This document shows, in pieces, positions 1 through 37,401 of a stretch of 37,401 nt of DNA. Numbering within the stretch: the stretch's first letter is position 1; each line of letters opens with the position of its first letter. The stretch comes from Sphingomonadaceae bacterium. Lineage in GTDB: Bacteria > Pseudomonadota > Alphaproteobacteria > Sphingomonadales > Sphingomonadaceae. Both the position numbers and the translations under genes were made by a program. The notes under the pieces were generated by a model. The model was not told the origin of the DNA. It made no database searches and saw nothing but the letters and a program-made list of their open reading frames with translations. The DNA lies in contig JAFAZF010000033.1 of NCBI GenBank assembly GCA_019239915.1, forward strand, positions 1-37,401. The letters run 5' to 3'.

Positions 1-428
1 CCGCGCATTGGCAGCGTCACGATCATTGCACCCGGACCGACGGTGACGGTGCCGCCGTTCTCGGACCAGAGTTCGATCTCGACCGTGCCCGCACCATTCT
101 CGATTGTCTTCGAGCGCACCCGCCCTTTCACCGTCACGGTTGTCCCAGCGGTGTTGAAGCTCTTCATGCGGAAGCCGCGAAGCTGTCGGATCGTGCCGGC
201 GAGGCCAATGAATTCGCGCACCACGCGTTCCCACATGCCCTGCAGGAACAGCGTGTTAGCGTACATGTCAGGGGCACCGGTGCCGCGCGCAAACTCGCTG
301 TTGTGGTGGATCGCGTTGAAATCGCGATTGGCGCCCGCCACCATGATCAGCCGATAGATGGTGAGCGGGAAGTCGATCGGTGCGAGCTCCTGTCCGACCT
401 CGACGTCCTCCCAATGACGCTGATGCAT
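1..428 (-). CDS. MaoC-like dehydratase (C-terminal part beyond window edge)
   Basis: This is a hot-dog-fold acyl-CoA hydratase/dehydratase subunit of the MaoC type. About 142 codons are present and the frame runs off position 1, so the gene is partial. The ATG at 428-426 directly abuts the TGA of the upstream dehydratase gene (431-429), which implies translational coupling. The N-terminus reads MHQRHWEDVEVGQ, a usual MaoC opening. Around residues 33-39 is RDFNAIHHN, the Asp/Asn-X4-His type hydratase signature. Downstream, EFIGLAGTIRQL and the edge segment MIVTLPMRG fit the fold. In the family such subunits hydrate enoyl-CoA esters. Paired with the FAS1-like subunit next door it probably forms a heteromeric hydratase; that pairing is inference from adjacency. 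Confidence 0.8.
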   Translation of the reverse strand, partial: MHQRHWEDVEVGQELAPIDFPLTIYRLIMVAGANRDFNAIHHNSEFARGTGAPDMYANTLFLQGMWERVVREFIGLAGTIRQLRGFRMKSFNTAGTTVTVKGRVRSKTIENGAGTVEIELWSENGGTVTVGPGAMIVTLPMR

Positions 429-995
429 TCAGGCGCCCTCCCCATGCGGCGTGTAAAGGAACATGCCTGTGCGCATCTTCGAGATGAGCTCACCGCCATC
501 GGTCACGATCTCGGTTTCAAACTTCAGAAAGGCGCCACGCCCAACCCGCGTTTCCTTCGGCTCGCATGACAGCAGCGTGTTGCCGCGCCGAACGACCCGC
601 TCCCCGGCGTGGATCGGCCGGACGAAGTCAACGTCGATGTCGGTCGCGAAATAGCCGGTGAAGGGCGGGAAGAAATCCGGAAAAGCAGGTTTCACCGCGC
701 TTTTAATTGGTTGCGCATCGCGATCGGCGGTGGGGAACAATGTCTCCTGTCCCGGCTGCCACATCGGCGGGATGGTGAAGGTGGATGACGCCGTGTAGGG
801 CGCAATCACATCCGCATAGCCATAGGCGCAGGCGACGGCGCGATCATAATGCAGCGCGCAATCGAGCTCGATCGGCTCGACATATCGCCGTATCGCGCCG
901 ACCTCGACGGCGTCGGCTGGCGCGGAGCTGCGGCTATCGAAATCCATGCCGACCGCATCGACAACCGACTGCCAAGCCCGCTTCCAATCCTCCAC
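429..995 (-). CDS. FAS1-like / MaoC N-terminal dehydratase domain protein
   Basis: This 188-residue protein resembles the FAS1-like dehydratase domain (N-terminal MaoC family), for example the segments IRRYVEPIELDCALHYDRA, YADVIAPYTASSTFTIPP and DVDFVRPIHAGERVVRR. The start is GTG at 995-993, preceded by GAGGAG at 1008-1003 with a 7-nt spacer. That Shine-Dalgarno sequence overlaps the stop of the upstream CoA-transferase (TAG, 1010-1008). The family supplies one half of two-domain enoyl-CoA or mesaconyl/methylthioacryloyl-type hydratases, and the catalytic half is usually in a partner MaoC protein, here the abutting downstream gene. The substrate cannot be told from sequence. The two CoA-transferases upstream indicate that it is an acyl-CoA ester. 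Confidence 0.8.
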   Translation of the reverse strand: MEDWKRAWQSVVDAVGMDFDSRSSAPADAVEVGAIRRYVEPIELDCALHYDRAVACAYGYADVIAPYTASSTFTIPPMWQPGQETLFPTADRDAQPIKSAVKPAFPDFFPPFTGYFATDIDVDFVRPIHAGERVVRRGNTLLSCEPKETRVGRGAFLKFETEIVTDGGELISKMRTGMFLYTPHGEGA

Positions 996-1007
996 CGCGA
1001 TGCTCCT

Positions 1008-2219
1008 CTATTTCAGCACGTCGGTCGCGCGCAGCGACGCGATCCTCTCCTCAGAATAGCCGAGGATATCACCCAGAACATGATCGATATCGCGGCCGAA
1101 CGACGGGGCGGCAAGCGTGGGCTCCACGCGCGTATCGCTCAGCTGGAAGCGCGATGCCTCGATGATGCTGTCGCCGCCGAGCGGATGCGGCAGCCGGACG
1201 AAATGGCCGAGATGCGCGAGTTGCGGATCGTTCATCATATCATGGGTGTCCGCCACGACATGCGCGGGGATCCGCTCCGCCTGCAGCCGATCCTCGATCG
1301 GCTGCGCCTCCTGATCGAGGGTCCAGCGCGATACCAATGCTTCGAGTGCATCCTCATCGGCTTTGCGCCCCTGGAGCGTCCTGTAGCGCTCATCGAGCGC
1401 TTCGCCTTGGATCATCGCAGCGAGCCGACTCCACTCCGCGTCCGATCGCACCGCGATCGCGACCCAGCGATCCTCCCCCGCGGCTGGAAAGACGCCGTGC
1501 GGCGCCATGTCGTCGACCCGATTTCCGGTCGCAACGGCCACGCGCCCGCTCGCGAAATAGTCCGCGAACTCGGCACCGAGGAACTGTATGCCAGCCTCGA
1601 CCTGGGAAATATCGAGCCAGGCACCGTCGCCGGTCCGGTCGCGTTCGGCGAGCGCCGCGAGCAGCGCGGCAGTCGCGTAGCGAGGACCTACATAGTCGGT
1701 GTAAGGCCCGAACGGGCCGATCAGCTCGCCATCCGGAAATCCGACGAGCGACTTGTATCCCGACAGCGCGGCTCCGACGTTGCCGAATCCTGCGAGCTTG
1801 GACAGTGGGCCGCTCTGGCCCATCAGCGAGGTGCTGACCATGATCAGCCTCGGATTGCTTTCGCTGAGCACGTCATAGCCCAAGCCCCATTTGGCCATCT
1901 GTCCCGGCGCGAAGCTTTCAACCAGCACGTCCGCCCAGCGCGCGAGATCGAGAGCAACGTCACGCCCTTCCGACGAGGAGAGGTCGAGGGTCATGCCAAG
2001 TTTGCCGGCGTTGCAATTTTCGTACGATGCGGATCGCTGCGGATCGAAGTCGCCGTTTGGGAACGGCCCCATGATCCGCGCAGTTTCGATACGCTGCGAC
2101 GACTCGATCCGGATTACCGTCGCACCCGCGTCCGCCAGCACGCGGCCGATCATCGGACCCGCCACCACCCACGCGAGATCGAGCACTTTCAATCCGGCCA
2201 AGGGACGGACGCTGCTCAT
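1008..2219 (-). CDS. CaiB/BaiF family CoA-transferase (first of two)
   Basis: This 403-residue family III CoA-transferase moves CoA between acyl groups through an aspartyl-CoA thioester intermediate. Visible family segments are GLKVLDLAWVVAGPMIGRVL at the N-terminus, the LADAGATVIRIES nucleotide-binding strand, DVLVESFAPGQMAKWGLGYD near 97-116 and GFGNVGAALSGY near 144-155. Asp175 in PYTDYVG is the probable catalytic aspartate, judged from its position in the family. The length is normal. The ATG at 2219 lies inside the end of the preceding CoA-transferase gene (4-nt ATGA overlap), so the two are translationally coupled. Together with the downstream hydratase genes it forms one acyl-CoA operon. 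The donor and acceptor acids are unknown. Confidence 0.88.
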   Translation of the reverse strand: MSSVRPLAGLKVLDLAWVVAGPMIGRVLADAGATVIRIESSQRIETARIMGPFPNGDFDPQRSASYENCNAGKLGMTLDLSSSEGRDVALDLARWADVLVESFAPGQMAKWGLGYDVLSESNPRLIMVSTSLMGQSGPLSKLAGFGNVGAALSGYKSLVGFPDGELIGPFGPYTDYVGPRYATAALLAALAERDRTGDGAWLDISQVEAGIQFLGAEFADYFASGRVAVATGNRVDDMAPHGVFPAAGEDRWVAIAVRSDAEWSRLAAMIQGEALDERYRTLQGRKADEDALEALVSRWTLDQEAQPIEDRLQAERIPAHVVADTHDMMNDPQLAHLGHFVRLPHPLGGDSIIEASRFQLSDTRVEPTLAAPSFGRDIDHVLGDILGYSEERIASLRATDVLK

Positions 2220-3460
2220 ATCACGTCCTCGCTAACGAGCGCGGCAAGGTCGTCGGGTCCGAGCCCGAGTTCACCATAAACAGCGGCGTTATGCTCGCCC
2301 AAAGCGGGCGCGCCCGCGGCGGGCGACTCAGGCAGGCGACCAGTGAGCGCGAACGGCACCCGGCGCCGATCGCTTCCCTCCGCCACATCAACGAAAACGC
2401 CCCGCGCCTCCAGGTGATCGCTCTCCGCCAAATCGGCGACGGTCATGATCGGGGCAAGCAGCAGCTTGTGCCGGATCGAGACCTCGAGCAGCTCGCACTT
2501 GGTGAAGCCGGCTAAGGCCGCGGCAACATCCGCACGCGCTTCCTCCATGTCATCATCGCTGATCTCCCCGGATTCGATCTGCGCCGGCACCGTCTCGGCC
2601 CAGTTCCAGGCGAGGAAACGATCCTGACACGCCCCGATGCTGTGCAGCCACGCGAACAGGTTGTTCGTGAAACGTCCGCCCGCCGGTCCCATGGCGAGAT
2701 GAAGTTCCACGAAGCCGTCTTTGACCGTCCATTTCGATCGCCGCGTGCGCACGCCGCTGCCGCTGAGATCGAGGACCCGTTTCTCGCCCGGCTTCGCCTT
2801 CTGCGTCGGCGCCATGATCGTGTAGCCTTCATGACCGACCGGTGCCGCGAGCACAATCGAGAGCGTCGCCTGCGCGGCGCTCTGCTGCGCCGAGACGGTG
2901 ACCTTTTGGCCGCGGCCAGTCCGTTCACGCGCCGCCAACGCGATCAGCGCCCCAAGCGCGGCATCGGATCCGGCGTGGAGCAGTGCCTGGTCGGAGCTGA
3001 TCCTGAGCGGCGGTCGCTCACCGTCGCGGCTCGGGTGCAGCGGCCCTCCCGCGGCCCAGATGATAAGGTCCGTGGCTGCATAGCCGCTCTTGGGCCCATC
3101 TTCCCCGAACGGGGTTACCGACACCAGGATCAGCCGCGGGTTGTCCGCCAACAGCCTGTCCCAATCGAGCAGCGGAAGAGCATCGCCCGACAGATCGTCG
3201 CCGGTGATGACGATGTCGGCTGTGCTCGCCAATCGCGCGAACAGCGTACGACCTCCCTCGCTTTGCAAGTCGCAGGTCACGCCGCGCTTGCCCGATGCGA
3301 ACGCCGACCATGTCGCAGGCGCGGTGCGCCGCGCCGCCACCCGCGCCGGCGGCTCGACGGCGATCACGTCGGCACCTAGCTTCGCGAGCATGTTGCCGGC
3401 GACGAGCAGAGGCCCCTGCGTGAGATCAAGGACGCGAAGCGAGGCGAACGCCATCGTCAC
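2216..3460 (-). CDS. CaiB/BaiF family CoA-transferase (second of two)
   Basis: This 414-residue family III CoA-transferase is the first gene of the minus-strand acyl-CoA operon. It opens with ASLRVLDLTQGPLLVAGNML and continues with LGADVIAVEPP, which is typical. The middle has SVTPFGEDGPKSGYAATDL and a candidate catalytic Asp157 in ISSDQALLHAG. The assigned start is GTG at 3460; an in-frame ATG two codons later (3454) is equally possible. It is clearly diverged from the neighbouring CoA-transferase, so this is either a heteromeric pair or two enzymes for different esters in one pathway. Heteromeric CaiB-type transferases such as benzylsuccinate CoA-transferase are known. The divergent TetR gene is the likely local regulator. 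Confidence 0.86.
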   Translation of the reverse strand: MTMAFASLRVLDLTQGPLLVAGNMLAKLGADVIAVEPPARVAARRTAPATWSAFASGKRGVTCDLQSEGGRTLFARLASTADIVITGDDLSGDALPLLDWDRLLADNPRLILVSVTPFGEDGPKSGYAATDLIIWAAGGPLHPSRDGERPPLRISSDQALLHAGSDAALGALIALAARERTGRGQKVTVSAQQSAAQATLSIVLAAPVGHEGYTIMAPTQKAKPGEKRVLDLSGSGVRTRRSKWTVKDGFVELHLAMGPAGGRFTNNLFAWLHSIGACQDRFLAWNWAETVPAQIESGEISDDDMEEARADVAAALAGFTKCELLEVSIRHKLLLAPIMTVADLAESDHLEARGVFVDVAEGSDRRRVPFALTGRLPESPAAGAPALGEHNAAVYGELGLGPDDLAALVSEDVI

Positions 3461-3635
3461 GCGCGCGGCTCCGCAGCCGCAACCAGGCGGTCGATACTTC
3501 TTAGATATGGCATGCCTTCGCCTGCTCCACCCCGCTCCCGCACAAGTATCCGGGACCGTGCGCTTGTCAAGCGATGAGACAGGTCAGATATGCGGTGAGA
3601 TTAGGTTCGGTCGCGAATAGGGCAACGCCAACAAC
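3461..3635. promoter_or_regulatory. Divergent intergenic region between CoA-transferase operon and TetR gene
   Basis: These 175 bases separate the divergent operon and regulator and should hold both promoters and any TetR operator. Two small palindromes are visible: GGCATGCC near 3509-3516, and CGCTT-GTC-AAGCG at 3561-3573. The second overlaps a weak -35-like TTGTCA (3564-3569), with GATATG about 17 bases downstream, reading towards the TetR gene. A TetR operator overlapping its own promoter would be usual for the family. The assignment is an inference from position and weak motifs only. Confidence 0.35.
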
Positions 3636-4295
3636 ATGACGGATCAGGAGTCGCGGCCCTGGCGCTTGACGGGCCGACCTTCGCCCGAAGAAGCGGTGGC
3701 GCTCGGCCAGCGCGTGATCGAGACGGCCTACGCCATCTTCATCACGAGAGGCTTCGTGGCGACCTCGTTCGAGGCCGTCGCCGCGGCCGCCGATGTCAAC
3801 AAGCGGACGATCTATCGGCGCTACGAGACCAAGGCCAACCTGTTCTACGCAGTCATCCGATGGAAATTTGGGCAGTTCGTCCAACGCCACGCATCGGAGC
3901 CGCCGAAGGGCGACGAGCTTACTTTCCTGCGGACGCTGTTTCGCAACCTGCTCGACTTCACTCTGGAGGCGGACGTTCTGAGACTGCTGAAAGTCATCAT
4001 CAGCGAAAGTGACCGTTTTCCCGAGATCATCGAGCAGGTGTTTCTAGGGCGCACGACCCGGCTCGCCCTCATCATCGAGGATGCGCTCTGCGCGCTTGCC
4101 GATCGCGGCATGCTACATATTCCAGACGTCGTTGCTGCGCGGAAGCGGCTCGTCTCCGGCGTCTGCGCCGACGCTTGGCTGATGCCCATGCTCGGCCTCA
4201 GCACGTTGCAGACGCGTGAAGAGCGTGACCTGTTCTTCGAGGAGCGGTGGGCATCCGTCCTCACTCAATATTCCGCAAAGAGCGCGAACCTCTGA
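3636..4295 (+). CDS. TetR/AcrR family transcriptional regulator
   Basis: This 219-residue one-component regulator has an N-terminal DNA-binding domain. The helix-turn-helix lies at about residues 43-62 (SFEAVAAAADVNKRTIYRRY), preceded by the usual first helix (VIETAYAIFITRGF) and followed by KANLFYAVI. The remainder is a helical ligand/dimer domain whose VIISESDRFPEI segment is common in AcrR/AefR-like members. It is transcribed divergently from the two CoA-transferase genes, so it probably represses that operon and is relieved by an acyl-CoA or related metabolite. That role is inferred from position. The start ATG is at 3636; upstream spacing shows no strong Shine-Dalgarno sequence. Confidence 0.9.
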   Translation: MTDQESRPWRLTGRPSPEEAVALGQRVIETAYAIFITRGFVATSFEAVAAAADVNKRTIYRRYETKANLFYAVIRWKFGQFVQRHASEPPKGDELTFLRTLFRNLLDFTLEADVLRLLKVIISESDRFPEIIEQVFLGRTTRLALIIEDALCALADRGMLHIPDVVAARKRLVSGVCADAWLMPMLGLSTLQTREERDLFFEERWASVLTQYSAKSANL

Positions 4296-4431
4296 GCGTC
4301 TACGGCCGAGCATAGGCGGGGGGGATTGGCCGCTGGCCTCCGCGCCCGCCTCCGCTCCAGTGTGTCGTTACAATCGGTTGAATGCTGCACGCACGGGAGC
4401 CTACTGCGAGTCAGTCGCTCGAGGGCCGCCG

Positions 4432-4542
4432 ATGCCGGAAAACAGAATAGACAAGCTAACCCAACGACAGCGTGAATGCCTGCGGCTCGTGCTGACCGGA
4501 CGCGGTGCAAAGGAAATCGGCGGCGCGCTGGGCATCCCCTCT
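4432..4542 (+). pseudogene. Remnant of a LuxR-type helix-turn-helix regulator gene
   Basis: From an ATG at 4432 the first 37 codons read like a LuxR-type DNA-binding domain: KLTQRQRECLRLVLTGRGAK followed by EIGGALGIPS. This is the usual L-T-x-R-E/Q-x-E-x-L...KEIG..LGIS pattern. The recognition helix should then continue as T-V-x-x-H-I/L, but instead the frame goes into QTELKLFDRRF and unrelated basic, Pro/Ala-rich sequence. Homology therefore stops abruptly close to 4542, in front of an AT-rich spot with a perfect hairpin. The frame happens to stay open into the small gene at 4771. Truncation by deletion or rearrangement is the simplest reading. No function is expected. The rest of 4296-4770 shows no recognisable gene. 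Confidence 0.6.
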
Positions 4543-4581
4543 CAGACCGAGTTGAAGCTCTTTGATCGGCGTTTCTTATTT

Positions 4582-4601
4582 ATTCCCTTCCAAAAGGGAA
4601 T
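4582..4601. repeat. Perfect 8-bp inverted repeat with 4-nt loop
   Basis: ATTCCCTT-CCAA-AAGGGAAT forms a perfect hairpin in an unusually AT-rich patch (about 4560-4605) of otherwise GC-rich DNA. It lies 40 bases after the point where LuxR homology breaks off. There is no T-run on the 3' side of either strand, so it is not a standard intrinsic terminator. It may mark the junction that truncated the LuxR gene. Confidence 0.5.
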
Positions 4602-4770
4602 CAGAGACGAGTTCGCGGCAGACTGCCCGGCGCACCACCCAGTCGCTCGCGCCGCGCCCTCCCGAGGCTGCGCGGCAAAGCGATGCGCGACGCCGCTGCC
4701 CCCGGCGATCGGTCGACCGTCGTCCGCGACCAAATCCCTCGTGACGCGTTCACCCGTACGGAGGTGTGCA

Positions 4771-4929
4771 ATGGACGAGCATCGCAAGCCCGACGCAAGC
4801 GACGACGGCAGCCAAGCCGCGGACAGGCCGGTGTTGACGGAGACCGTGCGCGATCCGGAATCGGGCAAGCGTGCGGCCGAGCAGATCGAGGAGAAGGGCG
4901 AACCCGCCGGCGGCGGCAACTTCGCGTGA
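4771..4929 (+). CDS. Small hydrophilic hypothetical protein (52 aa)
   Basis: I do not recognise a characterised family. The 52-residue product is charged and soluble. It starts MDEHRKPDASDDG, contains TVRDPESGKRAAEQIEEKGE in the second half, and ends GGGNFA. There is no signal peptide or membrane segment. The start is supported by a good Shine-Dalgarno sequence (GGAGG near 4760-4764) six or seven bases before the ATG. Seven bases after its stop another short ORF begins with its own GAGAGG, so the two could be cotranscribed. The in-frame open reading upstream of 4771 has no coding character and I exclude it. It may belong to the small Asp/Glu-rich orphan proteins seen in sphingomonads; this is weakly held. 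Confidence 0.6.
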   Translation: MDEHRKPDASDDGSQAADRPVLTETVRDPESGKRAAEQIEEKGEPAGGGNFA

Positions 4930-4936
4930 GGAGAGG

Positions 4937-5059
4937 ATGATGGCGACGCGCCCGACCGACTTGCCGCCCGAGATGCCGGAGAACCCGCCCCCAGGTGCCG
5001 ATACGCCGGACGGCCCGCCGCCGGAGCCTTTCCAGGAGCCGCTGCCGCCCGCCGACTGA
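4937..5059 (+). CDS. Small proline-rich hypothetical protein (40 aa)
   Basis: This 40-residue ORF starts with tandem ATGs (4937, 4940) just after GAGAGG, seven bases downstream of the preceding small gene. It is extremely proline-rich and acidic: after MMATRPTDLPPEMPEN comes a run of PP and PPP units, ending EPFQEPLPPAD. It lacks a membrane segment or signal. The gene ends 15 bases before the convergent nnrD stop. I know no function. The good ribosome site and biased composition favour real coding over chance, but the length makes this uncertain. A peptide this rich in PPP would need EF-P for translation. Confidence 0.45.
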   Translation: MMATRPTDLPPEMPENPPPGADTPDGPPPEPFQEPLPPAD

Positions 5060-5074
5060 CGCCGCGCCCTTCGC

Positions 5075-5992
5075 CTATTCGGTGCTGCCGGCGAGCGACG
5101 CCATGATCGATGGCAGCAGCGGCAAGAGTTCGCGCGCCAGGAACCCGATATCGCCAATGTCGCTCGCGGCCCGCCTCCCCGCCTTGCCGTGAAGCCAGAC
5201 GCCCCAACATGTCGCGGTGAGCGGATCGGCACCCCGCGCCAGCAGACCGGCGATCGCGCCCGCGAGCACGTCGCCCGATCCTCCGGTGGCCAGCCCTACG
5301 CCGCCGCCGGCATAGCGCAGGAGCGATCTCTCCGGCGCGGCGATCACCGTCTGCGAGCCTTTGAGCGCAACCACCGCGTTGAATCGCACGGCGGCGGCGC
5401 GCGCATGATGCTCCGGCCGCTCGGCGATCGCCCGCTCCTCGACACCCATCAGCACCGCCATCTCGCCATAGTGCGGCGTGAGCACGAGCGCGCGTCCGCA
5501 CGCCGGCAGCGCTGCGGCGCAGATCTGTGCGCCCGCAACTGCGGCGCCGTCGAGGATGCAGGCGAACGCGGCCTTGTCACCGAGCAGTCGTTCGGCAAGA
5601 GCACCGGCGCGATCGCGATCGCTGATCGCGGGCCCGAGCAGCAGCACGTCGGAGCGGTCGAGCGTCCGCTGGAGCAATGCCTCCGCGCCGAGCGCGATTT
5701 CGCCGTCCTCGCCCGGCAGCGCGATCACCCCCGCTTCGGGCATCGCGACGCCGATCGTGATCGCCGTTTCGGCGATCGTTCCGATGCGGACCTTCCCGGC
5801 ACCGACGCGCAGCGCCGCCTCCGCCGGCAGCAGGATCCCGCCGGGAACGGTCAGCGAGCCGCCGACGACCACGACGCAGCCTCGACTGTTCTTGGTGGTG
5901 TTGTCGCCATGGATCGGGAGCGGATGCGACGCGAGCCACCGCCGATCGAGCGGAATGACGCCGTCGCTCAATGCCGCGCCCTCATGCCGCAT
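5075..5992 (-). CDS. nnrD: ADP-dependent (S)-NAD(P)H-hydrate dehydratase
   Basis: This 305-residue YjeF C-terminal-domain (ribokinase-like) enzyme repairs damaged hydrated NAD(P)H, converting the S-epimer back to NAD(P)H with ADP as phosphate-side cofactor. Family segments are GDNTTKNSRGCVVVVGGS near residues 29-46, ALRVGAGKVRIGT, VLTPHYGEMAVLMG (the TPHxGE motif) and GGVGLATGGSGDVLAGAIAG, containing the N/TGGSGDVL catalytic-loop Asp. Only the dehydratase half is present; the epimerase (NnrE) domain that is often fused is missing, so an epimerase must be elsewhere. Its start (ATG, 5992) lies inside the last codons of the upstream phosphatase gene (11-nt overlap), so they are one operon. Confidence 0.92.
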   Translation of the reverse strand: MRHEGAALSDGVIPLDRRWLASHPLPIHGDNTTKNSRGCVVVVGGSLTVPGGILLPAEAALRVGAGKVRIGTIAETAITIGVAMPEAGVIALPGEDGEIALGAEALLQRTLDRSDVLLLGPAISDRDRAGALAERLLGDKAAFACILDGAAVAGAQICAAALPACGRALVLTPHYGEMAVLMGVEERAIAERPEHHARAAAVRFNAVVALKGSQTVIAAPERSLLRYAGGGVGLATGGSGDVLAGAIAGLLARGADPLTATCWGVWLHGKAGRRAASDIGDIGFLARELLPLLPSIMASLAGSTE

Positions 5993-6743
5993 GCGCCTTG
6001 GCGTCGGGCTCGGCCGTCACCGCAGCGCCTTCGGCCTCCATCGGCGCGGTAACATTGTAGCGATCGAGCACCAGCTTGCCGTCGCTGCCCTGGCTGCGAT
6101 CGATGCGATATTCGGTGATCGCGCAATTGGCGACGTCGCCCGCGCTATCGACCGCCAGGATATCCGCTTCGGTCATGCTCTCCAGGATGTATCGGAAGCA
6201 GAGCACCACGACCTGATGCGCCACGATCATCACGCGCTTCTCGGCATAGTGCAACGAGATCATGTCGAGCACCGAACGCAGGCGGAAGATCACGTCGCAC
6301 CAGCTCTCCCCTCCCGGCGGCCGGTGGTAGAACTTGCCCAGCAGGCGGCGGAATTCGGCCTGATCGGGCTGCCGGACGGCGATGCCGCTGTGGGTCAAGC
6401 CGTCGAGCACGCCGAACTCCTTCTCGCGCAGCCGTTCGTCCAGGCAGATGGGCACGTCCCGGTCCATGCCGCCCTGCGCGCGGAACCGTTCGGCGGTCTG
6501 CTGCGCGCGGACATAGGGTGAGGACAGCAGCACTTGGGGCCGGCTCTCGGCAGGCCCTTTCGCGAACCAGCGGCCAAGTGCGTCCGCCTGCTCCTCGCCC
6601 CGCGCGCTCAGCGGCACGTCGACATCGCGTCCGGCGAGCGCGATCTGCTCTTCGCCGGCGGCATTGGCCGCCTTGCGGGCGACGTTGCCCGCGCTTTCGC
6701 CGTGGCGGACGATCAGCAAGTGGGACGGCCAGCGCGCTGCCAT
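5982..6743 (-). CDS. Histidine phosphatase family protein
   Basis: This 253-residue phosphoglycerate-mutase-like (branch 1) histidine phosphatase has LLIVRHGESAGN near residues 9-20, the RHG motif with the phospho-accepting histidine. It also has LSSPYVRAQQTAE, LREKEFGVLDGLT and VMIVAHQVVVLCFRYIL with the second catalytic His. I chose the ATG at 6743 because homology begins there; the frame is open further upstream but that part is a basic, low-quality stretch. Members act as small-molecule phosphatases and the substrate cannot be predicted. The 3' end overlaps nnrD by 11 nt, suggesting a shared transcript and perhaps a metabolite-repair role, which is inference. Confidence 0.9.
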   Translation of the reverse strand: MAARWPSHLLIVRHGESAGNVARKAANAAGEEQIALAGRDVDVPLSARGEEQADALGRWFAKGPAESRPQVLLSSPYVRAQQTAERFRAQGGMDRDVPICLDERLREKEFGVLDGLTHSGIAVRQPDQAEFRRLLGKFYHRPPGGESWCDVIFRLRSVLDMISLHYAEKRVMIVAHQVVVLCFRYILESMTEADILAVDSAGDVANCAITEYRIDRSQGSDGKLVLDRYNVTAPMEAEGAAVTAEPDAKAHAA

Positions 6744-6822
6744 CAGGTCGTCGGCCCGGTGAAGCGCGGTGTGTCTCGCATGCCTCAGGTGAGACGCCGC
6801 GCCCTGGGCTTGGTTCCCGATG

Positions 6823-8277
6823 CTAGGGCGTCGCGAACGGACAGCCGCCGGGCGGCGGCGCGGCCGCCTCGACGGGTGCCGCGCCCGGCCAATGCGCCGC
6901 ACCCGCGCGCGCATGGAGCGTCATCGGCAAGCCGTCGCCGCCCGGACGCAGCGTCAGCCGGCAGACCGGCTCGACCAGCGCGCCGGGCCGCAGCCGCAGC
7001 GAGAAACGCTGCGCCAGCGCCGCGAGGCAGAGGATCGCCTCGGTAAGCCCGAACGCCAGCCCCGCGCACACCCGCGGCCCGGTGCTGAACGGGACATAGG
7101 CATATTTGTCCGGCTGCCGCGGCGCATCGGGCAGGAAGCGATCGGGATCAAAGCAGTCGGGATCGTCCCACAGCAGGCGGTGGCGATGCAGCAACCAGGG
7201 CACAACGATGATCAGCGATCCGCGCTTGACCTCGCGGCGGCGAAGCGTCTCGTCCTTCACCGCTTCGCGCGCAAGCAGCGGCACCGGTGGATAGAGCCGC
7301 AGCGTCTCCTCGATTACGGCGCGCGTATAGACGAGGCGCGGCACGTCCTCGAGCGTCGGCGCCCGGCCGCCGAGCGTCGCGTCGAGTTCCGCGTGCAGCC
7401 GTTGTTCGACGTCCGGCGCCTGCGACAACAGATACCAGGCCCAGGCGAGCGTGTTGGCGGTCGTCTCGTGCCCCGCCATGAAGATCACCGCCGCCTCGTT
7501 GCGCAGCGCCTCGGCATCGAGCGGTTCGCCCGTCACCTGGTCACGCGCCTCGATTAGGCGCCGGATGACCGCGATCTCGCGATTGGCGGGATCCTGCGCG
7601 CGATAGCTCGCGATGATCTCGTCGAGCACCGTGACGATACGCTTCACCGAACGGCGAATGCCCGGCAAATGGACGCGCGGCATCCAGTCGGGCAGGCCGA
7701 TCAGCGAGGTGATGTCGATCTGGCCGATCTGGCGCTGATAGTCCGAAAAACCTTCGACGATCTCGTCGGCATGCTCGCTGCCCAGCTGTCTGCCGAAGAT
7801 CGTCCGGCAGATGATCTCGGCGGTGAGCTTCGCCATCTCCTTAAGCGCATCGATCTCCATGCCCTCGGGCAACGCCGACCATCGCGCTGCGGCCTCCGCC
7901 GCCGTCTCGACCATGATCGGCGCGAACTCGCCGATGCGCGAGGCGTGGATCACCGGGCTGACGATCCGGCGCCGCCGCTGCCAGGTTTCGCCGTCGCTGA
8001 TGAAGAGGCCGTCGCCAAGCAGCGGCTTCAGCGCGTGCCGCATCTGCGGGCTCTTCCGCTCGAACGCGTCGTTATGCGTGACGAAGGCGTGGCGGACGGT
8101 GTCCGGGCTGTTGCAGATGAAGATCCGGCGCGAGAGCAGCCGCATGCTCATCAGCTGCTGCTCAAATGCCTTGTCCTCCCAGATCGCCAGGAAGTTCCGC
8201 GCGCCGAGCTGCAGCAGCTTGGCCGGCGACAGCGGACGCGCATGTCGCGGCGGATAGGGCGGAACGAACTGGCTCAC
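6823..8277 (-). CDS. Cytochrome P450
   Basis: This 484-residue P450 monooxygenase hydroxylates an organic substrate using electrons from a redox partner not encoded nearby. The I-helix oxygen-binding motif AGHETTAN is followed by the K-helix ExxR in VIEETLRLYPPVP and the Phe-Asp-Pro-Asp-Arg-Phe meander. The heme-ligand loop is FSTGPRVCAGLAFG, with Cys as the axial ligand. The C-helix WQRRRRIV is also present. There is no N-terminal membrane anchor, as is usual for bacterial P450s. The start is GTG at 8277 with a weak ribosome site. The C-terminal tail is Pro/Ala-rich and ends GGCPFATP, which contains a Cys-Pro dipeptide. It is divergent from the permease at 8382. Confidence 0.95.
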   Translation of the reverse strand: MSQFVPPYPPRHARPLSPAKLLQLGARNFLAIWEDKAFEQQLMSMRLLSRRIFICNSPDTVRHAFVTHNDAFERKSPQMRHALKPLLGDGLFISDGETWQRRRRIVSPVIHASRIGEFAPIMVETAAEAAARWSALPEGMEIDALKEMAKLTAEIICRTIFGRQLGSEHADEIVEGFSDYQRQIGQIDITSLIGLPDWMPRVHLPGIRRSVKRIVTVLDEIIASYRAQDPANREIAVIRRLIEARDQVTGEPLDAEALRNEAAVIFMAGHETTANTLAWAWYLLSQAPDVEQRLHAELDATLGGRAPTLEDVPRLVYTRAVIEETLRLYPPVPLLAREAVKDETLRRREVKRGSLIIVVPWLLHRHRLLWDDPDCFDPDRFLPDAPRQPDKYAYVPFSTGPRVCAGLAFGLTEAILCLAALAQRFSLRLRPGALVEPVCRLTLRPGGDGLPMTLHARAGAAHWPGAAPVEAAAPPPGGCPFATP

Positions 8278-8381
8278 CGGCCCGGCGCTACCATAGGTCG
8301 AGCGCGGTTGCGTAGCGGGAAGCGGAGCCCCCGGCTCTGGCGCGCCTTGCCACGTCGCCCGATCGCCTGCACGACGGGCGC

Positions 8382-9776
8382 ATGAGCGGATGGAACAGGC
8401 GCAAGCCGATCGACGCGTCGCGCGGCGGCCCCCGCCTCGCGCCGACCCTTTCCTGGCCGCACCTGATGGCGATGGGCGTCGGCGCGATCGTCGGCACCGG
8501 CATCCTCACGCTGATCGGCGTCGGCGTCGATCGTGCCGGGCCCGCGGTGCTGCTCTCGTTCGGGATCGCCGGTGCGATCTGCGCCTGCGCGGCGCTCGCC
8601 TATGCCGAGATGGCGACGATGATGCCCGCCGCCGGCAGCGCCTACACCTACAGTTACGCGGTGCTCGGCGAGACGATCGCGTGGGTGGTCGGCTGGAGCC
8701 TGATCCTCGAATATAGCTTGGTCGTCTCGACTGTCGCGGTCGGCTGGTCAGGCTATGCCGCACCGCTGCTCACCAGCTTCGGCTTTCCGCAGATGCTGAC
8801 GCGGGGACCCGCGCTCGGCGGGATTGCCAATCTGCCGGCCGTCTTCGTCATCGCGGCGGTGGCCGGGCTGCTCTGCGTCGGCACGCGCGAGAGCGCGCGG
8901 CTCAACACGATCCTGGTGCTGGTCAAGATCGCGACGCTGGCCCTGTTCGTCGCGGTCGCGCTGCCCGCCTTCGACGCGCACCATCTCCACCCGTTCATGC
9001 CGCATGGCTTCGCCAAGACGGTAGAAGCCGACGGTGTTCCGCGCGGGGTGATGGCGGCGGCGGCGATCATCTTCTTCGCCTTCTACGGCTTCGACGCGAT
9101 CGCGACTGCGGCCGAGGAAGCGAAGCGACCCGAACGCGACCTCGCGATCGGCATCGTCGGCTCGATGCTGGCCTGCACGTTGATCTACGTGGCGGTAGCA
9201 GCGGCGGCGGTCGGCGCGCTGCCCTACACCGCATTCGCGAACAGTCCCGAGCCGCTGGCGCTGATCCTGCGTGGAATCGGGCGTGGCGGCTTCGCGCAGA
9301 TCATCGCGGTCGCCGCGGTGATCGCGTTGCCGACGGTGATCCTCGGCTTCCTCTATGGCCAGAGCCGCATCTTCCTGGTGATGGCGCGCGACGGTTTCCT
9401 GCCGCGCGGTCTCGCCGCCATCTCCACGCGAGGAACGCCGGTTCGGATCACGGTCCTGACCGCCGTGCTCGTCTCCTTCCTGGCGGGCCTGTTGCCGATC
9501 GACCAAATCGCCGCGCTCGCCAACGCCGGCACGCTGATCGCCTTCATCGCGGTCGCGACCTGCATGCTGGTGATGCGCCGCCGCGCCCCCGCCCTCGCCC
9601 GTCCGTTCCGCACGCCGGCGGCATGGCTGCTCGGGCCGGTCGCGATCGTCGGCTGCCTCTATCTGTTCGCCAGCCTGCCAGCGAAGACGGTGAGATGGTG
9701 TCTGCTCTGGAACGCGATCGGGCTGTTGGTCTATCTGGTCTATGGCCGGCGCCGCAGTCTGCTGCGGAACGCCTGA
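8382..9776 (+). CDS. APC superfamily amino acid permease
   Basis: This 464-residue integral membrane transporter has about 12 predicted hydrophobic segments. The first helix carries the APC signature GVGAIVGTGILTLIGVGVDR (unwound TM1 G-x-G motif). GSAYTYSYAVLGETIAWVVG follows in TM3, and the IIFFAFYGFDAIATAAEEAK segment is the TM6 region of the cationic-amino-acid-transporter/YfnA group. RPFRTPAAWL sits near the C-terminus, as in that group. It probably imports an amino acid or amine by proton symport; the substrate is not predictable. The start is ATG at 8382 with only a weak Shine-Dalgarno sequence. It ends 19 bases before the quinone oxidoreductase, probably cotranscribed. Confidence 0.9.
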   Translation: MSGWNRRKPIDASRGGPRLAPTLSWPHLMAMGVGAIVGTGILTLIGVGVDRAGPAVLLSFGIAGAICACAALAYAEMATMMPAAGSAYTYSYAVLGETIAWVVGWSLILEYSLVVSTVAVGWSGYAAPLLTSFGFPQMLTRGPALGGIANLPAVFVIAAVAGLLCVGTRESARLNTILVLVKIATLALFVAVALPAFDAHHLHPFMPHGFAKTVEADGVPRGVMAAAAIIFFAFYGFDAIATAAEEAKRPERDLAIGIVGSMLACTLIYVAVAAAAVGALPYTAFANSPEPLALILRGIGRGGFAQIIAVAAVIALPTVILGFLYGQSRIFLVMARDGFLPRGLAAISTRGTPVRITVLTAVLVSFLAGLLPIDQIAALANAGTLIAFIAVATCMLVMRRRAPALARPFRTPAAWLLGPVAIVGCLYLFASLPAKTVRWCLLWNAIGLLVYLVYGRRRSLLRNA

Positions 9777-9795
9777 CGATTTCGGGAGAGCGACA

Positions 9796-10775
9796 ATGGC
9801 GGATTTCCGGCTGATCGTCCGGCAAACCGGCGGCCCCGAGGTCATCGAGCAGGAGCCGATCGACGCCGCCGCGCTGCGCCCCGGCAAGGGCGAGGTCCGG
9901 CTGCGCCAGAGCGCGATCGGCCTCAACTTCATCGACACCTATCAGCGCTCGGGCCTCTACAAGATCAGGCTGCCGAGCGGCCTGGGTGCGGAGGGCGCTG
10001 GCACGATCGAGGCGGCCGGCGAGGACGTCGAGGGTTTCGCGGTCGGCGACCGGGTCGCCTACGGTACCGGCCCGCTGGGTGCCTATGCGACGGTGCGGCT
10101 CATGCCCGCCGATCATCTCGTCGCGCTTCCCGACGATATCGCGACGAGACCGCCGCGGCGGCGATGCTGAAGGGCATGACCGCCTGCTATCTGATCGAGC
10201 GCTGCGCCAAGGTCGCGGCGGGGCAGACGGTGCTCGTCCACGCCGCGGCGGGCGGCATGGGCTCGATACTGGTGCCGTGGCTCAAGGCGATCGGCGCGAT
10301 CGTGATCGGCCATGCGGGCTCGGCCGAAAAGGCCGAGCAGGCACGCGCGGCCGGTGCCGATCACGCGCTCTCCTGCCCGATGGACGCGCTTGCCGCGCGG
10401 GTGCGCGAGATCACCGATGGCCACGGCGTCGCGGTGGTGCTGGACGGCGTCGGCAAGGCGAGCTGGCAGGCCTCGCTCGGATCGCTCGCGCGGATGGGGC
10501 TGCTCGTCACCTACGGCAATGCGAGCGGACCGGTGCCCCCGTTCGGCGCGCTCGATCTCATGACCGCGGGCTCGATCTTCGTGACGCGGCCGACGCTGGC
10601 GCATTACGGCGCCACGGCCGAGCAGCGCCGGCAGCTTGCAGCGCGCCTCTTCGCGATGATCGAACAGGGCCTCGACATCCCGATCGGCCAGCGTTTCGCG
10701 CTCGCTGACGCCGCCGCCGCCCACCGCGCTCTCGAAAATCGCCAGACAAGCGGTGCGACGGTGATGACGGCATGA
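9796..10775 (+). pseudogene. NADPH:quinone oxidoreductase (zinc-independent MDR family), frameshifted
   Basis: The two parts together form a normal quinone oxidoreductase of about 326 residues. The first frame, from ATG 9796 (Shine-Dalgarno GGGAGAG), gives MADFRLIVRQTGGPEVIE to LVALPDDIA. This includes IGLNFIDTYQRSGLY and the GLGAEGAGTIEAAGEDV core. It then switches to a short tail (TRPPRRRC) and stops at 10170. The second frame continues as AMLKGMTACYLIERC, with the nucleotide-binding loop VHAAAGGMGSILVPWLK, up to 10775. The natural join would read PDDIA-DETAAAAMLKGMTA. One base missing near 10141-10143 explains the break. It is either a genuine inactivating mutation or a sequencing error in a GC-rich run. 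If intact, the enzyme would reduce quinones or enones with NADPH. Confidence 0.85.
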
Positions 10776-10938
10776 TCGTCGCCGCACTGCCGGCAGCCTG
10801 CTCGCCGCCCCCGATCGCGGGACGACTCGACCGCCTCCGCCATTGCCGCGAAGCAGCGCCTGACGGCTGCCTCGCGATAAACATCGCCGAATGTTAGGCG
10901 GCTGGGCGACTCGTTAGAGCAGCGACGGGAGCTAGACT

Positions 10939-11820
10939 ATGCGGATCGACAGACTGGCGGTCTGGCTCAACACGATCGGATGGCGTTCCGCCGATCTCGT
11001 CGCGCTGGCTAAGCGGGTTGAGGACTGGGGCTACGGCACGCTCTGGATCAACGACGGCATGGGCAGCGATCCGATGGTACTCGCCGCCCGCCTCCTCGCC
11101 GGCACCGATCGCCTGCAGGTCGCGGTTGGCGTCGCCAACATCTATTCCCGCGACCCGACCACGATGATCGGCGCGCAATATGGCCTCAACGAGCAATGGA
11201 GCGGCCGCTTCCTGCTCGGCATGGGCGTTTCGCACGCGCCCATCGTCGAAGGCTTGCGCGGCCATGTCTACGCCAAGCCGCTGGCGACGATGCGCGCCTA
11301 TCTCGAGGCGATGGCCGCGATCGACTATCCGGAGCCACGCCCGGCGGAGAAGCCGCTCACCGTGATCGCCGCGCTCGGGCCGAAGATGCTGGAGCTGGCG
11401 CGGACGGCAGCGGACGGCGTTCACCCCTATGCGACCACGCCCGATCACACCGCGATGGCACGCGAGATCGTCGGACCCGGCAAGCTCCTCCTCGTCGAGC
11501 AGAAGGTCATGCTCGAAACAGATGCGGAGAAAGCGCGCGCGGCGGGGCGAGCGCTGGTAGCGGGGCTCACCCGCCTGCCCAATTACCGCAACAGCTTCCT
11601 GCGCATGGGCTTCACCGAAGCCGATCTCGCCGAGGGCGTCTCGGACCGCGCGGCCGACGCCATGCTCGCCTGGGGTGACGAGCAGGCGATCCGGGCACGC
11701 ATCCAGCAGCATTGGGACGCGGGCGCCGATCAGGTCGCCATCCAGGTCATTCCCAAGGAAGGCGGATTGCTCGCTCGCGACGACGAGGCGCTGATCGAGC
11801 TGCTCGCGCCGTCCGCCTAG
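10939..11820 (+). CDS. LLM-class flavin-dependent oxidoreductase (F420-dependent type)
   Basis: This 293-residue luciferase-like TIM-barrel oxidoreductase starts at ATG 10939 behind GGGAG. Segments typical of the family are LVALAKRVEDWGYGTLWIND near the N-terminus, LQVAVGVANIYSRDP, RFLLGMGVSHAPIVEGLRGH and ELARTAADGVHPYATTP. It ends with the usual QVAIQVIPKE strand. Annotated relatives are called F420-dependent, but no F420 biosynthesis gene is in the window. The flavin could be F420 or FMN. It is convergent with the Old Yellow Enzyme gene, whose stop is 14 bases away. A second, different LLM enzyme follows at 13187, so the region is rich in flavoenzymes. Substrate unknown. Confidence 0.88.
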   Translation: MRIDRLAVWLNTIGWRSADLVALAKRVEDWGYGTLWINDGMGSDPMVLAARLLAGTDRLQVAVGVANIYSRDPTTMIGAQYGLNEQWSGRFLLGMGVSHAPIVEGLRGHVYAKPLATMRAYLEAMAAIDYPEPRPAEKPLTVIAALGPKMLELARTAADGVHPYATTPDHTAMAREIVGPGKLLLVEQKVMLETDAEKARAAGRALVAGLTRLPNYRNSFLRMGFTEADLAEGVSDRAADAMLAWGDEQAIRARIQQHWDAGADQVAIQVIPKEGGLLARDDEALIELLAPSA

Positions 11821-11834
11821 AAGGTCGGGCAGCC

Positions 11835-12977
11835 CTATTCGAGACGGGCAAGCCGATCGCGTTCGAACGGCGCGAACGCTTCGCCCGCGACGGCGCGGCG
11901 CGTCCACTCGGGATCGTTGATCAGCGCCCGGCCGACCGCGACGAGATCGAATTCGCCGGCATCGAACAGCTGCTCGACCTCATCGAGATTGTCGACCGAC
12001 AGCGTCTCGCCACGACCCGTAGCCATGTCGCGCAGCCAGTTGTTCATGCCGACGCCGCCCACCGCCATCGACGCCTTGCCGGTCAGCCGCCGCGCCCAGC
12101 CGGCGAGCGTATGCTCCTCGCCAAACACGCGGCGGTTGAAACGGCGGATGCTGGCATCGAACACGTCCACGCCGGCTTCGGCGAGCGGCACGAGGATCGC
12201 GGCGAGCTCGTCGGGCGTTGTGGCGATCTCCGCGTCGTAATCCTGCTGCTTGTGCTGCGAGAAGCGGAAGAAGATCGGGTAGTCCTCACCGATCTCACGC
12301 CGGATCGCCGCGACGATCTCGACGCCGAAGCGCGCGCGGGCGGCGGCATCGCCGCCATAGCGGTCCTCCCGGCGATTGGTGTCCGCCCAGAAGAACGTGT
12401 CGATCAGGTAACCATGCGCGCCGTGGATGGCGATGCCGTCGAACCCGACATCGATTGCGCGCCGCGCGCTGCGGCCGAAGGCGGCGATGCTGTCGGCGAT
12501 CTCCTCGTCGGTCATCGGCGCATGCGGCGCTTCCATCCGCGCGACATAGTCCGCCGGCGACGAGGTGTTGCCGACCGTCCCCCACAAGCCCGACGGGCGA
12601 TGGCCGCGCCATTGCGGATTGTCCGAGATATCGGGATCGCGCATCGCGCCCTGGTGCCAGAGCTGCGGGACGATCTTGCCGCCGGCGGCGTGCACGGCGT
12701 CGACGACCGCTTTCCACCCCGCCATCGCCTCATCGCCATGCATGACCGGGATGCGCGGGCTATCAATCGCCTGCTGCTCGTCGACACCGACGCCTTCGGT
12801 GACGATCAACCCGACTTCGCCCGCCGCGCGACGGGCATAGTAGCGTGCGACATCCGGGCCAGGCACGCCGCCGGGCGAGAAGTTCCGCGTCATCGGCGAC
12901 ATGACGAAGCGGTTGCGCAATTCCAGGTTCCGTACCGACCAGGGCTGGTAGAGAGCGTGCGTTCGGACAGTCATCAT
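11835..12977 (-). CDS. NADH:flavin oxidoreductase, Old Yellow Enzyme family
   Basis: This 380-residue FMN TIM-barrel ene-reductase reduces activated C=C bonds (enones, nitro compounds) with NAD(P)H. Family features are LRNRFVMSPMTRN near residues 19-31 (FMN-binding), PQLWHQGAM, and FDGIAIHGAHGYLIDTFFW with the His that binds substrate. NRREDRYGG follows immediately, and VAVGRALINDPEW binds the FMN phosphate near the C-terminus. Two ATGs in a row lie at 12977 and 12974; GGGAG upstream is better spaced for the second. It stands alone on the minus strand, with 209 unassigned bases separating it from the LLM gene upstream. In this neighbourhood it fits degradation of unsaturated or aromatic-derived compounds, which is inference. 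Confidence 0.93.
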   Translation of the reverse strand: MMTVRTHALYQPWSVRNLELRNRFVMSPMTRNFSPGGVPGPDVARYYARRAAGEVGLIVTEGVGVDEQQAIDSPRIPVMHGDEAMAGWKAVVDAVHAAGGKIVPQLWHQGAMRDPDISDNPQWRGHRPSGLWGTVGNTSSPADYVARMEAPHAPMTDEEIADSIAAFGRSARRAIDVGFDGIAIHGAHGYLIDTFFWADTNRREDRYGGDAAARARFGVEIVAAIRREIGEDYPIFFRFSQHKQQDYDAEIATTPDELAAILVPLAEAGVDVFDASIRRFNRRVFGEEHTLAGWARRLTGKASMAVGGVGMNNWLRDMATGRGETLSVDNLDEVEQLFDAGEFDLVAVGRALINDPEWTRRAVAGEAFAPFERDRLARLE

Positions 12978-13186
12978 CGTCTCCCGGAGGTTCGTCGTTA
13001 GTGGATGGCACCAGAGCTCAATCAGCGATGCCGGAGGTTGGAATAGTCGGCCGCCGGTACCCGCTCGGTGCGCCCGAAGAAGCAGTCGCCGTCAGCACGT
13101 TCGCGCTGCTCGATCCGCGGAGACCCAAGCTCTCGCTTCGCATCGATCTCTCCCGCTGCCACCCGCGCGGTTAAACTCGCCGGCCG

Positions 13187-14218
13187 CTACAAGGCGATCT
13201 TTGCCATCGCCTCGATCGCTTCGGGCGCGCTGCGCTGGACGCGGAGCTCGGTGAAGCCGGCGTCGCGCCATGCGGCGTAGCGTTCCTTGAGGCGGGCGGC
13301 CGGGCCGATCAGCCACTCCTCGTCGACATATTCGTCAGGCACAGCGTCCGCCGCCTCGTCCTTGCGGCCGGCGAGGTACAGTTCCTGGATCCGCAGCGCC
13401 GCGTCCCTGTAGCCACGGTTGATCATGCCTTCGACGTGGAAGTTCTTCTCCTTCGCGCCCATTCCACCGACGAACAGGGCGATGTGCGGCTTGCGCGCGG
13501 CGAGCCCGGCCTTGACGTCGTCCGTCACCATCACGCCGAGGCCGCAGACGATCTCGAAATCCTTGAGCGTCTTGCCATCGGTGCGCTTGGCGAGCCCCTC
13601 CTCGATGATCCGCAAATAGTCCTTCATCATCGAGGGCACGACGTGGAAGCAGAGCCAGCCGTCGGCCACCTCGGCGGTCATGCGGATGTTGAGATCGGTG
13701 CCAGTGCCGAGCAGGATCGGGATGTCGGGGGCGGCGTGAAGGATGCTCTTGAGCGGCTTGCCGAGGCCGATCGATCCCTCGCCGGTGTAGGGCAGGCTGA
13801 ACGCCTTGCCGTCGTGGCTGACCGGCCCTTGGCGCCGGAAGATCTTCTTCATGATCGCGACCGTATCGCGCAATTTCGGATTGGGTTTGCCCCAGGGGCG
13901 GCCATACCAACCCTCGACGATCTGCGGCCCCGAGACGCCGATGCCGATCATGACGCGGCCGCCCCCGGCCATCGCATCGATCGTCTGCGCGGTCATCGCG
14001 AGGTTGGCGGGGGTGCGCGCGTCGAGCTGGACAATGCCGGTGGCGAGCTTGATGCGTTCCGTATGCGCCGCGATGAAGGCGAGCGGGGAGAGAGCGTCGG
14101 CGCCGTAGGTCTCGGCCGTCCAAACAGTATGATAGCCGAGCGCCTCCGCATGCAGGATGCTCTCGATCGGAACCTGGTATTGGGGCTCCCCGTAGCCGAT
14201 GCCGATGCCCAGCTTCAT
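13187..14218 (-). CDS. LLM-class flavin-dependent oxidoreductase (F420-dependent type, second)
   Basis: This 343-residue luciferase-like oxidoreductase begins MKLGIGIGYGEPQYQVPIES. It has EALGYHTVWTAETYGADALS, IKLATGIVQLDARTPANLAM and the glycine-rich RVMIGIGVSGPQIVEGWYG, then IPILLGTGTDLNIRMTAEVA. These match the LLM F420-dependent group. It is not a close copy of the LLM gene at 10939, being about 50 residues longer with a different N-terminus. As with that gene, the cofactor (F420 or FMN) is open. It lies in the same orientation as the SDR-MFS-DUF885 operon upstream but 107 bases from it, so cotranscription is possible. The 209 bases downstream (12978-13186) contain nothing I can assign. 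Confidence 0.9.
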   Translation of the reverse strand: MKLGIGIGYGEPQYQVPIESILHAEALGYHTVWTAETYGADALSPLAFIAAHTERIKLATGIVQLDARTPANLAMTAQTIDAMAGGGRVMIGIGVSGPQIVEGWYGRPWGKPNPKLRDTVAIMKKIFRRQGPVSHDGKAFSLPYTGEGSIGLGKPLKSILHAAPDIPILLGTGTDLNIRMTAEVADGWLCFHVVPSMMKDYLRIIEEGLAKRTDGKTLKDFEIVCGLGVMVTDDVKAGLAARKPHIALFVGGMGAKEKNFHVEGMINRGYRDAALRIQELYLAGRKDEAADAVPDEYVDEEWLIGPAARLKERYAAWRDAGFTELRVQRSAPEAIEAMAKIAL

Positions 14219-14325
14219 CTTCGCTCCCCTGTTCTGCCGACTGCGCGATCACCGACCTAAGACATGAATCAGCACACTAAAAGCGCGATCATTGCCTTGG
14301 CCGATGGAACCGCGGCAGATTCACG

Positions 14326-15153
14326 TCAGCGCAACGGCGCCGCAGTCTCTTCGAGAATCCGCGCGATGCGGTGTTCGACGACGGTGAACGAACCCGGATT
14401 CGTCGCCAGATAGAGGTGATTGCGCTCGATCGCCGCCACGATCTGCTCGGCGACATTCTCCACCGACAGAGCCGCGGAAGGTGCGTTGCTGGCCGGCTTC
14501 GGCATCTGCTTTGCATTCGTCGCCTCGTGCTCGGTGGCGCCGCCGGGACGGTTTCGCGCCGCCTCGTGGATCTTCGTGGGCACGATGCCGGGGCACACCA
14601 CCGTCGCGCCGACGCCGGTGCCGCAATCGTCGAGCTCGCCGCGCAGCGTCTCGGTGATCGACACCACCGCGTGCTTGGTCGCATTGTAGACGCCGTTGTA
14701 CGGAATGACCGCGAGGCCGGCCATCGACGCGGTGTTCACGACATGACCCGAGCCCTGCGCGACGAGCAGCGGCACGAACGCACGGATGCCGTTGATCACG
14801 CCCCAGAGGTTCACGTTCGTCACCCAGCGCCAGTCGTCGAGCGTCGCCTCCCACAACGGCCCGTAGGCGCTGACGACGCCGGCATTGTTGACGACGATGT
14901 CGACGCGGCCGAACGCGGCGAGCGCGCGATCGCGCAGCCGCTCGAAATCCTCCGAGCGGCTCACGTCCGTGACGACTCCGATCGCCTCGGCGCCGGTACC
15001 GGACAGGCGGCTGACCGCGGCATTGAGCGCACCCTCCTCGATATCCGCCAGGACGAGCCGGACACCCGCCCGCGCCAGCCGTTCGGCGAGTCCGAGGCCG
15101 ATGCCGCTTGCACCGCCGGTGATTACCGCCACCTGCCCTGCTTCGATCTTCAC
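14326..15153 (-). CDS. Short-chain dehydrogenase/reductase (SDR)
   Basis: This 275-residue classical SDR oxidises or reduces an alcohol/ketone with NAD(P). The cofactor motif TGGASGIG is at 12-19, Asp37 after the second strand (LADIE) suggests NAD preference, and NNAG is at 89-92. The catalytic tetrad is Asn115, Ser143, Tyr156 and Lys160 (YNATK). The start is GTG at 15153, in a GTGA overlap with the stop of the MFS transporter; GGGAGAAGG lies just upstream. It is thus the third member of a coupled operon (DUF885 protein, transporter, SDR). The C-terminal ~60 residues, containing HEAARNRPGGATEHEATN, are the substrate-binding and tail region and give no specificity clue. Confidence 0.94.
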   Translation of the reverse strand: MKIEAGQVAVITGGASGIGLGLAERLARAGVRLVLADIEEGALNAAVSRLSGTGAEAIGVVTDVSRSEDFERLRDRALAAFGRVDIVVNNAGVVSAYGPLWEATLDDWRWVTNVNLWGVINGIRAFVPLLVAQGSGHVVNTASMAGLAVIPYNGVYNATKHAVVSITETLRGELDDCGTGVGATVVCPGIVPTKIHEAARNRPGGATEHEATNAKQMPKPASNAPSAALSVENVAEQIVAAIERNHLYLATNPGSFTVVEHRIARILEETAAPLR

Positions 15154-16526
15154 GATCCTTCTCCCGCTTGTGCCTGCGCTCGCACCGCGCCCTCGGAGGT
15201 TCGGAGCGCGCTTTGGATATCCGCATGTGCCGCCTCATCGAGCGGAAAGCCCTTGAGCAGCGCCGCCGAGAACAGATGCGCGATCGCCGGGCCGAGCGCG
15301 AACACCAGGAGCAGGCCGCGCAGCGCCTGCGGACTGTTGTGGTGACCGCTCGGATCGAAGCCGAGCCACGCCACCAGCGGCAAGGCGATGCCGACCGCGC
15401 CCGCCATCGCCGCCTTCATCGAGACGCTGAACACCGAGAAGAACAGCGCCGTGCGATCGTGCCCGGTTTCCAGGCGGTGCTTGTCGGCGACGTCGGCTAC
15501 CATCGCGCGCAGCATCTGGTTGCCCGAGCCTTGCGCGAGCCCCTGCGCAACGGTGAGCGCGACGAGCAGCCACATCTGCCCGGGCACCACCAGCAGAAGA
15601 CCGAGGTTGATCGCGACCTGCGCGAGCTCGCCGGCGATCGCGGTGCGGTGCTTGCCGAGCGATCGCGCGATCCGGTTCCAGATCGGCCCCGCCGCGACCC
15701 CGAAGACGAACTGGAGCAGGAAGAGCGCGCTCGCCGATCGCGGCAGCCCGACATAATCGGTCACGAAGAAAAGGAAGAGCGCGGCGCGGATCGCCTGCGC
15801 CAGCGCGACGCCGAAATCGGACAGCAGCACCCGCATCAGCAGACGATCCCACCCGATCACCCGCACCACCTCGAGAAGCGGCTGCTTCGGCGGCAGGCGC
15901 GCCGGCGGCGGCAGCTCGGCCACCGAACGCAGCGTCAGCACCAGCGACGGCAGCAGGAAGACCAGCAGCATTGCCCCCATCGCACCGAGCTTGAGCGGCG
16001 CATCGTTCGGCTGCACGCGATCGATCAGCGCCGGCAGCATCAATGTGAGGAACGGCGCCAGCGCGCCCGCCACGGTTTGATAGGTGACGATCCGCGTGCG
16101 CTCGCGATAGTCGCCCGAGAGCTCGCCCGACCAGGCGAAATAGGGGATTTGGAGCATCGAGAGCCCCAAGTAGAAGGTGAACAGCGCACCTCCGAGCAGC
16201 AGCGGCGGGAATGGATCCGGCGGGAAGAACAGGACGAGCGCCGAGGCCGCATACACCGCCGCGCCGGCGACAATCCACGGCCGCCGCCGGCCGAAGCGAC
16301 CGCGGGTCCGATCCGTCAGCGAGCCGACGAGCGGATCGGCAAGCGCACCCCACAGCTTCTCGATCAGCAGGATGGTGCCGAGCAGCGCCAGCGGCACGCC
16401 ATAGCTCTGCGCGTAGAGCGCCGGCATATAGACGCCGAGCGGCAGCTGACAGCCGAAGATCGGCAGCATCAGCGTCGAGAAGGCCGCCAGCCGCGCCGGC
16501 CTATGATCGCGACGTGCCTGATTCAT
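15150..16526 (-). CDS. MFS transporter of the GPH (MelB-like) type
   Basis: This 458-residue integral membrane carrier has about 12 hydrophobic helices. The hallmark is WGALADPLVGSLTDRTRGRF followed by GRRRPWIVAG, the loop 2-3 motif of glycoside-pentoside-hexuronide:cation symporters. PYFAWSGELSGDYRERTRI is the corresponding TM4-5 region. The start ATG (16526) overlaps the DUF885 stop by 4 nt; the open frame upstream of it is non-coding in character. Members import sugars, glycosides or other small solutes with Na+/H+. In sphingomonads the group is broad, so the substrate should not be assumed to be a sugar. The adjacent DUF885 hydrolase and SDR suggest uptake or export of a substrate they process. 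Confidence 0.9.
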   Translation of the reverse strand: MNQARRDHRPARLAAFSTLMLPIFGCQLPLGVYMPALYAQSYGVPLALLGTILLIEKLWGALADPLVGSLTDRTRGRFGRRRPWIVAGAAVYAASALVLFFPPDPFPPLLLGGALFTFYLGLSMLQIPYFAWSGELSGDYRERTRIVTYQTVAGALAPFLTLMLPALIDRVQPNDAPLKLGAMGAMLLVFLLPSLVLTLRSVAELPPPARLPPKQPLLEVVRVIGWDRLLMRVLLSDFGVALAQAIRAALFLFFVTDYVGLPRSASALFLLQFVFGVAAGPIWNRIARSLGKHRTAIAGELAQVAINLGLLLVVPGQMWLLVALTVAQGLAQGSGNQMLRAMVADVADKHRLETGHDRTALFFSVFSVSMKAAMAGAVGIALPLVAWLGFDPSGHHNSPQALRGLLLVFALGPAIAHLFSAALLKGFPLDEAAHADIQSALRTSEGAVRAQAQAGEGS

Positions 16527-18334
16527 GCCGCCGCGCGCACCGCGGCGATATGGCGATCGACATTGGCCTCCAGCACCGCGAGCGGCATCGATCCGCCGAG
16601 CAGCACCGCATCGTGAAAGCGCCGGATGTCGAAGCGGGTGCCGAGCGCGGTTCGCGCCTTGTCGCGCAGCCGCAACATCGTGCGCTTGCCGATCATGTAG
16701 CTGCACGCCTGACCCGGCCAACAGGCGTAGCGCTCGATTTCCTGCCCGCTCAACGACACCGGATCGCCATCGATGCCGCTCAGCGTCGCCACCGCCTGCT
16801 CGCGCGTCCAGCGCTTGGCATGGATGCCGGTATCGACCACCAGCCGGCCGGCGCGCAGCAGCGCATCATGGACATAGCCGAGCTCCCAGGCCGGCTTGTC
16901 GGCGTAGAAGCCCATTTCGTCGGCGAGCTGCTCGGCATAGAGCGCCCAGCCTTCGACATAGGCGTTGAAGCCCTGCATCTTGCGGATCAGCGGCAGGCTG
17001 GATTCGCGCTCCAGCGTCAGCTGGAGATGGTGGCCGGGAATGCCTTCGTGGAAGGTCGTCGTCGGCATGTCCCAGAAGGGCGTCTCTGCGGTATCCCGCA
17101 GGTTGAGCCAGTAGATGCCGGGGCGGCTCCCGTCGAGGCTGCCGGCGCTATAGTGGTCGGACGCGCCCGCCTCGGTCTCGCGCGGTATCCGCCGGATTTC
17201 GAGCGGCGTCTTCGGTAGCGTCGCGAAATATTGCGGCAGGCGCTTCTGCATCGCCTGCACCAGCGCATTGAGGTCGGCGATCTCCTTCGCCTTTCCGGCT
17301 TCGTCGTTCGGATAGAGGTAGCGCGGATCACGGAAGAGCGCCCGATAGCGCTCGGCGACGCTGCCTTGGCTCATGCCGATCCGGCGGAACAGTTGATCGG
17401 CGCGCGCGCCCAGCTCGCGCGTAATTTCGAGGCCGGTGCGATGCACCTCGTCCGGCGCGAGATCGGTGGTGATCGAGCCCTCGAGAGCCGCAGCATAATA
17501 GGCTTCGCCATCCGGCAGGCGCCAGACGCCGGCATCGTGCGTCGCCTTGGATCGCAAGGACTCCATCAACGCGATTTGCCGTTCGAGCGCCGGCAGCACC
17601 TGAGCGCGATAGATCGCGCCGGCCCGCGCCGCCCACTCGCCCGCGATCTTCGCTTGTGCCGCGCGGGAGGCGAGCGACGAGACCAGCGTCGACTGTTCGG
17701 CGGGCACCTGCAGCGCCTTCATCTGCCGGATGGCACCGTCGATCGCGAAATCGGGAGGCACGATGCCGAGCCCGGCATCGTGCCGCACCCGCTCGATCTC
17801 CTCGTCCATGAGGCGGCCGAATGCCGTAAGTCGCGAGAGATAGGCTTCGCAGTCGCCGCGGCTCAAGACTACATGTTCGGTCGCGAGGAAATCGGGGACC
17901 GACTGATAGGCGCCGTCAACCTGGCTGACGACATAGGGGTTGCCGGCACCGTCTCCGCCGTAGGCGAAGCGGCGATTGTCGCGGTCGGTCAACGCCAGAC
18001 CGTAGAGGATCGTGTCGTAGTTCACCGCGGCCATGCCGGTAAGCTCGCGACGATCGATCGCGCGCAGCGCCGCGAGCTGATCGGATACATGCCGCACCCG
18101 CCGATCACGCGCCGCAAGCGAGTCATGATCCAGCTCGGCCTTCGCCGCGGCGCGCGCGCCGGTGTCGAGCCCCATCGACGTCACCGTCATCGGGCTCTCG
18201 GCAAAGCTATCCGACACGATGCGATCGAACACGTCGTCGAGCCGCGCCTCGGCAGGCAGCAGCGCCTGCGCGCCGCGGGTGGCCAGTCCACCGGAAGCGA
18301 TGATCGACAGGCAGAAGTGGCGGCGGCTCAGCAT
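16523..18334 (-). CDS. DUF885 family protein, putative exported metallopeptidase-like hydrolase
   Basis: This 603-residue DUF885 protein is the first gene of the operon with the MFS carrier and the SDR. The N-terminus MLSRRHFCLSIIASGGLATR looks like a Tat/Sec export signal (SRRHFC twin arginines, hydrophobic run, then Ala-rich cleavage region), so it is probably periplasmic. Near residue 430, TTFHEGIPGHHLQL carries the HEx(3)GHH-type metal site typical of the family, and GWALYAEQLADEMGFY supplies a downstream Glu. The length is normal for the family. The domain is poorly characterised biochemically; members are annotated as putative zinc peptidases. The downstream carrier may import its product, which is inference. 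Confidence 0.88.
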   Translation of the reverse strand: MLSRRHFCLSIIASGGLATRGAQALLPAEARLDDVFDRIVSDSFAESPMTVTSMGLDTGARAAAKAELDHDSLAARDRRVRHVSDQLAALRAIDRRELTGMAAVNYDTILYGLALTDRDNRRFAYGGDGAGNPYVVSQVDGAYQSVPDFLATEHVVLSRGDCEAYLSRLTAFGRLMDEEIERVRHDAGLGIVPPDFAIDGAIRQMKALQVPAEQSTLVSSLASRAAQAKIAGEWAARAGAIYRAQVLPALERQIALMESLRSKATHDAGVWRLPDGEAYYAAALEGSITTDLAPDEVHRTGLEITRELGARADQLFRRIGMSQGSVAERYRALFRDPRYLYPNDEAGKAKEIADLNALVQAMQKRLPQYFATLPKTPLEIRRIPRETEAGASDHYSAGSLDGSRPGIYWLNLRDTAETPFWDMPTTTFHEGIPGHHLQLTLERESSLPLIRKMQGFNAYVEGWALYAEQLADEMGFYADKPAWELGYVHDALLRAGRLVVDTGIHAKRWTREQAVATLSGIDGDPVSLSGQEIERYACWPGQACSYMIGKRTMLRLRDKARTALGTRFDIRRFHDAVLLGGSMPLAVLEANVDRHIAAVRAAA

Positions 18335-18432
18335 CGTGACACCGGTTCGCCCGGATGCGCGGCAAAGGCAATGGTGCGCGCGAGCATACGGCGGCTGGCG
18401 AGGCGGCCGCCGGCGCAGTATCGGCCGCAGCC

Positions 18433-19797
18433 ATGACCCATCACGTCCACATCATCGGCGGCGGCCTCGCGGGATCGGAAGCGGCATGGCAGCTCGCGCA
18501 GGCTGGCCTGCGCGTTCGCCTCTCGGAAATGCGCGGCATCAAGGCGACGCCCGCCCATCACACCGATCGGTTCGCCGAGCTCGTCTGCTCGAACAGCTTC
18601 CGCTCCGACGACGCGACAAGCAACGCGGTCGGCCTGCTCCACGCGGAGATGCGGACGCTGGGCTCGCTCATCCTTGCGCAGGCGGACAGGCATCGGGTTC
18701 CCGCCGGATCGGCGCTCGCGGTCGATCGTGACGGTTTCGCCGTCGGCGTCACCGCGGCGATCGAGACCCATCCGCTGATCGAGATCGTGCGCGAGCGGAT
18801 CGACGCGCTTCCCGCTTCCGGCGCGACGATCGTCGCGACCGGACCGCTGACCGCCGGCGCGCTGGCCGCTTCGATCGCCGAGGCGACCGGCAGCGACGCG
18901 CTCGCCTTCTTCGACGCGATCGCGCCGATCGTGCATCGCGACAGCATCGACATGGACGTCTGCTGGTTCGCCTCGCGCTGGGACAAGGGCGACGGCAAGG
19001 ACTATATCAACTGCCCGCTCACGAAGGAGCAATATCTCGCCTTCCGGCAGGGTCTGCTGGACGGCGACAAGACCGAATTCAAGGATTGGGAGCGCGACAC
19101 GCCCTATTTCGAGGGTTGCATGCCGATCGAGGTAATGGCCGAACGCGGGGTCGACACGCTACGCTACGGACCGATGAAGCCGGTCGGTCTCGACGACCCG
19201 CGCACCGGGCGCTGGCCCTACGCTGTCGTCCAGCTGCGGCAGGACAATGCGCTCGGGACGCTGTGGAACATCGTCGGCTTCCAGACCAAGCTGAAGCATG
19301 CCGAGCAGGTCCGGCTGTTCCGCACGATCCCTGGGCTGGAGAGAGCCGAGTTCGCGCGGCTTGGCGGGCTGCACCGCAACAGCTTCATCCGCTCGCCCGT
19401 GTTGCTCGACGAGACGCTGCGGCTGAAGCGCGCGCCGCATATCCGCTTCGCGGGTCAGATCACCGGCTGCGAGGGCTATATTGAGAGCGCCGCGATCGGG
19501 CTGATCGCGGCACGCTTTATGGCCGCCGAGATCGCCGGCACGGAGTTGGCGCCGCCGCCGCCGACCAGCGCTCTAGGCGCCCTGCTCTGCCACATCACCG
19601 GCGGCGCCGAAGCCGAGACCTATCAGCCGATGAACGTCAATTTCGGTCTGTTCCCGCCGCTGGAGATCACCGGCCGCAGCAAGAAAGCCGATCGCAAGGC
19701 GATGATGAGCGCGCGGGCGAAGGCGGACCTGGCGGCGTGGATCGCTGGCCATCCGCAACCAGTCGCGCACCGAGCTCCTGCGGAAGCAGGAGCTTAG
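18433..19797 (+). CDS. trmFO: Folate-dependent tRNA (uracil-54-C5) methyltransferase
   Basis: This 454-residue FAD enzyme makes m5U54 in the T-loop of tRNA using methylene-THF as carbon donor and FADH2 as reductant. The dinucleotide-binding loop is [15 protein letters not shown] at about 7-21. The conserved [14 protein letters not shown] contains Cys52, and [19 protein letters not shown] supplies the second conserved cysteine. [10 protein letters not shown] and the C-terminal [19 protein letters not shown] are also characteristic. The start ATG (18433) was chosen because homology begins with HVHIIGGG; the frame upstream is not conserved. The last residues (RAPAEAGA) and the stop codon are encoded by a repeated hairpin. 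It is divergent from the DUF885 operon and convergent with the TPR gene. Confidence 0.95.
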
Positions 19798-19839
19798 CGC
19801 AACGCCGGTCCGGCACCGGGCTCCTGCCTTCGCAGGAGC
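19773..19839. terminator. Paired hairpins between convergent trmFO and TPR gene
   Basis: Two related hairpins lie here. The first is AGCTCCTGC-GGAA-GCAGGAGCT at 19773-19794 (9-bp stem), which contains the last codons of trmFO. The second is GCTCCTGC-CTTC-GCAGGAGC at 19820-19839 (8-bp stem). They stand between two convergent genes, so a role in ending transcription from both sides is likely. Neither has a long T-run, so they could equally be a dispersed palindromic repeat. Confidence 0.55.
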
Positions 19840-19846
19840 ACGTCGT

Positions 19847-20374
19847 TCAGGGCTTGGTCGTCTTCGCCTCGTCACCCTTGGGCGGAACGACGGTGTTCGC
19901 CTGCGCGGTCTGCACGGCAGGCGGCGGCCCCTTCTGTATCGCGGCGGCGAGCGTCGTCGCGGGTGCGCACTCGGCCTTGCAGAGGGTGCGGATGCGCGCG
20001 AGGTTGGCTCTGGCGCGATCCACAGCGCCGCGCTGGACGAGCGCATCACCCTCCGCCGAAAGTGCCGTAACGTCGTTCGGCTCGAGATCGAGCGCGTCCT
20101 TATAGTAGCGGATCGCCTTGCCCGGCAGGCCCTGCTGCTGCGAGGCGCGGCCGAGCGTCACATAGGCGGCACGGTTTCGCGGATCGACCGCGAGCGCGGT
20201 TTCGATCAGATCCTCTGCCTGGTCAGGATGGCCGGCGGCGAGCGCCGCCTGCCCCTGCTTGAGCAGCGCCATCGAGCGCGGATTGATCTGATCGTCGGGC
20301 TTCTGGCTTTCGCCGACGCTGGAGACGGTAGCGAGCGCGAGTGCGAGAACGACGGCGATCGGCGAAAAACGCAT
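19847..20374 (-). CDS. Exported tetratricopeptide-repeat protein
   Basis: This 175-residue protein starts [20 protein letters not shown], a clear signal peptide. From about residue 40 to 130 come three TPR units, such as [40 protein letters not shown] and [20 protein letters not shown]. After a two-Cys segment (TLCKAECAP) it ends in a Pro/Lys-rich tail. I start at 20374 rather than the open upstream codons because the signal peptide begins there and GGAG lies about nine bases before the ATG. TPR proteins scaffold protein contacts, here probably in the periplasm. It follows the RsmB gene by 32 bases and may share its transcript. Specific function unknown. Confidence 0.82.
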
Positions 20375-20406
20375 GAAGAGCTCCGATAAGGAGAGATGCG
20401 GCTCCT

Positions 20407-21588
20407 CTACCATGGCGCGACGAGCCTCGCGACGAAAAAGCCGTCGGTGCCATCGTGGCCCGGCGCGAGCCGGCGGCCGGGACCATGAGAACGCCCCGCG
20501 CCGAACGGGGTTTCCGTCGTCCAGCCAGGCGTGCGGGCGAGGAAGGCGGCGGCCTGATCGCCGCCCTCGGCATCGAGCAGCGAACAGACCGCGTAGACGA
20601 GCGTACCGCCGGGCTTAACCAGCGTCGCGGCGAGATCGAGCAGCCGCGCCTGCAAGGTGGTGAGCCGCTCGATCCGTGCCGGCGTGAGCCGCCAGCGCGC
20701 CTCGGGATTGCGGCGCCATGTCCCGGTGCCCGAGCAGGGCGCATCGACGAGGACGACATCGGCGGCGGCGACGAGATCGCCAAGCGCTTCCGCTTCCCGA
20801 TCGGGATTGAGCAACCGCATCTCGAGCGCGTCGACACCGGCGCGATCGGCGCGCGGCGCGAGGCGCGCGAGCCGATTGCGGTCGACGTCGCAGGCGACAA
20901 GTCGCCCCTGCCCCGCCATTGCGGCGGCAAGCGCAAGCGTCTTGCCGCCGGCGCCGGCACAGAGATCGAGGACCGTCATACCGGACGTGGGCCGGCAGGC
21001 GACGGCGACGAGCTGGCTGCCTTCGTCCTGAACCTCGAACAGGCCCTGCGCGAAACCCGGCGAAGCCTCGACCGCGGTGCCTTCCGCCAATCGCAATCCG
21101 CCAGGCGTGGCCGGCAACGGCATGGCATCGGGAAACAGCGCGGCGACTTCGTCGCGGTCCGCCCTCAGCCGATTGACGCGGATATCCAGCGGGGCGCGCT
21201 GCGAGAGCGCGGCGAGTTCTTCGGCATCGAGCGTCTCGGCGAGCTGCCGCGCGAGCCAGGCCGGCGCGACACCCGCCGCCGCACCCGCTTCGCCGGCCGC
21301 GATCGGCGCCGGCGCACGGGGACTGCCATCGAACGACGCCGCGAGACCCTCGTCCTCGCGCGCCAGCCCGACCAGCGCCGCGCGGCCAACGTCGGGCCGC
21401 TCCCCGGCGCGGCGTATCGCGCGATAGACGAGATCGCGTACCGCGCGCCGATCCTTGGCACCGGCATAGCGCCGCGTCCTGAAATAGCGCGCGACGATCG
21501 TGTCCGCCGCCGCGCCGGCATCGCGCGCCGCGACGATCACTTCGTCCAATATCTCGATCGCCGCCTGCGCACGCGCCTGGGGGGTCAT
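20407..21588 (-). CDS. rsmB: RsmB/NOP-family rRNA (cytosine-C5) methyltransferase
   Basis: This 393-residue SAM-dependent m5C methyltransferase has an N-terminal NusB-like helical RNA-binding domain (about 1-60: [14 protein letters not shown] to [14 protein letters not shown]). A Rossmann methyltransferase domain follows, with the SAM loop [17 protein letters not shown], the motif [21 protein letters not shown] and the motif [16 protein letters not shown]; both conserved cysteines of this family are present. RsmB in E. coli methylates C967 of 16S rRNA in helix 31. The symbol is given on family grounds, and a paralogue with another target is possible. It is slightly shorter than E. coli RsmB. 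It shares its strand with guaB upstream (145 bases away, with a large inverted repeat between). Confidence 0.82.
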
Positions 21589-21626
21589 GGACGCGCCACC
21601 AGGGAAACCCGTTCAGCCATACCCAG

Positions 21627-21715
21627 CCCCGCTCGCACTGAGCGCAGTCGAAGTGCGTCCCAAGCAGGACCCAAGCTTGCGACACGTCCTTCGACTGCGC
21701 TCAGGACGAACGGGG
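21627..21715. repeat. Large imperfect inverted repeat (31-bp arms)
   Basis: The arms at 21627-21657 and 21685-21715 match at 26 of 31 positions and are separated by 27 bases. Their cores read TGAGCGCAGTCGAAG on one side and CTTCGACTGCGCTCA on the other. It stands between guaB and rsmB, both minus strand. It could fold into a long hairpin that ends guaB transcription or limits read-through. The core resembles palindromes widespread in sphingomonad intergenic regions, so it is probably one copy of a genomic repeat family. Confidence 0.75.
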
Positions 21716-21733
21716 TATTGGTGACGTCCGTCG

Positions 21734-24239
<2,506 letters not shown>

Positions 24240-24282
24240 GACGGCCCTTGCCATCGCGAGCCGCGGTGCGCAAGCGGGGCTT

Positions 24283-24383
24283 GCTCCCCTCCCTGAAAGG
24301 GAGGGGCCCGGGGGCGGGTCGATTGGCGAAGTGGCCTCTTTTATCTCCACCCACCAAAACCCCTCCCTTCGAGGGAGGGGCTC
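24283..24383. repeat. Inverted pair of palindromic repeats, REPIN-like, no gene inside
   Basis: Two copies of a palindrome face each other. The left copy has stem CCCCTCCCT / AGGGAGGGG at 24286-24306, followed by a G-rich tail GGGGGCGGGT. The right copy has the same stem at 24360-24380, with its C-rich complement tail (CCACCCACC) on the inner side. Both tails point to the centre, where about 29 unrelated bases lie. The same hairpin plus tail occurs at 31963-32006, 32369-32408 and 35964-36001. The unit lies between the CitE-like gene and the M28 peptidase gene. Confidence 0.85.
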
Positions 24384-24396
24384 TCCGCCTGGGAGC

Positions 24397-25203
24397 TCAG
24401 CCCTCCGCCAGCGCCAGCAACCGACGCGCGGTCTCGACGTGCATCGCCTCGATCATCCTCCCGCGGAAGCGCTCGGCGCCGCCGGTGGCGGCAGCGACCA
24501 GGGCGCGGGCATCCTCAAGCTCGCCATCGCTCGGCCCGAACGCACGATTGGCGATCTCGACCTGGCCCGGATGGATCAGCGTCTTGCCGTCGAAGCCGAG
24601 CGCACGGCCTTCGGCGCATTGCGCCGCCAGCCCCTCTGGATCCTCAAGCGCATTCCAGACGCCATCAAGCGCGATGCGGCCGGCAGCGCGCGCCGCAAGC
24701 ACGATCATCTGGAGCGCGAGCACGAGACCGCCCCGTCCCGAACCCGGCGGCAGCCGCAGCTCGGTGGCGAGATCATTGGTGCCGGCGATCAGCCCGGCAA
24801 CGCCAGGCGCCGCCGCGATCGCCGGTGCCGCGAGCACGCCGGCGGGCGTTTCGATCATCGCCAACAACGGCTTGCCGCTCGCGCTGGCGATCCGCGCCGC
24901 AAGCGCCGCGTCTTCGACCTTGGGCAGCACCGCCATGTCGGCCGCGCTCGCCGCAACCGCGGCGACATCGGCCGCGTGCCACGGCGTGCCGGTGCCGTTG
25001 ATCCGGATCGCGATCGGCTTGCCCAACCCCTCGGCAGCCGCGGCCACTGCCGCGCTCCGCGCTTCCTCCTTGGTATCGTCGCGCACCGCATCCTCGAGAT
25101 CGAGGATGACGAGGTCGCAGGCCAATGTCCGCGCCTTGGCGATGGCGCGCGGATTGGAGGCGGGCATGAAAAGCGCGGAGCGCAGGCGCAGAGGAGGCGG
25201 CAT
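24397..25203 (-). CDS. HpcH/HpaI aldolase / CitE-like CoA ester lyase
   Basis: This 268-residue TIM-barrel lyase is of the CitE/malyl-CoA lyase group and cleaves a beta-hydroxyacyl-CoA (or acid) with a divalent metal. Segments are RSALFMPASNPRAIAKA at the N-terminus, CDLVILDLEDAV with metal-coordinating Asp/Glu, AIRINGTGTPWHAADV, and LLAMIETPAGVLAAPAIA. AGLIAGTNDLATELRL and FDGKTLIHPGQVEIANRAF complete the picture. The length is in the short CitE-like class. It is a single gene, with no citrate lyase alpha or gamma subunits, so it is more likely a malyl- or citramalyl-CoA-type lyase than part of citrate lyase. The palindromic pair downstream separates it from the peptidase gene. Confidence 0.9.
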   Translation of the reverse strand: MPPPLRLRSALFMPASNPRAIAKARTLACDLVILDLEDAVRDDTKEEARSAAVAAAAEGLGKPIAIRINGTGTPWHAADVAAVAASAADMAVLPKVEDAALAARIASASGKPLLAMIETPAGVLAAPAIAAAPGVAGLIAGTNDLATELRLPPGSGRGGLVLALQMIVLAARAAGRIALDGVWNALEDPEGLAAQCAEGRALGFDGKTLIHPGQVEIANRAFGPSDGELEDARALVAAATGGAERFRGRMIEAMHVETARRLLALAEG

Positions 25204-25272
25204 CGCATCCGTTCACGACGCCGCCTCGCCCGTGTCAAGCACGGTGCGACTTCGGGATTGGACCCGCTGCCC

Positions 25273-25614
25273 TTAGTGCTGTTGCTGGGTGGGCGTGTTG
25301 CCCATTGCCGAGCTGTTGGTTGCAGGCGGCATTCCCGCGCCGGTCTGCGAGTTGCCCGAGCGGCTGGAGGCATGATGCCGCTTCGTCGTCTTGTGGCTGG
25401 AGGTGTGCCGCGAGCCGCTGCCGCTGGTCGCGGTGCTGCCCATCTGCCCCGTCGACCCGCTATCTCCCGACATGCCGCCGGACGCGCCGCTGCCGGTCGT
25501 GCCGCTGCCCATGTCGCTACCGCCCATGCCGCCGCTTTGCGCAGGCGCCATCGACGCGAGGCCGGCAGCGGCTACGACGGCGACACCGGTCGCCACCACA
25601 TTCCTGAGGTTCAT
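25273..25614 (-). CDS. Small exported Ser/Gly/Thr-rich protein
   Basis: I do not recognise a family. The 113-residue product starts MNLRNVVATGVAVVAAAGLA, a signal peptide ending near MAPAQ. What follows is low-complexity: runs rich in Gly, Ser, Met and Thr (GGMGGSDMGSGTTGSGASGG), then a basic His/Lys patch (RHTSSHKTTKRHHASS), then a Gln/Thr/Asn tail ending TQQQH. The start is supported by GGAAGG seven or so bases upstream. There are no cysteines and no membrane segment after the signal. It may be a disordered periplasmic or secreted protein; that is inference from composition. It lies between pckA and the CitE-like gene on the same strand. Confidence 0.72.
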   Translation of the reverse strand: MNLRNVVATGVAVVAAAGLASMAPAQSGGMGGSDMGSGTTGSGASGGMSGDSGSTGQMGSTATSGSGSRHTSSHKTTKRHHASSRSGNSQTGAGMPPATNSSAMGNTPTQQQH

Positions 25615-25717
25615 GGCTCTTCCTTCCGATCGATTGTCGCCCCGCCACCGCGAGACCCAATGCTCCGCTCGGAAGAAAGTGCCTAAAGAAACAGTATCTT
25701 AATCTAGGTCAGGACGA

Positions 25718-27328
25718 TTAGGCCGCCGTTGGTGCCGCCTCTCGCACGCCGGCATCGACATGATTCTCGAACTGCGCGAAATTCTCGATGAACTCGCCGA
25801 CCAGCTTCTTGGCGGTGAGGTCATAGGCCGCCTGATCGCCCCACGCGGCACGCGGATCGAGCAGCTTCGAGTCGACGCCCGCCACCGCGACCGGCACCAT
25901 GAAGCCGAAATTCGGATCCTTGTGGAACTCGGCATTGTTGAGGCTGCCGTCGAGCGCGGCGTTGAGCAGTGCGCGCGTCGCCTTGATCGGCATGCGCTTG
26001 ATGCCGGGCGTCGTCGCCTTGCCGCCCGACCAGCCGGTATTGACGAGCCAGCAATCGACTCCGCCCTTGGCGATCCGCTCCTTGAGCAGGTTGCCGTAAA
26101 CCGACGGGTGACGCGGCATGAACGGCGCGCCGAAACAGGTCGAGAAGGTCGCGGAGGGCTCGGTCACGCCGATCTCGGTGCCGGCGACGCGCGCGGTATA
26201 GCCCGAAAGGAAGTGATACATCGCCTGATCGGGCGTCAGCTTCGCGATCGGCGGCAGCACGCCGTAGGCGTCGGCGGTCAGGAAGATGATGTTCTTCGGG
26301 ACGGGGCCGAGATTCTTCTCGCTCGTGTTCGGGATGAAATCGAGCGGATAGGAGCCGCGGCTATTCTCGGCGAGGCTGTCGTCGTCGAGGTCGAGTTCGC
26401 GGGTCTCCTCGTCCATCACGACATTCTCGAGCACGGTGCCGAAGCGCTTCGTCGTCGCGTAGATCTCGGGTTCGGCTTCGGCCGAGAGGCGGATCATCTT
26501 GGCGTAGCAGCCGCCCTCGAAATTGAAGACCGCCTCGTCGGACCAACCATGCTCGTCATCGCCGATCAGCGTTCGCGAGGCATCGGCCGAGAGCGTCGTC
26601 TTGCCGGTGCCGGAAAGGCCGAAGAACACTGCCGTGTCGCCCTGCGGGCCGATGTTCGCCGAGCAGTGCATCGGCATGATACCGTCGGCAGGCAGCAGAT
26701 AGTTCAGCAGGCCGAAGACAGATTTCTTCATCTCGCCGGCATAGCGCGTGCCGCCGATCAGGATCAGCTTCTCGGTGAAGTTGACCGCGATCACCGTCTC
26801 GGAGCGGGTGCCGTGGCGGGCGGGGTCGGCCTGGAAGGTCGGCAGGTCGATGATCGTGTAATCGGGAACGAAGCCGGCGAGCGCCTCCGCCTCCGGCCGC
26901 ACCAGCATCGTCCGGATGAACATGTTGTGCCACGCCAGCTCGTTGATCACGCGTACCTGGACGCGATGCGCGGACTGCGAGCCACCGTAGAGATCCTGGA
27001 CGAACAGCGTGTCCTTCGTGCCGAGATGCTTCAGGAAATCGGCCTTGAGCACGGCGAACTGATCGGGGGTGATCGACTTATTGGTCTTGCCCCACCAGAT
27101 CGTGTTCTCGGTCTCGACATCGCGAACGATGAACTTGTCGTTGGCGGAGCGGCCGGTGTGCTTGCCGGTAGAGACGACCAGCGGACCGTCCTTGGCGAGG
27201 CGGCCCTCGCCGCGCTTCACCGCCTCTTCGACCAGCGGCGCGGTGATGAGGTTCCAATGCACCGTCGCAGTCACGTCGAAGCCCTGCTTGGCGAGGTCAT
27301 GGGCGGGGGTGCGCGTCGGCGTCGACAA
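25718..27328 (-). CDS. pckA: Phosphoenolpyruvate carboxykinase (ATP)
   Basis: This 536-residue gluconeogenic enzyme converts oxaloacetate and ATP to PEP, CO2 and ADP. The nucleotide loop is [18 protein letters not shown]. It is followed by [20 protein letters not shown] with the metal-binding Asp and by [29 protein letters not shown] binds the substrate side, and [16 protein letters not shown] is near residue 400. The best start is TTG at 27328-27326: it follows AAGGAG with a 7-nt spacer and no in-frame ATG lies nearby. TTG starts often lower expression. The gene is divergent from chvI, and in several alphaproteobacteria the ChvI regulator controls pckA, so local control through the 187-base intergenic region is plausible. 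Confidence 0.97.
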
Positions 27329-27515
27329 GTCGATTCTCCTTCGGGTGCGGCTCCTCGGGAAGAGCGGCAGGACGCCACTGAGCCGCTCGGTCTCGCTGCG
27401 GCGATACCGCAGAAGAGGTTGCCCGTCAAAAGCTCAGGCGGCGTTCCGGCGCCAGATTGCTGCACCTGCTTCATTGCGATACGGAGACGGCCAGCCAAGG
27501 AGTGCCAGCCCGCCC

Positions 27516-28232
27516 ATGTCGGCCTCGATCGCGCTCGTCGACGACGACCGCAACATCCTGACTTCGGTGTCGATCGCGCTCCAGGCGGAGGGGTTCGGGG
27601 TGCGCGTCTATCCCGATGGCGAGGCGGCGCTGAAGGCGTTGACCGAGCAACCCGCCGATCTCGCCGTGCTCGACGTCAAGATGCCGCGCATGGACGGCAT
27701 GGAGCTGCTCCGCCGGCTGCGCGAGAAGAACGCGATGCCGGTGATCTTCCTCACCTCCAAGGACGACGAGCTCGACGAGGCGCTCGGCCTCGCCATGGGC
27801 GCCGACGACTATATCGCCAAGCCGTTCTCGCAGCGTCTGCTGATCGCGCGCATTCGCGCGATCCTCCGCCGCACCGCCAACCGCGACGGCGTCGCGCCAC
27901 CCGACGGAGAGTCCGAAACGCCGCCCGCCGAGCGGATCGTGCGCGGCCGGCTCGAAATGGATCCCGCCCGCCACCGCGTGCAATGGCGCGGCCGCGACGT
28001 GACGCTGACCGTTACCGAATTCCTGATCCTGGAAGCGCTCGCGCAGCGGCCCGGCTTCGTCAAATCGCGCGATCAGCTCATGGACGCCGCCTATCAGGAC
28101 GACGTCTATGTCGACGACCGTACGATCGACAGCCACATCAAGCGCCTGCGCCGCAAGTTCCGCGCCGTCGACCCCGAATTCAAGGCGATCGAGACTCTCT
28201 ATGGCGTCGGCTACCGTTTCGGCGAGGAGTGA
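27516..28232 (+). CDS. chvI: Response regulator of the ChvI type (OmpR family)
   Basis: This 238-residue transcription regulator pairs with the ChvG kinase gene that overlaps its 3' end. The receiver domain (about 3-115) has the acidic pocket VDDD, the phospho-acceptor Asp53 in [11 protein letters not shown], Thr80 and Lys102 (AKPFSQ). The C-terminal winged helix (about 140-236) contains [38 protein letters not shown] and YGVGYRF. The start is ATG at 27516; AAGGAG lies 13 bases before it, slightly far. In relatives ChvG-ChvI responds to acid or envelope stress and controls exopolysaccharide, motility and pckA. The 187-base gap to divergent pckA holds a small hairpin (CTGCGG-CGATA-CCGCAG) and no strong promoter I can assign. 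Confidence 0.93.
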
Positions 28233-29823
28233 GCCCGACGCGGATCTCGCGCTGATCCGCGCGCGCCGTTGGTCGCTCACCGGCCGCATTCTCGCGGTCA
28301 ATATCTTCGCGATCGCGATGCTCGCCGGCAGCTTCTTCTACCTCGACAGCTATCGCACGCAGCTCGCCGATCAGCGGCTGACCGACTTTGCTTCCGACGC
28401 GACGCTGATCGGCGACGCGCTCGCGGCGGCGCCGGCCGACGCGCGGCCGGCACTCGCCACGCAACTCGGCGTCGACGATCAGGTCCGCGTCCGCATCTAT
28501 GGTACCGATGGCGCCAAGCTGGTCGACGGCTGGGATCGCGGGCAGCCGACCTATCAGCTGCGCGACCCCCGGCTCGAGCCCTGGCGTAAACATGCCGCGC
28601 GCTTCATGGATCGGGCGTTCGACGCGGTGGTCGGCGCGGAACGGCTCGAGAAGTTCGTCGAGCCGCAGCCGGATCGCGTGCAGAGTTGGCCGGAGCTGCG
28701 CGACGTCGCCGCCGCCGCGCAGACCGACAGCCGCATCCGCCGCGCGCCCGATCGCACACCGGTGGTCAGTTCGGCGCAGCGGCTTCCGGACCGCAGCGGC
28801 TTCCTGCTCGTCACCGGCAGCGCGCGCGACATCACCCGCACGGTGCGCGCGCAGCGCTTCGCGCTGGCCGTCGTGGTGCTGGTGGTGGTGATCGTCTCGG
28901 TCGCCTTGTCGCTGTTTCTCGCGCGCACGATCGTGCGGCCGCTGCGGCGCCTGGCGCTGGCTGCGCACCGCGTGCGGCTGGGCCGGGCCCGCGAGGTGGT
29001 GGTGCCGCGCCTGCCGCGCCGCCGCGACGAGATCGGAATGCTCGCCCGCGCGCTCTCCGACATGAGCCAGGCGCTGCGCACCCGCATCGACGCGGTCGAA
29101 ACGTTCGCCGCCGACGTGTCTCACGAGCTCAAGAACCCGCTGGCCTCGCTCCGCTCGGCGCTCGACAGCCTCGATCGGGTCAGCGATCCTGCACTGCGCG
29201 CGCAGCTCCTCGCGCTGATGCACGATGACGTGCGGCGGCTCGATCGTCTCGTCACCGATGTCGCCGAGGTATCGCGGCTCGATGCGGAGCTTACCCGCAC
29301 GCGGTTCGAACGCGTCGACCTCGGCGCGCTGATCGAGGCGCTGCTCGCCGCGCGCGAGGAACGCGGCCGCAACCGGGACGTCCGCGTCGCCTTCGCGCGC
29401 CCGTTCGCCGCGACGACGGTGGTGATGGGCGACGGCGAGCGGCTGGCGCGCGCATTCGAGAACCTCGTCGACAATGCCGTTTCCTTCTCCCCGTCCGGCG
29501 GGCTGGTGGAAGTCGGCGTGGTACGCATCGGCGACGATGTCCGCATCACGGTCGACGATGAAGGCCGCGGCGTGCCGGCGAATACCCGCGAGATGATCTT
29601 TCGCCGCTTCTATTCCGAACGGCCCGACGGCGAGGCGTTCGGCCGCCACAGCGGGCTCGGCCTCGCCATCGTCAAAACGATCGTCGAAGGGCATGGTGGC
29701 CGCATCGGCGTCGACGACCGCGCCGACGGCGCGAGCGGGGCGCGCTTCGTCATCCACCTGGCCGCCGCCGACCCTGACGAGCCCGATGGCGATCCCGGCG
29801 TTGCCGCGGGTTTTACGCGCTGA
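28201..29823 (+). CDS. chvG: Sensor histidine kinase of the ChvG type
   Basis: This 540-residue inner-membrane kinase phosphorylates ChvI. Transmembrane helix 1 is at about 29-48 ([19 protein letters not shown]), the periplasmic sensing part at about 50-218, and helix 2 at about 220-241. A HAMP linker follows. The dimerisation/phosphoacceptor domain has His308 in [17 protein letters not shown]. The ATPase domain has the N box [25 protein letters not shown] and the G2 box [18 protein letters not shown]. The ATG at 28201 lies inside chvI (32-nt overlap), giving translational coupling. No later in-frame ATG is placed well. The periplasmic domain is of the size expected for ChvG/ExoS. Confidence 0.93.
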
Positions 29824-29825
29824 GC

Positions 29826-30263
29826 ATGACCGCCGACACGGATAGCGCGACGGTGCACGCGAGCTGCGTGGCGATCCGCGGCCGTGGCGTGCTTCTCTTC
29901 GGGCCGTCGGGAAGCGGCAAGTCCGACCTTGCGCTGCGCCTGATCGATCGCGGCGCCGTGCTCGTCAGCGACGACTATACGGTCGTGACGCGACGCGGGG
30001 ACGCGCTGTACGGCCGGCCACCGGCGCGGATCGCCGGCGCGATCGAGGTGCGCGGCATCGGCATCCTTCCCGTCGCACATCGCGGCGAGGCCCCGCTGGC
30101 GCTCGCCGCCAGGCTCGACCTCGCGCCGGACCGTATGCCGGAACCAATCGGACATGAGATCGTCGGCTTGCGATTGCCGCTGATCGCGATCGCGCCGCTT
30201 GAGCCATCCGCTCCGATCAAGGTAGAGTTGGCGCTGGAACGTTTTGGACTGGCGACGGAATGA
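29826..30263 (+). CDS. hprK: HPr kinase/phosphorylase (short alphaproteobacterial form)
   Basis: This 145-residue protein is the isolated C-terminal kinase domain of HprK, which phosphorylates a serine of HPr and removes that phosphate again. The P-loop GPSGSGKS is at 26-33, SDDYTVV follows at about 48-54, and the signature GAIEVRGIGILPV is near 71-83. Firmicute enzymes have about 310 residues with an extra N-terminal domain; alphaproteobacterial forms lack it, so the shortness is normal rather than truncation. It starts two bases after the chvG stop and overlaps rapZ by 4 nt. Its target would be HPr at 31626, which carries a Ser in the right place. Confidence 0.92.
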   Translation: MTADTDSATVHASCVAIRGRGVLLFGPSGSGKSDLALRLIDRGAVLVSDDYTVVTRRGDALYGRPPARIAGAIEVRGIGILPVAHRGEAPLALAARLDLAPDRMPEPIGHEIVGLRLPLIAIAPLEPSAPIKVELALERFGLATE

Positions 30264-31207
30264 GCAGCCCGGCACGGCCAAGTCGCATCCTCATCGTCAC
30301 CGGCATGTCCGGCGCGGGCAAGTCGACCGCGCTCAAGACGCTGGAGGATCTCGGCTGGGAAGTGGTCGACAACCTGCCGCTGCCGCTGCTCGAGCGGCTG
30401 CTGGGGACGCCCCTGCCCGCCGGCGCGCCCGATGCCGAGCGGCCGCTCGCGATCGGCATCGACAGCCGCACGCGCGGCTTCGACGCGCAGCGCATTCTCG
30501 AGCGCATCCGCGCGTTGCGCGAAGAGCAGGACATCGAGCTCCTCTTCCTCGATTGCGCCGGCGCGGAGCTCGAGCGCCGCTATTCCGAAACCCGCCGGCG
30601 CCACCCACTCGCGCTCGACCGCACCGCCCGCGACGGCATCGCGCGCGAACGCGAGATGCTGAGCCCGCTCAGGCAATGGGCGGATCATGTCGTCGACACC
30701 ACCGACGCCAGCGCCAACGCGCTGCAGCAGCAGCTTCGCCAACGCTTCGCCGACAGCAGCGGCGGCGCGACGCTGCAGGTAATGTCCTTCGGCTATGCGC
30801 GCGGCGTGCCGCGCAACGCCGATCTGGTGTTCGATCTGCGTTACCTGCGCAATCCGCATTGGGACCCCGCGCTGCGGCCGCACGACGGGCGCAACCCCGC
30901 CGTCGCCGCCTACATCGCCGCCGACCCGGCCTACGAAGAGTCGATCGGCCGCATCGAGGAGCTGCTCGCGCTGTTGCTGCCGCGCTACGAAAGGGAGGGG
31001 AAACCCTACGTGACCGTCGCCTTCGGCTGTACCGGCGGGAAACACCGCTCGGTTCACGTCGCGGAACGGGTGGCGGCAAGGTTGCGCCGCAGCAATTTTT
31101 CGCCCACCATCCTTCACCGGGATCTGTCGGCGGACCGGGCGAGCGGTGGGGGCGCCGCGCCTGTTCCGTCGCCAGGTGGGCCGCTCGCGCCTGAGGCAGG
31201 TGAGTAG
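30260..31207 (+). CDS. rapZ: RNase adapter protein / nucleotide-binding protein RapZ
   Basis: This 315-residue P-loop protein has Walker A GMSGAGKST at 15-23 and VVDNLPLPLLERLL after it. The central FLDCAGAELERRYSETRRRHPL is typical. The C-terminal domain has MSFGYARGVPRNADLVFDLR, LRNPHWDPALRPHDGR and FGCTGGKHRSVHVAERVA. In E. coli RapZ binds glucosamine-6-phosphate and guides RNase E to GlmZ sRNA; the alphaproteobacterial role is less clear. The gene sits in the PTS-linked cluster as in other proteobacteria. It overlaps hprK by 4 nt, and its stop directly abuts the EIIA start. The last ~25 residues after AARL are a weakly conserved Gly/Pro-rich tail. Confidence 0.94.
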   Translation: MSSPARPSRILIVTGMSGAGKSTALKTLEDLGWEVVDNLPLPLLERLLGTPLPAGAPDAERPLAIGIDSRTRGFDAQRILERIRALREEQDIELLFLDCAGAELERRYSETRRRHPLALDRTARDGIAREREMLSPLRQWADHVVDTTDASANALQQQLRQRFADSSGGATLQVMSFGYARGVPRNADLVFDLRYLRNPHWDPALRPHDGRNPAVAAYIAADPAYEESIGRIEELLALLLPRYEREGKPYVTVAFGCTGGKHRSVHVAERVAARLRRSNFSPTILHRDLSADRASGGGAAPVPSPGGPLAPEAGE

Positions 31208-31612
31208 ATGATCGGACTGGTATTGGTGACGCACGGGCGGCTCGCTCAGGAATTCGTCATCGCGATGGAACATGTGGTCGGGCCGCAAGGCGCGATCGAG
31301 CCGATCTGCATCGGGCCCGAAGACGATATGGAAGCGCGGCGCGAGGACATCGCCACCGCGGTCGCCAAGGTCGACGACGGCACCGGCGTCATCATCCTCA
31401 CCGACCTTTTCGGCGGCACGCCCTCCAACCTCGCCATCTCGCTCATGAAGTCGGACAAGGTCGAGGTGATTGCCGGGATCAACCTGCCGATGCTCATCAG
31501 GCTGGACGGCGCGCGCAAGACGATGCACATCAAGGCGGCCGCCGCCGCGGCACGCGAAGCCGGCAGAAAATATATATCGGTGGCGTCGGAAATCCTCGGG
31601 GAGGCTGCGTGA
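31208..31612 (+). CDS. PTS EIIA component, mannose (fructose/mannose) type
   Basis: This 134-residue EIIA-Man-like protein has the phosphorylatable His9 in LVLVTHGRLAQEFV. The conserved GVIILTDLFGGTPSNLAISL lies at about 64-83, and EVIAGINLPMLIRLDGARKT follows. It starts immediately after the rapZ stop (TAG-ATG). No EIIB, EIIC or EIID transporter genes are near, so this is a regulatory EIIA fed by HPr rather than part of a sugar importer. In alphaproteobacteria this protein is often called ManX or PtsM. The probable partners are HPr next door and possibly ChvG, inferred from gene order. Confidence 0.92.
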   Translation: MIGLVLVTHGRLAQEFVIAMEHVVGPQGAIEPICIGPEDDMEARREDIATAVAKVDDGTGVIILTDLFGGTPSNLAISLMKSDKVEVIAGINLPMLIRLDGARKTMHIKAAAAAAREAGRKYISVASEILGEAA

Positions 31613-31625
31613 CGGGAGAGCCTGG

Positions 31626-31901
31626 GTGACGGCTGGCGTGCAGCGTACGGTCCGGATCACCAACCGGCGCGGCCTCCATGCCCGCGCATCCGCGAAATTC
31701 GTTACGTTGGCGAGCAGCCAGGCCGCGATCGTCGCGGTCGAGAAGGACGGTTCGTCGGTCGCCGGCACCTCGATCATGGGACTGATGATGCTGGGCGCGG
31801 CGATGGGCGACCATGTCACCATCTCGGCCGAGGGCGACGGCGCCGAAGCCGCGCTGGTCGCGCTCTGCGAGCTCGTCGAATCCAAGTTCGGCGAGGATTG
31901 A
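31626..31901 (+). CDS. ptsH: HPr family phosphocarrier protein
   Basis: This 91-residue HPr has the phosphate-accepting His18 in NRRGLHARASAKFV, which takes phosphate from enzyme I and passes it to EIIA. Ser49 in GTSIMGLMMLGAAMG is in the position of the HprK-regulated Ser46, so both modifications are possible, matching hprK in the same cluster. The start is GTG at 31626 with GGGAGAG five bases upstream; another in-frame GTG at 31638 is less well placed. The gene ends the cluster. Its expected donor, enzyme I (ptsI/ptsP), is not in the window. A repeat-bounded DUF559 gene follows. Confidence 0.95.
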   Translation: MTAGVQRTVRITNRRGLHARASAKFVTLASSQAAIVAVEKDGSSVAGTSIMGLMMLGAAMGDHVTISAEGDGAEAALVALCELVESKFGED

Positions 31902-31948
31902 GGGATAGCGCAAAGCGCGCCTTGACGATCCGGTGTCCGATTGCGGTG

Positions 31949-31964
31949 GCTAACTGCCGTTAGC
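31949..31964. terminator. Small hairpin after ptsH
   Basis: GCTAAC-TGCC-GTTAGC forms a 6-bp stem about 48 bases after the HPr stop, directly beside the first palindromic repeat (31963). Between the HPr stop and this hairpin is a further GCGC-AAA-GCGC. Together with the strong repeat hairpin these probably end transcription of the PTS cluster. There is no T-run. Confidence 0.35.
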
Positions 31965-32006
31965 TCCCCTCCCTAACAGGGAGGGGGCTGGGGGTGGGTT
32001 GCGGCG
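31963..32006 (+). repeat. Palindromic repeat, left end of the DUF559 unit
   Basis: The stem is CCCCTCCCT / AGGGAGGGG at 31966-31986 with loop AAC, then an inner tail GGGGGTGGGTTGCGG. It is the inverted counterpart of the copy at 32369-32408 and differs from it by about one inserted G plus loop bases. The DUF559 stop codon (TAG, 31975-31973) lies at the stem-loop boundary. Confidence 0.88.
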
Positions 32007-32374
32007 CGGGCGACCGCCTCGTCGATCGCCGCGACCACAGCTGCAAGCGCGTTCCGCACCTCGCTGTTCCAGAAGCGCAGGACGGTCCATCCGCGTCGCT
32101 CGAGTTCAGCGGTGCGGGTCGCGTCCTCATCGGCGCGAATGCCGTGCTGGCCGCCATCGACCTCGATGGCGATCTTCAGGCTCCGGCAGGCGAAATCGAG
32201 AATGAAGCGATCAACAACGAGCTGCCGGGTGAAGCGCGGCCGCTGCTGACAAAGCACGCTCCACAGCAGACGCTCCTCGAACGTCGATCCGGCGCCAAGC
32301 GACGCGCGTTGCTCGTCAGCTCCGGCGGAACCCGCTCCATCGGCGCAGCCTAGCGACCGCTCCGTGTGCCGCAA
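31973..32374 (-). CDS. DUF559 (endonuclease-like) domain protein, possibly frameshifted
   Basis: This protein of about 133 residues has the PD-(D/E)XK-like DUF559 fold, related to very-short-patch-repair and restriction endonucleases. Core segments are TFEERLLWSVLCQQRPRFTR, FILDFACRSLKIAIEVDGGQ (the catalytic D...E-x-D/G strand) with QHG following, and TVLRFWNSEV near the end. The open frame starts at TTG 32374, inside the right repeat, and ends inside the left repeat. A better N-terminus lies in another frame: ATG 32340 gives MERVPPELTSNARRL. That would join to GAGSTFEERLLW if one G were restored near 32294-32298. The gene may therefore be frameshifted. It is bounded at both ends by inverted palindromic repeats. 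Nuclease function is inferred from the family only. Confidence 0.78.
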   Translation of the reverse strand: MRHTERSLGCADGAGSAGADEQRASLGAGSTFEERLLWSVLCQQRPRFTRQLVVDRFILDFACRSLKIAIEVDGGQHGIRADEDATRTAELERRGWTVLRFWNSEVRNALAAVVAAIDEAVARAATHPQPPPC

Positions 32375-32408
32375 CCCACCCCCGGCCCCTCCCTTGCAGG
32401 GAGGGGAG
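32369..32408 (-). repeat. Palindromic repeat, right end of the DUF559 unit
   Basis: The stem is CCCCTCCCT / AGGGAGGGG at 32386-32406 with loop TGC. The tail on the inner (left) side is CCGCAACCCACCCCC, the complement of the left copy's tail. It is identical over 38 bases to the copy at 35964-36001. The DUF559 frame's TTG initiation codon (32374-32372) lies in this tail. Confidence 0.88.
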
Positions 32409-32495
32409 AAGAACGGCCGTAACTGGGGCGGAAGCAGACGTGTCGCAATAGTCCCGCGCTTGCCGGGTTCCGCGTTATGCGCCTACGGCCTTTCG

Positions 32496-33293
32496 ATGCC
32501 CCGCGAGATCACCGCCTTCTCCAATCCGCTCGTGAAGCGCGTGCGCTCGTTGCGCGACAAGAGGCATCGTCGTGAGGAAGGCAAGTTCATCGCCGAGGGG
32601 CTGCGCATCCTGACCGAGGCGCAGGAGAGCGGGCGGCTGCCGCGCCATCTGTTCTACGCGGCCGAGGGCGCGGGCCATGCCAGGCTGCAGGCGCTCGCCG
32701 CCGCGACCGAAGCGGCCGGCGGCGAGGCGATCCTCACCACCGAGGACATTCTTCACAAGCTCTCGGGCAAGGACAATCCGCAGGCGGTGCTCGGCGTCTT
32801 CGAGGCATTCGACACGGCGCTCGAGCGGATCGACCGCAGCGCGGCGTCGATCTGGATCGTCGCGCAATCGCTGCGCGATCCCGGCAATCTCGGCACGATC
32901 CTGCGCACCGGCGACGCGGTCGGCGCCGGCGGACTGATCCTCGTCGACGAGTGCGTCGATCCGTTTTCCGTCGAGGCGGTCCGCGCGAGCATGGGGGCGC
33001 TGTTCACGCAGGCGATCGCGCAGGCGACATGGACCGATTTCCTGCGTTGGCTGCGATCCGGCCCGGGCCAGCTCGTCGGGCTCAGCCTTCGCGCGGACGC
33101 CGACTATCGCGCCGCAGACTATCGCACGCCGGCCTTCCTGCTCGTCGGCAACGAGGCGCGCGGGCTTCCGCCGGAGTATGAGACGGCCTGCGATCTGCGC
33201 GTCAAGCTGCCGATGCGCGGGCGGGCCGACAGCCTCAATGCCGCGGTCGCGACCGCCGTGCTTGCCTATGAGGTGCTGGCGCGGCAGGCGTGA
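32496..33293 (+). CDS. TrmH/SpoU-family RNA 2'-O-ribose methyltransferase
   Basis: This 265-residue SPOUT methyltransferase has an N-terminal substrate-binding domain (SNPLVKRVRSLRDKRHRREE then GKFIAEGLRIL). The C-terminal knotted domain contains motif 1 SLRDPGNLGTILRTGDAVGA, motif 2 FLLVGNEARGLP and motif 3 LPMRGRADSLNAAVATAVLA. It transfers methyl from SAM to a ribose 2'-OH in rRNA or tRNA. The exact nucleotide cannot be told, and RlmB-like or TsnR-like are both open. The start ATG (32496) was chosen because homology begins at EITAFSNPLVKRVR; upstream codons run back into the repeat. The length is normal. Confidence 0.92.
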   Translation: MPREITAFSNPLVKRVRSLRDKRHRREEGKFIAEGLRILTEAQESGRLPRHLFYAAEGAGHARLQALAAATEAAGGEAILTTEDILHKLSGKDNPQAVLGVFEAFDTALERIDRSAASIWIVAQSLRDPGNLGTILRTGDAVGAGGLILVDECVDPFSVEAVRASMGALFTQAIAQATWTDFLRWLRSGPGQLVGLSLRADADYRAADYRTPAFLLVGNEARGLPPEYETACDLRVKLPMRGRADSLNAAVATAVLAYEVLARQA

Positions 33294-33438
33294 CGATGCC
33301 GGCGATTGATCCACCATCCAAATCGCAGAGAACATCAGAAAAAATTAACCGTTCAGTGACGCTGGTTGCTGGCGGCGCGCAACCATCGCTTCGCGCCGCG
33401 GGTTGGACCCCTCGCCCCAATGACAAGAGAGATAGGTC

Positions 33439-33795
33439 ATGCGCTTTAAGATGCTCGCGCTGCTCGCAGCGCTTCCCCTCGCCGCCTGCGCCGCCGATTA
33501 CTATGGCGGCCCCGCCGGCCCCGGCCCGATCGCCTATGACGGCTTCTACGACGATTATTACGGCCCGATCTATGACGGCTACTGGGGCGACGGCGACGTC
33601 TTCTACTATCGCACCGGCGAGCACGGCCACTTTCGCGCCGATCGCAGCGGCCATTTCCGGCATGACATGCCCGGCGGCGGCTTTGCCGGCACGGCAGGCG
33701 GTCCCGGAGCCGGCGGTCCTGGAGCCGGCGGCCACGCCTTCCACCATTTCGGCGGTTCGATGACCCCGCCCCATGGCGGCGGCCGTCACCGCTAA
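33439..33795 (+). CDS. Small Gly/Tyr/His-rich lipoprotein
   Basis: This 118-residue protein has a lipoprotein signal, MRFKMLALLAALPLAAC, with the lipobox LAAC and Cys17 as the lipidated residue. The mature part is low-complexity. A Tyr/Asp/Gly-rich section comes first (YYGGPAGPGPIAYDGFYDDY), then a His/Phe/Arg section (EHGHFRADRSGHFRHDMPGG), then Gly/Ala repeats and a terminal GGGRHR. It is anchored in a membrane facing the periplasm. I know no function; His and Asp clusters could bind metal, which is a guess. GAGAGATAGG upstream is the ribosome site. It is convergent with rmuC, with a hairpin between. Confidence 0.75.
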   Translation: MRFKMLALLAALPLAACAADYYGGPAGPGPIAYDGFYDDYYGPIYDGYWGDGDVFYYRTGEHGHFRADRSGHFRHDMPGGGFAGTAGGPGAGGPGAGGHAFHHFGGSMTPPHGGGRHR

Positions 33796-33820
33796 GCCCG
33801 GATCGATCCTCCTATCGCGG

Positions 33821-33848
33821 TTGAGCCTGTCGCGCTCGACAGGATCAA
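33821..33848. terminator. Hairpin between convergent lipoprotein gene and rmuC
   Basis: TTGA-G-CCTGTCG-CGCT-CGACAGG-A-TCAA gives a stem of 11 paired positions with one G/A mismatch. It lies 26 bases after the lipoprotein stop and 26 before the rmuC stop, as expected for a bidirectional terminator. The CCTGTCG...CGACAGG core is a common intergenic palindrome in sphingomonads. Confidence 0.6.
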
Positions 33849-33873
33849 TCCACGAAAACCGTCGCTCGCGCCG

Positions 33874-35325
33874 CTACTCCGCCGCTTCCGCCTCGGGCGC
33901 TTCGAGCAGTTCCGGCGCGGACACGGTGCGCGCCAGCGCCTCCACCGGCGCCACCGTCTCGATCTCCCGATCGCCAGTATCGATGTTGAGATCGCGGAAC
34001 TTGCGGCCCGTCACCAGCGCGCGCGATTCGAGCGAGGTCGCGAACGCGTTGTAGCTACCCACCACGTTGTTGAGATCTCGGCCCATCTTGCGGACGTCGC
34101 CAGCGATCTTGGCGAGCCGCTCGTACATCTCCTTGCCGAGCGCGCCGATCTGCCGCGCCTCACGCGCCAGCGTCTCCTGGCGCCAGACACCTGCGACCGT
34201 CCGCGCCAGCGCGACGAGGTTGGTCGGCGCGGCAAGCAGGACGCGCCGCTCAAAGGCGTAGTCCCACAGCTTCGAATCGGCATCGGTCGCCGCCGAGAGG
34301 AAATGCTCGCCGGGCACGAACATGATCACGAATTCGGGCGCGTCCTCGAACTGGCTCCAATAGCTCTTCGCGGAGAGCGCGGTCACGTGCGCCTTCATCG
34401 CCGCCGCGTGCGTCTGCAGATGGCGCCCGCGTTCGCTCTCGTCGATCGCGGCATAGGCGTCCTGATAGGCGTTGAGCGACACCTTGGCGTCGATCACCAG
34501 GCTCTTGCCGCCGGGCACGCGGATCACCGCATCGGGCCGCAGCCGGGCGCCCTCGTCGGTCGCGACCGAGACCTCCATCGCGAAATCGGTGTGTTCGGAG
34601 AGTCCGCAGGTCTCGAGCACGTTGCGGAGCTGCTGCTCGCCCCAGCGCCCGCGCGCCTTGGGCGCGGCGCGCAGCGCATTGACCAGCCGCGCCGCCTCGC
34701 CGCGCACCGCCTCCTGCCCATCGCGCATCGCGCCGATCAGACCGGTAAGATTGCCATAGGCCTCGGTGCGCTCCTTCTCGACCTTGGCGACGCTGTCCTC
34801 ATAGCGCTTGAGCGTCGTTTCGACGGGCTGGAGCAACGCCTTCAGCCGCTCGCCCGACTTCTCGTCGGCTTGCGCGAAACGCTGGTCGGCACGCTCGAGG
34901 AACGCCTTCTGCGCTTCGCCGAGCAGCTTGGCACCGACTTCGCTGAACTGCGCCGACAGCGCGTCCTTGGCCTCCTTCAGCTCGGCAAGCCGCCCCTCGA
35001 ACGCCTTCTCGCGCTCGGCAGCGCCGCTTTGCGCCGCATCGAGCGCGCGCAACGCCGCGTCACGTTCCTTCGTCACCGCGTCGAGCGTCGTGCGCAGCAG
35101 CTCGGCGTTGGCGGCGCGTTCGTTCGCCGCCGCCGCCGCATTCTCCGCCGCCGACGCCCGCTCGGCGAGCCGCGCCCGTTCGGCGTCGCCGCCATCGGCG
35201 CGCGTGCGATGAAGATCGCGCTCGGCCTTGAGCGCAGCGCCGGTGCGGCCCGCGATCAACCAGCCGACCGCGAATCCCGCCGCGAGCGCGACTATCGCGA
35301 ACACCAGTGCCAGCCCTGCCGCCAC
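33874..35325 (-). CDS. rmuC: DNA recombination protein RmuC
   Basis: This 483-residue protein has an N-terminal membrane anchor (LALVFAIVALAAGFAVGWLI). A long coiled coil rich in Ala, Glu and Arg follows (about 35-190), then the conserved nuclease-like domain. Visible segments of that domain are APKARGRWGEQQLRNVLETC, SLVIDAKVSLNAYQDAYAAI and EFVIMFVPGEHFLSAATDAD, then LLAAPTNLVALARTVAGVWR. The start is GTG at 35325 with GGGAG six bases upstream. RmuC limits recombination at inverted repeats in E. coli and is thought to be a nuclease or adapter. It ends in an acidic tail (EAPEAEAAE). Confidence 0.95.
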   Translation of the reverse strand: MAAGLALVFAIVALAAGFAVGWLIAGRTGAALKAERDLHRTRADGGDAERARLAERASAAENAAAAANERAANAELLRTTLDAVTKERDAALRALDAAQSGAAEREKAFEGRLAELKEAKDALSAQFSEVGAKLLGEAQKAFLERADQRFAQADEKSGERLKALLQPVETTLKRYEDSVAKVEKERTEAYGNLTGLIGAMRDGQEAVRGEAARLVNALRAAPKARGRWGEQQLRNVLETCGLSEHTDFAMEVSVATDEGARLRPDAVIRVPGGKSLVIDAKVSLNAYQDAYAAIDESERGRHLQTHAAAMKAHVTALSAKSYWSQFEDAPEFVIMFVPGEHFLSAATDADSKLWDYAFERRVLLAAPTNLVALARTVAGVWRQETLAREARQIGALGKEMYERLAKIAGDVRKMGRDLNNVVGSYNAFATSLESRALVTGRKFRDLNIDTGDREIETVAPVEALARTVSAPELLEAPEAEAAE

Positions 35326-35450
35326 GCGACTCTCCCTCTTGAGAACGAAACGCGAACCTATCGCCGCGCTAGCTTGCGCTCAAGCCGAAAGCGGCGGAAC
35401 GTCGCCTCTCCGAGCCCGTTCATCGGAAAAATCGTGGAGCGGTGGGGCCC

Positions 35451-35840
35451 ATGTCCATTCGCAAGATGATCGCCGAGCATCCGTCAGTCGCCGGCCATGT
35501 CAACGAGCCGCTCGCCGCCGCTGCGCGGCATGCGATGTATTGCGCGGTGATCTGCACCTCCTGCGCCGACGCCTGCTCGGCCGAAGAGATGGACATGCGC
35601 CGCTGCATCCGGCTGTGCATGGATTGCGCGGACGTCTGCACCGCTACGATGAAGCTCGCCACCCGCCAGACCGACGACAACCACGCGCTCGTCACCGCGA
35701 TGCTGCAGCTCTGCATCCAGGCCTGCGAGACCTGCGCAGTCGAGTGCGAGAAGCACGACCATGCCCATTGCCGGCGCTGCGGCGAGATGTGCCGCGAACT
35801 CGCCGGCGATTGCGCCGAAGCGCTCGCCAGCCTGGGCTGA
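35451..35840 (+). CDS. Four-helix-bundle copper-binding-type protein (DUF326)
   Basis: This 129-residue protein carries 16 cysteines, mostly in CxxxC/CxxC spacing along helices: MYCAVICTSCADACSAEE, RRCIRLCMDCADVCTATM, LQLCIQACETCAVECEKH and HCRRCGEMCRELAGDC. This is the DUF326/Csp pattern, in which thiols inside a four-helix bundle store many Cu(I) ions. There is no signal peptide, so a cytosolic form is likely. ATG 35451 is preferred to GTG 35442 because GGAG at about 35436 is too close to the latter. No other copper gene is adjacent. Confidence 0.88.
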   Translation: MSIRKMIAEHPSVAGHVNEPLAAAARHAMYCAVICTSCADACSAEEMDMRRCIRLCMDCADVCTATMKLATRQTDDNHALVTAMLQLCIQACETCAVECEKHDHAHCRRCGEMCRELAGDCAEALASLG

Positions 35841-35867
35841 ACCTGAATCCCGCCGGAAAGGTCACAG

Positions 35868-35921
35868 GCGGAAGGTTCACGTCTCCGACCGCGAAATAGA
35901 CAGTGTATCGTGACCTTCCGC
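35868..35921. terminator. Stem-loop after the DUF326 gene
   Basis: GCGGAAGGT-T-CACG at 35868-35881 pairs with CGTG-ACCTTCCGC at 35909-35921: 13 base pairs with one bulged T, and a 27-base loop. A near copy of the left arm (GGAAAGGTCAC, 35855-35865) could pair with the same right arm instead. It may end transcription, or be an alternative-pairing element. No T-run follows. Confidence 0.4.
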
Positions 35922-35938
35922 GCAGCGCGCTCGGTCGG

Positions 35939-36029
35939 CCTAGCTTAGGGAGCGCTCCGAGCGCCGCAACCCACCCCCGGCCCCTCCCTTGCAGGGAGGG
36001 GGGATGAACGTCCGCTACTGGGGCGAAAG
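35939..36029. repeat. Longer solo copy of the DUF559-flanking repeat
   Basis: The core at 35964-36001 is identical to the right end of the DUF559 unit (38 bases, stem CCCCTCCCT / AGGGAGGGG, loop TGC). Similarity continues on both sides. Outside it, GAACG-CCG-ACTGGGGCG-AAGC matches at about 21 of 25 positions, and inside it CCTAGC and CTCCG precede the shared CCGCAACCC. It looks like one end of a second, now lost, DUF559 unit. Confidence 0.75.
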
Positions 36030-36047
36030 CGGCCAAGAGCTCGCGGC

Positions 36048-36386
36048 CTATTCCGGGCCTTGCGATTGCCGGATCGTCGCCGCGCGCAGCATTTCGGGGC
36101 TCATCAGGCGCACGTTCACGCCCATGCGATCATGCGCCGGGTCGACGCTGCTCCAGTGAGTCATGCAGCCGCAGGTGCGGCAGCGGTGGAAGGCGAGCTG
36201 GCGATCGCCCCAGACATAGGTGTCGCTGCCGCCCTCGCCGCCGAAGCGGACCTCGCCGGGCCGGTAATAGGCCCACAGCGCACCATAGCGGCGACAGATC
36301 GAGCAGAGGCACTCGTTGACGTCGGTGGGTGCGTGCGCGACTTCGAAGACCACCGCGCCGCAATGGCAGGAGGCGCGCACGCCCAT
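36048..36386 (-). CDS. GFA-family protein (glutathione-dependent formaldehyde-activating fold)
   Basis: This 112-residue zinc-binding protein of the GFA/CENP-V fold has CHCGAVVFEV at about 7-16 and ECLCSICRRYGALWAYYRPG at about 25-44. A third metal site, FHRCRTCGCMTHWS, is at about 66-79. These Cys groups match the two zinc sites of the family. Despite the name most members are not proven to act on formaldehyde, and the true substrate is unknown. It lies 12 bases after the def stop on the same strand, so it is probably read through from the def promoter. Confidence 0.9.
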   Translation of the reverse strand: MGVRASCHCGAVVFEVAHAPTDVNECLCSICRRYGALWAYYRPGEVRFGGEGGSDTYVWGDRQLAFHRCRTCGCMTHWSSVDPAHDRMGVNVRLMSPEMLRAATIRQSQGPE

Positions 36387-36398
36387 CCGCCAGCCGCT

Positions 36399-36956
36399 TC
36401 AGGCCGCCCGCTTCTGCCGCCGCGCCTTCTCGAGCTTCTTGAGCGCCATCTCGCGCTTCAGCCGCGAGAGGTGATCGATGAACAGCACGCCCTCGAGATG
36501 ATCCATCTCGTGCTGGAGGCAGGTCGCGAGCATGCCCTCTATCGGCTCGTCATGCGCCTGCCCATGCTCGTCGAGCCAGCGAGCGTGGATGCGTGCGGGG
36601 CGCTCGACCTCGGCATAATAGTCGGGAACCGACAGGCAGCCCTCGTTGTAGACCGAGTAATCCTCGCTCGGCTCGTAGAGCTCGGGATTGATAAAGACGC
36701 GCGGGTTGCGCACGGGCGCCTCGTTCGCGTCGTCCTCGGGCGCATCGGCGCCGTCCTCGCGCTCCTGCAGGTCGATCACCAGCACGCGCTTGGGCACGCC
36801 GATCTGGATCGCCGCGAGCCCGATGCCGGGCGCGTCGTACATAGTCTGGAACATGTCGTCGACAAGCTGCCGGATCTCCGGCGTCACCTTCTCGACAGGT
36901 TTGGACACCAGCCGCAACTGGGTATCCGGCAGGATGATGATATCTCTGAGGGCCAT
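36399..36956 (-). CDS. def: Peptide deformylase
   Basis: This 185-residue metalloenzyme removes the formyl group from the N-terminal Met of new proteins. The three hallmark motifs are present: GIGLAAIQIG (motif 1), EGCLSVPDYY with the metal-binding Cys (motif 2), and CLQHEMDHLEGVLFIDH with the HExxH metal ligands (motif 3). The start is ATG at 36956 (MALRDIIILPD), where homology begins; the frame is open 12 codons further but is unlike the family. An acidic insertion (EREDGADAPEDDANEAP) precedes VRNPRVFINP, as in other alphaproteobacterial type 1B deformylases. It lies divergent from the gene at 37127, across the CtrA-like boxes. Confidence 0.97.
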   Translation of the reverse strand: MALRDIIILPDTQLRLVSKPVEKVTPEIRQLVDDMFQTMYDAPGIGLAAIQIGVPKRVLVIDLQEREDGADAPEDDANEAPVRNPRVFINPELYEPSEDYSVYNEGCLSVPDYYAEVERPARIHARWLDEHGQAHDEPIEGMLATCLQHEMDHLEGVLFIDHLSRLKREMALKKLEKARRQKRAA

Positions 36957-37008
36957 GGCCGGCGATTTAAGCGTGGGAACAGATGCGGTCAATGTTGAGG
37001 TTGCGCGC

Positions 37009-37073
37009 TTAAGACTTCGCTAACCAAGTTTCTTAAGGGCTCGTTAACCATCAATCTTTACCCGCTGTTAACC
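37009..37073. promoter_or_regulatory. Three CtrA-like binding boxes at an exact 24-bp period
   Basis: The boxes are TTAA-N7-CTAACC at 37009-37025, TTAA-N7-TTAACC at 37033-37049 and TTTA-N7-TTAACC at 37057-37073. The published CtrA consensus is TTAA-N7-TTAAC, with the half motif TTAACCAT; the middle box is perfect and the outer two each have one mismatch. The second and third boxes also complete TTAACCAT. Starts are exactly 24 bp apart. They lie between the divergent def and 37127 genes, so CtrA-type control of one or both is likely. Binding itself is inferred. Confidence 0.7.
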
Positions 37074-37126
37074 ATAAATGTTCCCTCTTCGTTCGCGATA
37101 TCAGGCGAATCGGCTAGAGATGGGGC

Positions 37127-37401
37127 ATGAGCCCTGTCAATCAGCCCATGTATCAGCTCACGAACCAGATCGTCTTCACGATCGGCAGCCTGCCGATTCG
37201 GACGATCGATGTCCTGATCGGCTTCGGCGTGCTGGTGCTGCTGCTCCTGCTAGCCATCGCGATCGCCGTGGCTCGCTCCAGCCGGCGCGGCGCCGAGCTC
37301 GCAATGACGCAGGCGATGCGCGCTGACGAGCTGGAGCAGCGCCTACGTGAGATCATGCGCCTGCAGAGCGAGACCTCCGGCCGCGCCGACGCGATGGCGC
37401 A
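37127..37401 (+). CDS. Membrane-anchored coiled-coil protein, N-terminal part (possibly a second RmuC-type protein)
   Basis: The gene runs off the window. From ATG 37127 about 91 codons are open. After a short polar N-terminus (MSPVNQPMYQL; ATG 37148 is an alternative start) comes a hydrophobic anchor around residues 28-50 (GFGVLVLLLLLAIAIAVA). Next is a basic SRR stop-transfer and a heptad-rich region (MRADELEQRLREIMRLQSET). This layout, anchor plus coiled coil, is that of RmuC proteins, and RmuC genes are often beside def in sphingomonads as I recall, but the conserved domain is outside the window. Another RmuC is present at 33874. Control by the CtrA-like boxes just upstream is likely. Confidence 0.6.
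   Translation, partial: MSPVNQPMYQLTNQIVFTIGSLPIRTIDVLIGFGVLVLLLLLAIAIAVARSSRRGAELAMTQAMRADELEQRLREIMRLQSETSGRADAMA

Follow-up and report, generated by a model that had tools for sequence, protein, structure and literature searches.

The window analysed here, a stretch of 37,401 nucleotides from a Sphingomonadaceae genome, contains between ptsH and a SpoU-type methyltransferase gene a short gene enclosed by two inverted repeats. The open reading frame (ORF; 31973-32374, minus strand, 133 aa when counted from the earliest possible start) belongs to DUF559 (PF04480; 94 bits, E 5e-27), the family match spanning 32015-32299, and is predicted to encode a Vsr-like nuclease of the PD-(D/E)XK superfamily. 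When the 133-aa product was compared with Pfam only DUF559 was obtained, along with MTES_1575 below the cut-off, and no known transposase or integrase was found in this product. A plus-strand ORF (31994-32353) overlaps the gene. The left arm, placed on the 3' side of the gene (31964-32006, plus strand), is formed by a hairpin, with CCCCTCCCT at 31966-31974 and AGGGAGGGG at 31978-31986, and by a gene-facing mirror-repeat tail, GGGGGTGGGT at 31990-31999. It reads CCCCTCCCT-AAC-AGGGAGGGG-GCT-GGGGGTGGGT and its single-strand fold has a predicted energy of -10.8 kcal/mol (z -2.05). The right arm, on the 5' side (32368-32408, minus strand), has its hairpin at 32386-32394 and 32398-32406 and its tail, also facing the gene, at 32374-32383; on the minus strand it reads CCCCTCCCT-GCA-AGGGAGGGG-CC-GGGGGTGGGT, and its single-strand fold has a z of -1.63. 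The original prediction for this locus, of two near-identical hairpin-plus-tail repeats facing inward around one gene, is borne out by both arms and the single DUF559 ORF between them. The ends that it gave for the ORF stand in part: the stop codon lies within the left hairpin, and the left arm encodes the C-terminal HPQPPPC, whereas TTG 32374 is the first possible start and does not fix the true one. The longest reading of the SpoU gene starts at GTG 32364 and crosses the right arm (32364-32495); ATG 32496 is probably the likelier start.

As judged by eye, each window arm is a hairpin followed by a third strand that is mirror-symmetric to the purine arm. The typical arm, from the outside inwards, has a pyrimidine tract, a loop, a purine tract, a second loop and a G-rich tail. 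A purine stem was found in 215 of 254 arms (127 units), 183 of which are asymmetric and represent 62 distinct stems. In 117 of these 183 arms the tail fits the mirror of the tract better than its direct copy, in 10 it fits worse and 56 are ties; counted by distinct stem, 46 fit better, 4 worse and 12 are ties. The mean tail match is 0.88 to the arm's own mirror, 0.77 to the direct copy and 0.76 to the mirror of other arms, although a formal p for this mirror rule would be overstated, since related arms are not independent. Composite arms obey the rule by eye if their small hairpin is counted as the second loop. As far as can be read from the sequence, this design is the antiparallel purine triplex layout of the PIT/TM (TM_ECO) intrastrand triplex repeats (Holder 2015, PMC4666352; Hoyne 2000 cited there), for which a TM_ECO triplex in solution has been reported in vitro (PMC4666352). 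The mirror rule over 62 stems is comparative evidence for triplex geometry being kept. A strict G-quadruplex motif is also present in 48% of the 254 arms, versus 11% on the other strand and 8% in shuffles; the mirror rule is preferred as the shared feature because it covers more arm types.

The same arm type occurs elsewhere in the window. A gene-less inverted pair is located at 24284-24381 (fold z -3.70; none of 200 shuffles reached its stability), as had been predicted. The copy at 35963-36003, described beforehand as a solo repeat, is really the arm of a shortened gene unit (35908-36030, minus strand), which also includes about 55 nt resembling the 5' end of the DUF559 ORF and sequence from outside the arm, and whose 123 nt match 32313-32435 at 82% identity. 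The whole genome to which the window belongs (3.6 Mb in 85 contigs) contains 12 matches to DUF559, and all 12 loci lie between two inward-facing arms with an inverted-flank score of at least 17, the value used throughout for calling a locus bracketed. The arm types vary between genes and are the same on both sides of each gene. The window type is found in five, the remaining types being CCCTCTCCC, CCCCTCTCCC, a doubled CCCCTCCCC and a composite with a second small hairpin. At chance level, 8 of 3840 intervals (315 nt, from 400 kb of this genome) reach a score of 17, namely one DUF559 unit, four intervals in one cluster of palindromes (gene-less pairs) and three unrelated ones. A pattern scan of the same 400 kb for tail-inward arm pairs returned seven gene-less pairs (gap 53-88 nt) and one DUF559 unit (406 nt), having overlooked a second DUF559 unit there (L012).

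Gene-less pairs are common in this genome, where 19 distinct ones of 94-102 nt, with near-constant spacing, were found at other loci. Similarly, 15 of the 16 viewed in genome G004 measure 101-106 nt and one measures 123 nt. Two or more units of one kind are present at unrelated loci within one genome. Moreover, five contigs of the window's genome (C44, C47, C49, C19 and C84) terminate inside further units, and C44 and C47 have ends that share 96% identity over 177 nt; we infer that the assembly was broken by near-identical unit copies. A row of clustered composite-type gene-less pairs was seen in G000 at 192438-193766 of contig C81 (L179). One bracketed DUF559 copy (L005; G000, contig C10, 5830-6138) has an in-frame TAG, on the basis of which units may decay in place.

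The gene units of the window's type have about 25 nt in common outside the arms (TTTCGCCCA-like upstream and GGTGG-like downstream). In the window this outer sequence, with approximate boundaries, is located beside the left arm at 31938-31963 (plus strand, …GGTGG..AACTGCCGTTAGC; 7 downstream sides compared) and beside the right arm at 32409-32435 (GCTTCCGCCCCAGTTACGGCCGTTC on the minus strand; 9 upstream sides compared). The loci compared with it were L005, L006, L007, L009, L014, L016, L018, L019, L023 and L031. It is seemingly missing from gene-less pairs and may mark where the gene unit really ends. The ungapped identity of the outer 30 nt was 0.41 and 0.36 for gene units versus 0.29 for gene-less pairs, a test that is weak in part because of one-base shifts. 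The idea that the outer sequence is an independent dispersed repeat was discarded, as TTGGTGGANAGC occurs once in 400 kb, adjoining a DUF559 unit, and GCTTTCGCCCA twice versus once for the reversed control (400 kb).

The bracketing extends well beyond one genome. In the genus (10 genomes including the one under study) DUF559 was found in 8 genomes, with 26 of 30 loci scoring at least 17 (14 of 18 beyond the window's own genome) and a pair visible by eye in 28 of 30; the two loci where none is seen are L049, a partial match, and L054, whose match is marginal and lies in a 1977-aa ORF. In a sample of the phylum Pseudomonadota, DUF559 was present in 47 of 200 genomes (E up to 1e-10). In this sample, 45 of the 69 loci examined among the 113 matches listed outside the window's genome score at least 17 and 24 fall below, the proportion being 15 of 29 for loci fetched automatically and 30 of 40 for those picked by hand, mostly full-length hits. 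None of 30 Vsr loci of the same sample reached 15 under a more generous form of the scoring. The test put forward with the original prediction, whether DUF559 genes are bracketed more often than others, came out in favour of DUF559 (12 of 12 in the window's genome and 45 of 69 in the phylum sample versus 0 of 30 Vsr loci). Controls with shifted intervals reached 17 in 0 of 120, 1 of 116 and 0 of 293 cases in three sets of intervals.

The third of these controls belongs to the named loci, chosen as the 80 best among 573 confirmed relatives found with one query, which itself came from a bracketed unit. Two of the 80 lie too near a contig end, and of the 78 that could be assessed 56 score at least 17 and 22 score below, Dadabacteria L311 and Anaerolineales L332 among the latter. 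Bracketed loci, some of them from other phyla, were found in bins labelled Nitrospirae/Nitrospirales (L293, L319, L331), Chloroflexi and SAR202 (L284, L285, L306), Planctomycetota (L302), Melainabacteria or Gastranaerophilales (L286, L287), Omnitrophota (L320) and Desulfobacterales (L265, L268), although the labels of metagenome bins may be wrong. Neither this reach across phyla nor the triplex design of the arms was part of the original prediction. The inverted-flank scores of Legionella anisa (L281, 125) and of the Planctomycetota bin (L302, 83.5) are very high, and these are perhaps recent units with long inverted ends. Spread by plasmids (45 of 72,556 records) and a role in anti-phage defence (weak PADLOC hits only) were both considered and rejected.

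The similarity of the arms follows that of the nucleases. Over 71 units the rho between arm and protein similarity is 0.32 (largest of 300 permutations 0.18); within genomes it rises to 0.76 (96 pairs, 15 genomes; mean of 2000 permutations 0.15, largest 0.63), and it is 0.70 over 58 pairs after the removal of four of the near-identical copies. In addition, in 60 of the 71 units the arms are more alike than average to those of the unit with the nearest protein in another genome. The correlation comes partly from the copying of whole units, and divergent types show the same trend. The pairing with the arms is widespread and, among the genes tested, specific to DUF559; arms and nuclease match in type and diversify together. 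A passive association, in which terminator-like or structural repeats gather by DUF559 or the gene is cargo of a repeat family that another agent mobilises, with DUF559 itself acting in DNA repair as proposed for VsrA, would have to account for arms that stand on both sides, face inward, are of the same type and co-vary with the protein, as well as for unbracketed Vsr genes and for gene-less pairs of the same architecture. It can draw on VsrA of Caulobacter, a protein with a DUF559 domain and a link to a DNA-damage response (PMC12907096), and on similar palindromes that were guessed to be terminators (PMC2869309), and we regard it as quite improbable.

Both gene units and gene-less pairs are scattered over unrelated loci, and relatives differ in whether they have them. 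In a rhizobial genus, one unit of G206 measures 568 nt between the outer ends of its arms, and G336 has no unit at the corresponding site, the flanks there being 6 nt apart. Among 27 loci of relatives with both flanks readable, 18 have at most 40 nt between them, and the other nine have 118-139 nt (three), 446-641 nt of other sequence (five) or 1417 nt (one). At a second locus, whose flanks are 98.5% and 96.3% identical, a DUF559 unit in G060 stands against a gene-less pair with other arms in G080. When 12 gene-less pairs of G004 were sought in the close species G006, seven were absent, one site had a single palindrome, two had pairs of the same type, another carried a pair of a different type, and the last was not located. 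The predicted sites without the unit do exist in relatives, as in G336, and gene-less pairs differ between G004 and G006. In two cases (L072 in G060 with L354 in G080, and L220 in G004 with L247 in G006) one intergenic site holds differing arm types according to the species, as if intergenic sites were reused by differing arm types. For the ptsH-SpoU site itself the proposed comparison of synteny succeeded in part: the unit is absent at 7 readable loci of relatives, from 13 viewed among 29 retrieved, whereas the divergence is too high to fix the insertion ends. In some relatives (L132, L133, L138, L139) this intergenic site has palindromic repeats of other families, and it looks like a hot spot. 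The target-site duplication that had been considered did not emerge in 71 units (mean longest shared outer word 3.07 versus 2.65, sd 0.30, for shuffled partners), and no fixed junction of the units was found. GCGGCACC, repeated over 8 nt next to the G206 unit, was dismissed as a target duplication, not being general.

The number of palindromes per genome, from G000 to G009, is 99, 12, 0, 20, 50, 0, 30, 5, 28 and 24. The two zeros correspond to G002, with no DUF559 match, and G005, with a partial and unbracketed match; G006, a fragmented draft of 880 contigs, has 30 palindromes and no DUF559 hit. In the larger sample at least 5 archetype palindromes were found in 24 of 47 genomes with DUF559 versus 9 of 153 without, a comparison in which shared ancestry is left uncorrected. 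The dependence of repeat number on a DUF559 gene, as anticipated, holds in the genus and in the 200 genomes, with G006 as an exception. Y1_Tnp was found in 0 of 9 genus relatives, and the window's genome has two Y1_Tnp genes elsewhere. The latter, along with the similar anatomy, might suggest a REPIN/RAYT system whose Y1 transposase mobilises the repeats, DUF559 having become trapped between a pair of these. However, seven of the nine relatives free of Y1_Tnp carry 5 to 50 palindromes, and the GTAG (or CGTC) tag at the palindrome foot is absent by eye from the window arms, so that this explanation appears extremely improbable.

As regards the protein, T31, E34, W38, R50, Q51, D60, F61, E71, D73, G74, Q76, H77, D84 and R87 are, among others, invariant in the 56 relatives kept. 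The AlphaFold2 model has a mean pLDDT of 81.8 and a pTM of 0.73, with ten-residue pLDDT means of at least 89 from residue 31 to 130 except for 73 at 71-80, a segment that holds conserved residues. The best Foldseek match is the domain of the homing endonuclease I-Bth0305I (3r3p; E 2e-4, TM 0.82 by target length), followed by 3hrl (2.9e-4), Vsr being weak (E 0.15 and 0.46). The sequence profile places 3hrl, a putative endonuclease, first (3e-40) and 3r3p second (2.6e-4), and rows for a toxin B-subunit (E 0.07 or worse) were set aside as chance hits. The Vsr family model TIGR00632 does not match the ORF product (15 bits against a cut-off of 97.85). By its predicted structure the DUF559 protein has a Vsr-like catalytic fold. 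I-Bth0305I (PDB 3r3p) is an EDxHD / Vsr-like homing endonuclease and is part of a group I intron.

This likeness in fold, which the sequence profile also reflects (E 2.6e-4), raises the alternative of a homing-type spread, with DUF559 cutting gene-less pairs or arms, repair proceeding from the gene-bearing copy, and the gene in this way invading an independent repeat family. Gene-less pairs of matching type are indeed common. The outer sequence, however, is common to gene units and missing from gene-less pairs (in the weak ungapped test), sites free of the unit are often without any pair (18 of the 27 readable loci at 40 nt or less), and a single site is a gene unit in G060 and a gene-less pair with other arms in G080. 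We consider such homing unlikely.

The explanation that we favour, and regard as reasonably probable, is a nuclease-encoding mobile family with triplex-type ends whose mobility is driven by the nuclease. Each unit would be a copy of this family, with the DUF559 gene between inverted arms, in each of which a hairpin and its mirror-repeat third strand could form an intrastrand triplex. The nuclease would recognise its own arm type once one strand is exposed and folded, for instance at a replication fork, and would nick at the arm base. Host repair could then join the released or copied unit into new intergenic sites, with no target duplication. For the gene-less pairs, about 100 nt long, mobility would be provided in trans by a nuclease of matching type. 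Recognition and cutting of the arms by the nuclease, and their spread as a result, are our inference, as action on the repeats was in the original prediction. This reading is supported by the counts of bracketing against the Vsr and shifted controls, by arms that track the nuclease, by the mirror rule, by copies at several loci, by presence and absence between relatives, by the occurrence of palindromes with DUF559, by Y1_Tnp in 0 of 9 relatives and by the fold resembling a homing endonuclease. It is weakened by the unbracketed loci (24 of 69 in the phylum and 22 of 78 named, from the best 80 of 573) and by the lower share among automatically fetched loci (15 of 29 versus 30 of 40 picked). It is also weakened by the palindromes of G006 without DUF559, by the 9 of 153 DUF559-free genomes with at least 5 archetype palindromes, by the lack of a target duplication or fixed junction, and by the one-sided TM motif of ycjD described below.

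The PIT/TM repeats resemble the DUF559 arms in having a hairpin and a purine third strand, in being intergenic and in forming inverted pairs. TM_ECO has 23 copies and five inverted pairs in E. coli K-12, and such repeats were reported in more than 260 bacterial genomes (PMC4666352). They differ in having been described without a partner gene, whereas the DUF559 arms enclose a nuclease gene; that report gives no mobility function near the E. coli TM_ECO copies, and the words 'DUF' and 'nuclease' are absent from it (PMC4666352). The TM_ECO consensus, CCCTCNCCCN3-6GGGNGAGGGN3GGGNGAGGG, is unmatched by the window stem CCCCTCCC, and other DUF559 units, such as L265 and L268, come near it. The ycjD gene of E. 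coli K-12 is annotated as DUF559 and is, to our knowledge, the only DUF559 gene of this strain. TM_ECO no. 9 (1351205-1351240) is placed between fabI and ycjD; on the far side there is a different hairpin, and the TM motif is thus on one side only. The chance of a given gene adjoining a TM site is about 0.8% (18 sites, 4760 annotated features). Upstream of ycjD, at the expected arm position, a hairpin CACCTCATTCTGACAA…TTTTGTCAGAATGAGGTG was noted (L336; NC_000913.3, 1351760-1351828). The fabI-ycjD-sapF stretch is covered by at least 80% in 3333 of 5426 genomes. The fabI-sapF interval was not accepted as a clean empty site, since in the strain viewed without ycjD it holds an efflux operon, which has been described at this site (PMC12817139). 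YcjD was already handled as a known PD-(D/E)XK member in 2005 (PMC1189080). With low confidence, ycjD can be taken as a relict.

A broader proposal is more tentative and falls somewhat short of an even chance: that these units are an unrecognised mobile class of several phyla, in which a Vsr-like DUF559 protein would read triplexes of its own inverted ends, and that they are the autonomous partner of the PIT/TM repeats, ycjD being a relict. The origin of PIT/TM repeats is unexplained, and a type-matched nuclease gene inside inverted pairs offers a testable cause of their spread. DUF559, named for its unknown function, gains a candidate role, and REPIN/RAYT would have an independent counterpart that uses a different enzyme. 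Should the nuclease turn out to read triplex structure, it would be an example of a naturally occurring triplex-directed enzyme.

Among known systems, insertion sequences and transposons share with the unit inverted ends and copies at several loci, but the ORF of the unit matches no known transposase or integrase, and no target-site duplication was found. Vsr and VsrA have a related fold, and VsrA a DUF559 domain (PMC12907096), whereas the Vsr (PF03852) genes are unbracketed (0 of 30). The window DUF559 protein also resembles I-Bth0305I in fold and sequence profile. The latter is a group I intron enzyme, while the DUF559 gene lies between inverted repeats. REPIN/RAYT systems (REPtrons, TIRtrons) likewise have inverted palindromes around a small gene, gene-less pairs and single intergenic copies. 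They differ in having a Y1 (HUH) transposase in place of the DUF559 nuclease, and the GTAG tag of REP palindromes (PMC3733652) where the DUF559 arms have a mirror-repeat third strand. The description of the locus as a REPIN/RAYT-like unit with a nuclease for a transposase therefore holds for the anatomy, including the near-constant gene-less pairs, and fails for membership (no Y1, no GTAG). In the open-access PMC literature, as judged by titles and the beginnings of abstracts, nothing linked DUF559 to flanking repeats; among the repeat and triplex papers listed from that literature, none named a mobilising gene. The unit fits in full none of the transposon or homing classes tested; it works like a REPIN/RAYT system without being a member and, on condition of the open-access literature searched, it would be a new kind of element.
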